Below, in pieces: positions 1 through 64,000 of a stretch of DNA of 64,000 nucleotides. The stretch is taken from NCBI RefSeq assembly GCF_001890765.1, contig NZ_KV878783.1, positions 1,696,977-1,760,976 of the forward strand. Reading direction: 5' to 3'. A program made the translations under genes and the position numbers. The stretch is from Spirulina major PCC 6313. GTDB taxonomy: Bacteria > Cyanobacteriota > Cyanobacteriia > Cyanobacteriales > Spirulinaceae. Position 1 is the first letter of the stretch; each line of letters begins with the position of its first letter. The notes beneath the pieces are model-generated. The model searched no databases. It saw only the letters and a program-made list of their open reading frames with translations, and was not told the origin of the DNA.

Positions 1-2
1 GG

Positions 3-1016
3 GATCAATCGCGTCTGCTTGTGGTCGATTCTCCCGATAGTCATGTTCATAACCACTTTCACCAACTGACAGATTGGCTCAAGCCCAATGATTTACTGGT
101 CTTGAATAACACTCGTGTCTTGCCAGCCCGTCTCTATGGTCGCAAATCCACCGGTGCGCCTGTGGAAATTTTGCTGTTAAGAGAAGTCCGCAAAAACTGC
201 TGGCTGGCCTTGGTGAAACCCGGTAAACGGTTCAAGATGGGCACAGAAGTGTGCTTCACCGCACGAACCGAAGATGGTGATGATACACCGCTGTGGGGAC
301 GAGTAATCGAGCGCGACTTTACAACCGGTGGGCGGGTGCTGGAATTCACCCTGCCGCCCGGCAAAACCATGGAACAGATGCTCGCCAAGGTGGGCTATAT
401 TCCCTTTCCGCCCTATGTGACGGAAACCGAAGCCGATCCAGAACAATACCAAACCGTCTATGCCAAAGCATCAGGCTCGGCGGCTGCCCCGACGGCTGGC
501 CTGCATTTTACACCAGAGCTTTTAGATGCTTTGACGGCCATGGGAGTGCAACGCACGGAGTTAACGCTCCATGTGGGGGTTGGTACATTTCGCCCAGTCG
601 AAACTGAAGATATCCGTGACCACCGGATGCATGCTGAATGGGCATCGATCAGCGCAGAAACGATTGACAAAATCAAAGAAACCCGTGCCAAGGGTGGCCG
701 CGTAATTGCGGTGGGCACTACCAGCGTACGGGCGTTAGAGGGTGCGGCTGCGCAACAAAAGGTGGGGGGTATCCGTGCCTTAAGTGAACCCTTTGAGGGG
801 TTTTTGGATACGTTTATTTATCCCGGTCATCAATGGCAAATTATTGATGGGATGATTACCAACTTTCATCTACCCAAATCCAGTTTGTTGATCATGATTA
901 GTGCTTTAGTGGGCCGGGAACGGCTGCTGAGTCTTTATCAAGATGCACTTGATCATGATTACCGATTTTATTCCTTTGGGGATGCCATGTTGATCTTACC
1001 GGATGCGATAATTTAA
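3..1016 (+). CDS. queA: tRNA S-adenosylmethionine ribosyltransferase-isomerase (5'-truncated by window edge)
   Basis: QueA transfers and isomerises the ribosyl part of S-adenosylmethionine onto 7-aminomethyl-7-deazaguanine in tRNA, making epoxyqueuosine. The visible part has the family signatures LVLNNTRVLPARL near its start, SAAAPTAGLHFT in the middle, DHRMHAEW, and GTTSVRALE then NFHLPKSSLL toward the C terminus. The reading frame stays open to base 3 and encodes DQSRLLVVD before the GTG at 21. QueA proteins have this stretch well inside the protein, so the true start lies outside the window and roughly the first 20-30 residues are missing. The gene converges on der, with a shared terminator between them. 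Confidence 0.95.
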   Translation, partial: DQSRLLVVDSPDSHVHNHFHQLTDWLKPNDLLVLNNTRVLPARLYGRKSTGAPVEILLLREVRKNCWLALVKPGKRFKMGTEVCFTARTEDGDDTPLWGRVIERDFTTGGRVLEFTLPPGKTMEQMLAKVGYIPFPPYVTETEADPEQYQTVYAKASGSAAAPTAGLHFTPELLDALTAMGVQRTELTLHVGVGTFRPVETEDIRDHRMHAEWASISAETIDKIKETRAKGGRVIAVGTTSVRALEGAAAQQKVGGIRALSEPFEGFLDTFIYPGHQWQIIDGMITNFHLPKSSLLIMISALVGRERLLSLYQDALDHDYRFYSFGDAMLILPDAII

Positions 1017-1041
1017 CGCATTTTTGGTACTTTTTAACGAA

Positions 1042-1070
1042 AAAAAACGGGGGCATTGCTCCCGTTTTTT
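1042..1070. terminator. Intrinsic terminator between convergent queA and der
   Basis: A run of A, a GC-rich stem (ACGGG pairing with CCCGT) and a run of six T follow the queA stop by about 25 bases. Because the A run and T run flank the stem symmetrically, the structure can stop transcription from both queA (+) and der (-). Confidence 0.75.
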
Positions 1071-1090
1071 GATGGGTTTTAATGAATGGC

Positions 1091-2449
<1,359 letters not shown>

Positions 2450-2626
2450 AGATTCTGTAAGTCCTGAACAGGAAGGGTCGTTAAAAATAACACCCTCCTG
2501 CGATCGTCAACATACGCAATCTGTCATATACCAAGAGGGCCGATTCTTTATCCTAACGGTTTTCGCTGAGCCTGTTGAGAAACGATCCTGCTGAATCCCA
2601 GAGAATCCTGACGCGATCGCGCCGTC

Positions 2627-3985
2627 TCATGGTCGCAACGAATCGGACTCTGCCGAGGGGGGAAGGAGCCAGTTCATTTTGGCGTTAACGTCTGCCTCAG
2701 ACCAGCCGGTATAGTGGGCGAGGGTTTCTGCTTCAAGCTGTTGGCGATCGCTCACTTCTCGGTAATAGCCCTCGGCAGCGGGACAGTCGAGGGAGCCACG
2801 ATAGGGATGCTGGATGATGTAGCGGCCTTGGAAGTTTTGGGTGTTGCCGGTGGTTTGAAAACTGAGGTCTTCGGGGAAGCGATCGCGCTCATAGCGCACA
2901 TGGAGCCGCGTCATAAACACCGGATTCGTCGGCCCACTCGCCTGGGCATTCACCCAAAACGCCCCCGCCTGCTGTAACTCCGTCGCCGTCAACGGCTCCG
3001 CCGCACAGGGGTCACACCACGACATATCCCAGGCATATTCCAAAAAACCCACCTCTCGATTCGCCTGCTCATAGCTCGTTTGAAACAGAGCATTGTAGAA
3101 CCGGCCAAACTCATCCTGCACAAAGTCCGGCACGTTAAAATCGGACGGAATCTGGACGGTGCGATAGTTGGTCAACTCCACCTGTCCTGTTGGGGTGAGG
3201 ATGTAAATCAGCAAATCCTGCGGCCCTTGGGCGTTGAGCATCCCCAAGCGAATCGGCAGCATAAACCGGGGCGATTCGTAGGCCATCATCAGCGGGCGGA
3301 GGCGTTGGCGTTGGTTGGCGCGAAATTCCGTCAGGTTGACTCTGGCAACGAAAAATTTAAAATTCTGGCGGATGTAGGGGGTGAGCACTTGAGCCGCCCC
3401 GGCCGGGATGTTGTAGTTGTTTTGACGCAGCCAGGTTTCAAGGCCGCTGGATTCTTGGGCACTGAGGAGGACAATGTCATATTCGCCGACGCTAAACTGA
3501 GCCTCGACGGTGACCCCATGGCTGCCAGCGGCGAGGGTGGCGTAGTCTGCATCGTCAAATTGGGCAGTATTCCCGCCCCGTGTCGCTCCTCGTACGGGGA
3601 GATCGCAGGGGTTTTCGTCGAAATATTCCACCAATCGGGGCGCACTGAATTGATCTAGGCGAGTGATGATCTCAGGGTTGCTCACTTGTACCTGGTCTTG
3701 GCGGATCAGGGTGGGCAGAGGAACCACCAAGGCGAAGTTACGCACGTCGCCTTGGTAGTCGTTGGCCATGGTGAGGACGGTGCGATCGCCATTGCGGGCA
3801 ATGATCACCTGGGAGGCTTGGTTATATAAACTGGCGTTGGCTTGGGAGACATAAAACCCACAGAAGGCCAGGGCTGGTGGCGCGATCAGCAAACTCAGAA
3901 GACCGATCACCAAGGCGATCGCGCTGCGTGATTGCTGTGGGATTCCGGTCAGGGGCGATCGCCACCAGTGCCGCTGTTGTTTCAT
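2627..3985 (-). CDS. Exported DUF2330 protein, copy 1
   Basis: The function is unknown. The 452-residue protein matches the DUF2330 family: a signal peptide with a hydrophobic stretch ending in PPALA, directly followed by FCGFYVSQANASLYNQASQVIIAR, whose cysteine opens the mature protein. Other conserved cysteines sit in ENPCD, SWCDPCAAEPLT and a late LDCPAAEGYY. The mature protein should lie outside the plasma membrane. It is a paralogue of the gene at 4010-5389, 24 bases upstream in the same direction, so the two arose by tandem duplication and are probably co-transcribed. Confidence 0.85.
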   Translation of the reverse strand: MKQQRHWWRSPLTGIPQQSRSAIALVIGLLSLLIAPPALAFCGFYVSQANASLYNQASQVIIARNGDRTVLTMANDYQGDVRNFALVVPLPTLIRQDQVQVSNPEIITRLDQFSAPRLVEYFDENPCDLPVRGATRGGNTAQFDDADYATLAAGSHGVTVEAQFSVGEYDIVLLSAQESSGLETWLRQNNYNIPAGAAQVLTPYIRQNFKFFVARVNLTEFRANQRQRLRPLMMAYESPRFMLPIRLGMLNAQGPQDLLIYILTPTGQVELTNYRTVQIPSDFNVPDFVQDEFGRFYNALFQTSYEQANREVGFLEYAWDMSWCDPCAAEPLTATELQQAGAFWVNAQASGPTNPVFMTRLHVRYERDRFPEDLSFQTTGNTQNFQGRYIIQHPYRGSLDCPAAEGYYREVSDRQQLEAETLAHYTGWSEADVNAKMNWLLPPSAESDSLRP

Positions 3986-4009
3986 GGGTTTTTTTTATAC
4001 TGTGTTGCT

Positions 4010-5389
4010 CTAGTTCCACAGATCTCGCCACCAAGGACGACGAGGAGACCGTTCTGTGAGCCAATCAATTTTGGAATACACCTCTGTTTTACTCCATCCG
4101 GTGAGTTCAGCGACGGTATTCCCGGCTTGTTCTTGGCGTTCCCGGACGGCTTTGCGGTATTGATCCGCCGCACTACAGGACAGTTCACCGCGATAGGGAT
4201 GGCGAATCACGTAGCGACCTTGAAAATTATCCGTGTTGCCGGTGTTTTGAAAGGCGAGATCTTCCGGGAAGCGATCGCGACTATAGCGCACATGGAGCCG
4301 GGTGATATAGGCATTCACCGCCCCCGGTTGCGGAAATGGAGTCGGCGCGATCCGTTGCCCATCCCCGCGTCCCCCATTGAGCCAAAACACCCCCGCCTCA
4401 CGCAGTTCGTCCGGCGTTAACGGATTCGCCGCGCAGGGGTCACACCAGGACATATCCCAGGCATATTCTAAAAACGCCACCTCCTTATTGGCCCGCTCGT
4501 AGGAGGTTTGGAACATCGCTTGATAAAACTCGCCAAACTCATCCTCAATAAAGGCCGGCACATCGGTGTTAGAGGGAATTTTCACGGTGCGATAGTTGGT
4601 CACTTCCACCTGACCACTGGGGGTAAGGATATAGACGATCAAGTCTTGATCCCCGTTGGCGTTCAGCATCCCTAACCGAATTGGCAGCATAAACCGGGGC
4701 GATTCATAGGCCATCATCAAGGGGCGCAACTGTTGGGATTCATCGGCGTTGACTTCTTCGAGATTCACCTTGGCCACGAAGAATTTAAAATCCTGGCGGA
4801 TGTAGGGGCGGAGGACTTCGCTCGCGCCCGTGGGGAGGGTGTAGTCGTTTTGGCGCAGCCAGGTTTCCAGACCGCTGGATTCCTTGGCACTGAGGATCAA
4901 AATGTCGTATTCCCCGACGCTGAATTCGGCCTCAATCGTGACACCGAGGGCGGCATCGCTTTGGGGTGCTGCACGATCAGCCTCCATGACCGCCGCCGGA
5001 GCGGGCACAGCAGAGGGCATCCGCAACATCTGCGGCTCACAGGGGTTGCTGTCGAAATATTCCACCAAGCGCGGCGCACTAAATTCGTCCAACCGCTTCA
5101 AAATATCCGGGTTGCCCACATGGACTTGCTCTTCGGTGAGCAAGACCGGCACGGGAACCACCAGGGCGAAATCCTCTAACTCGCCTTCGTAATCATTGGC
5201 CATGGTGAGGACGGTGCGATCGCCATCCCGCGCAATAATCACCTGGGACGCTTGATTAAACAAATCCGCATCGGCCTGGGCCACATAAAATCCACAAAAC
5301 GCCAACGCCGCCGGGGTCATCCCCACAAACATCACGATTGCCAACAGCGACGCGAGCAGCGATCGCCAACCCTTACGCATCAAAATCAT
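4010..5389 (-). CDS. Exported DUF2330 protein, copy 2
   Basis: This is the upstream member of a tandem DUF2330 pair, about 459 residues. The signal peptide ends in TPAALA, followed by FCGFYVAQADADLFNQASQV. The same cysteine pattern as copy 1 is present (FCGFY, SNPCEP, SWCDPCAANPLT, LSCSAADQY). The copies differ mainly in a loop after the second cysteine and in an insert near residues 345-360 here that contains GGRGDGQR. I chose ATG 5389 over an adjacent GTG (5392); an AGGAGATAGGA stretch lies just upstream. The RnfD-like gene lies upstream on the same strand, so a three-gene unit is likely. Confidence 0.85.
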   Translation of the reverse strand: MILMRKGWRSLLASLLAIVMFVGMTPAALAFCGFYVAQADADLFNQASQVIIARDGDRTVLTMANDYEGELEDFALVVPVPVLLTEEQVHVGNPDILKRLDEFSAPRLVEYFDSNPCEPQMLRMPSAVPAPAAVMEADRAAPQSDAALGVTIEAEFSVGEYDILILSAKESSGLETWLRQNDYTLPTGASEVLRPYIRQDFKFFVAKVNLEEVNADESQQLRPLMMAYESPRFMLPIRLGMLNANGDQDLIVYILTPSGQVEVTNYRTVKIPSNTDVPAFIEDEFGEFYQAMFQTSYERANKEVAFLEYAWDMSWCDPCAANPLTPDELREAGVFWLNGGRGDGQRIAPTPFPQPGAVNAYITRLHVRYSRDRFPEDLAFQNTGNTDNFQGRYVIRHPYRGELSCSAADQYRKAVRERQEQAGNTVAELTGWSKTEVYSKIDWLTERSPRRPWWRDLWN

Positions 5390-5441
5390 CACAATTCCTA
5401 TCTCCTAAAACAAATACAACAAGCCCACTCTTCTTCACTCT

Positions 5442-5515
5442 CGTGCCATGGCTCCGCCGTGGCACGCTACCGGGGTGGCTCTGCCACCACACTGAGAAGC
5501 CCAAGAACTTCTTGG
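5442..5515. repeat. Cluster of three short-loop hairpins between RnfD-like and DUF2330 genes
   Basis: Three perfect or near-perfect hairpins follow each other. CGTGCCATGGC pairs with GCCGTGGCACG around loop TCC (5442-5466). GGTGGC pairs with GCCACC around loop TCT (5474-5488). CCAAGA pairs with TCTTGG around loop ACT (5501-5515). Similar short-loop hairpins recur at 23257-23444 and inside the MITE at 11092-11266. They could be REP-like repeats or RNA-level structures that tune expression of the DUF2330 pair. Confidence 0.6.
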
Positions 5516-5526
5516 CAGGGGGGCGA

Positions 5527-6390
5527 CTACTCTACGCTGCCTAACCCATGGATCAACGATTGAGCAGTGGCGTGGCTTTCCGGCTCCTGCCATTGAAAGC
5601 GAGACCCTGTCCACACCCGATCCAGCAACGGCGTTAAGGGCGACAGGGCAAACAAGGCCCAAAACATCGCCGTACTGACAAAAAATTCCTCTTGCAATAA
5701 AAACGCCAACCAGGCCACCGCCGCCGCCCAAACAAAACGACCGTGCCGCGCATTGGGAATTGAGCGCGGATCGGTGACCATGAACAGGGCAAACAACAGC
5801 AAACTACCGCTCATCAACTTATGCAGATACACATCCGCCGTCCAACCGAGGGCAAACATCCGCACCGCTTCCAAGCCGGCATAGGTGGCGAGGAACACCG
5901 CTGAGGTTTCCCAACGACCCACCCAGCGCAACACCAAGCCCCCCGCCCCGACGAAGAGAATTAAATACCAAGCCTGCGTTCCCCATTGGCCGGGCGATAC
6001 CCAAGCGTCGGGAGTGAGGAGTAAGGCGACAATAATGCCAAAATTGGCGGGGTTGAAAAAGTGTTTATCGCGGTATTGAAAGAGGGTTTTACTGGCGATC
6101 GCCGCCCCTCCCGCTAACGCCATCGTCGCCACACTATTGCCCCGCAGCAACAGGCACAGCCCCAACCCGGTAATCAGCGCACTTTCCCAGGAGGGGATCG
6201 CCCAGAGTTTCACCCCAGGCTGATGGCGGAGGGTGGGCAGGAGCGATCGCGTCACCCACTGCATCCCTAGGCAACTCGCTCCCAACACCGCCAACAGTTC
6301 CGGGCGCAATGTCCAGTCACGGGTGCCAATGCCTAACAATAAAAACAACGCCAGAAAACTAATCTGGGCAATCCGAGCGTCTTTGAACAT
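5527..6390 (-). CDS. RnfD/NqrB-like integral membrane protein
   Basis: This 287-residue, very hydrophobic protein has about eight or nine membrane segments and resembles the NQR2/RnfD family, which are flavin-carrying membrane subunits of ion-pumping oxidoreductases. Family-like stretches are FNPANFGIIVALLLTP and SGSLLLFALFMVTDP followed by SIPN. In true NqrB/RnfD the second stretch reads SGATP, with the threonine binding FMN covalently. Here it reads SGSLL, so the attachment residue is missing. No other rnf or nqr subunit gene lies nearby. It precedes the DUF2330 pair on the same strand. Confidence 0.7.
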   Translation of the reverse strand: MFKDARIAQISFLALFLLLGIGTRDWTLRPELLAVLGASCLGMQWVTRSLLPTLRHQPGVKLWAIPSWESALITGLGLCLLLRGNSVATMALAGGAAIASKTLFQYRDKHFFNPANFGIIVALLLTPDAWVSPGQWGTQAWYLILFVGAGGLVLRWVGRWETSAVFLATYAGLEAVRMFALGWTADVYLHKLMSGSLLLFALFMVTDPRSIPNARHGRFVWAAAVAWLAFLLQEEFFVSTAMFWALFALSPLTPLLDRVWTGSRFQWQEPESHATAQSLIHGLGSVE

Positions 6391-6527
6391 AGTTTCAAAT
6401 TCAACGTCAATTGGCTCTAGTATGAACGGTCATTTTGAAAAATCCCCGCTTGTTACCGTTTGTGAAACGGGCAGCATTTCACGGGCAGGGTTTTTGTGGG
6501 GGGACCAGGTGCGATCGCGCTGGGGGA

Positions 6528-6595
6528 GCAAGGGGCTAAATCCGCCTTGTCGGCGCTTTTCAAAATTCAAAAACAAGGTGGCTTCAGCCCCTTGC
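6528..6595. repeat. 68-bp two-tier imperfect palindrome
   Basis: GCAAGGGGCT (6528-6537) pairs with AGCCCCTTGC (6586-6595), and inside it CCGCCTTGT (6542-6550) pairs with ACAAGGTGG (6573-6581). It sits in the 397-base stretch between the RnfD-like gene and the tnpB element, which otherwise shows no gene. The GGCT...AGCC pattern resembles hairpins at IS200/IS605 ends, so a transposon-end relic is possible. Confidence 0.5.
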
Positions 6596-6780
6596 GGCCT
6601 CTTTTGTAGTATTCTGTGTTATTTTGTATTACAGTACAGCGGGATCAACGGGGATCACGCCACAACACTAATTAACGGTGCTGGAATTTAAGAACACACT
6701 AGATATGGGCAGGTGGGTGATTGCCTCGAAGAAAGTTGCCTACTTTGGGAAACAACGTTTTAGCATAGAGAGGTAAGCAT

Positions 6781-6801
6781 CCCCGCGCTAAAGCGACGGG
6801 G
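6781..6801 (-). other. Right-end hairpin of tnpB element, likely part of omega RNA
   Basis: The stem CCCCGCGCT/AGCG(A)CGGGG with an AA loop overlaps the tnpB stop codon (6788-6790). In IS200/IS605 elements, TnpB guide RNA (omega RNA) is made from the 3' end of tnpB through the right end, and the guide is the flanking DNA. The guide would then be read from bases just below 6781 on the minus strand. The exact boundary is inferred. Confidence 0.5.
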
Positions 6802-7954
6802 CTTTCGGTAGCCCTGAAACAGCCTGCTCTAAAGAGCAAAACAATCCCGAACCTCTAGGCAGGCTTACCACTGCCCCAAGCTTAGAAATATTGATTGCAC
6901 CATTCCAGTCAGCATCACCATGCCAGCCACAATGCCCACAATTAAAGCTCTTCCCAGACCACAGCCCCATATGGTTGCAGCGGTGGCAAGTTTGACTGGT
7001 GTCGGCAGGCGGCACAGCCACCAACTCAATGCCTTCCTTAATGGCTTTGTAGGCCAGGAATTGACGGAGTTGATAGAACGCCCAACTGTTAGACCGTCTC
7101 CGTTCGGTCTTGCTTCTCGGTTGTTGGTTCGTGCGCTCTCTGATGCCTGTCAAATCCTCAATGGCAACGGCAGCGTTAAGCTGCTTGGCCTCTCGGATGA
7201 TGGCAGCACTGATGGAATGGTTCAACCATTGTTGAAAGCGCCTCTCCCTGCCCGACAGCCGTTGCAAGACCTGGCGGCATCGCCGCCGACTAGACCTTGT
7301 GCCTTTCGAGGCTTTCTTCTGAAGAGATGCTCTTACCCTAGAAAATCTGTCTCGAATCTGATTCAACGGCTTGCCGTCCCAACCCTGACCTGTGCTGGTC
7401 TTGGCAATTTTGCGCCTGCCAAAATCAACCCCGATCACTTTGTCGGGTTTGATGGGATCGGGCGCATCATCCGTCAGTTGAATGTGGATGTAGTAGAAGC
7501 CGTCCCGATGCTGGCACAACTGGGCAGAGGTGGGTTTACGTCCTTTCAGCTTGCCCCGCTGATAATTGCCCATATCGAGCCTGATGTGTTCCCTGCCATC
7601 CAAAAGCGTCAGGCTCACAGTCCAGTCCTTCTCCCTGAAGGCAAAAACGCGAGCGTCGTAATCAGCCGACGTTGGCCGAAAGGCTTTGACGGGCCTGTGC
7701 TTCAGCTTGGCAGTCTTGCGGTTAGCCCCGACTCTGGCACAAACCCTGACGGCCTGGTTAGCGCTCAGTCCAAACCGCGCCCGAATGTCCTGGTAAACCT
7801 GGCTTTGAATGGTGGTCTTGCGGGTGACAGAGGGCTTGACGGACTGATTGACAAAGTTGCAAGCGTCAGCAAACGCCTTGAGCAAAGCCTCAATCTTGAG
7901 GGCTTGTTCAGGCGTAGGTCGAAGCTTGCAAGTGATTGTCAGTGTTTGTTTCAT
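6788..7954 (-). CDS. tnpB: TnpB-family RNA-guided nuclease
   Basis: TnpB is a transposon-encoded, omega-RNA-guided DNA nuclease and the ancestor of Cas12. The 388-residue protein has an N-terminal nucleic-acid-binding region starting MKQTLTITCKLRPTPEQ, then the RuvC core: D177 in VIGVDFGRRK, E266 in VAIEDLTGIRE, and D349 in GDADWNGAINI. A zinc finger with CHRC and CGHC lies between E266 and D349. All catalytic and metal residues are intact, and the length fits a complete protein. It stands alone without tnpA, so mobility would need a transposase supplied in trans. It is transcribed away from ldpA. Confidence 0.93.
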   Translation of the reverse strand: MKQTLTITCKLRPTPEQALKIEALLKAFADACNFVNQSVKPSVTRKTTIQSQVYQDIRARFGLSANQAVRVCARVGANRKTAKLKHRPVKAFRPTSADYDARVFAFREKDWTVSLTLLDGREHIRLDMGNYQRGKLKGRKPTSAQLCQHRDGFYYIHIQLTDDAPDPIKPDKVIGVDFGRRKIAKTSTGQGWDGKPLNQIRDRFSRVRASLQKKASKGTRSSRRRCRQVLQRLSGRERRFQQWLNHSISAAIIREAKQLNAAVAIEDLTGIRERTNQQPRSKTERRRSNSWAFYQLRQFLAYKAIKEGIELVAVPPADTSQTCHRCNHMGLWSGKSFNCGHCGWHGDADWNGAINISKLGAVVSLPRGSGLFCSLEQAVSGLPKAPSL

Positions 7955-8057
7955 GGGGCAATCGTATCACCCGTGAATAACTGGCAGCTAAAGCTGCCGT
8001 TCGTTTTTCCTCCCTGCGGCTTTAGCCCAGGGAGGAAAAACGTATCAAGGAGTTATC

Positions 8058-9248
8058 GTGAATAAATGTAACTCGCCTTTACACGCCATCGAAACAGGAC
8101 AGTGGTTCAAGCTGATTTGCGGCGCAAGCTTTCAGCATTTACCGGCTGTGCGCAACCTTGCCCTTGCCTACACCTTGGCGGGTGCTGACTGTATTGATGT
8201 GGCTGCTGACCCGGCTGTCATTCAAGCCACTCAGGTTGCGTTGCGGGTTGCGGCCCAGTTGCGCGACCCAGTCCCTGGACAGAACGGTGCGGGACAGGCT
8301 CAACCCTGGTTGATGGTCAGCCTCAATGATGGGGTTGATCCCCACTTTCGCAAGGCGGAATTTGACCCGAACCTCTGCCCGGTAGACTGTCCGCGTCCCT
8401 GCGAGACGGTTTGTCCCACGGCTGCGATCGCACCCTCAACAGCAGGTGTAATCGATGCCCTGTGCTATGGCTGTGGGCGGTGTCTGTCCGTTTGTCCGAG
8501 CCAACTAATTGCAGCGCGATCCTATGTGTCTGCCCCGGAGGTGGTAGTGCCGCAACTCGTTGCCCTGGGCATTGATGCGGTGGAAATTCATACGCAGGTG
8601 GGCAACCTAGATGGGTTTAAGCGAGTCTGGCAGGTGTTGCGCCCTTGGTGCGATCACGGTAGTCACCCTCACGGTAGTCACCCTCACGGTAGTCACCCTC
8701 ACGGTAGTCACCCTCACGGTAGTCACCCTCACATCAAACTCTTAGCCATTAGTTGTCCGGATCATCCCGATCTCTTGCCCTACTTGCGGAGTTTGGCCGA
8801 TCTCCTTGATCCGTTGCCCTGTGCCTTGCTGTGGCAAACCGATGGCCGACCCATGAGCGGCGATATTGGCCCCGGCACGACCCACGCCAGCATCAAACTG
8901 GCGGCGAAAGTGCTGGGGGCAAACCTCCCCGGTCAGGTGCAACTGGCGGGGGGAACCAATGCCCAAACCGTGCCAAAACTGGCAGAGCGCGGTTTGCTGG
9001 CCCCTGGGTCAATGTTTGTGGCGGGGGTAGGCTATGGCGGCTATGCGCGTCAACTCCTGGCCCCGGTGCTGGAATCCTTGGCGCGGCGTTCCTCGTCCCG
9101 CCTTGAAGATCATCCCGATCTGCTCTGGGAGGCGGTGCGTCTGGCGGAAACACTCGTGCAGCCCCTGAAGGCTGGACAGTCTCAATCCCGGCGCGATTCC
9201 CATCCCTCCGATGGCCTCAGAATCGAACCGTCTGTCCGTTGCTTTTGA
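8058..9248 (+). CDS. ldpA: Circadian input iron-sulfur protein LdpA
   Basis: LdpA is a cyanobacterial iron-sulfur protein that senses redox state and conveys light-dependent period information to the Kai clock. The protein has two ferredoxin-like cysteine sets, C107/C111/C115/C119 and C136/C139/C142/C146 (YGCGRCLSVCPSQ), as in the family. The GTG start at 8058 is supported by AAGGAG five bases upstream. At 396 residues it appears longer than I recall for LdpA. Part of the excess is a five-fold HGSHP repeat at residues 200-224. The tnpB element end lies directly upstream, so the promoter is probably rearranged. The ycf45-like gene follows after 19 bases. Confidence 0.9.
   Translation: MNKCNSPLHAIETGQWFKLICGASFQHLPAVRNLALAYTLAGADCIDVAADPAVIQATQVALRVAAQLRDPVPGQNGAGQAQPWLMVSLNDGVDPHFRKAEFDPNLCPVDCPRPCETVCPTAAIAPSTAGVIDALCYGCGRCLSVCPSQLIAARSYVSAPEVVVPQLVALGIDAVEIHTQVGNLDGFKRVWQVLRPWCDHGSHPHGSHPHGSHPHGSHPHGSHPHIKLLAISCPDHPDLLPYLRSLADLLDPLPCALLWQTDGRPMSGDIGPGTTHASIKLAAKVLGANLPGQVQLAGGTNAQTVPKLAERGLLAPGSMFVAGVGYGGYARQLLAPVLESLARRSSSRLEDHPDLLWEAVRLAETLVQPLKAGQSQSRRDSHPSDGLRIEPSVRCF
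8655..8729 (+). repeat. In-frame 15-bp minisatellite inside ldpA (5 perfect copies)
   Basis: The unit CACGGTAGTCACCCT occurs five times without a mismatch. It encodes HGSHP five times at LdpA residues 200-224. The unit is a multiple of three, so copy-number change keeps the frame. The perfect copies point to recent or ongoing expansion. Confidence 0.97.
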
Positions 9249-9267
9249 TTGTTAAAAAAATTTTCTG

Positions 9268-11055
9268 ATGGTCAACCCTAATAACAACGTGTCTTTAATC
9301 CCTCTAAATTCACCCAATCACGACCTCGATTCCGGGGCTAAAGGCCCTATGACCACGCGCACGGAAATTACGGACAACCTCGATCAACTGCTGGATATTT
9401 TTCCGCCGCCACTACGGGACGCGATCGCTAACCATCCCGAACACAACACCATGATCGAAGTGGTGATGGATTTAGGCCGCCTCCCGGAAGCTCGTTTTCC
9501 CAGCGGAGCCACGTTTTTAAGCGAAACCCCCATCTCCCGCCAAGATTTGGAATACAGCGTCCAGCACGTCGGGATGTTCAGCGGCGATAATCGCGCCGGG
9601 ATTGAGCGCACCTTGCACCGGATCAGCGCAATGCGGAACCGTCAGGGCGAGATCGTCGGGCTGACCTGCCGCGTCGGGCGGGCGGTTTTTGGCACGATTG
9701 GCCTGATTCATGACCTGGTGGAAACGGGGCAATCGATTCTACTGTTAGGGCGGCCAGGGGTGGGCAAAACCACGGCTCTGCGGGAAATTACCCGCGTGCT
9801 AGCCGATGACCTCAATAAACGGGTGGTGGTGATTGACACCTCTAACGAAATTGCCGGGGATGGTGATATTCCCCATCCGGCGATCGGGCGAGCGCGACGG
9901 ATGCAGGTGGCGCAACCGGAATTACAACACCGGGTGATGATCGAAGCGGTGGAAAACCATACCCCCGAAGTGATTGTCATTGATGAGATTGGCACGGAAT
10001 TGGAAGCCCTCGCGGCCCGCACGATCGCAGAACGGGGCGTGCAACTGGTGGGCACCGCCCACGGGAACCAAATCGAAAACCTGATTAAAAATCCCACCCT
10101 CTCAGATCTGATCGGCGGCATCCAAGCCGTGACCCTCGGTGATGATGAAGCACGGCGACGGGGATCGCAAAAAACCGTCCTCGAACGCAAAGCGCCCCCC
10201 ACCTTTGAAATTGCCGTGGAAATGTGGGAGCGGCAACGCTGGGCGATTCATCAGGATGTGTCTACAACGGTGGATCACCTGTTGCGGGGCGGTGAGCCGG
10301 TGCCGGAAGTGCGGGCGGTGAATCAATCCGGGGATGTGGAAGTGATTCAAGAGGCGGTGATCGCCCAGCCGAAACGCCCCAAAACCCCTGTGAATGCGCC
10401 GATCCAACTCCAGGGCTGGCGTGCGTCGGGACGGATGCAGCCGGTGCCGACGGCCAAGCCGAGCAGTTTTGATCAACTCTTGGATCAGTCTTTGGAAACA
10501 GAGGATCTGTTTGTGGCGAAGGAGCGGTTTCCGGGGCCCAATGGGGAGGAGTTTCCGGTCTATGTCTATTCCTATGGGATTGGCCGATCGCACCTCGAAA
10601 GCGCGATCGAGCGGCTCAATGTGCCGGTGGTGATCACGCGGGATCTCAGTGGGGCGGATGTGGTGCTGGCGTTGCGATCGCAAATTAAAAACCACACCAA
10701 ACTCCGCCAAATCGCCAAATCCCGCCAAATCCCGATCCACGTCGTCAAATCCAGCGGCCTCCCCCAAATCACGAAGGCCCTACGGCGGATGCTGGGCATG
10801 GATGACTACGACTCCCCCGAAGCGATGGATCTGCGGCTATTCAGCTACAACGGCAGCGATGACGAACTCGAAGCCCTCGAAGAAGCCCGCCTTGCTGTGG
10901 AGCAAATCGTCCTCCCCAAGGGCCAACCCGTGGAACTCTTGCCGCGATCGCCCAAAGTCCGCAAAATGCAGCACGAACTCGTCGAACACTATCGCCTCCA
11001 ATCCGACAGTTTCGGCGAAGAACCTAACCGCCGTCTCCGGATCTATCCGGCGTAG
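9268..11055 (+). CDS. ycf45: R3H-domain AAA ATPase (Ycf45/SpoIIIAA-like)
   Basis: This is the cyanobacterial and plastid Ycf45-type protein: a SpoIIIAA/AAA-like ATPase fused to a single-stranded nucleic-acid-binding R3H domain. Counting from 9268, Walker A LLGRPGVGKTT lies at about 160-170 and Walker B VIVIDEIGTE at about 235-244. The C-terminal end contains RKMQHELVEHY, which fits the Arg-x3-His core of R3H. Its cellular role is not firmly known. The start is uncertain: ATG 9349 (MTTRTEITDN) has an AAAGG in front and fits the conserved N terminus better than 9268. It is 19 bases behind ldpA and may share its transcript. Confidence 0.85.
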   Translation: MVNPNNNVSLIPLNSPNHDLDSGAKGPMTTRTEITDNLDQLLDIFPPPLRDAIANHPEHNTMIEVVMDLGRLPEARFPSGATFLSETPISRQDLEYSVQHVGMFSGDNRAGIERTLHRISAMRNRQGEIVGLTCRVGRAVFGTIGLIHDLVETGQSILLLGRPGVGKTTALREITRVLADDLNKRVVVIDTSNEIAGDGDIPHPAIGRARRMQVAQPELQHRVMIEAVENHTPEVIVIDEIGTELEALAARTIAERGVQLVGTAHGNQIENLIKNPTLSDLIGGIQAVTLGDDEARRRGSQKTVLERKAPPTFEIAVEMWERQRWAIHQDVSTTVDHLLRGGEPVPEVRAVNQSGDVEVIQEAVIAQPKRPKTPVNAPIQLQGWRASGRMQPVPTAKPSSFDQLLDQSLETEDLFVAKERFPGPNGEEFPVYVYSYGIGRSHLESAIERLNVPVVITRDLSGADVVLALRSQIKNHTKLRQIAKSRQIPIHVVKSSGLPQITKALRRMLGMDDYDSPEAMDLRLFSYNGSDDELEALEEARLAVEQIVLPKGQPVELLPRSPKVRKMQHELVEHYRLQSDSFGEEPNRRLRIYPA

Positions 11056-11061
11056 TGTATT

Positions 11062-11317
11062 GCCCTCACCCAACCCTCTCCCGTGGGCTAGCTACTGCTT
11101 ATCCATAACCCAAGCTGCGAGTCTGGAGCTGGTAATACGTGAGCCAGAGGCTCACACTACCCTGCATGAAATCCTTTGTAGTGCGAGCTTCTAGCTCGCT
11201 GCCCTGATTGAGAGGGGGATCAAATTCAGGCTAGGTCAACATTAGAATGTTGTGTATAAGCGGTAGCCCACGGGAGAGGGCTTTGCACTCTCTTCTCCTG
11301 GGGCCGGGGATGAGGGC
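11062..11317. repeat. Palindromic intergenic repeat split by a MITE
   Basis: The left part (CCCTCACCCAACCCTCTCCC, from about 11063) and the right part (GGGAGAGGGC through GGCCGGGGATGAGGG, to about 11316) match, in reverse orientation, the uninterrupted repeat at 51344-51419. A shorter relative lies at 63085-63122. The flanks form a perfect 14-bp inverted repeat CCCTCTCCCGTGGG (11074-11087) / CCCACGGGAGAGGG (11267-11280). The intervening DNA is the MITE. Confidence 0.7.
11092..11266. mobile_element. MITE-like element, copy 1
   Basis: The ends are inverted repeats: CTACTGCTTATCCATA on the left and TGTGTATAAGCGGTAG on the right match at 13 of 16 positions. The same termini flank the element at 54424-54586. 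The 175-bp interior has no gene but holds hairpins GTGAGCC-AGA-GGCTCAC and GCGAGCT-TCT-AGCTCGC. No direct target duplication is visible here. Instead the flanks are inverted, consistent with insertion into the loop of a palindrome. It fills the gap between the ycf45-like gene and the Uma2 gene. Confidence 0.65.
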
Positions 11318-11360
11318 ACAATACGGCTAGGGGGATTGATTCAATGGGCCTGTTAAGGAA

Positions 11361-11906
11361 ATGTCTATGTCATCGATAACTGCTGCCGTGCCGCTTGGGG
11401 AGTTTTTGGCTCAAGGAAATCTTGAGGCATCACCCGCCTGGGAACTGATCGAGGGAATACCGACCCAAAAGCCGATGCCCACGCTGTTTCATTCGCGCTT
11501 GCAACGTAATTTGGTGAATCACATCAACGATCGCGCCGCTGGGTTTGAAGCCATTCAAGAATTGCGCTGTATTATCCCCCCCTATTCACCCGTGCCTAAT
11601 ATTGTGGCGATCGCTTCAGAGCGTCTTGGGGATCAGGATGGGCCATTTAATGGCGCTCCAGAGGTGGTGATTGAAATTCGTTCCCGCGACCAAAGCACCT
11701 TAGATTTACAAACGAAAATTCTCCATTGTCTCCGCTGTGGGACGCAATTGGCCTGGCTGATTGATTGCGATCGCCAACAAATTTGGGTGTGGGAAGGGGA
11801 AAACTTACCGCTGATCTATGGTGGGGGGGATGAGCTACCAGACTTTGGGTTAGGGCTTGAACTGACGGTGAATCAGGTGATGGCGATGACACAGCAACAA
11901 CGCTAA
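11361..11906 (+). CDS. Uma2-family (DUF820) putative endonuclease-fold protein
   Basis: Uma2 proteins have a PD-(D/E)XK nuclease fold and are very numerous in cyanobacteria; their role is mostly unknown. This 181-residue protein has the family layout: WELIEGIPTQKPMP near residue 28, then the core PEVVIEIRSRD, then K in LQTKILHCLRCGTQLAWLID. The motif normally written VPDV reads VPNIVAI here, so the usual catalytic aspartate appears to be asparagine and the protein may be inactive. AAGGAA just before ATG 11361 could serve as ribosome-binding site. Confidence 0.8.
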   Translation: MSMSSITAAVPLGEFLAQGNLEASPAWELIEGIPTQKPMPTLFHSRLQRNLVNHINDRAAGFEAIQELRCIIPPYSPVPNIVAIASERLGDQDGPFNGAPEVVIEIRSRDQSTLDLQTKILHCLRCGTQLAWLIDCDRQQIWVWEGENLPLIYGGGDELPDFGLGLELTVNQVMAMTQQQR

Positions 11907-12001
11907 ATCTCACCCGGAAACCTGTAGAGAAAGGCTTAAGCTTGCCGGGGTTCGCCAGGGTTTCACGGTAGGCTAGACGCGATCTTGGCTTGAGATGAAT
12001 T

Positions 12002-13528
12002 ATGAATGCGATCGCCTGGAAAAAACTGCAAAATGGTTCCGATATTCGCGGCGTAGCCCTGGATGGGATACCCGATGAACCCGTCAACCTGACCCCGGAA
12101 GTGGTGGCGCGGATTGGTCAAGGGTTTGTCACCTGGCTCAGTGAGCAGCAGGGGAAAGGGTGCGAGGAATTAGCGATCGCGATCGGCCGCGATAGTCGCC
12201 TATCGGGCCCTGACCTGATGAGCCACATCACCACAGCGATCGCCGCCCTCGGAGTCACCGTCTACGATGTCGGCCTCGCCTCCACCCCCGCCATGTTCAC
12301 CAGCACGATCGCCCCCCCGCTCCAGTGCGATGGCGCGATCATGCTCACCGCCAGCCATCTCCCCTTCAACCGCAACGGCTGCAAATTCTTCACCGCCCAA
12401 GGGGGACTCAACAAGCCCGACATCACCGCCATCCTCAGCCTGGCCGAGGCCAACGACATCACCCCTGCCCCCACCCCCGGCGAAATCCACAGCACCGACT
12501 TCATGGCCACCTACGCCGCCCAACTGGTGGAAATGATCCGCCAAGGGGTGAACCATCCCGATCACTATGATCAACCTCTCCACGGCCTCAAAATTGTCGT
12601 CGATGCAGGCAATGGCGGTGGTGGCTTCTACGTCAGCCAGGTGTTGCAGCCTTTGGGCGCGGACACCACGGGCAGCCAATTTTTAGACCCCGATGGGATG
12701 TTTCCCAACCACATCCCCAACCCCGAAGACGAAACCGCAATGGCCGCAATTTGCGAGGCCGTGACGGCGAATCAAGCCGATTTTGGGATTATTTTTGATA
12801 CCGACGTAGACCGGGGCGCGGCGGTGGATGCCACGGGGCGCGAGTTGAATCGAAATCTGTTGATCGCGTTGATTGCAGCGATCGCCCTTCGGGAGCATCC
12901 CGGCTCAACGGTGGTCACAGATTCGATCACCTCAGACGGATTAACCCAGTTCATTGAGCAGGATTTAGGCGGGAAGCATCACCGTTTTAAACGGGGCTAT
13001 AAAAATGTAATTAACGAAGCGATGCGGCTCAATGCAGCGGGGGAAGAGTCCTGGTTAGCGATCGAAACGTCGGGCCATGGGGCAATGCGGGAAAACCACT
13101 GGCTCGATGATGGGGCGTATTTGGTGAGTAAGGTGCTGGTGGAGTTGGCACGGGCTAGACTCGCCGATCGCACGGTGACAGATTTAATCGCCACCCTCCA
13201 AGAACCCGCCGAGAGCATGGAATTTCGCCTCAAGATTAAGACGGACGATTTTAAAACCTATGGCAATGAGGTGATCGCCGCACTGACGGCCCACGCAGAA
13301 GCCGAATCGGATTGGGCGATCGCACCGAAAAACTACGAAGGGGTGCGGGTCACTTGCACTGATGCCGCTGAATCGGGCTGGTTTCTCCTGCGTTTATCCC
13401 TCCATGACCCCGTAATTCCCCTCAATGTGGAAACCAATGTGGCGGGCGGCGTGGCGAAAATTCAGGCGCGATTGTTGGCATTCCTCCAACAGTTTGACGC
13501 GCTGGATTTAACCCCATTGCAACCCTAA
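12002..13528 (+). CDS. Phosphomannomutase/phosphoglucomutase family phosphohexomutase
   Basis: Enzymes of this alpha-D-phosphohexomutase family interconvert hexose 6- and 1-phosphates and feed polysaccharide and nucleotide-sugar synthesis. The 508-residue protein has the phosphoserine loop TASHLPFNRNG near residue 116, the magnesium loop FDTDVDRGA near residue 266, and the late ETSGHGAMRENHWLDDG sugar-binding loop. The catalytic serine is present. Substrate preference (mannose, glucose or glucosamine) cannot be read from sequence alone. The ATG is preceded by a GAG-rich stretch. It marks the left border of the accessory island. Confidence 0.85.
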   Translation: MNAIAWKKLQNGSDIRGVALDGIPDEPVNLTPEVVARIGQGFVTWLSEQQGKGCEELAIAIGRDSRLSGPDLMSHITTAIAALGVTVYDVGLASTPAMFTSTIAPPLQCDGAIMLTASHLPFNRNGCKFFTAQGGLNKPDITAILSLAEANDITPAPTPGEIHSTDFMATYAAQLVEMIRQGVNHPDHYDQPLHGLKIVVDAGNGGGGFYVSQVLQPLGADTTGSQFLDPDGMFPNHIPNPEDETAMAAICEAVTANQADFGIIFDTDVDRGAAVDATGRELNRNLLIALIAAIALREHPGSTVVTDSITSDGLTQFIEQDLGGKHHRFKRGYKNVINEAMRLNAAGEESWLAIETSGHGAMRENHWLDDGAYLVSKVLVELARARLADRTVTDLIATLQEPAESMEFRLKIKTDDFKTYGNEVIAALTAHAEAESDWAIAPKNYEGVRVTCTDAAESGWFLLRLSLHDPVIPLNVETNVAGGVAKIQARLLAFLQQFDALDLTPLQP

Positions 13529-13547
13529 TGTATCGGGTGTATCCCAC

Positions 13548-13955
13548 TTAGGAACTGTGAAAAGGGTTGACGATGTTTAGATTTTCAATTGTTGAATATC
13601 CAAAATCTTCTGTATAGATAGTTTCGATTTTGGCATCTAAACAAGCTGCAATAATCATTGCATCCCAATGTGACAGGCTAAAACGGCTCATTAAATTTTC
13701 AGCCCGATCAATCACAGCCCAATTTGGCAAAATAGTGTACCAAACTTGTTGCAAATCTCGAATATATTGATAGGATTTTTTTCTGTCATAACCCAGTGAC
13801 TCTAATTTACGACTCGCTGCTAAATACTCACATGCAACTTGCCAGATCAAAGCACCATCTGTCAGGGAAGAAACCAAGGAAGCGGCGATCGCTTGTTTGG
13901 CAAGATCACGGGGATCATGAACATAAATCAGGATATTAGTATCAACGGCGTTCAT
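13548..13955 (-). CDS. PIN-domain toxin (VapC-like)
   Basis: PIN-domain toxins are magnesium-dependent ribonucleases. The 135-residue protein from ATG 13955 starts MNAVDTNILIYVHDPRD, with the first acidic residue in VDTN. It continues with an E in ACEYLAASR and the D pair in SLSHWDAMIIAACLDA and YTEDFGY, the usual four-acid set. An upstream in-frame start adds ten residues but runs deeper into the antitoxin. The toxin start overlaps the antitoxin end by 14 bases, typical of a toxin-antitoxin operon. It is AT-richer than its neighbours, which suggests acquisition. Confidence 0.85.
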   Translation of the reverse strand: MNAVDTNILIYVHDPRDLAKQAIAASLVSSLTDGALIWQVACEYLAASRKLESLGYDRKKSYQYIRDLQQVWYTILPNWAVIDRAENLMSRFSLSHWDAMIIAACLDAKIETIYTEDFGYSTIENLNIVNPFHSS

Positions 13956-14184
13956 GTAGCATATCTCTCGTGAATTTTGAAGCATGAGAGGGAAGGGAAT
14001 TTTCTTGCATTCGCTTCACCAGTTGCGTTAAAAAGTGTTGCTTTGTGGCTTGATCCGTGATTTGAGGAGGGATGATTTGAGGTGTTTTAATCAGAATTTC
14101 AACTTCCGCCCCTTCAGGTAAATCACAGGCTGTTTGTAGAATAAATGTGCCTTGATGGTAAATCGCTTTCACGGTTTGAGGCAT
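13942..14184 (-). CDS. Antitoxin of the PIN toxin (DUF104 family)
   Basis: The 80-residue protein begins MPQTVKAIYHQGTFILQTACDLPEGAEVEI, which matches the DUF104/AF2212-like antitoxin pattern of a short beta-rich DNA-binding N terminus. Its C-terminal helix (residues about 40-80) probably wraps the toxin. It is the first gene of a two-gene unit with the PIN toxin and would repress that operon. GGAG lies about ten bases before the ATG. Confidence 0.8.
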   Translation of the reverse strand: MPQTVKAIYHQGTFILQTACDLPEGAEVEILIKTPQIIPPQITDQATKQHFLTQLVKRMQENSLPSHASKFTRDMLHERR

Positions 14185-14251
14185 GGGATAAGCTCCATCG
14201 TTGAAGAGTTAAGGGTGAGTGGGTTTCGGTTTGGGGTGAGCAATCCCCATC

Positions 14252-14377
14252 CTATCGTTTACTGGGAGGGAGCGTGAGGGGTGGCGGGGCGATGGGCATT
14301 TGGGGCGGGGCGGTGCGCCACATCAGGGCGATTTCGTCGGGGGTGAGTTGGTAGGCTTGGTTGATTAGGTGGTTTAA
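14252..14377 (-). pseudogene. Remnant A: 3' end of a type IIG restriction-modification gene
   Basis: On the minus strand this stretch encodes, still in frame, LNHLINQAYQLTPDEIAL then MWRTAPPQMPIAPPP, and continues LTLPPSKR to its own TAG stop (14252-14254). It corresponds to the last 30 or so residues of the intact enzyme at 16334-19594, with a different tail. The upstream part of the gene is absent. It lies in the 316-base gap between the first and second toxin-antitoxin modules. Confidence 0.85.
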
Positions 14378-14500
14378 TAAAACCAGACATTTGAAACACC
14401 CACTCCAACTCAAGATTAACCTAAGCCCCTTGCTTGTGAAATCGCTGTCTTGGCTGTCCGAATACCACGCCCATCCAGGCTAATTCTGCACAAACAAATT

Positions 14501-14737
14501 ATGGAAGCCCTCGAAATCGCGGCGATCGTTGACGATCACGGTAATCTCCAACTTGAAGAACCTCTAAAACTCGCGGCTCAACGTCGAGTTCGTGTGATTG
14601 TTCTGCTTGAGGATGATCCCGATGATGAACCGAAAACAGCCGTGTTAGATGATTTACGTCAAGGATGGCATGAAGCCAAAACCGGCCAAACGCTTCCTCT
14701 TTCTGAGTTGTGGGCTGAGGATGAATCTGGTGAGTGA
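14501..14737 (+). CDS. Putative antitoxin for a RelE/ParE-type toxin
   Basis: The 78-residue protein from ATG 14501 reads MEALEIAAIVDDHGNLQLEEPLKL and has a beta-rich N terminus followed by an acidic, helical C terminus (DDPDDEPK, LPLSELWAEDESGE). This is the layout of small cyanobacterial antitoxins located before RelE-like toxins. It overlaps the toxin gene by 17 bases. A longer in-frame start at 14450 is possible, but the extra N terminus is basic and lacks family resemblance. No clear ribosome-binding site is seen. Confidence 0.7.
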   Translation: MEALEIAAIVDDHGNLQLEEPLKLAAQRRVRVIVLLEDDPDDEPKTAVLDDLRQGWHEAKTGQTLPLSELWAEDESGE

Positions 14738-15068
14738 GTCCTACCCTGTGGAGATTGAACTCTCAGCGATGTTTATTCGCCGTGTTCGTACTCTGCAAAA
14801 GCGTTATCGTAGTATTCGCCAAGATATCGAGCCAGTTATTCAGAAACTTCAAGCTGGAGAAGTCTTAGGCGAACAGATTCCTAATGTTGGTGATGCGGTC
14901 TTTAAAGTTCGGGTCAGAAATCGAGACATCCAAAAGGGAAAACGTGCCGGATACCGTCTGATCTACTACCTTAAAACCAATACAAAAATCATTCTCCTCA
15001 CTCTTTATTCAAAATCTGATCAATCTGACATTACCGCCCAAGAAATCCGGGATATTTTGGCAGAGTAA
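14721..15068 (+). CDS. RelE/ParE-family toxin
   Basis: The 115-residue protein resembles RelE/ParE (HigB-like) toxins, most of which cut mRNA on the ribosome while ParE members poison gyrase. Family-like parts are FIRRVRTLQKRYRSIRQDIEP, GDAVFKVRVRNRDIQKGKRAGYR, then LIYYLKTNTKIILLTLYSKSDQSD, giving the basic beta-sheet core. ATG 14721 (MNLVSESYPVEIEL) is preferred because it produces the usual N terminus and a short overlap with the antitoxin. It points toward, and converges on, the type IIG gene. Confidence 0.82.
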   Translation: MNLVSESYPVEIELSAMFIRRVRTLQKRYRSIRQDIEPVIQKLQAGEVLGEQIPNVGDAVFKVRVRNRDIQKGKRAGYRLIYYLKTNTKIILLTLYSKSDQSDITAQEIRDILAE

Positions 15069-15087
15069 TGACTAACGATCGCGCTCT

Positions 15088-15246
15088 CTACTCATGCGGC
15101 GGCGTGATGGGCATTCGGGGCGGGGCGGTGCGCCACATCAGGGCGATTTCGTCGGGGGTGAGTTGGTAGGCTTGGTTGATCAGATCGTTTAATTCTTGTT
15201 CGAGATGCGCGATCGCACTATTGCGGGTTTGGATGGTAAGGGCGAG
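15088..15246 (-). pseudogene. Remnant B: 3' end of a type IIG restriction-modification gene
   Basis: The minus strand encodes in frame LALTIQTRNSAIAHLEQELN, DLINQAYQLTPDEIAL and MWRTAPPRMPITPPHE, then a TAG stop (15088-15090). It is nearly identical to the end of the intact gene at 16334-19594 but has a different last four residues. After 15246 the similarity breaks; a short match (CTGCCT) suggests a deletion junction. It lies between the second and third toxin-antitoxin modules. Confidence 0.85.
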
Positions 15247-15282
15247 TTCGCTGCCTCACAGATCCATGATTTTCTGGTTCAA

Positions 15283-15333
15283 TTTAGACAGGATTACTTT
15301 CTGATATAATAAAAATGTACTCCCAAAGGGGGT
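15283..15333 (+). promoter_or_regulatory. Promoter and strong ribosome-binding site of the Panacea module
   Basis: TTTAGA (15283-15288), a 16-base spacer and a perfect TATAAT (15305-15310) make a sigma-70-type promoter. AAAGGGGGTGA (15325-15335) is a near-full Shine-Dalgarno sequence about six bases before ATG 15341 and decides that start over the GTG at 15332. The promoter begins 37 bases past remnant B, so the module carries its own expression signals. Confidence 0.75.
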
Positions 15334-15340
15334 GATTATA

Positions 15341-15937
15341 ATGTCTCACGATATCATTTTCAGCTTTAACGATATCAAAGCTACACAGGCTGCGGCTTTT
15401 TTAGTGAAGTTGCACGGTCAACCCTCTATGAGCTACTTAGGGCTGCTTAAGATGCTCTATGTTAGCGATCGCCGATCTCTGGAATCTAGTGGTTATCCGA
15501 TCACTGGCGATGAATTTGTTTCCATGAAGTATGGCCCCGTTTTGACCCGCATCTATGATTATGTAAAGCCCCAAGGGGGACGTGTTTTTTCTGACTACTG
15601 GTCGAGCTATATCGCTACAGTTGCCTCTCCTCGAAATCCTCAAAAAAAAGTTTATATCACGTTAATTGATGATCCGGGTGATGATGAACTTTCACCGATA
15701 GAAGAGGACATCCTGAGAGCCGTATATCAAGAATTTGGACATCTTGATCCGTTTAAGGTTGCGGAATGGACTCACTCGCTGCCGGAATGGATCGATCCAC
15801 AAACATTAGATCGAAAAGTTGTCAAGATCAGCATTCTTGAACTGCTCAATTATTTAAATATTTCCGATGAACAGATTCAAGAAATCCGAGAAACTGCTGA
15901 ACGAGAACGCTATTTAGATGAGGTTCTCAATGGCTAG
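15341..15937 (+). CDS. Panacea-domain (DUF4065/SocA-like) antitoxin
   Basis: Panacea-domain proteins act as broad antitoxins that pair with many unrelated toxins. The 198-residue protein has the family core KATQAAAFLVKLHGQPSMSY, LGLLKMLYVSDRRSLESSG, then ITGDEFVSMKYGPVLTRIYD. The helical C-terminal half ends in ERERYLDEVLNG. It overlaps the next gene by eight bases, so the two are translationally coupled. Its DNA is AT-richer than the flanking conserved genes. Confidence 0.82.
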   Translation: MSHDIIFSFNDIKATQAAAFLVKLHGQPSMSYLGLLKMLYVSDRRSLESSGYPITGDEFVSMKYGPVLTRIYDYVKPQGGRVFSDYWSSYIATVASPRNPQKKVYITLIDDPGDDELSPIEEDILRAVYQEFGHLDPFKVAEWTHSLPEWIDPQTLDRKVVKISILELLNYLNISDEQIQEIRETAERERYLDEVLNG

Positions 15938-16331
15938 GTTTTCGATTAATCTGGGTGATATTTTCTTATTAAATACAGGAGCGACTAAACCGCATTGGTA
16001 TATTGCGATCGCTCCTTTTTTATCGGAAGAATATATTTTTGTGAATGTTTCAACCTGGCGCGAGGGGAGCCAGAGTAATGATGAAACTTGTATTTTAAGA
16101 CCAGCCCAACGAATGCCGAAATTCATCAGGCATAAATCATTTATCGCCTATCAATATGCTAGGAGTTTCACAGCGGATCAACTTGAAAAATTCATTATTC
16201 CAGATTCTCCAATTCCCTACGATACGCTTGATCCGATGAGTTTAAAACGGATTCAAAGAGAAAGTTTACAAGCAAAAAGACTCAAAAATAAATATCTCAA
16301 AGCACTTAAAGCCTATTTGGGTGTTGACTAG
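15930..16331 (+). CDS. Putative toxin partner of the Panacea antitoxin
   Basis: I do not recognise the family with certainty. The 133-residue basic protein begins MARFSINLGDIFLLNTGATK, followed by PHWYIAIAP and YIFVNVSTW. That alternating beta pattern resembles PemK/MazF ribonuclease toxins, whose first strand reads GDI. The C-terminal third is a lysine/arginine-rich helix (SLKRIQRESLQAKRLKNK). ATG 15930 is chosen because GAGG lies seven bases upstream. ATG 15918 lacks any. Position behind a Panacea gene is the main ground for calling it a toxin; the MazF-like fold is inference. Confidence 0.6.
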   Translation: MARFSINLGDIFLLNTGATKPHWYIAIAPFLSEEYIFVNVSTWREGSQSNDETCILRPAQRMPKFIRHKSFIAYQYARSFTADQLEKFIIPDSPIPYDTLDPMSLKRIQRESLQAKRLKNKYLKALKAYLGVD

Positions 16332-16333
16332 GA

Positions 16334-19300
16334 TTATGGAGGCGGCGGGGCGATGGGCATTCGGGGCGGGGCGGTGCGCCACATCAGGGCGATTTCGTCG
16401 GGGGTGAGTTGATAGGCTTGGTTGATCAGGTCGTTTAATTCTTGTTCGAGATGCGCGATCGCACTATTGCGGGTTTGGATGGCGGGGGCGAGGTCGTTGT
16501 AGGCTTCGAGGGCGTGGCGGCGAGCGGTGGGGCCGAAGCTGCTGCCTTTGGGTTGACGTTTTTTCAGTTCTTTAATGAAGTCGTCTTCGCTGAGTTGGCT
16601 AAAGTCTTCGAGTTTGCGGCCAGGTTTCGCAATGTTGTGTTCTGTGCGAAACCAGTTGATCAGGTCGCGGTGGCTCTGTTGATTCTGTTGAGTAAGTTCG
16701 ATCAATTCAGCGACGTGGGGTTCTACTTGGGCGCGAATTTCTGGGGTTGGAGGTGCGATCGGTAAGGTTTCAAATAAATATCCCATTGGACTAATCGAAC
16801 CTGATAACATTCTTGTGAAATATCGATGGCTATACCACCAAATCAAAGGAGAGTTCAAACACGCGACTAAATAAAAATCACTACACGGCAAAATGAAAGT
16901 TTTATCATTTCCATAGCATCCTGACTCATCAAAAGCATACTGTGGAAGTGTTTGAATGACTTGGTAAAATAGCTTGGAATTCTCGAAACTATCATAATAA
17001 GCACACGCCCGAAGCTCCCACCAATACTTTCCTTGATCACTTCGTTTTTTGAGTTTCTTTTTGAACTGAATTAAGTGATCATATAGTTGGGGATAATTTC
17101 CTTTAAAAATTCCTTCTGCTTCTTCCAGCGATTTTGCACTACTCCATTTCCAAGATTTATTAGCACTTGATTGTATTAGAATTATCCAGAGATTTTGCCA
17201 TTCTGGAGACCAGCGTTTAATATCTTGGCCGCGTAGATAGGGCTTAATGATTTCGGCGGATTTTGGATCGGCTTGAATTAGTTTATTTTTGGTGTCATTG
17301 TCGATTAAAAATGCTTCATTAAATCCGGTTAAAACACCTCGATAGGGTTTAACCCCAGCAAACTCTTTTAACGGCACACCCACAGCGCGGATTTTGTCCA
17401 TGAGGTGATCCACATCTGGGGGTTCGAGGCTCCAGGCTTGCTCAGAAAAACGAGACCAAGGGACAGGATAGCCCGATTGGGTCACATATTGGGGGAGGTT
17501 AATTTGGGGCAAATCTTCGCGGGGAACCGGGCAAATTGTGACCGGATGATCAGGGTTTGGGGACTCCTCACGCCGCGCCACAATAATACAAGGAAACGTA
17601 TCCGCATCAGGGAAAATTGGCGCGTGACCAAAATCGATAATTTCCTCCATCACCACCCGCTCCCGGAAAAAGCCCCGCAACCCCTCCCCATAGCCCGCCC
17701 GCATCCATTTATTCGTCACAATATAAGACAACATCCCCCCCGATTTGAGCAGATTCACCCCCTTTTCATAAAAATAAGTGTAGAGGTCTGCCACCCCATC
17801 ATAGGTCGCGTAATGTTCCTGTAAATAAGGCTTAAACGGCGCGATATATTCCTGACGCACATAGGGCGGATTGCCAATCACCACATCAAACCCCCCCGCA
17901 TTCATCACCCCCGGAAACGCCGCCCCCCAATCCAACGCCAACGGGTCAACCTTGCGGTCTGCAATTAACGAATTGCCTTGGCGAATATTGCCGTCTAAAT
18001 CCGCTAACTTTTTTCCCTTTTGCGCCGTTTGTAACCAGAGCGATAACTTTGTGATTTCCACCGATTCCGATGACAGATCCACCCCGTACAAATTTCCCTG
18101 CAAAATCTGCCGATACACCCCCGCCTGATCAAACTCCTGATCTAAATAGAGATACGCTTGACGATAGTCCTGCACCAAAAAATCAAACGCCGCAATCAAA
18201 AACGCCCCCGACCCACAAGCCGGATCGCACACCGTCAACGGTTTTAAAACCTCATCTAAATAGGTCTGCCAATCCGCCGAACTCTCCAACTCAGACCGAC
18301 CCAAAACGGCCACCTTACGCCGCTCCAAATAGCCCCCCACCGTCACCCCCACGATATACCGCGTAATGTAGGCCGGAGTGTAGAAAACCCCCTGCTTTTT
18401 GCGCTGGCCCTGCTTCGCGTTGTAGGTTTCATCTTGGGCGAGCGATCGCAACTCCTCCAAATCCGTCACCGACTGCTCAAAAATCCGCCCCAACACATCC
18501 ACCGAAACCTCATCGGCATAATCGTATTGCGTCAACCCATTCATGGCACTACAGAGGGAATCATTGACCGTCAATTCCTCATCCAAAAGCGGATCATGAC
18601 GGAACAAACCGCCGTTATATTCCGGAATCGGCGGGTCATCGGGGTTGCCCTCATTCACCCAGCGAAACACCGCTTTGTAGTTGTCCCAAATCGGGCGGGG
18701 ATAGTAGGGATCATGGTGATCGTGGGCTTTGCGAATCGTTTGGCGCGGCAATAGTCCCCGGTCTTCACAAAAAGCGATAAACAGGATGCGATCTAACACC
18801 TTTTGGGCCTTTTCCACGAGGATCAGATCGCGGTTTTTGCGCCGTAGTTTGCTCACCCGTTGGAAATGTTGGGTGAGTTCAAGGCGCAGGGCTTTGTATT
18901 GGCGGTAAAGTTCTTCCGTGACGATCGCTTCCGTTGCGTCGGATTCTTGGAGGAGGCGATCGATTCGCGACTCTTGATCAGCGGTGCTGGGTAAAAAGTT
19001 TTTGCGATAGAGCAGAAAAAAGAACTGTTTAAACTGCTCTAGATCCGCGAGCTTTTCTAACTCGAACACTTGAGCAGAGGCGTAGGTTTTGTCCACATGA
19101 TAGAGGCGCAATTCTCGATAATTCGAGACAATCACCCACTTGCAGCCAGCGGTATGGTTGGCATACCGCCAGCCCTGATCCACGGCGGATTCTTGGCGGC
19201 TGCCGGCTTTGTCGAGGTTGGTTTTAGATCCTTTCAGTTCGATGGGGGCAATGATCCGCCCCGTCAGTTTTTGACCGTCTGGCGGGTCGGAAAAAAAGCC

Positions 19301-19594
19301 GATCGCCGCATCCGCCGCGCCGCCCCTAGCGGCAATCGTCGCTTCGGCGTGAATATCCCAGGTCTCCCCCGAACCACTCATCACGGAACGATAGCCCAGG
19401 ATGGTCTGAAAGATGTCGCGCAAAAAATCGCCGTGGAGGGAGACTTCTTTGATTTTGTCGAGGGTTCCGCTCTGGATGCGATCGCTCCAGCGGTTGAGGA
19501 GGGCGTGGCGATCGCTCAAATCCAGGGGAAAACTATAGGCTCGCACCGAGTTTTTGAGGAGCTTCGGTTGAAAGAGGGGGATGAGACGCGACAT
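16334..19594 (-). CDS. Type IIG restriction-modification enzyme (nuclease-methylase-specificity fusion)
   Basis: One 1086-residue chain should both cut and adenine-methylate DNA. An N-terminal PD-(D/E)XK nuclease is suggested by AADAAIGFFSD then APIELKG at about residue 115-121. The methylase core has motif I DPACGSGAFL (about 460) and motif IV NPPYVRQE (about 573). A TaqI-like target-recognition region spans about 750-940, followed by coiled-coil-rich helices. The recognition region (about 16780-17340) is clearly AT-richer than the rest of the gene, as if swapped. ATG 19594 is preferred over TTG 19600. Two copies of the gene's 3' end lie downstream at 14252 and 15088. Confidence 0.88.
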   Translation of the reverse strand: MSRLIPLFQPKLLKNSVRAYSFPLDLSDRHALLNRWSDRIQSGTLDKIKEVSLHGDFLRDIFQTILGYRSVMSGSGETWDIHAEATIAARGGAADAAIGFFSDPPDGQKLTGRIIAPIELKGSKTNLDKAGSRQESAVDQGWRYANHTAGCKWVIVSNYRELRLYHVDKTYASAQVFELEKLADLEQFKQFFFLLYRKNFLPSTADQESRIDRLLQESDATEAIVTEELYRQYKALRLELTQHFQRVSKLRRKNRDLILVEKAQKVLDRILFIAFCEDRGLLPRQTIRKAHDHHDPYYPRPIWDNYKAVFRWVNEGNPDDPPIPEYNGGLFRHDPLLDEELTVNDSLCSAMNGLTQYDYADEVSVDVLGRIFEQSVTDLEELRSLAQDETYNAKQGQRKKQGVFYTPAYITRYIVGVTVGGYLERRKVAVLGRSELESSADWQTYLDEVLKPLTVCDPACGSGAFLIAAFDFLVQDYRQAYLYLDQEFDQAGVYRQILQGNLYGVDLSSESVEITKLSLWLQTAQKGKKLADLDGNIRQGNSLIADRKVDPLALDWGAAFPGVMNAGGFDVVIGNPPYVRQEYIAPFKPYLQEHYATYDGVADLYTYFYEKGVNLLKSGGMLSYIVTNKWMRAGYGEGLRGFFRERVVMEEIIDFGHAPIFPDADTFPCIIVARREESPNPDHPVTICPVPREDLPQINLPQYVTQSGYPVPWSRFSEQAWSLEPPDVDHLMDKIRAVGVPLKEFAGVKPYRGVLTGFNEAFLIDNDTKNKLIQADPKSAEIIKPYLRGQDIKRWSPEWQNLWIILIQSSANKSWKWSSAKSLEEAEGIFKGNYPQLYDHLIQFKKKLKKRSDQGKYWWELRACAYYDSFENSKLFYQVIQTLPQYAFDESGCYGNDKTFILPCSDFYLVACLNSPLIWWYSHRYFTRMLSGSISPMGYLFETLPIAPPTPEIRAQVEPHVAELIELTQQNQQSHRDLINWFRTEHNIAKPGRKLEDFSQLSEDDFIKELKKRQPKGSSFGPTARRHALEAYNDLAPAIQTRNSAIAHLEQELNDLINQAYQLTPDEIALMWRTAPPRMPIAPPPP

Positions 19595-19641
19595 AATCAA
19601 ACTCGCAGAAATACGCTGCTATCCTAGCGCGAGGGGCGTGG

Positions 19642-20799
19642 TTAATCCGTGGGGAGGGTGAGACGTTGCCAGTGGAGGGCGGCGGTGTGGGGGTCGCGTG
19701 ACCAACGGAGAAAGGGGCCGGTTTGGCCGCGGGTGAGACCGGCTTGCACGATCGCACGGCGGGGGGCTTCGGTGGCGAGGGCGATCGCTCGTCCCGGTTC
19801 ACACAATCCCCAACGCACCAGATTTTCCACCCCCGCCAAGAGGGGGAGGGTTGTCCCGGCCAGGGTTTCAGCATCGAGGCGGGCTGTGCCGTGGGTGACG
19901 GTGATCGTGCGATCGTCCCAGGGATAGTCGCCATCGGGTAAACCCATCGGGGCCAGGGCATCACTGACCAAAAACACCCCATCGTGCTCCATCCGCAGCA
20001 GCAGATCCAACATCAGCGGACAGATATGCTCCCCATCGGCAATCACCCCGCAGCGCACCGTTGCACGGGTGAGGGCGGCTCCGAGCAGACCGGGATCGCG
20101 GTGGTGCAAGGGGGGCATGGCGTTAAAGGCATGGGTGACCATCGTTGCGCCCTGGTCGAAGGCCTGGTGGGCTTCGGGGGCGGTGGCAAGGGAATGGCCG
20201 AGACTGACGATAATATTTTGCGCGGTGAGGAAGGCGATCGCGTCTCCGATGGGGTCGAGTTCCGGGGCGAGGGTGACGATTTTAACCAAGTCGCCATAGT
20301 CCCCGATGATCGCGGCCATGATCTCGCGGTTGAGGGGTTGTAAATGGGCGGCGGGATGTGCGCCGCGCTTGCTGGGGTTGAGGCAGGGGCCTTCGAGGTG
20401 AACCCCCAGGATTTGGGCGCGGTGGGGTTGGGGGTGACGCAGGGGAGAGGCGGCAATCACGGCGAGGGCTTGGTGAATCTTCTGGAGCGAGGTTGTAACA
20501 AGGGTGGGACAAAACCCGTCTACCCCTTGATCCCACAGATAGGCGGCGATGTTGTCCAGGTGGGGATGATCGTGATGTTGGAGATCCGGAAAGGCTAACC
20601 CTAGGCCGCCGTTAATTTGTAAATCAATTCCCCCCAAGGACAACCAATCACCATCAAAATCAAATTGGGGGACACGGGGCAGAGCTTCCGGGGCGGGACT
20701 GGCTAGGGTGATGGCGGCGATCGCGCCCCCTTCAACGTAAATATGGTGCAAACCGGAACGACCGGGTAAGCGAGCATCGGTGAGCAAACAGTCGGTCAT
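19642..20799 (-). CDS. nagA: N-acetylglucosamine-6-phosphate deacetylase
   Basis: NagA removes acetate from N-acetylglucosamine 6-phosphate in amino-sugar recycling. Family motifs seen are LGVHLEGPCLNPSKRGAH (metal-binding glutamate), IVSLGHSLA, VTHAFNAMPPLHHRDPG and VSDALAPMGL, with the aspartate of the active site in VSDA. ATG 20799 gives MTDCLLTDARLPGRSG, the usual N terminus; an upstream start adds 29 unrelated residues. It works in the same recycling scheme as murQ at 51.9 kb. The type IIG gene starts 48 bases downstream. Confidence 0.9.
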   Translation of the reverse strand: MTDCLLTDARLPGRSGLHHIYVEGGAIAAITLASPAPEALPRVPQFDFDGDWLSLGGIDLQINGGLGLAFPDLQHHDHPHLDNIAAYLWDQGVDGFCPTLVTTSLQKIHQALAVIAASPLRHPQPHRAQILGVHLEGPCLNPSKRGAHPAAHLQPLNREIMAAIIGDYGDLVKIVTLAPELDPIGDAIAFLTAQNIIVSLGHSLATAPEAHQAFDQGATMVTHAFNAMPPLHHRDPGLLGAALTRATVRCGVIADGEHICPLMLDLLLRMEHDGVFLVSDALAPMGLPDGDYPWDDRTITVTHGTARLDAETLAGTTLPLLAGVENLVRWGLCEPGRAIALATEAPRRAIVQAGLTRGQTGPFLRWSRDPHTAALHWQRLTLPTD

Positions 20800-20952
20800 C
20801 AATTCAGAACTCCGCCAGAATCCCCCCAGAATACCAAGGGGAACGCGCTCATTGATACAGTTGAGAAAGATATTCTCTTGGGACAATAAACCCTACGTCA
20901 CCCCCAATCCATTGGTTTTAATCCATCTTCTAGCCCTGAGGAGCAACGTTCC

Positions 20953-21480
20953 ATGACCTATGATCTCCCGCCCATTGGCATTATTATGGGCAGTGATTCC
21001 GACCTGCCCACCATGACCGCTGCGATCGCCATTTGTGAGCAGTTTGACATTCCCCACGACGTTGCGATCGTCTCCGCCCACCGCACCCCCGATCGGATGG
21101 TAGACTACGCCAAAACCGCCCATCAGCGCGGCCTAAAAGTGATCATCGCCGGAGCGGGTGGGGCGGCCCATCTGCCGGGCATGGTGGCCGCCTTGACCCC
21201 CTTACCAGTCATTGGTGTGCCTGTTACCACCCGCCAACTCAACGGCGTAGACTCTCTGTACTCGATTGTGCAAATGCCGAGGGGGATTCCCGTTGCCACC
21301 GTTGCGATCGGCAATGCCCAAAATGCCGGACTCTTAGCCGTGCAGATGTTAGCCGCCCATGATCCGGATCTCCTCGTCCAAGTGCAAGCCTATCGTCAAT
21401 CCCTGACGGATCAAGTGCTAGAGAAACAAGCCCGCCTCGATCGTGTTGGCTCCGCAAACTACCTCGCAACCATGCAGTAG
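20953..21480 (+). CDS. purE: N5-carboxyaminoimidazole ribonucleotide mutase
   Basis: PurE converts N5-CAIR to CAIR in purine synthesis. The 175-residue protein has the class I motifs [13 protein letters not shown] near the N terminus, [14 protein letters not shown], and [16 protein letters not shown] with the substrate-binding loop. GAGGAG lies about ten bases before the ATG. It is divergent from nagA and only seven bases from the cyclase gene, so those two may be co-transcribed. purC lies separately at 35.2 kb. Confidence 0.95.
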
Positions 21481-21487
21481 AGGGATT

Positions 21488-23161
21488 ATGGGCTACGTGT
21501 TGGTGTGCAATCCGAAAACGGATCATGAAGCAATCTATCCCCTCAATCCGGGACGGAACACCATTGGCCGTGCGCCCACGAATCAAATTGTGATTAAACA
21601 TAACAGTTTGTCGCGCCGCCATGCGGAAATTTTGATGGAGCGCGATCGCACCCATCCCGACCAATTTCGCTTTCTGCTGCGGGATCTAAAAAGCCTCAAT
21701 GGCACTTTCGTCAATACCGTCAAAATTAAACAGCGGGAAATCACCCTCGACGATGGCATCACCCTCGGCATGGTGGCCCTAAAACTCTTCGACACCGACA
21801 GCGAGTTTGCCGACGAAAACGAAGACCCCACCGATGCCCCCCTGCCCATCGTCCACCACTATTCCCCCAAACAAACCCAAGTCGTCCTTGAAGACTTCAT
21901 TGATAAAAATCAACGCTCCGGTTCCGCCCTGCGCCTCAAGGAAAAGGATAAAAATCAACGGGCCGTTGATAAATTAAAAATTCTCCTTGAAGTCAGCAAA
22001 CAACTGGCCTCCTCTGCGGACCCCGATCAACTACTCGATAAAATTTTAGAATTGTTGCTCGAAATTATGAACGTGGATCGGGCCGCGTTATTACTTGTCG
22101 ATGAACGCACCCAAAAGCTTGAACAAAAGGCCGTCAAGGCGCGATCGGGCCTCTCGGTGCGCTATCAGTTCTACAGCACCAAAATCACCAACTATGTGCG
22201 CCGCCATGGGGATGCGGTCTTAACCGATGATGCGGCCGAAGATCATCGCTTTGAGGGGTCGCATTCTATTTTGATTCAGGCGATTCGTGCCTCGATGTGT
22301 GCGCCGCTGCAACCCCGTGAGGAGGTGATTGGCGTGTTGTATGTGGATAATTTAACCTGCTCGAATGCCTATTCGGGCGAGGATTTAGAGTTTCTCACCG
22401 CCTTGGCCAATCAGGCAGCGATCGCGATCGAAACCACCCGCCTCGCCAACAAAATGCGCGAAAACGCGATCTGGAGGGACAAACTCGAACGATTTTTCCC
22501 CACCACCATTAGCCGCAAACTCCGCGAAGGGGGCGACCTCGGCATTATTGAAACCGAAGTCACCGCCCTCTTTGCCGACATCACCGACTTCACCAAAATG
22601 TCCTCGACCATGGAACCCCGCGCCGTGATCGAAATGCTCAACGACTATTTCAACGTCATGGTGGAAGAGATCATTTTCACCTACGAAGGCACGTTAGAAA
22701 AATACATCGGTGACGCTCTCCTGGCGATCTGGGGTGCGCCCTATTCCCGCCCCGACGATACCGATCGCGCCGTCCAAGTGGCGATCGAAATGCAACACGC
22801 CGTCCAACGCCTCAACCAAGACTGGCAAGACCAAGACCGCCAACCCATCGCCATCCATATCGGCCTCAACAGTGGCCCCGTCGCAGCGGGAAATATTGGC
22901 TCACGCCGCCTGATTCAATACGCGGCGATCGGTGACACCACCAACGTCACCAGCCGGATCTGTGATGTGGCCAAAGCCGGGGAAATCATTCTCGCCGCCA
23001 GCACCGTCCAACGCCTCAACTACAAAGACTACCCTTTGATCGAACTCCCCCCCACCCTCGTCAAGGGCAAGCAAGACCCGCTGCAACTCTACCGCCTCGA
23101 ATGGCGTGAATTGCCCTCCCTCCATGAAGTGACAAGCCATTCCTCCCGCCCCAAACTTTAG
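21488..23161 (+). CDS. FHA-GAF class III adenylate cyclase
   Basis: This 557-residue soluble protein should make cyclic AMP under phosphopeptide and small-molecule control. An FHA domain occupies about residues 1-100 (GRNTIGRAPTNQIVI, SRRHAEI, LNGTFVN). A GAF domain lies at about 160-330 (SMCAPLQPREEVIGVLYVDN). The class III cyclase domain starts near 355, with metal aspartates in LFADITDFTKM and the lysine of KYIGDALLAIWGAP, then IAIHIGLNSGPVAAGNIG. ATG 21488 is used because it gives the FHA N terminus MGYVLVCNPKTDHEAI. It follows purE after seven bases. Confidence 0.9.
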   Translation: MGYVLVCNPKTDHEAIYPLNPGRNTIGRAPTNQIVIKHNSLSRRHAEILMERDRTHPDQFRFLLRDLKSLNGTFVNTVKIKQREITLDDGITLGMVALKLFDTDSEFADENEDPTDAPLPIVHHYSPKQTQVVLEDFIDKNQRSGSALRLKEKDKNQRAVDKLKILLEVSKQLASSADPDQLLDKILELLLEIMNVDRAALLLVDERTQKLEQKAVKARSGLSVRYQFYSTKITNYVRRHGDAVLTDDAAEDHRFEGSHSILIQAIRASMCAPLQPREEVIGVLYVDNLTCSNAYSGEDLEFLTALANQAAIAIETTRLANKMRENAIWRDKLERFFPTTISRKLREGGDLGIIETEVTALFADITDFTKMSSTMEPRAVIEMLNDYFNVMVEEIIFTYEGTLEKYIGDALLAIWGAPYSRPDDTDRAVQVAIEMQHAVQRLNQDWQDQDRQPIAIHIGLNSGPVAAGNIGSRRLIQYAAIGDTTNVTSRICDVAKAGEIILAASTVQRLNYKDYPLIELPPTLVKGKQDPLQLYRLEWRELPSLHEVTSHSSRPKL

Positions 23162-23256
23162 CGTCCCCAAGCACAGCCAAAATCAAGCTGTAGGGTCACG
23201 ACACGCTTTCATCAGTGGGGTTACTGCTGATCCATCACCCCAGCAGCGATACCCCT

Positions 23257-23444
23257 AGGCGGGGAGTTCAATCCCCGCCTCAGAGCGAAAACCCGTTCAC
23301 ACGGGTTCTGGAGTGGGCTTCAGCCCACTTTCGCTATGAGCCAAGCACTTCAGTGCTTGGCGGATCGGGGTTCGGCGCACTCATCTTCACAAATCTTGGG
23401 GTTTCCCGGACCGGATTTCGTATCCGTCGAGGATGGAAATCCTC
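23257..23444. repeat. Array of six hairpins in a gene-free stretch
   Basis: The 406 bases after the cyclase gene hold no convincing gene but six consecutive hairpins. These are AGGCGGGGA/TCCCCGCCT (23257-23280), AACCCGT/ACGGGTT (23290-23307), AGTGGGCT/AGCCCACT (23312-23329), CCAAGCACT/AGTGCTTGG (23341-23360), CGGAT/ATCCG (23412-23426) and GAGGAT/ATCCTC (23429-23444). AGCGAAA (23284-23290) also pairs with TTTCGCT (23329-23335), enclosing hairpins two and three in a junction. It may be a composite of REP-like repeats or a structured RNA. Confidence 0.65.
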
Positions 23445-23567
23445 TGGCAATACCTGCAATTCACCAATCCGCCGTAACCCATTGATTCAGGGGTGTTGCG
23501 ATCGCGGCAGATGCGGTTGATGCAGATTTTTCGATAACGTTTAGATTAAGATGAATGGCTTTTATGA

Positions 23568-24062
23568 ATGAGATTGATCATGTTCCGCCTCCTGCCTGCA
23601 TGTTTTGCCGCTTCCTTCCCTGTGTCACGGTTGTTGTGGAGCGGGTGTTTGCTGTTCTTGTTGCTGACCCTCACCGCCTGTGGGGGGGGATCGCCCTCAG
23701 TGAGTCTTTCTCCGAACAGTGATACGATCAAAAAAGCGATTATCCTGCAAGTTAAGCATAGTCAAAGTGCCATTAGTCAACAGCTTAATGCGGCGAATCC
23801 AAACTTACGCATTTCTCATATTAAGGTTCGTCAATTAGACGCTCAATATCTGGCTAAGTTACCGACCTATCACCTCCAAGGTCGTTATGATCTAGACCTT
23901 GAATTACCGACCCAAACTGTCAAGCAGTCGGGGAATTCATTTGATATTTATTTGCAGCGGCAACGCGAGGGTAAAACCTGGCGATGGTTGCAACCGGAGT
24001 CTCAGGATTCAGAGGCAGCAGAGGGCATGGCGCAGCATTGGCGGACGTATCTGATTCATTAA
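23568..24062 (+). CDS. Small lipoprotein of unknown function
   Basis: I do not recognise the family. The 164-residue protein has a type II signal peptide: basic and hydrophobic N terminus, LLFLLLTLTACGGG with lipobox LTAC, so the mature protein starts at that cysteine and is lipid-anchored. The mature part is about 125 residues with alternating polar beta pattern and helix (TIKKAIILQVKHSQSAISQQ; HLQGRYDLDLELP). A shorter start at 23580 is equally possible. It stands alone between the hairpin array and the long leader of the next gene. Confidence 0.7.
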   Translation: MRLIMFRLLPACFAASFPVSRLLWSGCLLFLLLTLTACGGGSPSVSLSPNSDTIKKAIILQVKHSQSAISQQLNAANPNLRISHIKVRQLDAQYLAKLPTYHLQGRYDLDLELPTQTVKQSGNSFDIYLQRQREGKTWRWLQPESQDSEAAEGMAQHWRTYLIH

Positions 24063-24172
24063 GACTGAGGGGTATGTTTTGACGACTGAGGGCGGTGCGA
24101 TCGCACTGGATTGAGGGTCTATCCTGGGCGGTGATACGAATGAATAATCAATATATTTCATTACATTAGCGG

Positions 24173-24200
24173 TTGACTTTAGTGTTTTTTCTTGTGTACT
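24173..24200 (+). promoter_or_regulatory. Candidate promoter for a structured leader or RNA
   Basis: TTGACT (24173-24178), a 16-base spacer and TGTACT (24195-24200) fit a sigma-70 promoter in a locally AT-rich stretch. Transcription would begin near 24207, about 285 bases before the start codon of the next gene. Confidence 0.45.
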
Positions 24201-24234
24201 TTTCTGAAACGGTCTATCATTAAACACTGTGGGG

Positions 24235-24482
24235 ACAAAAAGTTAAGATACAGCCTTGATCTAAACAATTGAGTACATTAATCCCGTTACATTTCCTGCT
24301 GTCTACCGGTGATGCTGTGCTGGGTTATCAAGGTTAGGGCTGTAGGCAGAATTGTGTTTATTCGCCATGGGTTCAGATCTGACAAGGAAATACTGGCACA
24401 GCCGTATGCTTCTTGAGCGTATCGCCTGAACTGGACTTTTGAATTGTCACTACACCCATTCAGGTACATCTACACTACCAGC
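24235..24482 (+). ncRNA. Candidate structured RNA or long 5' leader
   Basis: The 431-base gap before the serine-hydrolase gene has no plausible ORF. TACAGCC (24250-24256) and CTTGAT behind it can pair with ATCAAG and GGCTGTA around 24328-24345, with a small bulge, closing a long hairpin of roughly 95 bases. More short stems follow. I compared it by eye with 6S RNA, SRP RNA and tmRNA landmarks and saw none of their diagnostic motifs. The call rests only on pairing potential and a candidate promoter upstream. Confidence 0.35.
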
Positions 24483-24493
24483 ACCCCTGCGTT

Positions 24494-25657
24494 ATGATTA
24501 AGCGCTCATCGCGGATGCCATCGACTCCGACCCGATCGCACCCTTCCAGACTCTCTCGCCCTCGCCGCACGGCTGCGGAGATCCGCGCTTCGATTAAAAC
24601 CCCTCCGCTCCATTCTCTCGCGACTCAAGGCGATCGCCAGGTAGTGCGATCGCCCCAACCCCCCAAACGGTCTCCGGATCATGCCTTGATCTATCGCCTC
24701 GTGGGGGTGGTGGGGGGTGGGGTCGCCATGGGGCTGATGATCGCGATTACCCTCCTGTCCCAATCGGAACGTCCCTCAACCTCGATTCAGATCGACAGGG
24801 TGCAGCCCAAAACAGCCCAAATGCAATTTGGCAGCCCTGATCCCCTCCGCGATCGCGCTCAGTTCTCCCTCGGTGCATCCATCCCGGTGCTGCAAACTCA
24901 GATTGATGCGGCGATCGCTGGGTATCCCGCTGGGCATGTGGGGCTGTTGGTGGTGGATTTGGATACGGGGGATTATGTCAACAGCAACGGCCTAGAATCG
25001 TTTTCGGCGGCCAGCACGATTAAACTGCCGATCCTCGTGGCGTTTTATCAGGATGTGGATCAGGGGGCGGTGAGTTTGGATGAATCTCTGACGATGACGG
25101 CGGAATTGGTGGCGGCGGAAGCGGGAACGATGAAATATAGCCCCGTCGGGACGCAGTTTTCGGCCTTGGAAACGGTGACGACAATGATCACGATTAGCGA
25201 CAACACGGCCACAAATATGATCATTGCCCGTTTGGGGGGATATGACGCACTGAATCAGCGTTTTCAGGACTGGGGACTCCAGCAAACGGAGGTGAAGCAA
25301 TGGTTGCCGGATTTGGGCGGTACGAATGTGATGAGTCCGGTGGATGTGGTGAATCTGTTGATCCGGTTGGAGCGGGGGGAACTGGTGTCGCTGCGATCGC
25401 GCGATCGCATTTTAAGCACCCTCACGGCGGTTAAGAATCGCCAACTCTTGCCCCAAGGCCTCGACGAAAAGGCAGTCATCGCCCATAAAACGGGGACGCT
25501 GGGCGGGGTGCTGGCGGATGTGGGGCTTGTGGATGTGCCCAACGGCAAACGCTATGCGATCGCCGTAATTACCAAACGCCCCCGCCATGATCCCCAAGCC
25601 CAAACCCTAATTCAAACCCTCTCTCGGCTGACCTATCAACATTTCAGCACACGGTAG
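24494..25657 (+). CDS. Membrane-anchored serine hydrolase with class A beta-lactamase fold
   Basis: The protein has a basic, arginine-rich cytoplasmic N terminus, one membrane segment near residues 73-92 (LIYRLVGVVGGGVAMGLMIA), then a periplasmic beta-lactamase-like domain. Its active-site set is intact: S174-T-I-K, S235-D-N and K332-T-G preceded by histidine. Class A beta-lactamases also have a glutamate in an omega loop that I cannot place with confidence. The long anchor and arginine-rich tail are unlike secreted resistance enzymes, so a peptidoglycan-directed or resistance role are both open. Confidence 0.82.
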   Translation: MIKRSSRMPSTPTRSHPSRLSRPRRTAAEIRASIKTPPLHSLATQGDRQVVRSPQPPKRSPDHALIYRLVGVVGGGVAMGLMIAITLLSQSERPSTSIQIDRVQPKTAQMQFGSPDPLRDRAQFSLGASIPVLQTQIDAAIAGYPAGHVGLLVVDLDTGDYVNSNGLESFSAASTIKLPILVAFYQDVDQGAVSLDESLTMTAELVAAEAGTMKYSPVGTQFSALETVTTMITISDNTATNMIIARLGGYDALNQRFQDWGLQQTEVKQWLPDLGGTNVMSPVDVVNLLIRLERGELVSLRSRDRILSTLTAVKNRQLLPQGLDEKAVIAHKTGTLGGVLADVGLVDVPNGKRYAIAVITKRPRHDPQAQTLIQTLSRLTYQHFSTR

Positions 25658-25728
25658 CCTTGAACGGTTGGAGCGGCAAGAGGAACAAACGATGGTGTAG
25701 GTTTTAGAATAGGGCTGCAACTTATCGG

Positions 25729-28098
25729 ATGGTGTTGATGTCAACCCAGAGGAGTTGTCCCATTGCTCTGTTGGCAAAATCTATGTCATCGTCGTTGCTT
25801 GAGTTTGTTGATCGCCATCCCCTGACCCTGCCGCCCCATTGTCGTTTTGGCGAGGCGATCGCTGCCTTGCACCAGGGCCAAAAAACCTGCGTGCTGGTGG
25901 TGGAATCGGGTCGCCTCCAGGGGATTTTTACCCAGCGGGATGCGGTGCGCTGCCTCGTCAATGTGACGGCACAGCAGAATCAAACCCTAGGGACGCTGAT
26001 GACGGTAAATCCGATCACCCTCACGGCGGCGGATGTGGATGCGATCGCGATCGCTCAAATGTTTTACCGCCACCACATTCGCCATCTGCCCGTTGTCCAT
26101 CCTGACGGCACGGTCCTCGGCCTGATCACCCCCCACCAGATCCGCCAAGTTTTGCAACCCGTCGATTTGCTCCGCCTCAAAGCCATTGAAGAAGTGATGA
26201 CCTATCCCGTCATCCAAGCCAGCCCCGACACCGCCCTCGTTGCGATCGCCGCTCAAATGACCGAGCACCGCGTCAGTTGCGTCGTGATCACCACCCCCCA
26301 CCCCTCCCAAGTCGGTCAGCAAGCCCTCGGCATCATCACCGAAGCCGACATGGTCACCCAAGCCGCCCAAGGCTTGAATTTCGACCATCTCCCTGCCCGC
26401 CGCGTCATGGCTACCCCCGTGCTCACCATTGCCCCCCATGCCACCATGTGGCAAGCCCATCAATTGATGAACCAGCATCGGGTGCGGCGGTTGGTGGTGG
26501 TGAACGAGCAAGAGCAACTCCAAGGCATCATCACCCAGACGAATGTATTGCAAGCGGTGGACTGTGTGGAAATCTACCAAACGATGACCACGTTGCAGCA
26601 TGTCCTCGATGAGCAGCGGCAGGAATTGACCAAACTGAACGCGGAACTCAGTGCGCAGGTGGAAGAGCGTCAGTTAATTGCCCAACAGTTGGCCTCGTCG
26701 GAGGGCAGACTCCGGGGTATTTTGGAAGCGATGACCGATGTGGTGCTCGTGATTCGGATGTTGGCGGGGCGGATCGACAATATTGATATTGCGCCCACCC
26801 ATCTCAGCACGCTCTACGATGCGGAACAGGATTGGCTCAATCAAACGATTTCGGCATTTTTTGACCCCGACCAAGGCCCCACGTGGGGACGGCGGATTGA
26901 GCAGGTTTTGACTCTGCAACAGGGGCGCGATTTTGACTATCGCTTAACGTTGTCGGGGCGAGAGGTGTGGTTTTCGGCGCGGATTTCCCCGTTGGATGAC
27001 CAGACGGTGATTTGGGTGGCGCGGGATATTAGCGATCGCAAACGGGCCGAAGCGGAACTCTACGAAAAAAACCGCATCCTCAAAGCCACCCTCCAAGAAT
27101 TGCGCGTCACCCAAGCTGAACTAATCCAATCAGAAAAAATGGCCGCCTTGGGGCAATTGGTGGCGAGCATTGCCCACGAAATTAATACACCCCTGGGGAT
27201 CATTAGCTCAGCGGGACGGGTGATCGAGAATTTTTGGCAGGAGTCCCTAGGGTTACTGTTGCAAGCCTGGCAAGGGTTTAATGCCGCCCACCAAGAGCAG
27301 TTTCTTCACCTCTTAACCCAGATGCATCCCCCCTCGCCGCCCCTTTCGACACGGGAGCAACGCCAAATGCGCCGCCAATTGACGACCGCCCTCGAAGCGG
27401 AGGCGGTTCCCGATGCGCTAGCGGTGGCCCGGATCTTTAGCGAGATGGGGATGGTGGACTATCATCCCCATTTGCCCCTGCTGCGGAGTGAGAGGGGGTT
27501 AACGATCCTCCATTGGGTGCATCAATTGGTGACGATGCAGATGAGCACGCAGAATATTGCGATCGCCAGCAAACGCGCCGCGAAAATCGTCTTCGCCCTC
27601 AAAAGCTATTCCCATTCCGACCACAGCGAAGCCCGTTCCCCCGTTGATATTGCCGCTAGCCTTGAAACCGTCCTCACCCTTTACCACAATCAAATCAAGC
27701 AGGGCGTAACCCTAGAACGACGCTACACCGACGATCTTCCCCCCCTGAGTGGCTACCCCGATGAACTCAGTCAAGTGTGGGCGAACCTGATTCACAATGC
27801 CCTCCAAGCGATGGGGAATCAGGGGGCGCTGACGATTACCACTCAGGCGTGCGATCGCGCCATCGAAGTGCAGATCACCGATTCCGGGCCCGGGATTCCG
27901 GCGGCGGTGTTGCCCAATATTTTTAAGCCCTTTTTCACCACCAAAGTAGCGGGCGAAGGCAGCGGCCTAGGGCTGGATATTGTGCGAAAAATCATCGATC
28001 GCCACCACGGCACGATCGCCGTCAACAGTGAACCCGGCTGCACCACGTTTACCGTCTGTCTGCCCCTTGATATTCCTGATCCCGATCCTATAGTTTGA
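25729..28098 (+). CDS. CBS-CBS-CBS-CBS-PAS sensor histidine kinase
   Basis: The 789-residue protein carries four CBS motifs in about residues 25-275 (TVLGLITPHQIRQVL, QALGIITEADMV, QLQGIITQTNVLQ), suggesting adenosine-nucleotide sensing. A coiled coil follows at about 285-320, then a PAS domain to about 440. The kinase has its phospho-acceptor histidine near residue 483 in SIAHEINTPLG. About 100 residues with little family resemblance separate it from the ATPase domain (NLIHNALQAMG; DSGPGIP; GSGLGLDIV). There is no membrane segment, so it is cytoplasmic. No response regulator lies next to it. ATG 25783 is an alternative start. Confidence 0.88.
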   Translation: MVLMSTQRSCPIALLAKSMSSSLLEFVDRHPLTLPPHCRFGEAIAALHQGQKTCVLVVESGRLQGIFTQRDAVRCLVNVTAQQNQTLGTLMTVNPITLTAADVDAIAIAQMFYRHHIRHLPVVHPDGTVLGLITPHQIRQVLQPVDLLRLKAIEEVMTYPVIQASPDTALVAIAAQMTEHRVSCVVITTPHPSQVGQQALGIITEADMVTQAAQGLNFDHLPARRVMATPVLTIAPHATMWQAHQLMNQHRVRRLVVVNEQEQLQGIITQTNVLQAVDCVEIYQTMTTLQHVLDEQRQELTKLNAELSAQVEERQLIAQQLASSEGRLRGILEAMTDVVLVIRMLAGRIDNIDIAPTHLSTLYDAEQDWLNQTISAFFDPDQGPTWGRRIEQVLTLQQGRDFDYRLTLSGREVWFSARISPLDDQTVIWVARDISDRKRAEAELYEKNRILKATLQELRVTQAELIQSEKMAALGQLVASIAHEINTPLGIISSAGRVIENFWQESLGLLLQAWQGFNAAHQEQFLHLLTQMHPPSPPLSTREQRQMRRQLTTALEAEAVPDALAVARIFSEMGMVDYHPHLPLLRSERGLTILHWVHQLVTMQMSTQNIAIASKRAAKIVFALKSYSHSDHSEARSPVDIAASLETVLTLYHNQIKQGVTLERRYTDDLPPLSGYPDELSQVWANLIHNALQAMGNQGALTITTQACDRAIEVQITDSGPGIPAAVLPNIFKPFFTTKVAGEGSGLGLDIVRKIIDRHHGTIAVNSEPGCTTFTVCLPLDIPDPDPIV

Positions 28099-29221
28099 GA
28101 AACCACCCTTTGCGATACAGGCCGTAGAGGACGACATACCAGATCAAGATATTGGCGATCGCAAACAACAGCGACCCATTCAACGCCCCCGCCCAGGGCA
28201 CAAACAGCGTTTCATAGAGCCAAGCATAGGTACTCGGAGCCTCCTCACCGCTGCCAATCTGGGTATAGTACAAAATCCGCACCCCAATCCCCGACGCGAC
28301 AAACACAAAAATCGCATTCATCCCCATCACCTGCAACGGAAAACTCCAGCGCCGGATCTGGCGCACCTCGATCAACTCATAACAAGCTGCCAACAGCAAC
28401 AGCGACCAGCCGCCGCTATAGAGCACATAGGAACTCGTCCACAATTGCTTGTTAATCGGAAACACCAGGCCCCACAACGCCCCCACAATCACCAACCCCA
28501 AGCCAAACATCACCAACCCCCCACTGGTGCGCGAGGTGCGCGGCTGATCCCGCAGCCAATTCCCGGTGAAATATCCCAGCAGGACGGTGGCGATCGAGGG
28601 TAGGGTGCTGAGGAGGCCTTCCGGGTCAAAGTTGGGGGTATAGAGATGGGACGCACCGAGAATGAGGCGATCCACGTAGCCCGCCACATTGCCTTCTGGG
28701 GTGAGTGATCCGATGCCCACACCGGGCACGGGAACCGCCATCAGGATCAACCAGTAGAGCAGCAAGATCCCCACTGTGGCGATCCACAGTCCCCGCCATT
28801 TGAGGTTCAACACCAAGAGCGACCCGCCTAGGTAGGCGAGGCTAATCCGTTGCAGCACGCCTAAAATGCGCAGATCACGAAAATCCGGGCTGGGCCAATT
28901 TTTCCAGATGAAGCCGAAACTGTTGAGGAAAAGTCCTAGGGTGAAGAGGAGGGCGCAGCGGCGCAGGATGCGAAGATATAGGGCGGTGTCGATCGCGGTG
29001 CCGGTGTGGTATTTGTGTAGGGAGAAGGCCATGGCGGCCCCGGCGATGAATAAGAAGGCGGGAAAGACGAGATCCGTGGGGGTGAAGCCGTGCCATTCCG
29101 CATGGAGAAGGGGCGGATAGACGTGGCTCCAACTGCCGGGGGTGTTGACGAGGATCATGCTGGCGATCGCTAACCCCCGAAACACATCTAACGACACCAA
29201 ACGAGAGGAAGGGGAGGTCAT
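28088..29221 (-). CDS. Multi-pass membrane protein, heparan N-acetyltransferase-like (COG4299)
   Basis: The 377-residue protein begins RLVSLDVFRGLAIASMILVN and has HGFTPTDLVFPAFLFIAG, marks of the DUF5009/COG4299 family related to lysosomal heparan-alpha-glucosaminide acetyltransferase. About ten membrane segments are visible. It probably transfers acyl groups across the membrane to a sugar; the substrate is unknown. ATG 29221, 11 bases past the lpxB stop, is preferred over a start inside lpxB. It may be the last gene of the lpx operon, hinting at lipid A or glycan modification. Its 3' end overlaps the convergent kinase gene by 11 bases. Confidence 0.8.
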   Translation of the reverse strand: MTSPSSRLVSLDVFRGLAIASMILVNTPGSWSHVYPPLLHAEWHGFTPTDLVFPAFLFIAGAAMAFSLHKYHTGTAIDTALYLRILRRCALLFTLGLFLNSFGFIWKNWPSPDFRDLRILGVLQRISLAYLGGSLLVLNLKWRGLWIATVGILLLYWLILMAVPVPGVGIGSLTPEGNVAGYVDRLILGASHLYTPNFDPEGLLSTLPSIATVLLGYFTGNWLRDQPRTSRTSGGLVMFGLGLVIVGALWGLVFPINKQLWTSSYVLYSGGWSLLLLAACYELIEVRQIRRWSFPLQVMGMNAIFVFVASGIGVRILYYTQIGSGEEAPSTYAWLYETLFVPWAGALNGSLLFAIANILIWYVVLYGLYRKGWFLKL

Positions 29222-29231
29222 AAGCAGGATT

Positions 29232-30461
29232 TTAGGAGGGGTTTGGGGGCGCAATGAGATCGAGGATGGCGGTGGCAGCGCGATCGCACACCCCCGGCTC
29301 ACCTAAGCCTGCTTTCATGCGATCGTAATCGGCGTTAATCTGCGATCGTCGGGTCGGATTGGCCAAAATATCGAGGCTCTCCCGGCAAATATTCTCGACG
29401 GTGGCCTCTTCTTGCAAGAGTTCCGGCACTGCCAATTTCTTGAGCAGTAAATTCGGCGGCGCGACATAGGGAATGACAATCTTGAAGATGTAGCGAGCCA
29501 CCGCCATGGTGAGCCAACTAATCCGATAGACCACCACTTGCGGAATTTTCAACAGGGCTAATTCTAACGACACCGTCCCGGACTTGGTAATGGCAAGATC
29601 TGCCGCCGCCAAGGTCGTGAGGCGCTTATTTTCGACAATCGTTGCCTGCACGCCCGCCCGTGCTAAGGCGGCTTCAATCTGGGGGCGGAAGTCCCGGACG
29701 GAGAGGGGCAGCCAAAATTGAGCGTTGGGGTATTGCTGCTGGATCTGCTGGGCGGCGGTGCAAATCATGGGCAGCAGGGTTTTGAGTTCCTGGGGACGGG
29801 AGGCGGGCAAGAGGGCGATCATCAGTTGATCGGCGGGGATGCCCAACTGAGCGCGGGCAGCGGCGCGACTGGGGGCGGCGTTGATGCGATCAATGAGGGG
29901 ATGGCCGACCCAGTCCACGTTGCCCCCGGCATCCCCGAAGTATTGGGCTTCGTCGGGGAAGATGGCGAAGATGCGATCGCTAAAACCGACAATATCCCGC
30001 AGCTTGCTAGGAAACGGATTCCACACCCACAACTGCGGCGCAATGTAGTAGATAATGCGGGTTTGGGGAAAATGCTGCTTTACATAGCGTCCGAGGCTGA
30101 TGTTGAATCCTTCATAGTCAATCAAAATGAGCAGATCCGGCGGTTCGGCTTGGATCGCTTGGCGCACCTGTTGATTGATTTTCAACGACGGCAGAATCAT
30201 CGGCAGGACTTCTTGAATCCCAAACGCCGACATCTGGGTGCTATCGGCCACCAATTGCATCCCGGCGTTGGCCATCCGCTCCCCACCCAGGCCACGAAGG
30301 GCCAACGACATCCCCCGCGCCGCACCCTGACGGCGGAGGGCCTCGATCAACAGCGAACCTTGGAGATCTCCAGACACTTCTCCGGTGCTGATGAAAATTT
30401 GGCGGGTGGGGGCGGGAGCCGCGATCGCAGCAGACGCACTGCTAGAAAGTTGATGGGTCAT
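29232..30461 (-). CDS. lpxB: Lipid-A-disaccharide synthase
   Basis: LpxB is a membrane-associated glycosyltransferase that joins UDP-2,3-diacylglucosamine and lipid X to lipid A disaccharide. The 409-residue protein has the family N terminus IFISTGEVSGDLQGSLL, then LRGLGGERM, DYEGFNISLGRYVKQ, YYIAPQLWVWNPFPSK, and AITKSGTVSLELALLKIPQVV near the C terminus. A 15-to-20-residue alanine-rich extension precedes the core. It follows lpxA by 56 bases in the purC-bamA-lpxC-fabZ-lpxA-lpxB order. Confidence 0.95.
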   Translation of the reverse strand: MTHQLSSSASAAIAAPAPTRQIFISTGEVSGDLQGSLLIEALRRQGAARGMSLALRGLGGERMANAGMQLVADSTQMSAFGIQEVLPMILPSLKINQQVRQAIQAEPPDLLILIDYEGFNISLGRYVKQHFPQTRIIYYIAPQLWVWNPFPSKLRDIVGFSDRIFAIFPDEAQYFGDAGGNVDWVGHPLIDRINAAPSRAAARAQLGIPADQLMIALLPASRPQELKTLLPMICTAAQQIQQQYPNAQFWLPLSVRDFRPQIEAALARAGVQATIVENKRLTTLAAADLAITKSGTVSLELALLKIPQVVVYRISWLTMAVARYIFKIVIPYVAPPNLLLKKLAVPELLQEEATVENICRESLDILANPTRRSQINADYDRMKAGLGEPGVCDRAATAILDLIAPPNPS

Positions 30462-30517
30462 ACCGTTGTGTCAGAGGTCAAAGAATCAATCCAGTCCGGG
30501 GGTCTGGCTCGGAGGGC

Positions 30518-31336
30518 CTAGCGATTGCCGGGAATCACACCGCGCCGTTTTGCACTTAATGCCCCCACCAGAAAGCGATGTAAATGCACCAGTTGGGGCA
30601 GATCGCTGAGGGTTTCCAGTTGTTGGACAGCAGCACTAAACCGCAGATCCGAGCGATAGAGGAGGCGAAAGGCTTTCTTGAGCAGTTGGACATCCTGGGG
30701 GGCGAGGCCAGCGCGTTGGAGGCCGACGAGATTGAGCGATCGCACCCGCGCCGGATTGCCCTCCACCAACATATAGGGCGGCACATCACGGTCAATCCGG
30801 CTCATCCCCCCCAACATCGCCATCGTCCCCACATGGACAAACTGATGAATTCCCAAAATGCCCCCAATCACCACCCGCGACTCCAATTCCACATGGCCCG
30901 CCAAGGCGACCCCGTTGGCGATCACAATATTGTCCGCGAGGATGCAATTATGGGCCACATGCACATAGGCCATTAAGAGATTATGGTCGCCAATGATCGT
31001 TTCTTCACCGTCATTGGTGGCCCGGTTAATCGTCACATATTCCCGCAGCCGATTATAGTTCCCAATCCGCACCCGACTCAGCCCCCCTTGATATTTCAAA
31101 TCTTGGGGTTCGAGGCCAATGGCAGACCCTGGGAAAATATGATTACCCACACCAATCTCCGTGGGGCCCTCAATCACAACATGGGCCCCAATCTTCGTCT
31201 CAGCACCAACGGTGACCCCAGCCCCAATGACGCTGTAGGGCCCCACTTCAACCGTGGGATGGAGATGGGCATCGGGGTCGATAATCGCTGTGGGATGAAT
31301 TAAGGGTTTCAAGGAAATAGCTCCGGCAAGATTCAT
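30518..31336 (-). CDS. lpxA: Acyl-ACP:UDP-N-acetylglucosamine O-acyltransferase
   Basis: LpxA adds the first fatty acyl chain in lipid A synthesis. The 272-residue protein shows the hexapeptide-repeat left-handed beta helix (ATG start, then [20 protein letters not shown]). The catalytic histidine lies in [16 protein letters not shown], followed by [14 protein letters not shown]. Its ATG overlaps the fabZ TGA as ATGA (31333-31336), which indicates translational coupling. Confidence 0.95.
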
Positions 31337-31854
31337 TCCACCAATGAGAAGAGCATCTCACCTTCGACGGCTAGCTCCCCCTCCACTTCGGCACGGCCTT
31401 GCATTTTGCCAAAGCGACCGCCTCGAAAGCGGAGGAGTTCGACGGTCATCACGAGGCGATCGCCCGGCACCACCGGCCGACGAAACCGAACTTTATCAAT
31501 GCCCGCAAACACAAAGAGACTCTTTTCTTGACCGGGCATTTGCTTCAAAATAATGCCACCGACTTGGGCCATGGCTTCCACCATCAAAACCCCCGGCATA
31601 ATCGGTCGCCCCGGAAAATGCCCCTGGAAAAACGGCTCATTCATCGTTACATTTTTAATCCCGACCGCATGTTTGCCGGGACTGTACTCAATGATGCGGT
31701 CAACCAAGGCGAAAGGATAGCGATGGGGCAAAATGTTTTGAATTTCTTCAATGCTGAAGACGGTTTTCGCGCCCCCTAGACTATCGACGATCGCAGGGTC
31801 GGTAGACTCTAACGCAGCATGTTGAGCATCGGTTCGATCAGTTACTATGGTCAT
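31333..31854 (-). CDS. fabZ: 3-hydroxyacyl-ACP dehydratase
   Basis: FabZ dehydrates 3-hydroxyacyl-ACP in fatty acid synthesis and competes with LpxA for that substrate, which explains their coupling. The 173-residue protein has a hot-dog fold with [14 protein letters not shown] (catalytic histidine) and [20 protein letters not shown] followed by VEAMAQ (catalytic glutamate). About 25 extra N-terminal residues precede the core. It is 51 bases behind lpxC. Confidence 0.95.
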
Positions 31855-31905
31855 CGGCTTACTTATAGTCGGTTCGCAAGATTATCCCATGGAAAACCCC
31901 AGAGC

Positions 31906-32793
31906 CTATCGAGGCCGGGCTGGAGCCGCCGCTGCAAGGGCTTGAGCCAATTGAAGGTGCAATTGGTGACTCGCTTTATACGCCACGATATGGGCACGGG
32001 GAAAAGGGCCCAATAAACTTAAGTCTCCCACTAAATCTAAAAGTTTATGACGTGCTGGCTCATTTGCAAATCGTAACGGGGGATTTAGCCAGCCGTCATG
32101 GTCACACACCAGGGCATTCTCAAGGCTGCCGCCTTGGATCAGGCCTTGGCGGCGCAAGTGGTCGATTTGATCGGCAAAGCCAAAGGTGCGAGCGGGGGCG
32201 ATCGCCGTGGCAAAGTCCTCCTGATCCGGTTGCCAACTGTGCCACTGTTGCCCGATCGCCGCGTAGGGAAAATCAATGCCATAGGTAAATTTGATCTCAG
32301 GGGCAGGAATTGCGGTCACAAAAGCATCTTGGGCTTGGACGGTGATCGGATCGGGCAGATCCCACGGTGGGGGCACGGCGTGGTTGAGGGGTTGGCAACC
32401 GGCTTGGGCGATCGCCCTCACCCAGTCTTGAGCCGAACCATCGAGGAGCGGCAGTTCTGGCCCATCCACCTCAAGCCGCACATCGGTAATCCCCAACCCA
32501 CTCAGGGCCGCGAGTAAATGCTCCACCGTCCGCACCGTCGCCCCATTTTGGCTTAACTCCGTGGAGAGCGTGGTGGCCCCCACTGCCGCCAGGGTGGCAT
32601 CAATGCGCGGCTGGCCCGGCAAATCCACCCGGACAAAATAGCGGCCCTCCGGCTCTTCCACGGGGACAAGCTGCACCGTCGTTGAGTGGCCCAAATGAAG
32701 ACCCACCCCCGTGCGCGTGGCCCGTTGTGTAAGGGTTACGCCGGAGCGTTGCCCCAGTCTTGCGGCAGGGCCTTGTCCCTGTGGCTGCTGCAT
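31906..32793 (-). CDS. lpxC: UDP-3-O-acyl-N-acetylglucosamine deacetylase
   Basis: LpxC is the zinc-dependent committed step of lipid A synthesis. The 295-residue protein has [15 protein letters not shown] near the N terminus, [16 protein letters not shown] with the first zinc histidine, and [14 protein letters not shown] with the zinc aspartate region, then [13 protein letters not shown] with the catalytic histidine. The first 24 or so residues form a glutamine- and proline-rich extension. It lies 29 bases downstream of bamA. Confidence 0.95.
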
Positions 32794-32822
32794 AGTGTCT
32801 CTCCTGCGTCTACACCGCCCCC

Positions 32823-35132
32823 TTAGAACCGTTGACCAATGCCGAAGTGAATCCGGCTATCGCCTTGATCGTTGAGACCATAATCGATCCGAATCGGGCC
32901 GAGGGGGGATTGAATCCGTACCCCCACGCCATAGCCCAAGCCGTCACCGGGTTTTCCTCGCACCCCAGCCGGGTTACCCGGAACATTATCCCCTGTGCCT
33001 AAATCCGTACCATAGTCCACGAAAAAGGCTCCCCCCAGGAAGGATAAAATCGGGAATCGATATTCGGCGGTGGCTTGAATATAGGTGCGACCACTGCCCA
33101 CGTCGCCTTCTTTGTAGCCGCGCACAGAGTTCGCACCGCCTAAACTAAAGGCTTCGTAAGGGGGAAGGTCGCCGATAATCGTGCCGCCTTGGAGGTTGAA
33201 GGCGAGGGCTTGGGGGGCTTCGGGGTCGTTGGTGAAGTTGAGCCAATCGACGGGGTAATAGGTGCTGTAGCTGGCGCGGAGGCGATTGAAGAGGATCGTT
33301 CCGGCTCCCACGGGGACGGTTTGCTCCATGCCGAGGCGGAGCAGGGAGCCTGCGGTGGGTTCGAGGAAGCTATTGCGGCGATCGCGCACGGCCCCCAAGC
33401 GCAGGGTGACGAGGGTATCTTGACCGTTGGGGGTGTGGGAGAGCAAATTCCCCAAACTATCGCGGGGGCTAATGTCGCCATCACTATCGCGCACGTCAAT
33501 CCCTTGGTAGCTGAACCCAGCGGACACCGTCCATTCCGCACGGCTAAAGGGATCGGGGGAGAGGGGACGGTTGAAATCAATGCCGCCCCCGGTGCGAACA
33601 ATGCGGGGGCGATCGCCATCCGGCAGGCGAATTTCGGGATCACCTTCATCAAAAATCAACGAAATCGACCGCCGCCGGAACATATTCACCGTATAGGAGG
33701 TGCGATAGGGGTCGCCCGCAATCCAGGGGTCTGTAAAACTCAGGTCAAACAACAGTTCCCGCGTTCCCACCTGAAGTTCTGCGCCGATCGTGTGATTATT
33801 GCCGCCGAGGTTTTGCTGTTGGTAGCTCGCTGTCCCGAAAAAGCCGCTGGCGGAACTGACCCCAGCCCCTGCCGCCAATGAGCCGGTATTACTTTCTTGC
33901 ACATCTACATTCACCACCACCTTGGCCGGATCATCCGCTGGCTCAAAGGAGAGGCGCACATCTTCAAACAGACCTAAGCCAAACACCCGTTGGAGATCTT
34001 CTTGGGCCGTGGCCCGGTTGAAGACCCCACCTGATGCGAGTTTCATCTCGCGGGTGACGATGAAGTCACGGGTGCGCCCCTCGACAACTTCTTCCTCTTC
34101 ATCAATGAAACGCACTTGAATCCGTTCGATTACCCCTTCGGCGAGGGTGAGGGTGACGCGACCATCGGGGCTAATTTGGGGATTACCTACCACTTGGGCG
34201 AGGTCATAGCCGTTTTCTTGGTACCACTCATTGATCCGAATGATGCCCAGTTGGAGGTCGCGCAGGTTGAGGACTTCGTTGTAGTCGTCGGCAAAGATGT
34301 CGTTGATTAAGGATGCCGGGATGACGCGATCGCTGTCATCAGCGGGCAAGGTTTGCACCACCACTTCACGCAGCACCGGGTTGACATCAACATTAAACGT
34401 CACCCGCACCCCCAAGGGGGTATCTTCGGGCTGTTGCGTCACATTGGCGAAGTAGCCCGTGGCGAAGATGGCGTTGACATCATCCTGGAGTTGGGTGCGC
34501 GTCGTGGTGAGACCCGGTTGGGTGTCGATGGTGTCGTACACCAGGTTTTCCAGTTCTGGCGTGAGGCCCGGCCCGGTGACGATCACTTCTGACACCAGCA
34601 CTTGGGGTTCCGGGGCGGTGGGGGGTTCTTCCGGGGCGGGGCCTTCGAGGTTGAATTGGGCGAGTTCGAGGTCGGCGTGTTTGGTGAGATGACTGGGAAG
34701 CTCGATGTGTTCGCTGGGTTCGTAGGGGGGAATGGGCAGGGATTCGAGATCGGCGGCGGTGGGGCGTGGGGCGGTGGGGGCGGCGGCGATGGGGGAGGGA
34801 TGCGCTGGGACTGGCGGGGGTGCGACGGGGGAAGCGATCGCCACGGGAGGCTGCGGCGTAGCGGGAATCATTTGCAAGGGTTCCGGCGTGACGCGAGCTT
34901 CGGGCACCGATGACTTTTGCACCACCTTGGGCTGCTGTTTATCGGGGGTGTCGGCGATCGCCTCTGACGGAACTGTTACCGCCGCAGACACGACCGATCT
35001 AGCCTGGGCATCCTCTGTTTCCGTAACAGGAGCGGTCACCGCCGGAGCCTCAACATTCCCCCAAGCCGGAGAGACCAACGACAACGTTGCAGAGGTTGCC
35101 AACAGCGTGAAAACAAAGGGAGATAAGCGCAT
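32823..35132 (-). CDS. bamA: Outer-membrane assembly factor BamA/Omp85
   Basis: BamA inserts beta-barrel proteins in the outer membrane. The protein from ATG 35132 (about 769 residues) has a signal peptide ([20 protein letters not shown]), then about 130 residues rich in proline and alanine, typical of cyanobacterial Omp85. POTRA domains follow ([52 protein letters not shown]). The C-terminal 16-strand barrel ends in [11 protein letters not shown] and finishes with the phenylalanine signature GIGQRF. GTG 35156 would add eight residues before the signal peptide and is less likely. Confidence 0.93.
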
Positions 35133-35219
35133 ATGAGTTTGATTGAGCACGTCCACACACCAACTAATAAACTAAATGAATAACTGAACTCGATGCATCA
35201 CCGTTTTAACCCCTGTCCC

Positions 35220-35957
35220 TTAGGCCTCTGACAATGAGGTCACCGCCTGCAAGACTCGCGATCGCATGGTTTGATAGGCCCCTTCCACCTGACCGAGATC
35301 ATGGCGAAAGCGGTCTTTATCCAGAATCCGTTTTTGAGGATCGGGTTCGGCCTTGTCCCAAAGGCGACAGGTATCAGGACTGATTTCATCAGCCAGGCGA
35401 ATGTGACCGTGGGCATCAACACCGAACTCCAGTTTAAAATCAACCAACACAATGTCACATCGGTCGAAAAACGTCATCAGGTGTTGATTAATGCTCAGGG
35501 CATATTGTTGTAGTGCTGTGACTTGTTCTGGCGTTGCAAGTTCCAACAATCGGAGGCGATCGCCCGTTAACAGCGGATCACCGAGATCATCGTTCTTATA
35601 GTAGAACTCCACCAGGGGTTCTGGGATCGGTTGACCCACCGGTAACCCCGTTTCCCGCGCTAAACTGCCCGCCACAACGTTGCGCACCACCACTTCGAGG
35701 GGAATAATCGTTACCGATCGCACCCGCATCGAGGTGGGGTCAACGGTGCTGAGATAGTGGGTGGGGATGTTGTGGGTTTCGAGGTACTGCAATAAAGCCG
35801 CCGTAATCGTGCAGTTGACCTCACCCTTGCCGACAATCTGACCCCGTTTTTTGGCATTGAAGGCGGTGGCATCGTCCTTGAAGACACTGAGCAACACCTC
35901 CGGTTCATCCGTGGTGTAGAGGATTTTGGCTTTCCCTTCGTAGAGTTTTTCTGGCAT
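35220..35957 (-). CDS. purC: SAICAR synthetase
   Basis: PurC joins aspartate to CAIR in purine synthesis. The 245-residue protein begins MPEKLYEGKAKILYTTDEPE with the family pattern YEGKAK. It continues with FKDDATAFN, PLEVVVRNVVAGSLARETG, DIVLVDFKLEFG and ADEISPDTCRLWD. It is the first gene of the block leading into bamA and the lpx genes, 87 bases upstream of bamA, an arrangement seen in other cyanobacteria. Confidence 0.96.
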   Translation of the reverse strand: MPEKLYEGKAKILYTTDEPEVLLSVFKDDATAFNAKKRGQIVGKGEVNCTITAALLQYLETHNIPTHYLSTVDPTSMRVRSVTIIPLEVVVRNVVAGSLARETGLPVGQPIPEPLVEFYYKNDDLGDPLLTGDRLRLLELATPEQVTALQQYALSINQHLMTFFDRCDIVLVDFKLEFGVDAHGHIRLADEISPDTCRLWDKAEPDPQKRILDKDRFRHDLGQVEGAYQTMRSRVLQAVTSLSEA

Positions 35958-36071
35958 GGATTGAGAGAGTAAAGAAGGATCAATACGCTGGGGTTAGGGG
36001 GTCACGGGGCCCCATGCTGAAGGCAGGGTGGGGTCGGATTGGGACTAAATCTCGGTGAGATCAAGACTGAC

Positions 36072-36425
36072 TCATAATTTACCAGAGTCTTGGGAGTCTA
36101 CTGCGATTAGTTCGAGGCGTTGCTGAAAACCACCGCGATCGCGCTGCCGTTGGGCTTTGATTTGGGCCAGGGTCTGGGGGTCAAGATCGTAGAAGGCGAG
36201 GAGGTGCTCGATCACTTCTTGTAGGTCGGCCAATTCCGTGAGTAGGTCGGCACGGGATGCGGCAGCGGCTTCGGCGGCTTCTTCTTGGAGTTTGGCCCGC
36301 AGCGCCTGATCATAGTCCGCCGACGACAGCACGCGGGTGATGCTGGTGCGACCGGCAGCGGTGATGATCTCAGGAATGCGATCGCGAATCAGTTTGGGCA
36401 GAGTTGAATCGATCATCGGGGTCAA
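36072..36425 (-). CDS. MazG-like nucleotide pyrophosphohydrolase
   Basis: The 117-residue protein begins LPKLIRDRIPEII and carries LQEEAAEAAAASRADLLTEL followed by ADLQEVIEHLL, the EExxE...ExxD-like metal motif of all-alpha NTP pyrophosphatases, which clean up non-canonical nucleotides. MIDSTLPK (three residues downstream) is an equally good start. It stands alone, 114 bases upstream of purC. The 249-base gap to the next gene contains HIP1-rich sequence and no other feature I can support. Confidence 0.75.
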   Translation of the reverse strand: MTPMIDSTLPKLIRDRIPEIITAAGRTSITRVLSSADYDQALRAKLQEEAAEAAAASRADLLTELADLQEVIEHLLAFYDLDPQTLAQIKAQRQRDRGGFQQRLELIAVDSQDSGKL

Positions 36426-36674
36426 CGGTTAAGACTTCAGGGTTAGGGGGATTGGCCATCGTTCCGCCAGAATCGGGAAGGGCTACCGTATCCTAAGAAA
36501 GGGCGATCGCAGGGTTTGGCGATCGCCGTGCCTCAATGTTTCCCCGTGGCGATCGCTTCGGATTGGGTGACGCGGCTCCGGGTCAACGATGCGGACTGAT
36601 TCGTCATCCCTGGGATTCAGGGGCGTTACCCCCCATCGCCAGGCATTGAGGCTCATTCTTGACGCTTCGCACCC

Positions 36675-38375
36675 ATGACCCATTTCCCCACTGATATTCC
36701 GTCGTTCCTGGAACCGATTGTTGAGCAATTGTGGCAACCCAAAAACTGCCACACAGCCATACAACAGGCCCTCAATCGTCTCCATCAGGTCTGCCAGGTT
36801 CAGCGTTGTTTCCTGCTCCGTTCCCACTGCACCGGCGAATTTTTCCCCGTCCAACAGTCCGAAGCGACAATCCTGCCTGACCCCCACACAGCCGATCCCC
36901 TCGTGACCTACTACGCCTCTGCCCTGGGACGGGGTGAGATGATCTGCTGGTCGAAGCCTGATCCCCAGTGGCCGCCCCAGATCCAGTCCTACCTTGAAAC
37001 CTGGACTATTCAAGCAGCCTGTTTAATGCCGTTGCGGTGGCGATCGCAGGATCTGGGGATTCTCAGCCTCCATGACGATCACCCCCGGCCGTGGCAGCGC
37101 GACGATCTCACCACCATTCACTGCATTGCCCACCACGGAGCGATCGCCCTCTACCGCGACACCCACCAGCCCCCCGACTGCCTCTATCCCCCCTCCCCTG
37201 AACCCCTCCTCCACCGCAGCCTCAGACTCCTCTGCCACAGCACGCCCCCCGTCCCCTTTGACACCCTCATCGCCCAGATTGGCCAATCCTTCAACGTCGA
37301 TCGGGTCTGGCTCCTGATCGCCGTCGAGGATGAATTTTGGGTCAAGACCGAATGGTGCGCCCATGGCCAGATCCCCAAACAACAAGGGGCCAAAGTGCTG
37401 CAAGCCCACTTCCCCGCTGGCCGCCTCGACCCGACCCACTGGCCCACCGTCTCTTCGGTGCAAGGCGTTCCCCCCGCCACGCCCATCCCGGCTCCCACCT
37501 GCGTTTTAAATCTGCCCATCGGCGATCGCACCCAAATCTACGGCAGCCTGAGCCTGCACCAGTTTAAGCCCGTGCCCCCCCTAACCGCCGCAGCGGCGCA
37601 AACCCTCCGGGCGATCAGTGATGCGATCGCCCTGATCATCCTCCACGAGCAAACCCGCGAAACCTCCCGCCAACTCAGCCGCGAAAACCACCACAAAAGC
37701 GAACTGCTCTCCCTCATGAGCCACGAACTACGCACCCCATTAACGGGCATTTTGGGCTTTGCCAAGGCCCTCCTTGAACAAATCTACGGCCCCCTCAATG
37801 CCAAACAGCACCAATATCTCACTGCGATCGTGGAATCCGGCGACTACCTCCTCGCCCTGATTAATGACCTCCTCGATCTGTCCAAAATTGAGGCCAACCG
37901 CGAAGAACTGTATCTTGAACCCGTGGGGATTGCTGATCTCTGCCAAGGCGCGATCGCGATCGTCCAAGAACTCGCCCGGATCGCCAACCTCGATCTGCAC
38001 CTCCACCTCGACCCCCATCTTCCCCCCTACATCGCCGACCCCCGCCGCCTCAAGCAAATCCTCGTGAACCTCCTCGCCAACGCGATCAAGTTCACCCCCC
38101 AAGGCTCCGTCACCCTCAGCGTCACCGTCTGCCCCCCGCACCTCTGCTTCGCCGTGCGCGACACCGGCATCGGCATCGCCGCCGCCGACCTCGACACCCT
38201 CTTTCAACCCTTCCGTCAACTCCACACCCCCTTCAACGCCACCCAAGCCGGTACGGGCCTCGGCCTCGCCCTCTCCCAAAAACTCGCCCACCTCCACCAC
38301 GGCGATATCCAGGTCGAATCTACCCCCAACCAAGGAAGCTGCTTCACCCTCCGCCTTCCCCTTGATCAACCCTGA
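36675..38375 (+). CDS. GAF-domain sensor histidine kinase
   Basis: The 566-residue soluble protein has two GAF-like regions at about 25-170 and 185-320, then a HisKA domain with the phospho-acceptor in LLSLMSHELRTPLTGI near residue 349. The ATPase domain follows, with motifs LVNLLANAIKFTP, RDTGIGIAAADL and GTGLGLALSQKL. No receiver or membrane segment is present. It resembles bacteriophytochrome-like kinases, but the GAF stretches lack an obvious chromophore-binding cysteine in a CxH context. No response regulator lies next to it. Confidence 0.87.
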   Translation: MTHFPTDIPSFLEPIVEQLWQPKNCHTAIQQALNRLHQVCQVQRCFLLRSHCTGEFFPVQQSEATILPDPHTADPLVTYYASALGRGEMICWSKPDPQWPPQIQSYLETWTIQAACLMPLRWRSQDLGILSLHDDHPRPWQRDDLTTIHCIAHHGAIALYRDTHQPPDCLYPPSPEPLLHRSLRLLCHSTPPVPFDTLIAQIGQSFNVDRVWLLIAVEDEFWVKTEWCAHGQIPKQQGAKVLQAHFPAGRLDPTHWPTVSSVQGVPPATPIPAPTCVLNLPIGDRTQIYGSLSLHQFKPVPPLTAAAAQTLRAISDAIALIILHEQTRETSRQLSRENHHKSELLSLMSHELRTPLTGILGFAKALLEQIYGPLNAKQHQYLTAIVESGDYLLALINDLLDLSKIEANREELYLEPVGIADLCQGAIAIVQELARIANLDLHLHLDPHLPPYIADPRRLKQILVNLLANAIKFTPQGSVTLSVTVCPPHLCFAVRDTGIGIAAADLDTLFQPFRQLHTPFNATQAGTGLGLALSQKLAHLHHGDIQVESTPNQGSCFTLRLPLDQP

Positions 38376-38425
38376 ACGTTTTTCCGTACAATAATGAAGA
38401 CCTGTAGATGCCTGTATGCTGGACT

Positions 38426-38860
38426 ATGACTGAAGACGCAAAAGCCAACGCTTCCGCCCCCAAAGCCAAGAAAGCCAAACCTCCTGCCCCAGAAGACAAG
38501 CCCTTTACCGAATTCATGGAGCAAGAGTTTTTGCCGGCGTTGAAAACAGCCTTTAATGATGCAGGGCTAACGGATATGGAACTTGCCTTTGAGAAGAAAC
38601 CCCTCAACCTGGCCGGGATCAGTGCCACGGATGACTATTGGCAAGTGGAAGGCCAGTGGCAACAGGGGGAACGCCAGTTTAATCTCTACTGCTTTGACGA
38701 AGACATTAAAGGGCAAAAGGGCTTCACCGCCACCACCTACGGCAGCAAGCCCAGCACCTTAGAATCGTTTATGATTGACGAGCGCAAAATTACCCGTGAT
38801 TTGATGGTGCTGTATACCTTGCAGCGCATTAACAGCGAGAAGTGGCTTGGCCGCAACTAA
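38426..38860 (+). CDS. DUF2996 protein
   Basis: This is a cyanobacterial protein of unknown function. From ATG 38426 (MTEDAKANASAPKAKKAK) it has a lysine/alanine/proline-rich disordered tail of about 35 residues. The conserved DUF2996 core follows: FTEFMEQEFLPALKTAF, NDAGLTDMELAFEKKP, then DDYWQVEGQWQQGERQFNLY and a late TLESFMIDERKIT. An upstream in-frame ATG at 38408 adds six unrelated residues. It is 50 bases behind the kinase gene and 75 before the thioredoxin gene. Confidence 0.8.
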   Translation: MTEDAKANASAPKAKKAKPPAPEDKPFTEFMEQEFLPALKTAFNDAGLTDMELAFEKKPLNLAGISATDDYWQVEGQWQQGERQFNLYCFDEDIKGQKGFTATTYGSKPSTLESFMIDERKITRDLMVLYTLQRINSEKWLGRN

Positions 38861-38935
38861 CGGCCCGCCGGGGTGAATCCCCCTGGGGAAACCGTCAGCC
38901 CCGCTAACTGTATTGAAGGAAACAAAGGAGGAGTG

Positions 38936-39739
38936 ATGGGTGCAAGTGTCGCGGTGAGCGAGGCGAATTTTGCCGCTGAGGTGTTGGGGCCCTGTGCGGA
39001 AATGCCGATCATTGTGGATTTTTTTGCGACTTGGTGCGGGCCCTGTAAGGTGCTGAAGCCGACCTTGGAGCGGCTGGCGATGGAATATGGGGTGATGCTG
39101 GCGACGGTGGATATTGACCAAAACCCGGAGTTGGCCTCTCAGTATGGTGTGGAGGGGGTTCCGGATGTGCGGATTGCGACGGCGGGCCGGTTGCAGCCGG
39201 GGTTTGTGGGGGCGGTTCCGGAGGGTCAGATTCGGGAGATTCTGGCGCGGTATGAGTTGCGATCGGAGTTGGAAACGACGTTGGCGGCGGCCCAAGGGGC
39301 GATCGCAGCCCGTCAATTCCCTGAAGCCAAAGCCCTGTTTGATACGCTGTTTGAACGCTATCCCGATCATCCTGGCGTGACCCTCGAAGCGGCGCGGTTT
39401 CTCATTCTCCTCCAGCAGTTTGAAGATGCCGAACGCTTGTTAAACTCGATTCCGCCGGATCAAGCCGAGCATTACAAGCGGGCCCAAGGGGTGAAGAGTT
39501 TGATGCGCTTTCAACAATGGGCGGCGGATGATCCGAGTCAGGGCATTGGGGCGGCGGCCCAGGGTGTCTTGCAAGGGGAGTATGAAACCGCGTTGCAGCA
39601 GTTGTTAGCGATCGTGGAGGCGGGGACGCGGGAAAAAGACATCGCCCGCCAAGGGATGGTGGATGTGTTTGCGCTCCTCGGTAGTCAGCACCCCCTGACT
39701 CGTCAGTATCAACAGGCGTTGATGATGGCGTTGTATTGA
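38936..39739 (+). CDS. Thioredoxin-TPR protein (CnoX/YbbN-like)
   Basis: The 267-residue protein joins a thioredoxin domain (FFATWCGPCKVLKPTLERLA, with both redox cysteines; YGVEGVPDVRI) to four TPR-like helical repeats after residue 115. CnoX/YbbN proteins hold unfolded substrates and hand them to chaperonins. Unlike E. coli YbbN, which lacks the first cysteine, this copy keeps a full WCGPC. ATG 38936 is supported by AAAGGAGGAGTG directly upstream. Confidence 0.88.
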   Translation: MGASVAVSEANFAAEVLGPCAEMPIIVDFFATWCGPCKVLKPTLERLAMEYGVMLATVDIDQNPELASQYGVEGVPDVRIATAGRLQPGFVGAVPEGQIREILARYELRSELETTLAAAQGAIAARQFPEAKALFDTLFERYPDHPGVTLEAARFLILLQQFEDAERLLNSIPPDQAEHYKRAQGVKSLMRFQQWAADDPSQGIGAAAQGVLQGEYETALQQLLAIVEAGTREKDIARQGMVDVFALLGSQHPLTRQYQQALMMALY

Positions 39740-39966
39740 GGCGGTGGCAGCGCGATCGCACCCCTTTGCCCTGGATTGATGGTGCTGTGTGCATGGGGCT
39801 GGGCTGCGATCGCGACCCCATTTCTCCGGTTCCGCATCGGTGGAGCCTGTGCCGCCATTCGCTCAATGCGGAGTCCCTATGTCAAAATATCAAAATATCT
39901 TTAATTCTGGGTCTTTGGCTGTTGTCCATGCCCTGATCTTCACGTCCTCTGAATGACCAAATCACC

Positions 39967-40323
39967 ATGCTTTTAAAATCCACGACTCGCCATATTCGGA
40001 TCTTCACGGCTGAAGTTCACAATAATGAGCTTGTGCCGAGCGAAACAGTCCTCGCCCTTGATATTGACCCCGATAAGGAATTTAACTGGACGGAGGAAAC
40101 CCGCGAACAGGTGCGCCGTCGCTTTGATACCCTTGTGGAAGCTTACAATGGCGAGGAATTGAGTGAATATAACCTGCGGCGAATTGGCTCAGAGCTTGAG
40201 CATTACATCCGCGAACTGTTGCAGGCGGGTCAATTGAGCTACAACTTGCAGGGGCGTGTGCTCAACTACAGCATGGGCTTACCCCGTGTGGATACAGCAC
40301 AGGGCAAGGGCAAATTTTATTAA
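39967..40323 (+). CDS. ndhM: NAD(P)H-quinone oxidoreductase subunit M
   Basis: NdhM belongs to the cyanobacterial and plastid type I NDH complex in the thylakoid membrane, which carries out cyclic electron flow and respiration. The 118-residue sequence [40 protein letters not shown], then [21 protein letters not shown] fits the whole family. It is transcribed alone. A GC-rich inverted repeat with a GGCGATCGCC core lies after its stop. Confidence 0.95.
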
Positions 40324-40472
40324 CCCCCCCGGCGATCGCCGGGAGGCCGGCGACGGCCAAGCTGCGGACGGGTCGCATCCAGACTGCACGGGCTTGCTCG
40401 TTTGAATGCGATCGCGGGTGAGCCGCCAAACCACAACTACACCGATGTTCTCGGTAGCCGATCGGGATTGAT

Positions 40473-42575
40473 ATGGACGGAGCAACAGGCCACCTTTACT
40501 GTGTAAATGGGGATTGTCAACAACCCAATCCTGCCCACAATCGCTTTTGTCAGGCGTGCCAAACGCCGTTAATGCGGCGCTATTTGTGGGCGATTGGGGA
40601 GCCGATCCCGATTTTTACGGTGGGGTCGGTGTTGGGCGATCGCTACCAAGCGATCACGCCCCGCATTGTCTTAGATCTCCATCCCTACCTGCCGCCCCAA
40701 ATGCCGGAGGACAATATTCCCGGCCGGATGTTGCCCTATTTGAAGTTGATCGGGCAACAATTGCACCTCCCCCAGCTTTACGGGCAACTCACCGGCGAGC
40801 CGGAGGTGTGGCTGTTGGAGGTGGGGAACTTGCGCGATCCGGTGCATCCGGTGGGGGATCATCTTTTACCGCAGTTGCAAACCTGTTGGGCGCGGGCCAA
40901 TGCCCTGCGGCAGGCTGCTTGGTTGTGGCAATTGGCGCGATTGTGGGACTCGTGCCAGGCCGAAGGGGTGGCGAGCACGTTGCTGACGGTGGATCTGTTG
41001 CAGGTGAATGGCCCGGTGGTGCGGTTGCGGGAATTGCAGTTTGATTCGGAGCCGGTGACGTTGGCGCAGTTGGGGCAACTGTGGGCAACCTGGGTGAGCT
41101 ATGCGGCCACGCCCCTGCGGGATTTTTTACGATCGCTCTGTCAGCAATTACAAACGGGACAACTGGCCACGGCGGAGCAATTAGTCGAAACCCTGGATAA
41201 AGCCGTTGCCACCTTGGGCCAGGGGGGCGATCGCGCCTATCAAATTTTCGCCCAAACCGATGCGGGGCCGAGCCGCGACCACAACGAAGATGCCTGTTAT
41301 CCGAACCAGTTAACCACGATTCAAAGCGGGGACAGCGAGACGCAGCCCCTGCTGATTGTTTGTGATGGCATTGGCGGCCATGAGGGGGGCGAGGTGGCCT
41401 CGGCGATCGCGATCGACACAATGCAAGACCATCTCCACACCGCCCTTGCCTCAAACCGCGATCGCCCCTGGGTAAATCACCTCCAAACCGCCCTAGAGCA
41501 AGCCATCTTGCAAGCCAATGACCAGATTTGCCAACGCAATGACGACGAAGAGCGCCACGAACGGCAACGGATGGGAACCACCTTGGTGAGTGTGATCACC
41601 CACGCTGCCCATCTCTACCTTGGCCATGTGGGGGATTCCCGGATCTATTGGATTACCCGTAGTGGGTGCTATCAGATCAGCCTCGATGATGATGTGGCGG
41701 CGCGGGAAGTGCGCTTAGGCTATGCCCTCTATCGGGATGCGGTATCATTTCCCGGCGGCGGGGCCTTGGTGCAGGCCTTGGGGATGGGGTCGCGCGATCG
41801 CCTCTACCCCACGGTGGATCGCCTGGTACTCGATGAAGACAGCCTCCTGCTCCTCTGTTCCGATGGCTTAAGCGACTACGATCGCGTCGAACAATATTGG
41901 CAAACGGAACTCCTCCCCGTCCTCCACCATCAACAGGAACTCCAAACCGCCGTCCAGCGCCTCGTTGCCCTCGCCAACCAAAAAAACGGCCACGATAACG
42001 TCACCGTCGGCCTGTTCCATTGCCAATTTCGACCCCATCCCCAGGGCAGCCCGATCCTCGCCCCCTTACCCGTTGATGTGGCTCCTGATCCCCTGTCCCA
42101 ACCCACAGCCCTAAGCCGCCCCCGCCATGGGCCGCCCCTGATGGTGATCACCACCGTGACCGTGGCCCTGGTCGTGATGATTTTGGGCGGCCTCTCCTAT
42201 TGGCTGTTTCCGGAACTGCGCCAGTGGACGGATCGCCTCACGGGGAACACCCCCGTTACCGCCGAATCCCCCCAAATCCCCCTCGATCAGTTGGAATTGG
42301 GGGTCGCCGCCGCCACCCTCCGCACCCTGGCCGTCCAACCCGACCCCCGCCCCGAAGCTGAAACCCTCGCCCTTTCCCCCCAAACCGTGATCATTGTCAC
42401 CCGCCGTCAAGCCGCCCCCAATCAGCAGACCTGGCTTCAACTCCAACTCTGCAATCCGACGGTGAATCAACCGGCGGTGGTGTGGGTGGAGCGCGATCGC
42501 ATTCAAGACACGTTGGTTGCCCCCCTCACGCCGCCGCCCCGGTGTGTTCCCGCCCCCGAAAACCTGATAGAGTGA
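40473..42575 (+). CDS. PP2C-type protein phosphatase with zinc ribbon and membrane anchor
   Basis: The 700-residue protein begins with a zinc ribbon (CVNGDCQQPNPAHNRFCQAC). A region of about 200 residues follows with weak kinase-like layout but no catalytic motifs. The PP2C domain spans about 255-510, with metal-binding motifs DAGPSRDHNEDA (264), CDGIGGHEGGE (297), GDSRIYW (388) and SDGLSDYD (463). One membrane segment at about 557-577 precedes a C-terminal extracytoplasmic domain. It should remove phosphate from serine and threonine. The CHAT-FHA gene starts within 25 bases downstream, suggesting one operon. Confidence 0.88.
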   Translation: MDGATGHLYCVNGDCQQPNPAHNRFCQACQTPLMRRYLWAIGEPIPIFTVGSVLGDRYQAITPRIVLDLHPYLPPQMPEDNIPGRMLPYLKLIGQQLHLPQLYGQLTGEPEVWLLEVGNLRDPVHPVGDHLLPQLQTCWARANALRQAAWLWQLARLWDSCQAEGVASTLLTVDLLQVNGPVVRLRELQFDSEPVTLAQLGQLWATWVSYAATPLRDFLRSLCQQLQTGQLATAEQLVETLDKAVATLGQGGDRAYQIFAQTDAGPSRDHNEDACYPNQLTTIQSGDSETQPLLIVCDGIGGHEGGEVASAIAIDTMQDHLHTALASNRDRPWVNHLQTALEQAILQANDQICQRNDDEERHERQRMGTTLVSVITHAAHLYLGHVGDSRIYWITRSGCYQISLDDDVAAREVRLGYALYRDAVSFPGGGALVQALGMGSRDRLYPTVDRLVLDEDSLLLLCSDGLSDYDRVEQYWQTELLPVLHHQQELQTAVQRLVALANQKNGHDNVTVGLFHCQFRPHPQGSPILAPLPVDVAPDPLSQPTALSRPRHGPPLMVITTVTVALVVMILGGLSYWLFPELRQWTDRLTGNTPVTAESPQIPLDQLELGVAAATLRTLAVQPDPRPEAETLALSPQTVIIVTRRQAAPNQQTWLQLQLCNPTVNQPAVVWVERDRIQDTLVAPLTPPPRCVPAPENLIE

Positions 42576-42598
42576 TTGTACTGACCCGTTCCGGAACT

Positions 42599-44224
42599 AT
42601 GCGTCATGGTGATTGTCTGGACTTGAGCTTGGCTTTAGTCTGTCTAGAATCAGCCGGCCCCGAACATTTTGCCATTTGGGTAATTAAAGCTCCCTTTCCG
42701 GGGGGTTACGTTCACTATGACGGTAAGTGGTCGGTGGAACTGACCCAATGCTGGGTCGCTTGGCAGCAGATGTTTGCGTCCCATCCTCAGCCCCATCTGC
42801 CCGTGCTGCACGAACCGTTCAACATTAAAGATGCGTTCCAACTGTCGAATGCTGATGAGACCGTGCCCCAAAGCTATAGCGGTCGGTTGATGCAGGAACT
42901 AGGGGTGCAGTTGTGGCGGTGGCTGTTACAGGGGCCGGTGCGGAATACCTTTGCCCAAAGTTGGGGCATGGCCCAAGGCCAACGGGGGATTTTGCGGCTG
43001 CGGTTTGATATTCGTGATCCAAATTTGATCCCGCTGCCCTGGGAAGTGATGCAACCTGCGCCGGGAAAACCCGCGATCGCCCTCAATCAAAACATTCTTT
43101 TCAGCCGCACCACCAGCGATGTCGATCCCCTTAGTCTTGTCCCCACCCAAGATCAACTGCGGATTTTGTTGGTGTTGGGCCAGAGTAGTCATCCCCAAAC
43201 GGGCGATCTCGAACCGTTGAACCTCCAGCAAGAAGCCGAACTCCTGGCCCAGGTGATTAATCCGACGGTGAAGGAGACGAGCCACGGGGACAACCGCAGC
43301 AGCGATCGCGTCGCCATTGAGATTAACACCCTGATCCAGCCCACCCCGGTGCAACTGATTCGCACCCTCGAATCCGGTCGCTACAATATTTTCTTCTATG
43401 CCGGCCATGGGATGCCGGGCCCCGATGGCGGGTTACTCTTTCTCCATCCCCAAGCCACGTTAAACGGTACGGAACTGGCTCAGGTCTTGGTGCGTACCCA
43501 GGTGACCCTGGCCCTGTTTAATGCCTGTTGGGGAGCCTACCCAGAACAGCAGGAGCAAACCGCGATCGCCCGCAGCAGTTTAGCCGAGGTGCTGATCCAT
43601 CATGGTGTGCCGGCGGTGGTGGGAATGCGTGATGCGATCGCCGACCAAGAAGCCCTCACCTTTATTCAGCATTTCACCACCGCCCTCTCCAAACGCCTCA
43701 CCGTAGACCATGCCATGGCGGTGGCGCGTCAACAACTCTTGACCTTATATAAATTCAACCAGCCCGCCTGGACATTGCCGATCCTTTATATGCACCCCGA
43801 TTTTGATGGGGAACTGGTGAATCCGATCCCCGACGGCATCACCGAATTGCCCACCATCCTACCGGAGGGAGGCAAGCGGCAAGTGATGCCCCTGGCTATG
43901 GTGCGATCGGTTGTCGAGCGCGATCGCATCTGGTCGATCCAAGGCGGCCTAATGCGCGTCGGTCGCCGTCCCGATAATGATCTCGTCATTCAAGAACGGT
44001 GGGTCAGCCAAAACCACAGCGAAATCTTCTACCGCGACACCGCCACCCAAGCCACGGAAACCAACTATTTTCTCCGCGACTTTTCCCGCTTCGGCACCTT
44101 CATCGCCATTCCGAACCAAGACTGGATGCTGGTGCATCACCACGAAGTCCGCCTCATCCCCGGCACCAAGCTCAAATTTGGCAGCATCCAGGGACAAGAA
44201 CTAGAATTTTGGATCGGCGATTAA
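42599..44224 (+). CDS. CHAT-FHA protein (caspase-like protease with phosphopeptide reader)
   Basis: The 541-residue protein has about 170 N-terminal residues of unknown fold, then a CHAT domain with histidine 269 in FFYAGHGMPGPDGGLLF and cysteine 310 in LALFNACWGAYPEQQ, the caspase-like dyad. A C-terminal FHA domain spans about 450-530 (MRVGRRPDNDLVIQERWVSQ, NHSEIFYRD). FHA domains bind phosphothreonine. Standing behind a PP2C gene, it fits a phosphorylation-controlled protease. GTG 42572, overlapping the phosphatase stop, is an alternative start. Its stop overlaps the convergent sdhB stop by four bases. Confidence 0.85.
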   Translation: MRHGDCLDLSLALVCLESAGPEHFAIWVIKAPFPGGYVHYDGKWSVELTQCWVAWQQMFASHPQPHLPVLHEPFNIKDAFQLSNADETVPQSYSGRLMQELGVQLWRWLLQGPVRNTFAQSWGMAQGQRGILRLRFDIRDPNLIPLPWEVMQPAPGKPAIALNQNILFSRTTSDVDPLSLVPTQDQLRILLVLGQSSHPQTGDLEPLNLQQEAELLAQVINPTVKETSHGDNRSSDRVAIEINTLIQPTPVQLIRTLESGRYNIFFYAGHGMPGPDGGLLFLHPQATLNGTELAQVLVRTQVTLALFNACWGAYPEQQEQTAIARSSLAEVLIHHGVPAVVGMRDAIADQEALTFIQHFTTALSKRLTVDHAMAVARQQLLTLYKFNQPAWTLPILYMHPDFDGELVNPIPDGITELPTILPEGGKRQVMPLAMVRSVVERDRIWSIQGGLMRVGRRPDNDLVIQERWVSQNHSEIFYRDTATQATETNYFLRDFSRFGTFIAIPNQDWMLVHHHEVRLIPGTKLKFGSIQGQELEFWIGD

Positions 44225-45234
44225 GCCGAGTCCGGCCCCTGGGGAGAGTCTTGGGCCTGTTGATGGGCTTGGACAGCCTCGATCAGCGATCGCACCGCCG
44301 CCGTCCCCTCCGACGGCTCAAACATCAGCGGAAACTTACCCCGCGCCAACATCCGGAACCCCAGCGGCAACACACTCAGCAAGCCCTTCACATCCTGAAA
44401 ATAATTCCCCACCACATAGATCCCAAACTTCCGCTCATCCACCCAGCCCCCTTCCTTAACCAAATCCACCAACACCTTCCGGTGGCGAATCGGGCGGCTA
44501 CTGGTTTTGTCATGACGAGCTAACAGTTCATGCTTAATCTTGCTGATCTGATCCAGGGGAGCCACCTCCATCGGACAGACCGCATTGCATTGATAACAGC
44601 GCGTACAGCCCCAAACGCCATCCAAACTGTTATACTGCTCGATCCGGGCTTCAGTTTGGGTGTCGCGGGTATCCGTCACCAAGCGATTCGCCTTCGCCAG
44701 CGCATGGGGGCCTAAAAAGTCCGGATTAAACGCCTTACTATTACATTCAGAATAACAAGCCCCACAGAGAATACAATTCCCCATTTGATCCAGGCGCGAT
44801 CGCTCCTCCGGCGTTTGCAAAAACTCCCGCTCCGGCACTGCCCGCCCCTGGGTACTCACATAGGGATCAACCGCTTCAAGATCATTCCAAAACTGCGCCA
44901 TGTCCACCACCAAATCTCGCACCACCGGCAAATTTCCCAGCGGTGCGATCGTGATTTGAGGCGTTCCATCAGCCGCCTGGATGCCAAAACGATCCACCTC
45001 CTGACTCACATTCTCCTTACAGGCTAGGGTCGAACGTCCGTTAATTCGCATCGCACAACTGCCGCAAATGGTATTCCGACAATTCTTCCGAAACGTTAAT
45101 GAACCATCCTGCTCCCATTTAATCCGATTCAAGCCGTCGAGAATGGTTTCGCCCGCTTCCACCTCTAGCCGATAACGGTGGGCATAGGGTGACCCCTGCG
45201 GTTGTTGGCGCAAAATATTGAAAGTGACTTGCAT
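44221..45234 (-). CDS. sdhB: Succinate dehydrogenase/fumarate reductase iron-sulfur subunit
   Basis: SdhB passes electrons from the flavoprotein subunit to quinone. From ATG 45234 the protein has 337 residues. The 2Fe-2S site is CRNTICGSCAMRINGRSTLAC-type near residue 53 (shown here only by its cysteine spacing). The 4Fe-4S and 3Fe-4S sites are CILCGACYSECNSK near 158 and CTRCYQCNAVCPMEV near 208. The C-terminal extension beyond 250 fits cyanobacterial SdhB. An upstream start would add 25 residues before the usual MQVTFNILRQQ. No sdhA is present in the window. Confidence 0.92.
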   Translation of the reverse strand: MQVTFNILRQQPQGSPYAHRYRLEVEAGETILDGLNRIKWEQDGSLTFRKNCRNTICGSCAMRINGRSTLACKENVSQEVDRFGIQAADGTPQITIAPLGNLPVVRDLVVDMAQFWNDLEAVDPYVSTQGRAVPEREFLQTPEERSRLDQMGNCILCGACYSECNSKAFNPDFLGPHALAKANRLVTDTRDTQTEARIEQYNSLDGVWGCTRCYQCNAVCPMEVAPLDQISKIKHELLARHDKTSSRPIRHRKVLVDLVKEGGWVDERKFGIYVVGNYFQDVKGLLSVLPLGFRMLARGKFPLMFEPSEGTAAVRSLIEAVQAHQQAQDSPQGPDSA

Positions 45235-45447
45235 TGTTGACCGATTTTGTGATGAAAAAATGATGAAAGGAGCATCGCTCATCGCCTTCGTCCTTCTCCC
45301 CTGACCCAAGACGCTCTACTACCCTCAACCGCCCCAGAACCAAGGCCTCCAGCACCACCGATGCCTTCTAGCATGACTGATTAACGCCATCGTGCGAGCC
45401 ATCCTCTCCCTTATCAGTTTAAGCGATACATTCCTCCCCCCTTACTG

Positions 45448-45804
45448 TTACATTAGAAATCTTTCTAAAGACCCTCGCGCCCGATCAACCGTGCTGGATT
45501 GACGCGATCCCCGCCATCTGTTGGCCGTAATATCATCGTTGCGAGTAACAGTCAACACCACACCACTAGGAACAATTTGCGCTGGCTCACCCCCTGACTT
45601 TGAAGCACAGTCAATATTAAGGTTTGGAGATAATTTAGTCATGGTCGTGATGATCGTGACCCACCGATTCAAGGCAACGTCTAAGGATGAGAATCTGAAG
45701 ATCTGAAAAGAGTGCCAATCAAAATCAGTAAACGCCTTCGCCTCAGATGATTTTATTAGGCTTCTCACACCATTTTCCAAACTTTTTCTGAGAAATGATG
45801 TCAC
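45448..45804 (-). CDS. Doubtful hypothetical protein
   Basis: The 664 bases between sdhB and cyabrB hold one open frame of 118 codons on the minus strand, divergent from cyabrB. The start MTSFLRKSLENGVRSLIKSS vaguely recalls lipid-binding DUF2993 proteins, but the rest does not. No ribosome-binding site is clear. It could be a decayed gene or chance frame. The rest of the stretch includes the short palindrome AGAAATCTTTCT near 45453 and the AT-rich cyabrB promoter region. Confidence 0.3.
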   Translation of the reverse strand: MTSFLRKSLENGVRSLIKSSEAKAFTDFDWHSFQIFRFSSLDVALNRWVTIITTMTKLSPNLNIDCASKSGGEPAQIVPSGVVLTVTRNDDITANRWRGSRQSSTVDRARGSLERFLM

Positions 45805-45898
45805 AATTACAGAGTTTAGCGATATAGTTTTTAGTATGACGAAAGTGATCAGTCATTACACACTGAAAGCATGACACTAAAGGAGATCTATTACGATC

Positions 45899-46288
45899 AT
45901 GTCTGCCACTCCATTAACTGGAAAAGCTCTACTCCAAAAGGTCAAGGAACTCTCTGAAGCGCCTCGCCGTGAGACGGCCAAGCAATGCGGATACTTCACC
46001 AAAAGCAAAACCGGAAGTATCCGGGTTAACTTGACTGAATTTTATGACGCTGTCTTAGCCGCAAAAGGCGTTGCCCTTGATCCAGATGGTGCGAAAGATG
46101 GACGGGGTCGAGAACCGACCTATCGGGTGAGTGTTCATAAAAACGGTCAGATTGTCATTGGTTCGACGTATACCAATGCCATGGGATTACAACCCGGTGA
46201 TGAATTTGAAATCAAGTTGGGCTATAAGCATATCAAGCTCAATAAGCTTGACGAAAATGGTACCGTCGCTGATAACGACGATAACTAA
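45899..46288 (+). CDS. AbrB-like transcriptional regulator of the cyAbrB family
   Basis: cyAbrB proteins are global regulators conserved across cyanobacteria that tune carbon, nitrogen and hydrogenase genes. The 129-residue protein has the family-specific N terminus LTGKALLQKVKELSEAPRRE, then CGYFTKSKTGSIRVNLTEFYD. The AbrB-like DNA-binding end follows (YRVSVHKNGQIVIGSTYT, MGLQPGDEFEIKLGYKHIKL). The stretch KDGRGREPTYRV looks more like the Sll0359 (cyAbrB1) branch than Sll0822. AAAGGAGATC precedes the ATG. Unlike classic AbrB, the swapped-hairpin domain is C-terminal. Confidence 0.9.
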   Translation: MSATPLTGKALLQKVKELSEAPRRETAKQCGYFTKSKTGSIRVNLTEFYDAVLAAKGVALDPDGAKDGRGREPTYRVSVHKNGQIVIGSTYTNAMGLQPGDEFEIKLGYKHIKLNKLDENGTVADNDDN

Positions 46289-46594
46289 GATGCGATAGCG
46301 CATCAGCACAATAGCCGATTTGTTTGAGATGAAGGTGTTCTCCGGTTTGGGGAATGCCTTTTCCTGTGTAGTGCGAAGGGGCAAAATCTCGATGACGCGA
46401 TCGCCCCCCAATCTATAGCCTAAAAATATCCCACCATGGGGGATATTCCCCTGGTTTGGGGTCGAGAATCTTGCCACTTTTTCCCCGTTTAACCGGAATT
46501 CTCCCCAGGAGAAGTACCGCAAAAACTGGCCAGGCGTGGGCATCTCCTCCCCCCAGAGGATGCTTTTGATTCGCCCGGCCAACCGATTAAAAAC

Positions 46595-46633
46595 GCACCC
46601 TAAACTTTGACAAGCTGTCAAAGTTTAGGGTGC
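46595..46633 (-). terminator. Intrinsic terminator with 18-bp perfect stem
   Basis: GCACCCTAAACTTTGACA (46595-46612) pairs perfectly with 46616-46633 around loop AGC. On the minus strand it is followed by GTTTTTAATC, so it would end transcription of the beta-helix gene, 106 bases past its stop. The rest of the 450-base gap between cyabrB and that gene holds a weak hairpin GATGCG/CGCATC right after the cyabrB stop (46289-46304) and no supported gene. Confidence 0.75.
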
Positions 46634-46738
46634 AGAAGATTATGATGCTGGCATCCTCCACAAAAGACACCCTGATCGCACCGCTGACCTCGTGCGATCG
46701 GGGTTTGTTGATCATCCTTAGATCACCCATAAATGTCG

Positions 46739-48262
46739 TTAGCGACAGCGTCCCCCAGACCCCGCCTCGACATCTGAACAGGGATGATCCGGAACCGCAT
46801 CACCCGTATCGCGATAGGGGCGCACCTTCACATCCTGCACCTGACTCCGCGCTGTAATCGGGTAGCGAGTTCCCGATGGTGCATGGACATTGGCCACCCA
46901 CTCGTACACCGAGGCATTGCCGCCCAAGGGTGCAGGGATGAAATCATTATTCCGGCGCTGCATTGTGCGGACATGGACGAGATGGGTGCAGTTTTCCACG
47001 GCAGGGGTTCCGGCGATATCTTTCTGGGAACAGTTGCGATCGAAAATCGAATTGCGCACAATCACATTCCGATGGCGCACATTTCCCCCATCAAAATCCG
47101 ATGCCACATAGATTGCCCCAGAGGTTTCATTCCCCGCTGTGTTTTGGCTGAAGGTGGTGGCGTTGATCACCACCCGGCTGTTTAATCCGGTAGAGAGCAC
47201 CATCGCACCGCCGGCGGTTTCGTTTTTGCGCGGATCGGGGACGCGCCCAGCGGCATTGCCCACAAAGGTAACCCGATTGAGGTTGAGGTTGAGGTTGGCA
47301 TTGCGCCCCCCTGCCCACAGGGCCCCCCCTTCTTGATCGGCTCCATTGTTGGCAAAGACCACATCCGTGAGGCTGGCGGTAGACTGTCCCCCGGCATGGG
47401 CAAGGCGAATCGCGCCACCGCTGCCGATGCCGGTGCTGGGATTTAAGAGGGCTTCGTTATTGACGAAGGTGGAGTTGCGCACCGTCACATTGACCCCGTT
47501 GCCGTGGGAGAGGAATGCTGCGCCGCCTTCGTGTTCGGCTTGGTTCCCTGCAAAGCGACTGTCTTGAATCAGGATGGGGCTGCGTTTATTCAGGGTGTCG
47601 TAGGTATAGAGAGCGCCGCCGCTACCGTCTAGGCCATTGCCTCGGCGGGTGCGATTGTTGAGGAGGGTTGATCCGGTGAGGCGGAGATCGCTGGTGTTGG
47701 TGAGGATGGCTCCGCCTTGGGCGGCGGTGTTGCCTCGGAAGGTGCTGTTTTTGAGGTTGAGGGTGGCTTTGTAATTACCACAGATGGCCCCGCCACGCAC
47801 GCCGGAGTTATTTTCAAAGGTGACATTGTCGGTGGTGAGGGTTCCGAAGGTGATGTGGACGGCTCCCCCTTCGCAACTCATGTTGTTTTGGCGGTTGCGG
47901 ACGTTGCCGTTGGTGAGGGTGAGGTTTTCGAGGCTGAGGTTTTTGGTGGTGCGGAAGATGCGGGTGCGATCGCGACCGTCGAGGGTGAGGTTGGGGCTGT
48001 TCGCTCCGTTGAAGGTGAGGGCTTTGTTGAGTTGTAGCTCATTGCTGAGGGGGATGGTGCTGTTGGCGGGACAGTTGAAGGTGATGGTGCCGTTGTCGGG
48101 GGTGTCGGCGATCGCCGCTCGCAACCCGGCTTCATTACATTGGGTGACGGGAACGGCTTGGGCGGTGGCGAATGGATTAGCGATCGCTCCGATCACACCG
48201 GCACAAAGGAGGGCAAGGGAAACAGGAGGTTGTGGGTGGAGGCCGTTTAAAACGTGAAACAT
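46739..48262 (-). CDS. Secreted parallel beta-helix protein with polymorphic-outer-membrane-like repeats
   Basis: The 507-residue protein has a signal peptide ending around FATAQA and then many repeats of the type GGAIxxx...LTLxxSTFxxNTA, for example GVRGGAICGNYKATLNLKNS and TFRGNTAAQGGAILTN. Such repeats form a right-handed beta helix as in polymorphic outer-membrane and adhesin-like proteins. The last 110 residues are different and cysteine-bearing. It is probably cell-surface or periplasmic. ATG 48262 is preferred over TTG 48268. The exact role is unknown. Confidence 0.75.
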   Translation of the reverse strand: MFHVLNGLHPQPPVSLALLCAGVIGAIANPFATAQAVPVTQCNEAGLRAAIADTPDNGTITFNCPANSTIPLSNELQLNKALTFNGANSPNLTLDGRDRTRIFRTTKNLSLENLTLTNGNVRNRQNNMSCEGGAVHITFGTLTTDNVTFENNSGVRGGAICGNYKATLNLKNSTFRGNTAAQGGAILTNTSDLRLTGSTLLNNRTRRGNGLDGSGGALYTYDTLNKRSPILIQDSRFAGNQAEHEGGAAFLSHGNGVNVTVRNSTFVNNEALLNPSTGIGSGGAIRLAHAGGQSTASLTDVVFANNGADQEGGALWAGGRNANLNLNLNRVTFVGNAAGRVPDPRKNETAGGAMVLSTGLNSRVVINATTFSQNTAGNETSGAIYVASDFDGGNVRHRNVIVRNSIFDRNCSQKDIAGTPAVENCTHLVHVRTMQRRNNDFIPAPLGGNASVYEWVANVHAPSGTRYPITARSQVQDVKVRPYRDTGDAVPDHPCSDVEAGSGGRCR

Positions 48263-48538
48263 AGTCAAAAATAATCGGGTTGGAGCGGGATGAAAGACAG
48301 CACTTCATCATAGTCGTGTCTTCGGTCATTATGGAAGGAATTCGCGCTCCTCCCCTGGAGGCAGTCGGCCAATTTCTCAGCTGGGCTACAGAAGATTACG
48401 GAAAAAATAATTCAATTTAATGGAATTATCTTGCCAGCTTACGAGAAAATACGCAATTCACCGGAAGACCCTCGCCTTCAATTCCCTTGTGGATTTCCTC
48501 GTTATTGCCCCCGTTTCCCCCTGAATGGTGCTTTTTTT

Positions 48539-49440
48539 GGTAGTGCGTCAAAATGATGTGGGTTTGGTAAAGTAGAGGAATCGTTACCACTGCACTAAAA
48601 CTATGGAATGTCGGCTCTGCGGTCATCCCAAAACCCACAAACACGGCAAAATGCCCAATGGTCATCAACGCTACTTCTGCCCTCACTGCCAGCAAACCTT
48701 TGCCGAGAGTTTTGACACCCTCTACTACTATCGCCATGTTACTCCGGAGCAGATTGAGCAAGTACTTCAAGCCCACAGTGAAGGCACTAGCTTGCGAGGA
48801 GTCAGCCGCATCAGCGGATTAGCCTATAACACCGTGGTCAGTATTATTCGTGCCGCCAGTGCTAAAGCTTTGCTGGTTCATAACGACCAAGTGCAGGGCG
48901 TGGAAACGGAGGACGTGAGTGCTGATGAGATGTGGTCATTCGTGAAAAAAAAACAAACAATGCTTGCCCGAAGAAGTTGAAGTAGGCGATTGCTGGATTG
49001 CGATGAGTTTGGCAGATTCGAGCGGGTTAATCTTGACAGCACGAGTGGGGAAACACACCGATGAACTGATTGAAGAACTGGTGGTGAGCACGGAGGGAAA
49101 GACCCATTGCCAGCAATGGAATAGTGACAACTGGGGAGGATATGAGCGGGTACTGCCGCTGGAAATTGAGCACTACATTGGCAAAGACCAAACGCAACGG
49201 TTGGAGCGTACCAATGGAATTATCAGGCAGCAGACGGGTAGGTGGCATCGACGACAGAACAAGTTTGGCAAACTGTGGCAGCAGACAAAGGTGACGGTGC
49301 GTTTAGTGGTGAGTTATTTCAACTGGATCTGGCAGCACAGTCGCTACAAGAGCACGGCGGCACAACGAGCAGGATTGACTGACCATCGCTGGAGTTGGCA
49401 GGATATCCTCTCCTTCCCCACAATAATCTAATGCACTACC
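48539..49440 (+). mobile_element. IS1-family insertion sequence, complete with 8-bp target duplication
   Basis: The left end GGTAGTGCGTCAAAAT and the right end, read inward as GGTAGTGCATTAGATT, share a perfect first eight bases and match IS1-family tips. The element is 902 bp. CTTTTTTT occurs directly before (48531-48538) and after (49441-49448) it, an 8-bp target duplication in the size range of this family. It inserted in the non-coding stretch between the beta-helix gene and the phytol-kinase gene. Confidence 0.88.
48603..49431 (+). CDS. IS1 transposase in two reading frames
   Basis: The first frame (48603-48980) encodes an InsA-like part with a CxxC zinc ribbon (CRLCGHPKTHKHGK; YFCPHCQQTF) and a helix-turn-helix (SLRGVSRISGLAYNTVVSII). 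The second frame (from before 48964 to 49431) carries the DDE catalytic part (GDCWIAMSLADSSGL; WNSDNWGGYERVL; RLERTNGIIRQQTGRWHRRQ). The frames meet at a run of nine A (48945-48953). The second lies +1 (or -2) relative to the first, whereas IS1 itself uses -1, so this may be decay by a two-base loss or an unusual programmed shift. Confidence 0.82.
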
Positions 49441-49577
49441 CTTTTTTTCGAGGGGTGGCATTCCTAGAGGATGGTTTGAATCGGTGTCGCCGCGCTGATT
49501 GCTCTTTTTTTTACCTATTTTTAAAATGGGACGGCATCGGATTGACTGCTGTGGCAGGATTGCCGGGGTTTAAGACT

Positions 49578-50252
49578 TTATAACCAATGGCTGAGATAGG
49601 CACAGATAAAGGCACTGCCAAGGGGGACGGTGAGGTTATCAATCCCCAGTTGGGCGATCGCTTCAAGGCCGGTGGCGGCGATCGCAACTCCGAACGCCAC
49701 CAGCCACACCGAGCCAGTCGCGCCATAGACTGCCGTGAGGATCAGACCAGTGACAAGGAGGCTCGCGATCGCCATCGTCCCCGTCCCTTCCATACTTTTA
49801 CGATTGCCCCACAGGTGGTAGGGATGCCGTCCGAAGCGTTGACCGATAATCGCCGCCAGACCATCCCCCCAGGCCATGATTAAAATGCCGATCACGGCGA
49901 AATGGGCGCGATCGGGAAAAAAGCAGGCGGCAACCACGCCAATGCTCACCGCATAGAAGAAAGTGCCGAGACTTTTGCGCCCGACGCTATTAATACTGGG
50001 CAAAATTGGCAACACATAGGAAACCAAGGCGATGATACTGGCCACCACCGACGCACCGATAATCTCCCAGGCGGGGATCTGGAGCCACCAAGCCAAGAGG
50101 AGCACTTGACCCGCGCCGATGTGGACGATTTTGCGGGAGGTTTCCGGGCTGGTGTGGCGGAAGCGGTTGAGACTTTCGGCGATCGCAACCAACATGACAA
50201 GATAAAGAGCAACCCCACTCATGGGCATCAGATCAGCAGTCGGCATGGTCAC
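49578..50252 (-). CDS. Phytol/farnesol kinase-like membrane protein
   Basis: The 224-residue membrane protein has SPETSRKIVHIGAGQVLLL, AWGDGLAAIIGQRFGRHPYH and GNRKSMEGTGTMAIAS, the pattern of CTP-dependent phytol and dolichol kinases. In cyanobacteria such enzymes phosphorylate phytol set free from chlorophyll for tocopherol or chlorophyll re-synthesis. About six membrane segments are visible. It is divergent from yidD. The IS1 copy lies 137 bases beyond its 3' end. Confidence 0.83.
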   Translation of the reverse strand: MTMPTADLMPMSGVALYLVMLVAIAESLNRFRHTSPETSRKIVHIGAGQVLLLAWWLQIPAWEIIGASVVASIIALVSYVLPILPSINSVGRKSLGTFFYAVSIGVVAACFFPDRAHFAVIGILIMAWGDGLAAIIGQRFGRHPYHLWGNRKSMEGTGTMAIASLLVTGLILTAVYGATGSVWLVAFGVAIAATGLEAIAQLGIDNLTVPLGSAFICAYLSHWL

Positions 50253-50320
50253 GCATGGATAAACGACGGGTTGATTGTGGTTACTGCGAGTGATGGGGTA
50301 GTTACCCCGACCCTAGACCT

Positions 50321-50569
50321 ATGAAAGCATTATTATTAACCTTAATTCGCGGCTATCGTCTGCTGCTCTCGCCCCTGTGGTTGCCCACCTGTCGCTTTCA
50401 CCCCACCTGTTCCCAATATGCCCTGACGGCCATTGAACGCTTTGGACCGGGGCGGGGCGGGCTGTTGGCGGTGCGTCGCATTGCCCGCTGTCATCCCTTC
50501 CATCCGGGGGGTTATGATCCCGTCCCGCTAGCAGAAGATGTCTCTCATCCTCAGGATTCCCAACCATGA
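50321..50569 (+). CDS. yidD: Membrane protein insertion efficiency factor YidD
   Basis: YidD is a small peripheral membrane protein that helps YidC insert inner-membrane proteins. The 82-residue protein has the invariant [19 protein letters not shown] and [14 protein letters not shown]. Its end overlaps the dipeptidase gene as ATGA (50566-50569), so the two are translationally coupled. The usual neighbours rnpA and yidC are not present. Confidence 0.95.
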
Positions 50570-51309
50570 AACCCTATCAACAGATTGCGATCGCTGACTG
50601 TGGCGAACCCCTCGTGCCGATTCCCCGTGGTGGTCCCTATCACGGGAATCCCGATCAATTCTTCATGGAGTCACCCTCGCTCCATCCCTACGTGAAATTG
50701 GGAGCCGATTATGGAGGAAAATCGCCGTATTTTTTGCGCTCTGGAGTTTTAGCTGCGTTGCAGGTGGCCCAAGCTGAGTTATGTAGGGTTCGTCCTGATT
50801 TAATGTTTCAGATTTTTGATGCCTATCGCCCTGTGGCAGTGCAGCAATTCATGGTGGACTATACCTATCAGAAGTTGCTCAAGGCGCGATCGCTCTCAGC
50901 CGACCACCTCACCGCCGCCCAACAAGCCGAAATCTGGGACGAAGTCCATCAATTTTGGGCCGCCCCCAGCCTCGACCCCGCCACGCCGCCCCCCCACAGC
51001 ACCGGGGCCGCCGTCGATCTCACCCTCGCGATTACGCGAGGCTGCAAGGTCGAAATGGGCGGCGCCATTGACGAAATCTCCCCCCGTTCCCACCCCGACT
51101 ACTACGCCACCGCCACCACCCCAACAGAGCGCAGCTACCGCCGGCTCCGTACCCAGCTGCGCGATGTGATGGAGCGGGCGGGGTTTCGGCAACATCCGAA
51201 TGAGTGGTGGCACTTTTGTTTAGGGGATCAAATGTGGGTCTGGTTGAATCAGCAGGATTCGCAACAGCCTAACCCACCCCAGCAGGCGCGATATGGCCGT
51301 TGTGAGTGA
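50566..51309 (+). CDS. VanX-type D-Ala-D-Ala dipeptidase (peptidase M15D)
   Basis: The 247-residue protein has the M15D zinc-site motifs: [14 protein letters not shown] (conserved arginine), [13 protein letters not shown] (zinc histidine and aspartate) and [11 protein letters not shown] (catalytic glutamate and zinc histidine). It should cleave D-alanyl-D-alanine dipeptides, a role in peptidoglycan recycling or, in other contexts, glycopeptide resistance. No signal peptide is seen, so it acts in the cytoplasm. With no vanA/vanH nearby, recycling is more likely. Confidence 0.9.
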
Positions 51310-51343
51310 GCCAAAATTCACCCCATAAACCCCCGTTGATTGG

Positions 51344-51419
51344 CCCTCATCCCCGGCCCTTCTCCCCCAGGAGAAGGGAGTCCAACGCCCTCGCCTGGGG
51401 GAGAGGGTTGGGTGAGGGG
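51344..51419. repeat. Palindromic intergenic repeat, uninterrupted copy
   Basis: CCCTCATCCCCGGCCCTTCT through GGGAGAGGGTTGGGTGAGGG is the reverse complement of the repeat that is split by the MITE at 11062-11317. It contains an internal stem CTTCTCCC-CCAG-GAGAAG and a longer CCCTC/GAGGG outer pairing. It lies between the dipeptidase and DUF3110 genes. Confidence 0.7.
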
Positions 51420-51499
51420 TTTGAGGCAGGTGAGTGAGCGATCGCACAGATCCGATATTCTAGAAAGGATAGAGTCAAGAGTTAACGTTAACAGTCGCT

Positions 51500-51916
51500 A
51501 TGCTTGCACCTAGACGAGTTTTTGTCCTCCTCATCAATGCGGGTACAGAAAATGAGGGCATCCACACCATCCAAATGGGAGGGCAAAATAAAATCTTGAT
51601 GTTTGAAGATGAAGAAGACGCGGCCCGGTATGCCCTACTCTTAGAAGCCCAGGATTTTCCCACGCCCACGGTTGAAGAGTTTCCCGCCGAAGAAATTGAA
51701 GAGTTTTGTCAAGAAGCGGGCTATGAGTTTGAAGTCGTCGAGTCGGGGCGTTTAGAAATTCCCCCGGAAGCCAATGTGGATCATCCCCAAACGGTGCTCG
51801 ACGAGACGACAAAACCGACCCCACCCACCGAGGATGTGCCAGAACGGGAGCGGGCCGGGGAGATGACCGATGCTGAACTCGAAGCCCAACGCCGTTTTTT
51901 AGAAGGACTGCTATAA
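51500..51916 (+). CDS. DUF3110 protein
   Basis: This is a small conserved cyanobacterial and plant-type protein of unknown function. The 138-residue protein has the DUF3110 core RVFVLLINAGTENEGIHTIQ and NKILMFEDEEDAARYALLLE, then LPTPTVEE-like FPTPTVEEFPAEEIEEFC. A disordered acidic tail of about 45 residues ends in AQRRFLEGLL. It is seven bases before murQ, so the two are probably co-transcribed. Confidence 0.83.
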   Translation: MLAPRRVFVLLINAGTENEGIHTIQMGGQNKILMFEDEEDAARYALLLEAQDFPTPTVEEFPAEEIEEFCQEAGYEFEVVESGRLEIPPEANVDHPQTVLDETTKPTPPTEDVPERERAGEMTDAELEAQRRFLEGLL

Positions 51917-51923
51917 CCCCACC

Positions 51924-52832
51924 ATGGAGAATTCAACCTCACGCGGGCATCTCCTCACGGAGCAAAACAACCCCAGGAGTCAAACCCTCGATCAACTCAG
52001 TGCGGCGGAATTGGTGGATTTGTTTAACGCAGAGGATGCCCGCACCCTAGAGGCGATCGCCGCTGCCCGCCTCGACCTCGCCGCCGCCATTGACCTCACT
52101 GCCGCTGCCCTGGCGGCGGGGGGTCGTTTGTTCTATGTGGGGGCGGGAACCAGTGGCCGCTTGGGGGTGTTGGATGCGGCGGAATGTCCCCCCACGTTTT
52201 GCACGCCGCCGGAGTTGGTGCAGGGGATTTTAGCCGGAGGGGCGGGGGCGATGTTTAAAAGCTCCGAGGCCTTGGAGGATCGTGCTGAGGATGGCGCAGC
52301 GGCGATCGCAGACCACGGCATTACCGCCCAGGATGTGGTGGTGGGGATCACCGCTGGGGGCACAACGCCCTACGTCCATGGGGCATTGGGCGCGGCGCGA
52401 TCGCAGGGAGCCAAAACGATTTTTCTCGCCTGCGTCCCCGCTGAGCAAGTGCCCTGTGAGGCCGATGTAAATCTGCGCCTCCTGGTGGGGCCGGAAATTC
52501 TCGCCGGGTCAACGCGCCTCAAAGCCGGAACCGTGACGAAACTCGCCCTCAATATCCTTTCCACAGCGGTGATGGTGAAACTGGGCAAAGTCTACGGCAA
52601 CCGGATGATCGACGTGGCAGTGACGAATACGAAACTGCGCGATCGCGCCCTGCGCATCCTCCAAGACCTGACGGAGTTGGATCGCCCTGCCGCCGAAACC
52701 CTCCTCGATGCCAGTGGCCAATGGGTGAAACTCGCCCTCCTCATGCATTGGGGCAACGTCGATGCTGAGCGGGGCCGCCACCTCCTCGCTGCCCACGACA
52801 ATCACCTCCGCAACGCCCTGGCCGCTGCCTAA
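51924..52832 (+). CDS. murQ: N-acetylmuramic acid 6-phosphate etherase
   Basis: MurQ cleaves the lactyl ether of MurNAc 6-phosphate to yield GlcNAc 6-phosphate, the substrate of NagA. The 302-residue protein has the SIS fold with FYVGAGTSGRLGVLDAAECP, PPTFCTPPELVQGILAGG, and GSTRLKAGTVTKLALNILST. The catalytic glutamates lie in AAECP and SSEALEDRAEDG. The ATG at 51924 gives a normal length. Together with nagA at 19.6 kb this supports a working muropeptide recycling route. Confidence 0.95.
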   Translation: MENSTSRGHLLTEQNNPRSQTLDQLSAAELVDLFNAEDARTLEAIAAARLDLAAAIDLTAAALAAGGRLFYVGAGTSGRLGVLDAAECPPTFCTPPELVQGILAGGAGAMFKSSEALEDRAEDGAAAIADHGITAQDVVVGITAGGTTPYVHGALGAARSQGAKTIFLACVPAEQVPCEADVNLRLLVGPEILAGSTRLKAGTVTKLALNILSTAVMVKLGKVYGNRMIDVAVTNTKLRDRALRILQDLTELDRPAAETLLDASGQWVKLALLMHWGNVDAERGRHLLAAHDNHLRNALAAA

Positions 52833-52896
52833 CTTGTAGCCCTTTCCCATTCAACGCTAGGCTAGAGAAGCTTTCCGCACCCGCCCTCTAAATTTT

Positions 52897-54393
52897 ATGT
52901 TTAGTCATTCAGAAGCGATCGCCACCCTTGCCATCATCGCCGTTGCCTCCGGATTCTTAATCTGGGGGTATAACCGCGCCAAGCCCTACGGCAAACTGGG
53001 CGTTCTCGCCTGGTTACAATCCGTCGTCCTGATCGCCCCGTGGCTTGTCTTTTTCGGCCTCGTTGCCTTGGGGGTTTATATCAACTTTGTGTTGATTATT
53101 CTGCTCCTCGTCGGGTCATCGGGGGTGTATATCTACCTCGGTAATCGACTCCGGGCCGAAGGTCAAGACGAAATCATCCGCCAACGCGCCGCCCAACGCC
53201 TTGCCGCCGAAGCGGGCGAAACCGCCGCCGATGACAGCACCGCCTCCACCGCTCTGAATCTTGAACCGGACACCTCCCCGATTCCCGTCGAAGACCTCCA
53301 AACCATCAAGGGCATTTTCGGGATTGACACCTTTTTTGCCACGGAAACCATCGCCTACCAAGACGGGGCGATTTTTCGCGGCAATCTGCGGGGGGAACCG
53401 GACAGGGTGCACGATCGCCTCTCGACTAAATTAACCGACCTCTGCGGCGAACAATACCGCCTCTTCCTCGTGGAAAGTCCCGACGGTAAACCCATCGTCA
53501 TCGTCCTCCCCAGCCGCAACGACCCCCAACCGATGACCCTGGGCCAGAAAAATCTCGCGATCGTGCTGCTCGTCGCCACCCTCGCCACCAGCATCGAAGC
53601 CGCCAGCCTCCTGCTGGGCTTTGATTGGTTTAGCGATCTCGGTCGTTATTGGGAACCGATCCCCATTGCCCTGGGCTTGTGGATCATCCTTGGTGCCCAT
53701 GAATTCGGCCATTGGTTCTACGCCCAACGCTACAACATCAAACTAAGCTGGCCCTTTTTCCTCCCCAGTTGGCAGATCGGCACGTTCGGCAGCATCACCC
53801 GTTTTGAATCCCTCGTGCCCCACCGTTCTGCTCTGTTTGATGTGGCGATCGCTGGCCCCGCCCTGGGGGGGTTGCTCTCGTTTTTGATGTTGATGACCGG
53901 CCTCGTCCTCTCCCATCCCGGCAGTCTGTTTAAACTTCCCACCCAATTTTTCCAAGGCTCGATCCTCGTCGGCACCTTGGCGAAAACGATTTTAGGGAGT
54001 CAGTTAGAAAATGCGATCGTTGATATCCATCCCCTCACGGTGATCGGTTGGCTCGGCCTCGTAATCACGGCCCTGAACCTGATGCCCGCCGGTCAACTGG
54101 ACGGCGGCCGCATCGTCCAAGCCATCTATGGCCGCAAAACCGCCCGCCGCACGACGATCGCCACCCTTGTTGTCCTCGGCATCGTCGCCATCTTCAACGC
54201 CGCCAACCCGATCCCCCTCTATTGGGGCATCGTCATCCTCTTCGTCCAGCGCGACCTCGAACGCCCTAGCCTCAACGAACTCACCGAACCCAACGACGCT
54301 CGCGCTGCCCTCGGCCTCCTCGCCCTTTTCCTGATGTTGGCGACCCTGATCCCCCTCAGCCCCGGCCTTGCTGGTCGCCTGGGGATTGGGTAA
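52897..54393 (+). CDS. Site-2 protease family metallopeptidase (M50)
   Basis: The 498-residue membrane protein has the zinc motif HEFGH at about residue 268 and the second metal site NLMPAGQLDGGR at about 395-405. Membrane segments flank both. An N-terminal region with two helices and a soluble domain of about 150 residues (including DLQTIKGIFGIDTFFATET) matches the EGY-like group of cyanobacteria and plastids. Members cut membrane proteins within the bilayer, often anti-sigma factors. It is not in an obvious operon. Confidence 0.9.
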   Translation: MFSHSEAIATLAIIAVASGFLIWGYNRAKPYGKLGVLAWLQSVVLIAPWLVFFGLVALGVYINFVLIILLLVGSSGVYIYLGNRLRAEGQDEIIRQRAAQRLAAEAGETAADDSTASTALNLEPDTSPIPVEDLQTIKGIFGIDTFFATETIAYQDGAIFRGNLRGEPDRVHDRLSTKLTDLCGEQYRLFLVESPDGKPIVIVLPSRNDPQPMTLGQKNLAIVLLVATLATSIEAASLLLGFDWFSDLGRYWEPIPIALGLWIILGAHEFGHWFYAQRYNIKLSWPFFLPSWQIGTFGSITRFESLVPHRSALFDVAIAGPALGGLLSFLMLMTGLVLSHPGSLFKLPTQFFQGSILVGTLAKTILGSQLENAIVDIHPLTVIGWLGLVITALNLMPAGQLDGGRIVQAIYGRKTARRTTIATLVVLGIVAIFNAANPIPLYWGIVILFVQRDLERPSLNELTEPNDARAALGLLALFLMLATLIPLSPGLAGRLGIG

Positions 54394-54423
54394 GGGCGAT
54401 CCAAGCGGGCCCGGTTGGTTAAG

Positions 54424-54586
54424 CTACTGCTTATACACAGCCCCCAAATACTGACCTAACGTGCGATTGATCCCCCTAAATCCCCCTTTTTAAGGGGGAC
54501 TTTTTCTGATTCCCCCCTTAAAAAAGGAGGCTAGGGGGGATCACGATAGTGTTGGAACTTGAGATTGATTTATGTATAAGCAGTAG
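54424..54586. mobile_element. MITE-like element, copy 2, with 10-bp target duplication
   Basis: The ends CTACTGCTTATACACA and TATGTATAAGCAGTAG are inverted repeats matching at 15 of 16 positions. GTTGGTTAAG stands directly before (54414-54423) and after (54587-54596) the 163-bp element, a perfect 10-bp target duplication. The interior has a palindromic CCCCCTTTTTAAGGGGG-type core and no gene. The termini match those of copy 1 at 11092-11266. It fills most of the 300-base gap before hsdM. Confidence 0.88.
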
Positions 54587-54693
54587 GTTGGTTAAGGGGG
54601 GCGCGGCAAAATTAATGATCGCGGCTGTGCTGGCCTTGATACGCTAGAAACTATCAACAGGCGCGATCGCTGGCAGCACTGGCAGCACAGGAA

Positions 54694-56736
54694 TTGAACA
54701 CAGAACAACTCAAGCAACTCGAACAGGATCTTTGGTCGGCGGCGGATAGTCTCCGTGCTAATTCTGACCTGAAGGCATCGGAATATGGCACGCCGGTTTT
54801 AGGGTTGATTTTCCTTAAGTTTGCGGATATTAACTATCGCCGCCACGAGGAGGCGATTAATCAAGAGTTTGAGAAATTCAAGGGGAAACGGCGCGAAAAG
54901 CCAATCCACGAAATCGCGATCGCTCGCTGTGGGTTTTATCTGCCGGATTTTGCCCGCTATCAGTATTTATTGAACCTGCCGGAAGATGGCCAGATTGCCA
55001 CAGCGATCGAGCGGGCGATGGAAGCGATCGAGGAGTACAAGCCAGAATTGGCGGGCAGTTTGCCGAAGGACGAATATCACCGCCTGACGCGCACCCCGGA
55101 AACCCAACGGCTGCCGGTGGATTTACTCAAAAAGTTCGACAATATCCCGGATGATGCGACGGGGGATGTGTTCGGGCAGATTTACGAGTATTTTTTGGGT
55201 AAGTTTGCGTTGGCGGAAGGTCAGGGCGGGGGGGAGTTTTTCACGCCGCGATCGGTGGTGCGGTTGATGGTGGAGATTATCGAACCCCACGGCGGGACGG
55301 TGTTTGATCCGGCCTGCGGGTCGGGGGGAATGTTTGTGCAGTCGGCGGATTTTATCGCGAAGCATCGCCAGGAAATGGAGGCGCAGGGCAAGGATACGAG
55401 TGTGTATGTGTATGGTCAGGAGAAGCAGGGCGAGACGGTGAAGCTGGCGCGAATGAATTTGGCGGTGAACGGGTTACGGGGCGAGATTGCCCCAGCGATT
55501 ACCTATTACACGGATGTGTTTGATTCGTTTGGTCGGTTTGATTATGTGTTGGCGAATCCGCCGTTTAATGTGGATGATGTGTCGCTGGAGGCGGTGAAGG
55601 ACGATCGCCGCTTCAATACCTATGGTATTCCCCAGAATAAGACGAAAAAGAAGAAGTCGGAGCAGGCGAAGGAGACGGTTCCCAATGCGAATTATCTCTG
55701 GATTAATCTCTTTGCTACGTCGTTGAAGGAGCCGAACGATCGCACCTCTGGCGGGCGGGCGGCGTTGGTGATGGCGAATTCGGCTTCGGATGCGCGACAT
55801 TCAGAGGCGGAGATTCGCCGGACGTTAATCGAGCAAAACCTGATTTACGGAATGTTAACGTTGCCGTCGAATATGTTCTACACGGTGACGCTCCCGGCGA
55901 CGCTGTGGTTTTTCGACAAGGGCAAGACGGACGATCGCATCTTGTTTATCGATGCGCGAAATATTTTCACGCAGGTGGATCGGGCGCATCGGGTGTTTAC
56001 GGAGGAGCAGATCCAAAATATCGCGATCATCAGTCGCTTACACAAGGGGCGGCGCGATGAGTTTCTGGGCTTAATCGATCGCTATTTTACGGCGGGGATG
56101 GAGCCGTTACGCCGCAACAAGGCGGAGGCGGCGAAGGTGGCGGTGAAGTTGGTGGATGCGTTGGCTGAGATGCTGGTGAAGAGGACGATCGCGGATTTGC
56201 TGTTGGTGTGGGATGGGTTGGATCGGTTGGAGTCGGAGTATGGGGATTATCGGGCGGCTTCTGTGGGGGCATCGGTGGAGGTTCGCAATGATTTACAGTG
56301 GCAGTTCCGGGCGGGGTTTGGGGCGTTTTTCGGACGGTTACACGGGGCGTTAAAAATGGTGGATTGGGCGGTGCGGGATTTGCCGGGGACAACGAAGTCA
56401 TTAAAGGGGGAGTTGGAGGCGTTACACCAGGAGGTGAAGGCGGCGGAGGGGTTCTTTTTGCAGGTGGGCTGGTTACAGGATCGGTTCCCGGCGGCGCAAT
56501 ATGAGGATGTGGTGGGGTTGTGTAAGTTGGCGACTCTGGAGGAAATTAAGGAACAAGATTTTTCGTTGAATCCGGGGCGATATGTGGGGGTTGTGATTGA
56601 GGAAGACGGGAAGACTGAGGAGGAGTTTATTGATGAGTTAGCAGAAATGCATAATTCATTAGCTTTGCTTAGTTCAAACTCTTTACAATTAACCCAAACA
56701 ATAAAAAAAAACATCAAGCTATTGATTGATGAATAA
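54694..56736 (+). CDS. hsdM: Type I restriction-modification methylase subunit
   Basis: HsdM is the adenine methylase of the type I complex. The 680-residue protein has motif I DPACGSGGMF (about 205) and motif IV NPPFNVDDV (about 288), after the HsdM helical N terminus. The start is TTG 54694, giving NTEQLKQLEQDLWSAADSLR; no better in-frame start is seen. It is longer than a typical HsdM by about 150 residues, which form helical, coiled-coil-like sequence from about 480 on. Base composition falls sharply to AT-rich from about 56640, before the stop. Confidence 0.92.
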   Translation: MNTEQLKQLEQDLWSAADSLRANSDLKASEYGTPVLGLIFLKFADINYRRHEEAINQEFEKFKGKRREKPIHEIAIARCGFYLPDFARYQYLLNLPEDGQIATAIERAMEAIEEYKPELAGSLPKDEYHRLTRTPETQRLPVDLLKKFDNIPDDATGDVFGQIYEYFLGKFALAEGQGGGEFFTPRSVVRLMVEIIEPHGGTVFDPACGSGGMFVQSADFIAKHRQEMEAQGKDTSVYVYGQEKQGETVKLARMNLAVNGLRGEIAPAITYYTDVFDSFGRFDYVLANPPFNVDDVSLEAVKDDRRFNTYGIPQNKTKKKKSEQAKETVPNANYLWINLFATSLKEPNDRTSGGRAALVMANSASDARHSEAEIRRTLIEQNLIYGMLTLPSNMFYTVTLPATLWFFDKGKTDDRILFIDARNIFTQVDRAHRVFTEEQIQNIAIISRLHKGRRDEFLGLIDRYFTAGMEPLRRNKAEAAKVAVKLVDALAEMLVKRTIADLLLVWDGLDRLESEYGDYRAASVGASVEVRNDLQWQFRAGFGAFFGRLHGALKMVDWAVRDLPGTTKSLKGELEALHQEVKAAEGFFLQVGWLQDRFPAAQYEDVVGLCKLATLEEIKEQDFSLNPGRYVGVVIEEDGKTEEEFIDELAEMHNSLALLSSNSLQLTQTIKKNIKLLIDE

Positions 56737-56823
56737 TGAAAAAAGTACGTAAGGATTCAGGTACTTGAAACGCAGTCACAGCAAGGCTTTCAAAATCGAG
56801 GTGAGTTCTAAACTAACAGTTCA

Positions 56824-56874
56824 TTCTCAATAATTACGCAAGACTAGGGGTTACAGCCTTATTTATTGAGAATA
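56824..56874. repeat. 11-bp inverted repeat in the hsdM-hsdS gap
   Basis: ATTCTCAATAA (56824-56834) pairs perfectly with TTATTGAGAAT (56864-56874) across 29 bases. The 205-base AT-rich gap also has AAAATAGCT twice in tandem near 56877-56895. It could be an operator or a recombination scar; no small gene is convincing. Confidence 0.5.
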
Positions 56875-56941
56875 ACAAAATAGCTCAAAATAGCTGAAAC
56901 CCATACTGAGCAGTGCTTACAGCCAAATCCTCATGACCTGA

Positions 56942-58114
56942 ATGCTTACAAAAGTACATTCTAAAAAACTGGGTGAATTATGCTCAATTATTGATTGTGA
57001 GCATAAAACTGCACCTACACAGGAAGAAGGAATACCCTTGATCAGAACTCCGAATATAGGTCAGGGCAGACTAATACTTGATAAGGTACAGCGAATATCT
57101 GAAAGCACGTTTTCTAAATGGACAAGACGAGGTGAGCCTATGCCAGGAGACCTCATTATGGCTAGGGAAGCACCCGTTGGAAACGTTGGGCTAATTGTTT
57201 CAGGACAGCGAGTTTGTCTTGGACAAAGAACCGTTTTAATTCGCGTGACTAGCGATGAGTTAGATCCTGCTTTTTTAGCTTATCTTCTCAATAGTCCTAC
57301 TGTTAAAGGCTACATTGTCCTTCTTTCAACTGGTGCGACAGTTGGACATCTCAATGTCACTGATATCAGAAAGTTATCTTTACCGCCACTTCCACCGATC
57401 GCAACTCAACGAAAGATCGCGGCGATACTGACGGCTTATGATGACTTGATCGAGACGAATAAACGCCGCATCGCCCTACTCGAAAAGATGGCCGAGGAAA
57501 TCTACCGCGAATGGTTCGTCCGGTTGCGCTTCCCCGGCTACCAAAACACCAAATTCGTTAAAGGCATCCCGGAAGGCTGGGAAGTTAAACGCTTGGATGC
57601 AATACTTGAACTTGCTTATGGAAAAGCACTAAAAGAAGCGGATAGAGAGGCGGGTAAATTTTATGTTTATGGATCTGGTGGGATTATAGGCTCACACTCA
57701 AAAGCACTCGTCGAAAATCCGGGAATTATTGTTGGAAGAAAAGGTAATGTCGGGGCTGTTTACTTTTCAGACCGTGGATTTTTCCCAATTGATACGGTTT
57801 TCTATGTTGTCTCTAAACTTCCATTGACTTATTTGTTTTTTCTACTGCGATCAATGAACTTCATCAATAATGATGCAGCAGTACCAGGATTAAATAGAAA
57901 GCAGGCTTATTCTAATCAGTTTTTCTATCCAGGTATTGAGCTAATAACTAAGTTTTCTAATCTCATCTCTCCGATTTTTGATCTAAAATATCAGCTCCAG
58001 CAGCAAAACGAAAACCTCACAAAAACCCGCGATCTTCTTTTGCCTCGGCTCATTTCTGGTAAACTTTCCGTCGAACATCTCGACATCCAAACCCCACCTA
58101 GCATGACCCCGTAA
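56942..58114 (+). CDS. hsdS: Type I restriction specificity subunit
   Basis: HsdS sets the DNA target of the complex. The 390-residue protein has two target-recognition domains (about 1-150 and 215-350). They are separated by conserved helices (LPPIATQRKIAAILTAYDDL, IETNKRRIALLEKMAEEIYR, EWFVRLRFPGY), with a second helical set at the C terminus (NENLTKTRDLLLPRLISGKL). Both recognition domains are AT-rich, while the linker DNA (about 57390-57590) is GC-rich with CGATCG motifs like the host. This mosaic points to swapped recognition domains. It ends five bases before hsdR. Confidence 0.92.
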   Translation: MLTKVHSKKLGELCSIIDCEHKTAPTQEEGIPLIRTPNIGQGRLILDKVQRISESTFSKWTRRGEPMPGDLIMAREAPVGNVGLIVSGQRVCLGQRTVLIRVTSDELDPAFLAYLLNSPTVKGYIVLLSTGATVGHLNVTDIRKLSLPPLPPIATQRKIAAILTAYDDLIETNKRRIALLEKMAEEIYREWFVRLRFPGYQNTKFVKGIPEGWEVKRLDAILELAYGKALKEADREAGKFYVYGSGGIIGSHSKALVENPGIIVGRKGNVGAVYFSDRGFFPIDTVFYVVSKLPLTYLFFLLRSMNFINNDAAVPGLNRKQAYSNQFFYPGIELITKFSNLISPIFDLKYQLQQQNENLTKTRDLLLPRLISGKLSVEHLDIQTPPSMTP

Positions 58115-58118
58115 ACCC

Positions 58119-61100
58119 ATGCCCAACTTCATCAGCGAAGACGACATCGAACAAGCCACCCTCGATCGCCTCAAACACCACGGCTACCACACCCTCAACT
58201 GCTACACCCCAAAACCCGAAACCCTCAACGACCAATCCCACCGCACCGACAAACGCGACGTGATCTTCCGCGATCGCCTCCGAACCGCCGCGATCGCCCT
58301 GAACCCAGAAATTCCCCCAGAGGCGATCGACACCGCCCTGAAACAACTGTGCGATCGTCGCCAAACTCAGAATGCGATCGATGCAAACCGCGAACTTGAT
58401 AACCTGATTCGTGACGGCATCCCAATTGAATATAAAAAAGATCGAAGCAGCGATCGGAGACGGACAAAACGCGATCGGGTGAGAGTGATTGACTTTGATC
58501 GCCCCGAAAATAATCAATTTCTCGCCGTTTCCCAACTCTGGATACAAAGCACCGGAACCGCCGCCACCGCCAGCTATCGCCGCCCCGATATTTTGATTTA
58601 TATCAACGGCCTGCCCCTCGTGTTTATCGAACTCAAAAACGCCAACCGCCCACTCCGCACCGCCTACGACGACAACCTCATCAACTATAAACACGACATC
58701 CCCCAACTCTTTCTCACCAACGCCCTCTGTATTCTCAGTAATGCGATCGAAACCCGCCTGGGTAGCTATACCGCCACCTGGGAATACTTCTTTCAATGGT
58801 TGCGCCCCGAAGACGAAACCGAAAAAATCGATCGCCAACAGATCCGCGACACCGGCACCAGCCTCGATCGCCTCATTGACGGACTCCTCGCCCCCGCCAA
58901 ACTCCTCGACTATCTCGAAAACTTTATTCTCTACAACGACAACCCAGGCAAAACCCAGAAAATCATCGCCCAAAATCACCAATTTATCGGCGTGAATAAA
59001 GGCTTTGAGAAATTCCAGCATCGCGCCGAATGTGCGGGCAAACTGGGAGTCTTTTGGCATACCCAAGGCTCCGGAAAAAGCTACTCGATGATTTTTTATG
59101 CCCGTAAAATTTTCCGCAAATGCACCGGGAACTATAGCTTTGTCGTCGTCACCGATCGCGAAGACCTCGACGGCCAGATTTATAAAACCTTCCTCCACAC
59201 CAACACCGTCAGCAAAGCCAACGCCGCCCAACCCAAAGACAGCCAACAACTGCGGGACTTTCTCAGCCAAAACAAACGCCTGATCTTTACCCTGATTCAT
59301 AAATTTCGCTACGACAAAGGCGAAAAATACCCGCTCCTGAGCGATCGCAACGACATCATCGTGATCGTCGATGAAGCCCACCGCACCCAATACAAAACCC
59401 TCGCTGAAAATATGCGCGCTGGCCTGCCCAATGCTCAATATCTCGCCTTCACGGGTACGCCATTGTTGGGGCGCGATCGTAAAACAAACGAATGGTTTGG
59501 GGATTATGTTTCGGAATATAACTTCAGCCAATCCATGGACGACGGCGCAACCGTGCCGCTGTTTTATAACAAGCGCGTCCCCGAAGTCACCAACCAAAAC
59601 GAAGACCTCAGCGACGAATTTAACGAAATCATTGAAGACGAAAACCTCAGCGAGGCCCAACAGGAAAAACTCGAACGCCAATTTTCCACCACCCTCGCCA
59701 TTATTAAACGTGATGATCGGTTAGAAGCGATCGCCCGCGATATTGTCTACCACTTCCCTCGGCGCGGCTACCTCGGTAAAGCAATGGCGATCGCTGTCGA
59801 TAAATTCACCGCCGTGAAACTGTATGACAAAGTGCAGCGTCTCTGGAAAGCCGAACTCAAACAGCTACGCGGCCACATCAAACACAGCACCAACGACCTA
59901 GAAAAAAAACGACTCAAACACCGCCTCGACTATATGCGCGATGTTGAAATGGCCGTCGTCGTCAGCGCCGAAAATGGCGAAGCGGAAAAATTCACCGCCC
60001 AAGGTCTCGACATTCGCCCCCACCGCGATCGCATGATTCAGCGCGACATCGAAGCCGAATTTAAAGACCCCAACCACCCGCTGCAACTGGTTTTCGTCTG
60101 TGCCATGTGGCTGACGGGTTTTGATGCGCCCACCATCTCGACCCTGTATCTCGACAAACCCCAAAAAGGCCACACCCTGATGCAAACCATCGCCCGCGCC
60201 AACCGGGTCACCTCCCACCGCATCCACGGCATCGACAAGAAAAACGGCGAAATCGTCGATTATTACGGCGTTTTCGGACGACTCAAACAAGCCGTTAAGG
60301 ATTACGGCCAAGGCAGCGACGGCCTTGATGCTGTTCCGGTGCAGGACAAAACCGCCCTGTTTGCGCTGCTCGATGAAGCGATCGCACGGGGGCGGGCCTT
60401 TTTAAGCGATCGTCATATCGATATTGATACCGTCCTCACTGCCGATAACATCTCCCAAAATCTCCACCTGTGCGACAGTTGGGCGAATACGATCATTGTC
60501 CCCGATGAATCGCGCCGCTCTTTTAAAGTATTCGAGAACACGATCACCGCGCTTTACGAAGCCTGCAAACCGGAAATTCTCGGTCGGCCCATCGTGCGTC
60601 AGGTGGCGCTGTTTCAATACCTACGCGGCATCCTCGATGGCCTCGCCCAACGCCAAGACATCGATCTCGCCACCCAAAAAATTAACGAACTGCTCGATGA
60701 AAGCATTGTGGTCAATAGCCAGCAGTTCGATCGCGCCAAAGCATTCACCGACAGCTATCAGATTCAAAAACGGGGCAAGGTGTGGGATCTGAGCCAAATC
60801 GATTTTGAAAAACTTCAGCAAGAATTTCGTCAGACCACCTATAAAAATATTGCGATCGCTGACCTTCGCGCCTTCCTCGAAGCCAAACTCGCGCAAATGC
60901 TCACCGAAAACCGCACCCGCCGCGCCTTTGCCGATCGACTCCAGAACATCATCGAAAACTACAACGCCCAAAGCAGCGATGCGGACACCAATTTTGAGGA
61001 ACTCGTTAAATTTGCCGCAACTTTGCGCGAAGAAGGCGATCGCCACATCCGCCTCGGCCTCACTGAAGACGAACTCGAAATCTACGACCTCCTCTGCACG

Positions 61101-61370
61101 GATAAACTCACCAAAGCCGACGAAAAAAAAGTCCGCCTCGCGGCCAAAGCTCTCCTGCAACGTTTAACCGCAGCACAGCCCAAAATATTAGTGCAGGACT
61201 GGTACAAAGACAGTCAAACCCGAACCCAGGTTCGCAACGCAGTAGACGCGGTACTCGACGAGCATCTCCCGGAAGAGAGCTACGATCAAGCCCTCTTCTT
61301 TGAGAAGCGCGACAAGGTGTTTGACCTCACCCTAGACTTGGCAATCAATCGCCAGAAATGGGCGGCATGA
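58119..61370 (+). CDS. hsdR: Type I restriction endonuclease subunit
   Basis: HsdR translocates and cuts DNA. The 1083-residue protein has an N-terminal nuclease with RRPDILIYING then LVFIELKNANR near residue 171. Helicase motifs follow: Walker A TQGSGKSYSM (about 317), DEAH (about 418) in VIVDEAHRTQY, AFTGTPLLG, and VCAMWLTGFDAPTISTLYLD with QTIARANR. The length is complete and no break is seen. Base composition and CGATCG density look host-like, unlike hsdS. Confidence 0.95.
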   Translation: MPNFISEDDIEQATLDRLKHHGYHTLNCYTPKPETLNDQSHRTDKRDVIFRDRLRTAAIALNPEIPPEAIDTALKQLCDRRQTQNAIDANRELDNLIRDGIPIEYKKDRSSDRRRTKRDRVRVIDFDRPENNQFLAVSQLWIQSTGTAATASYRRPDILIYINGLPLVFIELKNANRPLRTAYDDNLINYKHDIPQLFLTNALCILSNAIETRLGSYTATWEYFFQWLRPEDETEKIDRQQIRDTGTSLDRLIDGLLAPAKLLDYLENFILYNDNPGKTQKIIAQNHQFIGVNKGFEKFQHRAECAGKLGVFWHTQGSGKSYSMIFYARKIFRKCTGNYSFVVVTDREDLDGQIYKTFLHTNTVSKANAAQPKDSQQLRDFLSQNKRLIFTLIHKFRYDKGEKYPLLSDRNDIIVIVDEAHRTQYKTLAENMRAGLPNAQYLAFTGTPLLGRDRKTNEWFGDYVSEYNFSQSMDDGATVPLFYNKRVPEVTNQNEDLSDEFNEIIEDENLSEAQQEKLERQFSTTLAIIKRDDRLEAIARDIVYHFPRRGYLGKAMAIAVDKFTAVKLYDKVQRLWKAELKQLRGHIKHSTNDLEKKRLKHRLDYMRDVEMAVVVSAENGEAEKFTAQGLDIRPHRDRMIQRDIEAEFKDPNHPLQLVFVCAMWLTGFDAPTISTLYLDKPQKGHTLMQTIARANRVTSHRIHGIDKKNGEIVDYYGVFGRLKQAVKDYGQGSDGLDAVPVQDKTALFALLDEAIARGRAFLSDRHIDIDTVLTADNISQNLHLCDSWANTIIVPDESRRSFKVFENTITALYEACKPEILGRPIVRQVALFQYLRGILDGLAQRQDIDLATQKINELLDESIVVNSQQFDRAKAFTDSYQIQKRGKVWDLSQIDFEKLQQEFRQTTYKNIAIADLRAFLEAKLAQMLTENRTRRAFADRLQNIIENYNAQSSDADTNFEELVKFAATLREEGDRHIRLGLTEDELEIYDLLCTDKLTKADEKKVRLAAKALLQRLTAAQPKILVQDWYKDSQTRTQVRNAVDAVLDEHLPEESYDQALFFEKRDKVFDLTLDLAINRQKWAA

Positions 61371-61567
61371 CCTCCCAAAGCAAAACTCCCCGCCGAGGCG
61401 AGGGAGAGGAAGAAACGTTCAGGGTGTATCTGTAACAGGTCTACGCGCTGCTGGGGAGCGATTCCGGACTACAGGGGGATTGATGGCGCGATCGCTGTTT
61501 AATCCGGTTGGATGGTGAGCGATCGCCAGCGATCGCTCAGACCGCAAGGAGGCACAATAGACCAGGG

Positions 61568-62953
61568 TTAACGGGCAGGTTCAGCCGGTTTTTGTTGTAG
61601 GTTCGGGAGTCCCGTGATCGCATTGTAGAGCCGTTCTGCGAGGGTTTGGTGTGCCACTGCTGTCAAATGAACCGTATCTTGAAACGCGCCGAGATTCGCC
61701 ATCGAATCAAAGAGATCGTAGTAATTGAAGACGCGAATATTATTGGGGTAGGCGGATTCTAGAGACTTGTTCGCCTCATCGAGTTGCTGATAGGCAGCGG
61801 TAATCGTGGCTTGGTAGGTTGCATCTAGATTTTGGGTGATGCGGGTCGTTTCGACGTTCCCACTGCGTTTTTCGGGGGAAATGCCCGTAATTTCCGGTTG
61901 CAAGGCCACGATTAATGGCACTCGTGCCCCGGCAGAGAGTTGCACCATCTGCTTGATGTGGCTGCGGTAGCGTTCGACCCGTTGGCTCAATTCCTCGGTG
62001 TCATCGGGGCTGGGCAAATAGTCCGTCAACGAATCCTCGCCTTGACGCACGGGTAAACTACTCTCGGCGAGGTCGGGATTGGAGTTAAAGAAATAGTATT
62101 GCAGCACCCTAGCGAAGGTGGTGTTTTGAATGAAGCCGCGCACAGGCTGGGTGATAAAGAGGCCAAAATGGCGCACGGGTTGAGTGAGAAGCTGATTGCG
62201 CACGGGGATGCCAACGCTGTCTTCGCTAGAGTCAAGCATCAGGTCGTCATATCCGTTCAAGACGACGATCACATCGGGTTGATAGGGAAGAATTTTGAGG
62301 GCGAGTTGGGCGAGTTGATTGCCGGAGGCGTAGCCGGGAACGGCAGCGTTGATGATGCGATAGTTGCCAGACCGAATCCGGGGAGGCAGTTTGGCGACAG
62401 CTTGGCGTTGTTCGGCGGTGAAGGGTAAGGTGGCGGGTTGATATTTTTCGGGCGATCGCTGTTGCTGCTCAAGGCGTTCTTGCAAGCGTGTTTCTAGTTT
62501 TTCGCTCACTAGGGTGGTGGGGTCGCTGAGACCCTGACCAAAGGCGGTCGAACCGCCCAAGAGAAAGATCCGAATTTCACCCTGCGGTTTTTCCAGGGGT
62601 ACGGGTTCGTTATCGCGAAAGCCTTGGGGGTTAATCGTCCAAATCTCGGTGCTTTGGTCGGAGACGAGTTCATACCCGACGGCAATACTGGATTTGGCTT
62701 TGAGTTGGCCCGCCTGGGGCATTCCGGTGAGAGACTCTCCTTCTTTGGAAATGAAGTTGAGGCGGTCAATGTTGCTGTTGGCGCTGGGGCCGATGTCGTT
62801 GATGCGATCGCCATTGCCCATCATCAAAACGAGGGCTTTCGCACCCAGTTCCAAGCCAACCAAGGCGACTATGAGCCAAAGCACCGTGGGCCAAAACTTA
62901 AACTTATTTTTTTTTCTGCGCAGAGTGTAAGGATTACGGTAGGTTCGGAACAT
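61568..62953 (-). CDS. Membrane-anchored SGNH/GDSL hydrolase family protein
   Basis: From ATG 62953 the 461-residue protein has a basic N terminus (RNPYTLRRKKNKFKF) and one membrane helix (FWPTVLWLIVALVGLELGAK), followed by an extracytoplasmic SGNH domain. Motifs are IFLLGGSTAFGQG (nucleophile serine), VVLNGYDDL (block III asparagine) and FQDTVHLTAVAHQ (catalytic aspartate and histidine). The family removes or moves acyl groups on cell-surface polymers; the substrate is unknown. An upstream start would add 39 residues without matching features. It converges on the hsd operon. Confidence 0.82.
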   Translation of the reverse strand: MFRTYRNPYTLRRKKNKFKFWPTVLWLIVALVGLELGAKALVLMMGNGDRINDIGPSANSNIDRLNFISKEGESLTGMPQAGQLKAKSSIAVGYELVSDQSTEIWTINPQGFRDNEPVPLEKPQGEIRIFLLGGSTAFGQGLSDPTTLVSEKLETRLQERLEQQQRSPEKYQPATLPFTAEQRQAVAKLPPRIRSGNYRIINAAVPGYASGNQLAQLALKILPYQPDVIVVLNGYDDLMLDSSEDSVGIPVRNQLLTQPVRHFGLFITQPVRGFIQNTTFARVLQYYFFNSNPDLAESSLPVRQGEDSLTDYLPSPDDTEELSQRVERYRSHIKQMVQLSAGARVPLIVALQPEITGISPEKRSGNVETTRITQNLDATYQATITAAYQQLDEANKSLESAYPNNIRVFNYYDLFDSMANLGAFQDTVHLTAVAHQTLAERLYNAITGLPNLQQKPAEPAR

Positions 62954-63084
62954 AGGGAGAACTTGCCTCAACAGCACTAGGAATCTCGCAGAATACGTTA
63001 GCACAAAAGCACGTCTAGACCTATGATAGGGGGCGAGTGATGAAGCTACAGCTTGTTCAGAAATCATCATGTACAGATTTCAGA

Positions 63085-63122
63085 AGCCCCTCGCCCTGTG
63101 GGAGAGGGGTTTAGGGTGAGGG
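63085..63122. repeat. Short relative of the CCCTC/GAGGG palindromic repeat
   Basis: AGCCCCTCGCCCTGTGGGAG and the following AGGGGTTTAGGGTGAGGG resemble one arm of the repeats at 11062-11317 and 51344-51419. It lies between the SGNH gene and the IscB-family element. Confidence 0.5.
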
Positions 63123-63149
63123 TAATGAGTGAAGACGCTGTAACACCGC

Positions 63150-63385
63150 ACTGTGGTTATCGATCGAGTTCAATGACCCCCACCTCGGCGGATGCCAGGT
63201 GGGGGAGTGACCGGAGATAACCCGGTCGTAGCTGCGAATAGGCCACCAAGGTTAGTACGGCAACACTTCCGGTTGCTTCTCTAAATCGGATTATTTGTAA
63301 GGCCCTGGAATCTCAGGGAGTGGGTTCAGCCCAGAAACACCGTACTCACTGGCTGAAGAGACCTGTAGTTTTGGAATTATCTTCC
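63150..63385 (+). ncRNA. Candidate HEARO/omega RNA of an IscB-family element
   Basis: The stretch directly upstream of the IscB-family frame is highly structured. CCCCCACCT (63177-63185) pairs with AGGTGGGGG (63197-63205) around a loop containing GCGGATGCC. GACCGG pairs with CCGGTC (63209-63227). GGTTATC (63155-63161) pairs with GATAACC (63216-63222), enclosing the first stem. CCCTG/CAGGG (63303-63318) and TGGG/CCCA (63321-63333) follow. IscB omega RNAs, described as HEARO, lie at this position, and GCGGATGCCAG followed by GATAA matches what I recall of their core. The guide segment would be at the 5' end, near or before 63150. Confidence 0.65.
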
Positions 63386-64000
63386 ATGCAACGCATCCCA
63401 GTCCAAAACCCTGATGGTACTCCTGCCATGCCCACCAAGAGTAGTCGCGCTCAACGGTGGGTAGCGCAGGGCAAGGCCCAATGGGTGAAAACCAATCTAC
63501 GGATTAAGGTAGTGCGCCTGAAAGCGGAGCCATCGGGTCGTAATACCCAGCCCATCGTGGTCGGGGTCGATCCCGGCAAACTCTATTCAGGGATTGCCGT
63601 TCAATCCGCTCAAGCGACATTATTCCAGTCCCACCCTAGAACTCCCCTACCCCAGGGTGCGTGAACGGATGGATCATCGCAGAATGCTACGGCGTTCTCG
63701 CCGCAGTCGGCGGATTAATCGAGAGTTACCCTTCCAGCTACGAAATCATCGCCAAAAGCGATTTAACAACCGTAAACAGCAGAAAGTGCCCCCCAGTATC
63801 CGAGCCAACCGAGACCTAGAGTTTCGAGTTGTTCAGGGGTTGTCCCAACTATTCCCCATTGCCACCATTGGCTACGAGAAAGTTCGCGCCGACGTGGACT
63901 TAACCTCAGGTCGAAAGGGAGCAAAATCTGGGCAAGGTTTCTCTCCGGTCATGGTGGGGCAAGCCTACGCCATTGAGAAAATGGAGCAGATTGCCCCCGT
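63386..64000 (+). pseudogene. IscB/IsrB-family nuclease (RRXRR protein), frameshifted and cut by the window edge
   Basis: IscB proteins are RNA-guided nickase/nucleases of transposons and ancestors of Cas9. From ATG 63386 the frame gives the PLMP-like N terminus (MQRIPVQNPDGTPAMP; SRAQRWVAQGKAQWVKTNL) and RuvC-I in IVVGVDPGKLYSGIAV. A run CCC at 63635-63637 has one extra base: removing one C continues as HLELPYPRVRERMDHRR, the arginine-rich bridge helix MLRRSRRSRRINRELPF, and the RuvC-II region IATIGYEKVRADVDL, then GFSPVMVGQ. The unmodified frame stops at 63664. The HNH (if any) and RuvC-III lie beyond the window. Confidence 0.8.

Follow-up and report, generated by a model that had tools for sequence, protein, structure and literature searches.

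The type IIG gene and the array behind it

In Spirulina major PCC 6313, one type IIG restriction-modification gene is followed by three predicted toxin-antitoxin (TA) modules and by two partial copies of itself (Table 1), within a stretch of 64,000 nucleotides hereafter called the window. The gene product fits the type IIG class, as judged by its predicted domains: a single protein with an N6-methyltransferase, a specificity domain and a putative nuclease region. Its PADLOC match spans residues 49-1073. The two copies, R1 and R2, correspond to the very end of the gene, whose own 3' end is referred to as G.

Table 1. Positions of the type IIG gene, the copies of its 3' end and the TA genes in the window
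Feature	Position	Strand	Evidence and remarks
PIN-domain toxin	13548..13985	-	Pfam PIN 1.1e-8
AF2212-like (DUF104) antitoxin	13942..14184	-	Pfam PF01954 1.1e-6; same strand as R1, directly behind R1
R1, copy of the IIG gene's last 99 nt	14280..14378	-	95% identical, tail PPPLTLPPSKR
RelN-family antitoxin	14501..14737	+	NCBIfam NF050107 1.4e-27, above cut-off
RelE-family toxin	14721..15068	+	Pfam RelE 1.3e-7, above cut-off
R2, copy of the IIG gene's last 158 nt	15096..15253	-	94% identical, tail PPHE
SocA/Panacea antitoxin-like gene	15341..15937	+	Pfam SocA_Panacea 1.6e-21; frame opens at GTG 15332
Panacea partner, predicted toxin	15930..16331	+	133 aa, overlaps Panacea gene
Type IIG restriction-modification gene	16334..19600	-	1088 aa, frame intact; PADLOC REase_MTase_IIG E 5.2e-144; Pfam Eco57I 2.5e-45, TaqI_C 3.4e-8
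G, functional 3' end of the IIG gene	16340..16499	-	Tail PPPP, stop TAA; sequence

When the IIG gene was compared by BLASTN with the region downstream, it matched R2 at 149 of 158 positions and R1 at 94 of 99, both copies being oriented as the gene is and keeping its reading frame. Near the stop codon the copies share a boundary to within a few bases; their other ends vary (99 or 158 nt in), and no further upstream IIG sequence is joined to R1 or R2, 158 nt being the most that is retained. The first-pass annotation, made from the letters without database searches, had described in-frame copies with their own stops and differing tails, all beginning at nearly the same point near the stop, and alignment, frame and tails agree with it on both counts. 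Neither R1 nor R2 looks like an expressed gene, because an in-frame stop precedes R2 and the sole start of R1 is a TTG. The last 25 codons are the best-conserved part of the IIG gene (90% amino-acid identity).

The three modules named in that annotation (PIN/DUF104, RelE-like and Panacea) were recovered by profiles as PIN with AF2212-like, RelN with RelE, and SocA/Panacea. The Panacea pair and the RelN/RelE pair are flanked by IIG-end copies, the adjoining direct repeats measuring 158 nt around the former and 96-99 nt around the latter; the PIN pair lies beyond R1 and has no flanking repeat. PIN with AF2212-like and RelN with RelE are adjacent toxin and antitoxin genes of known families, as is characteristic of type II systems. 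The Panacea partner, whose stop lies just 2 bp from the TAA of the IIG gene, has no family match in Pfam, PADLOC or NCBIfam and counts 8 homologues besides itself; its fold model was discarded (mean pLDDT 44.8), and its one match to a solved structure is at chance level (E 0.56). None of the seven genes of the array (13548-19600) matches a recombinase, be it transposase or integrase, in the Pfam, PADLOC and NCBIfam profiles. A promoter-like site (15283..15310, plus strand, TTTAGA-16-TATAAT with TG) lies between R2 and the Panacea gene; it is weak, the total count of such sites being equal to that in shuffled sequence.

Over 84 sites, R2 and G differ at 2, R1 differs from each of them at 4, and six other IIG ends differ from each copy at 13 or more. 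By this count R1, R2 and G are each other's nearest kin among the ends compared, and in view of the gap between 2-4 and at least 13 differences R1 and R2 appear to be duplicated from the end of the resident gene, although, with just 84 sites, the 3' ends may have come from a donor of the same species. In the same-genus genome G002 the contig stops within the IIG gene, whose 3' end is missing from the assembly.

Type IIG loci and TA modules of other genomes

By calls made per locus and partly by eye, with Pfam tallies as support (best 25 of 44, 37 and 55 families), TA genes of unlike families lie within 1 kb of the IIG 3' end at 14 of 38 loci, the window included; for the 5' side the count is 2 of 29 (p 0.008). 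With shared haplotypes merged the 3' count is 12/36 (p 0.014), and without the two least sure loci (G065, G594) it is 12/38 (p 0.016). The 38 ends were drawn from 52, the other 14 being left out as near-identical neighbours or because they adjoin a contig end (L142, L144, L153, L156, L159, L167, L169, L172, L173, L176, L180, L181, L184, L236). At 2.5-3.5 kb from the IIG 3' ends there were TA genes at 2 of about 35 among the matches listed, this control covering 35 of 49 and 31 of 45 control ORFs, namely the shorter ones. That about a third of the loci carry TA genes there suggests that such genes settle preferentially at the IIG 3' end, and the earlier proposal that unrelated modules arrived repeatedly at one gene's 3' end, forming an array, is strengthened by this recurrence.

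Bounded inserts were also met with elsewhere. In G702 two copies of the IIG end (81 nt, 89%) bracket a DUF2281/PIN pair; G712 is without this pair, yet it differs in other respects too. In G500 the copies (102 nt, 91%) enclose a 498-aa pentapeptide protein, which is not a TA gene, with PIN modules beyond. The search for TA cassettes bounded by IIG-end copies, proposed in the first-pass annotation as a check, yielded one further TA pair and one insert of another kind. G500 and G671 share a remnant-plus-TA stretch (1052 nt at 88%), and these two genomes and G714 may have one remnant in common. Altogether, IIG-end copies enclose 3 of the 26 TA modules tested, 25 of which lie in IIG loci; most modules therefore arrived, or persisted, without visible duplication.

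Duplicates of any local sequence were found to flank 12 of 49 TA modules and 10 of 447 control ORFs, the latter taken from the IIG loci, whereas the 23 PIN-module copies come from genomes that contributed no control ORFs. Removal of palindromic, dispersed-looking or marginal cases took away 4 of the 12 TA positives and 4 of the 10 control positives (two of these controls being TA genes themselves) and left 8/49 against 6/443 (Fisher p 1e-5), several of the repeats counted being short or intergenic and perhaps dispersed. The TA figure is 6/46 without the window's three modules (p 3e-4) and 5/45 when two sister species are also merged (p 0.002). At an unrelated site in G002, a relative of the window's PIN/DUF104 module is bracketed by copies of an antitoxin gene (184 nt, 95%).

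When the window was scanned for direct repeats (minimum length 45 nt, 85% identity, 250-2500 nt apart), only the pairs among G, R1 and R2 were returned. Applied to 1.2 Mb of this chromosome, identical criteria yielded 11 pairs, of which 2 are low-copy; in the other IIG loci there were 15 pairs outside the window, about 10 of which are not around TA genes.

How the copies may have arisen

On balance, it is probable that the IIG-end copies were made by two successive insertions of TA modules, each duplicating between 99 and 158 nt at the end of the resident gene. The RelN/RelE module would have come first, with a target of 99 nt, and the Panacea module next, into the then-current gene end, with a target of 158 nt. 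The breaks would fall a few codons before the IIG stop, so that the gene would now finish in a short new tail encoded by the flank of the insert, and the older ends would have been left as R1 and R2, to decay. The common left boundary would need no special site, because a deeper break would cut the conserved C-terminal 25 codons and destroy the gene. Moreover, were the repeats to recombine with each other, the toxin would be set free, and such repeats would therefore outlast those around ordinary genes. Duplication by insertion is deduced here rather than seen, for no allele of the locus with a single 3' end and no insert was found in 12 other genomes of the family, many of them draft assemblies; in these the two genes that bound the phosphohexomutase-nagA interval were not seen together, and the alignment of that interval among relatives, which had been suggested as a check, found no counterpart.

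The first-pass annotation held that each module brought along its own new 3' end: a module joined to the IIG 3' end of a donor would enter by a single crossover, or by one homologous and one illegitimate end, the old end being left behind. This course of events appears rather unlikely, and that part of the earlier reading is now less well supported, even though its product would look alike, the conserved last 25 codons would be usable as an anchor within a genus, and the stretch common to G500 and G671 speaks for it. A travelling unit made of a TA module and an IIG end finds no support, for none of 28 loci of module relatives (L259-L286; 24 PIN, 3 RelE and 1 Panacea, weaker matches being left out) shows an IIG 3' end in the flanking DNA, which was covered for up to about 1.5 kb on each side, although just four of these loci concern RelE or Panacea. 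The three copies, furthermore, are closer to one another than to the ends of six other genomes. Gene conversion across genera was likewise rejected for the 3' end, same-codon use in the last 25 codons being 0.52 against 0.46-0.52 elsewhere in the gene, a result that tells against the donor model too; since the value is not raised, it is the protein sequence that is conserved at the end. Same-codon use is high in a few pairs (G063-G412, G000-G204), the mean not being raised.

That several tandem full-length IIG genes decayed, with TA modules filling the gaps, is improbable. IIG genes do decay elsewhere, as the internal deletions or breaks in those of G263, G280, G699 and G712 indicate, yet R1 and R2, though 94-95% identical, keep nothing upstream of the last 158 nt, and short 3' remnants exceed short 5' ones by 10 to 1-2 (p 0.04), or by 8 to 1-2 with related ones merged (p 0.11), detection of the two being similar from 29 codons up. 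Independent decay of full-length genes, which the first-pass annotation had named as fatal to its model, is thus not what the locus displays. The 3' count leaves out remnants shorter than 29 codons (G709, G361, G238, G702), G184/G381 (not the 3' end), G290 (an IIG gene split by an apparent transposase gene) and weak matches that stem from other IIG relatives (G145, G210 and G250 among them); the 5' count leaves out G131 (weak, another gene), and longer truncated genes were omitted on both sides. Orphan 3' ends were discarded as a signature of mobile cassettes, those of G193, G233/G066, G159 and G361 looking like deletion scars with no TA gene nearby. In a small sample, not used further, the 5' ends of remnants cluster some 49 codons before the end (R2, G193, G233/G066, G184/G381).

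A dedicated recombinase with the IIG 3' end as its attachment site would suit the tight boundary near the stop codon and the unlike cargo behind it in one genus, but is very improbable, for the array's seven genes include no recombinase, the duplicated length varies (81, 99, 102, 158 nt) and local duplicates around TA modules are found at unrelated targets too. Integron cassettes and superintegrons hold arrays of unrelated TA modules between repeats; unlike them, the array in the window has no integrase, and its repeats are coding sequence of the neighbouring gene, varied in length, so that it does not qualify as an integron.

TA and R-M genes are well known to adjoin in defence islands, and most TA modules tested have no flanking duplicates, repeat pairs being found around other genes too. 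Nonetheless, it is likewise very improbable that selection alone gathered the genes here and that the duplicates are unrelated local duplications: low-copy repeat pairs are rare (2 in 1.2 Mb), yet two consecutive ones bound two modules, and defence-island clustering predicts neither 3'-end copies nor the observed position of TA genes mostly 3' of IIG genes.

TA modules as proposed insertions with long target duplication

R-M systems insert with long target duplication, which leaves direct repeats 'in the order of 100 bp' (Nobusato et al. 2000; Furuta et al. 2010, cited in PMC3874152, PMC3031569, PMC1643837). The serial insertion of TA modules favoured here resembles this process, as outlined in those citing texts, in that a small addiction-type unit without transposase or integrase is flanked, at different targets, by target direct repeats of about 100 bp and of variable length (99 and 158 nt in the window, 81 in G702, 102 in G500, 184 in G002). 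It differs from it in that the inserts are TA modules, an R-M gene, by its 3' end, being the target, and in that the insertions are stacked and deduced without an empty allele. In the literature searched, no description of insertion with long target duplication was found for TA modules. Along similar lines, a ParDE-like TA pair of Microcystis aeruginosa lies behind an orthocaspase gene with identical 152-bp direct repeats on both sides (PMC7935541); here too a cyanobacterial TA pair is found directly behind another gene's stop, between direct repeats of similar length. The first of these repeats starts 14 bp after the stop, and the repeats carry a 16-bp inverted repeat and are not described as gene-end copies in the passages concerned (PMC7935541).

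More tentatively, I suggest it as possible that cyanobacterial TA modules are mobile by themselves, without a transposase, that they duplicate a long stretch of whatever target they enter, and that the IIG 3' end is a preferred one. Addiction would then lock the direct repeats in place, any recombination between the two releasing the toxin, and the restriction gene would consequently accumulate a ratchet of addiction modules, which would also guard it from loss.

Small chromosomal TA modules carry no transposase. They are described as highly mobile, the fixation of acquired systems being not yet understood (PMC2654758). Should TA modules enter new places in the way R-M systems do, with long target duplication, then the repeats on either side would be a direct and countable footprint of their arrival, and this would help explain the pile-up of TA genes behind one family of restriction genes.

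Gene end, copies and interposed modules

The first-pass annotation had described shortened copies of the 3' end of the type IIG restriction gene (IIG) standing between toxin-antitoxin (TA) modules, and a BLASTN search with the gene in the DNA that follows it bears this out, with two matches in the orientation of the gene, R2 (149/158) and R1 (94/99). In the same search no upstream part of the gene is attached to either copy, which speaks against an origin by decay of tandem full-length genes. Read on the minus strand from the functional gene end, G, the order is G, Panacea pair, R2, RelN/RelE pair, R1 and PIN/AF2212-like pair; the first two pairs are opposite to the IIG gene in strand, the last lies on the same strand, and 2 bp separate the TAA of G from the stop codon of the Panacea partner. 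This partner (133 aa), for which no match was found in Pfam, PADLOC or NCBIfam, has eight homologues besides itself, Spirulina and Coleofasciculus among them, and possibly represents a new Panacea-linked toxin family.

Coordinates of features and loci (G, genomes, G000 being that of Spirulina major; L, loci fetched from other genomes)
Feature	Source	Position	Strand	Remarks
Type IIG gene	window	16334-19600	minus	intact frame, 1088 aa; PADLOC type IIG, E 5.2e-144
Panacea partner	window	15930-16331
R2	window	15096-15253
R1	window	14280-14378
Iron-sulfur protein frame	window	8058-9248		judged from cysteine motifs
Five tandem 15-nt units	window	8600-8740		encode GSHPH; within the preceding frame
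Low-copy repeat pair, 258 nt	G000, contig C2	637697-638885		one copy inside first Uma2-like gene
Low-copy repeat pair, 77 nt	G000, contig C2	716655-717538		second Uma2-like gene between the repeats
184-nt direct copies	G002 (L262)	1317-1500, 2187-2370
VapB gene split by ~1 kb of DNA	G263 (L146)	7260-9240		DUF104/PIN pair between IIG stop and VapB
Remnant locus	G714 (L239)	1835-6242		other large restriction-like gene, DUF4160/DUF2442-like genes, IIG 3' remnant, PIN-like pair
IIG ends with TA genes	G000 (window), G063, G008, G044, G065, G142, G308, G366, G372, G013, G263, G594, G231, G702

Because R2 differs from G at 2 of 84 aligned sites, and R1 from each of them at 4, against 13 to 27 differences between the three copies and the IIG ends of six other genomes (a same-genus end being absent from the comparison, as the gene of G002 is cut by a contig end), G, R1 and R2 seem, from these sequences, to derive from one recent gene end. 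The reading favoured here is serial insertion of TA modules with long target duplication of the resident gene's end; since R2 is nearest to G, the few sites favour insertion of RelN/RelE first and of Panacea second. Each new break would fall before the old stop codon and the gene would read into the insert's flank up to the next stop, a geometry that would explain the changed C-terminal tails; cutting and repair would take place at each insertion. Among 12 other genomes of the family, many of them draft assemblies, no empty allele with a single 3' end and no insert was found.

Modules at other targets and behind other IIG genes

The annotation had proposed instead that each module arrives joined to its own IIG 3' end. 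This donor model is less well supported by the relatives of the modules: in 28 loci (L259-L286; 24 PIN, 3 RelE, 1 Panacea) no IIG end was found within up to ~1.5 kb on each side. The PIN/DUF104 module of the window has relatives in many genomes, at 68-76% DNA identity, and in G002 such a module stands between direct copies (95%) of the beginning of an antitoxin gene that is ribbon-helix-helix-like, and the PIN toxin's stop codon adjoins one of these copies. Direct repeats flank 7 of 23 PIN-module copies and 5 of 26 other TA modules, a set that includes the window's own three, as against 10 of 447 control ORFs. With palindromic, dispersed-looking or marginal cases dropped, the counts are 8/49 and 6/443 (p 1e-5), or 6/46 for TA when the window's three modules are left out (p 3e-4); L277 and L278, from sister species, are probably one event, and merging them gives 7/48 (p 6e-5), or 5/45 also without the window (p 0.002). 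The flanking repeats of L263, L269, L277 and L278 are weaker (50-74 nt).

Behind IIG genes, ORFs up to 1 kb from the stop were inspected at 38 of 52 fetched ends, TA calls being partly by eye, and TA genes were found at 14, with G065 and G594 the least certain of these. The 5' side has 2/29 (G159, G712; Fisher p 0.008), and the DNA 2.5-3.5 kb further on 2/~35, both belonging to the G000 and G500 arrays (p 0.0015); with shared haplotypes merged the comparison with the 5' side is 12/36 to 2/29 (p 0.014), and without G065 and G594 it starts from 12/38 (p 0.016). Among the Pfam families listed (25 of 44) are Phd/YefM (5), PIN (4), ParE (3) and VapB (2), with single matches to YoeB, HepT, Panacea, DUF433, HicA and nucleotidyltransferase. 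Within a single genus, the loci that precede one and the same gene carry variously a Phd/ParE group, VapBC, DUF104/PIN or DUF559; where the alleles are unlike, their homology stops at most ~16 nt past the gene's stop codon. Most TA modules behind IIG genes are without a visible duplicate.

Remnants of gene ends in other genomes

A C-terminal profile of 64 residues (A1) matches, in overlapping genome sets, 55/388 genomes of the order, 28/386 of the phylum, 10/63 of G500's order and 20/61 of G044's family, and picks up short 3' pieces as well as full IIG genes. Gene ends lacking the upstream gene, for which the annotation had proposed a search, thus occur elsewhere, and two genomes repeat the window's layout: in G500 the gene end is followed by a 498-aa pentapeptide protein, a 102-nt copy (91%) and PIN-type modules, and in G702 by a DUF2281/PIN pair and an 81-nt copy (89%). 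A remnant immediately precedes a TA module in G714 and G671, and lies a short way before one in G709; G699 has an IIG gene minus its middle, then a TA pair. Other short 3' pieces have no TA nearby. As remnant and TA are common to G500 and G671 (88% over 1052 nt), and an unusual ATGGGT change to G500 and the G714 remnant, these three may not be independent.

Across genera no stretch of the IIG family is better conserved than the last 25 codons (90% identity), whose translation closes with (K/R)TAPPRMP; in G712 (L235) the last codons hold a palindromic insert of ~95 nt, likely a MITE, with a short duplication.

A 5' control profile of similar length (A5; 66 columns, mean identity 71%, as for A1), applied to the order's set (388 genomes) and to that of G500's order (63), finds matches in 39 and 6 genomes, and 42 of these 45 matches span the profile. 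Fragments cut to 29 codons, the length from which remnants were counted, are detected at 23 bits for 16/18 genes (5') and 25/25 (3'). Ten 3' remnants (R1, R2, G193, G233/G066 as one, G159, G500, G699, G714, G671, G706) stand against one or two 5' remnants (G690, which is followed by a DUF433/DUF5615 pair by eye, and the degenerate G241), p 0.012 or 0.039. Either merging G500, G671 and G714 or omitting R1 and R2 leaves 8 against 1 or 2, with p 0.039 or 0.11, and both together 6 to 1 or 2, which is not significant; the excess of 3' remnants is suggestive.

Direct repeats and possible mobility

Such direct repeats are scarce in the window and its chromosome. Scans (at least 45 nt, 85% identity, 250-2500 nt apart) gave in the window solely the pairs among G, R1 and R2. 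In 0.8 Mb made up of the window and further loci, most of them IIG, 15 pairs lie outside the window, and about 10 of them are not around TA genes, which counts against the favoured reading. Among the papers listed, none describes insertion with long target duplication for TA modules; the nearest case is a ParDE-like pair of Microcystis between 152-bp direct repeats (PMC7935541). Over 1.2 Mb of the S. major chromosome there are 11 repeat pairs, of which 2 are low-copy; both involve Uma2-like genes, by eye, a hint that these may be mobile in the same way.
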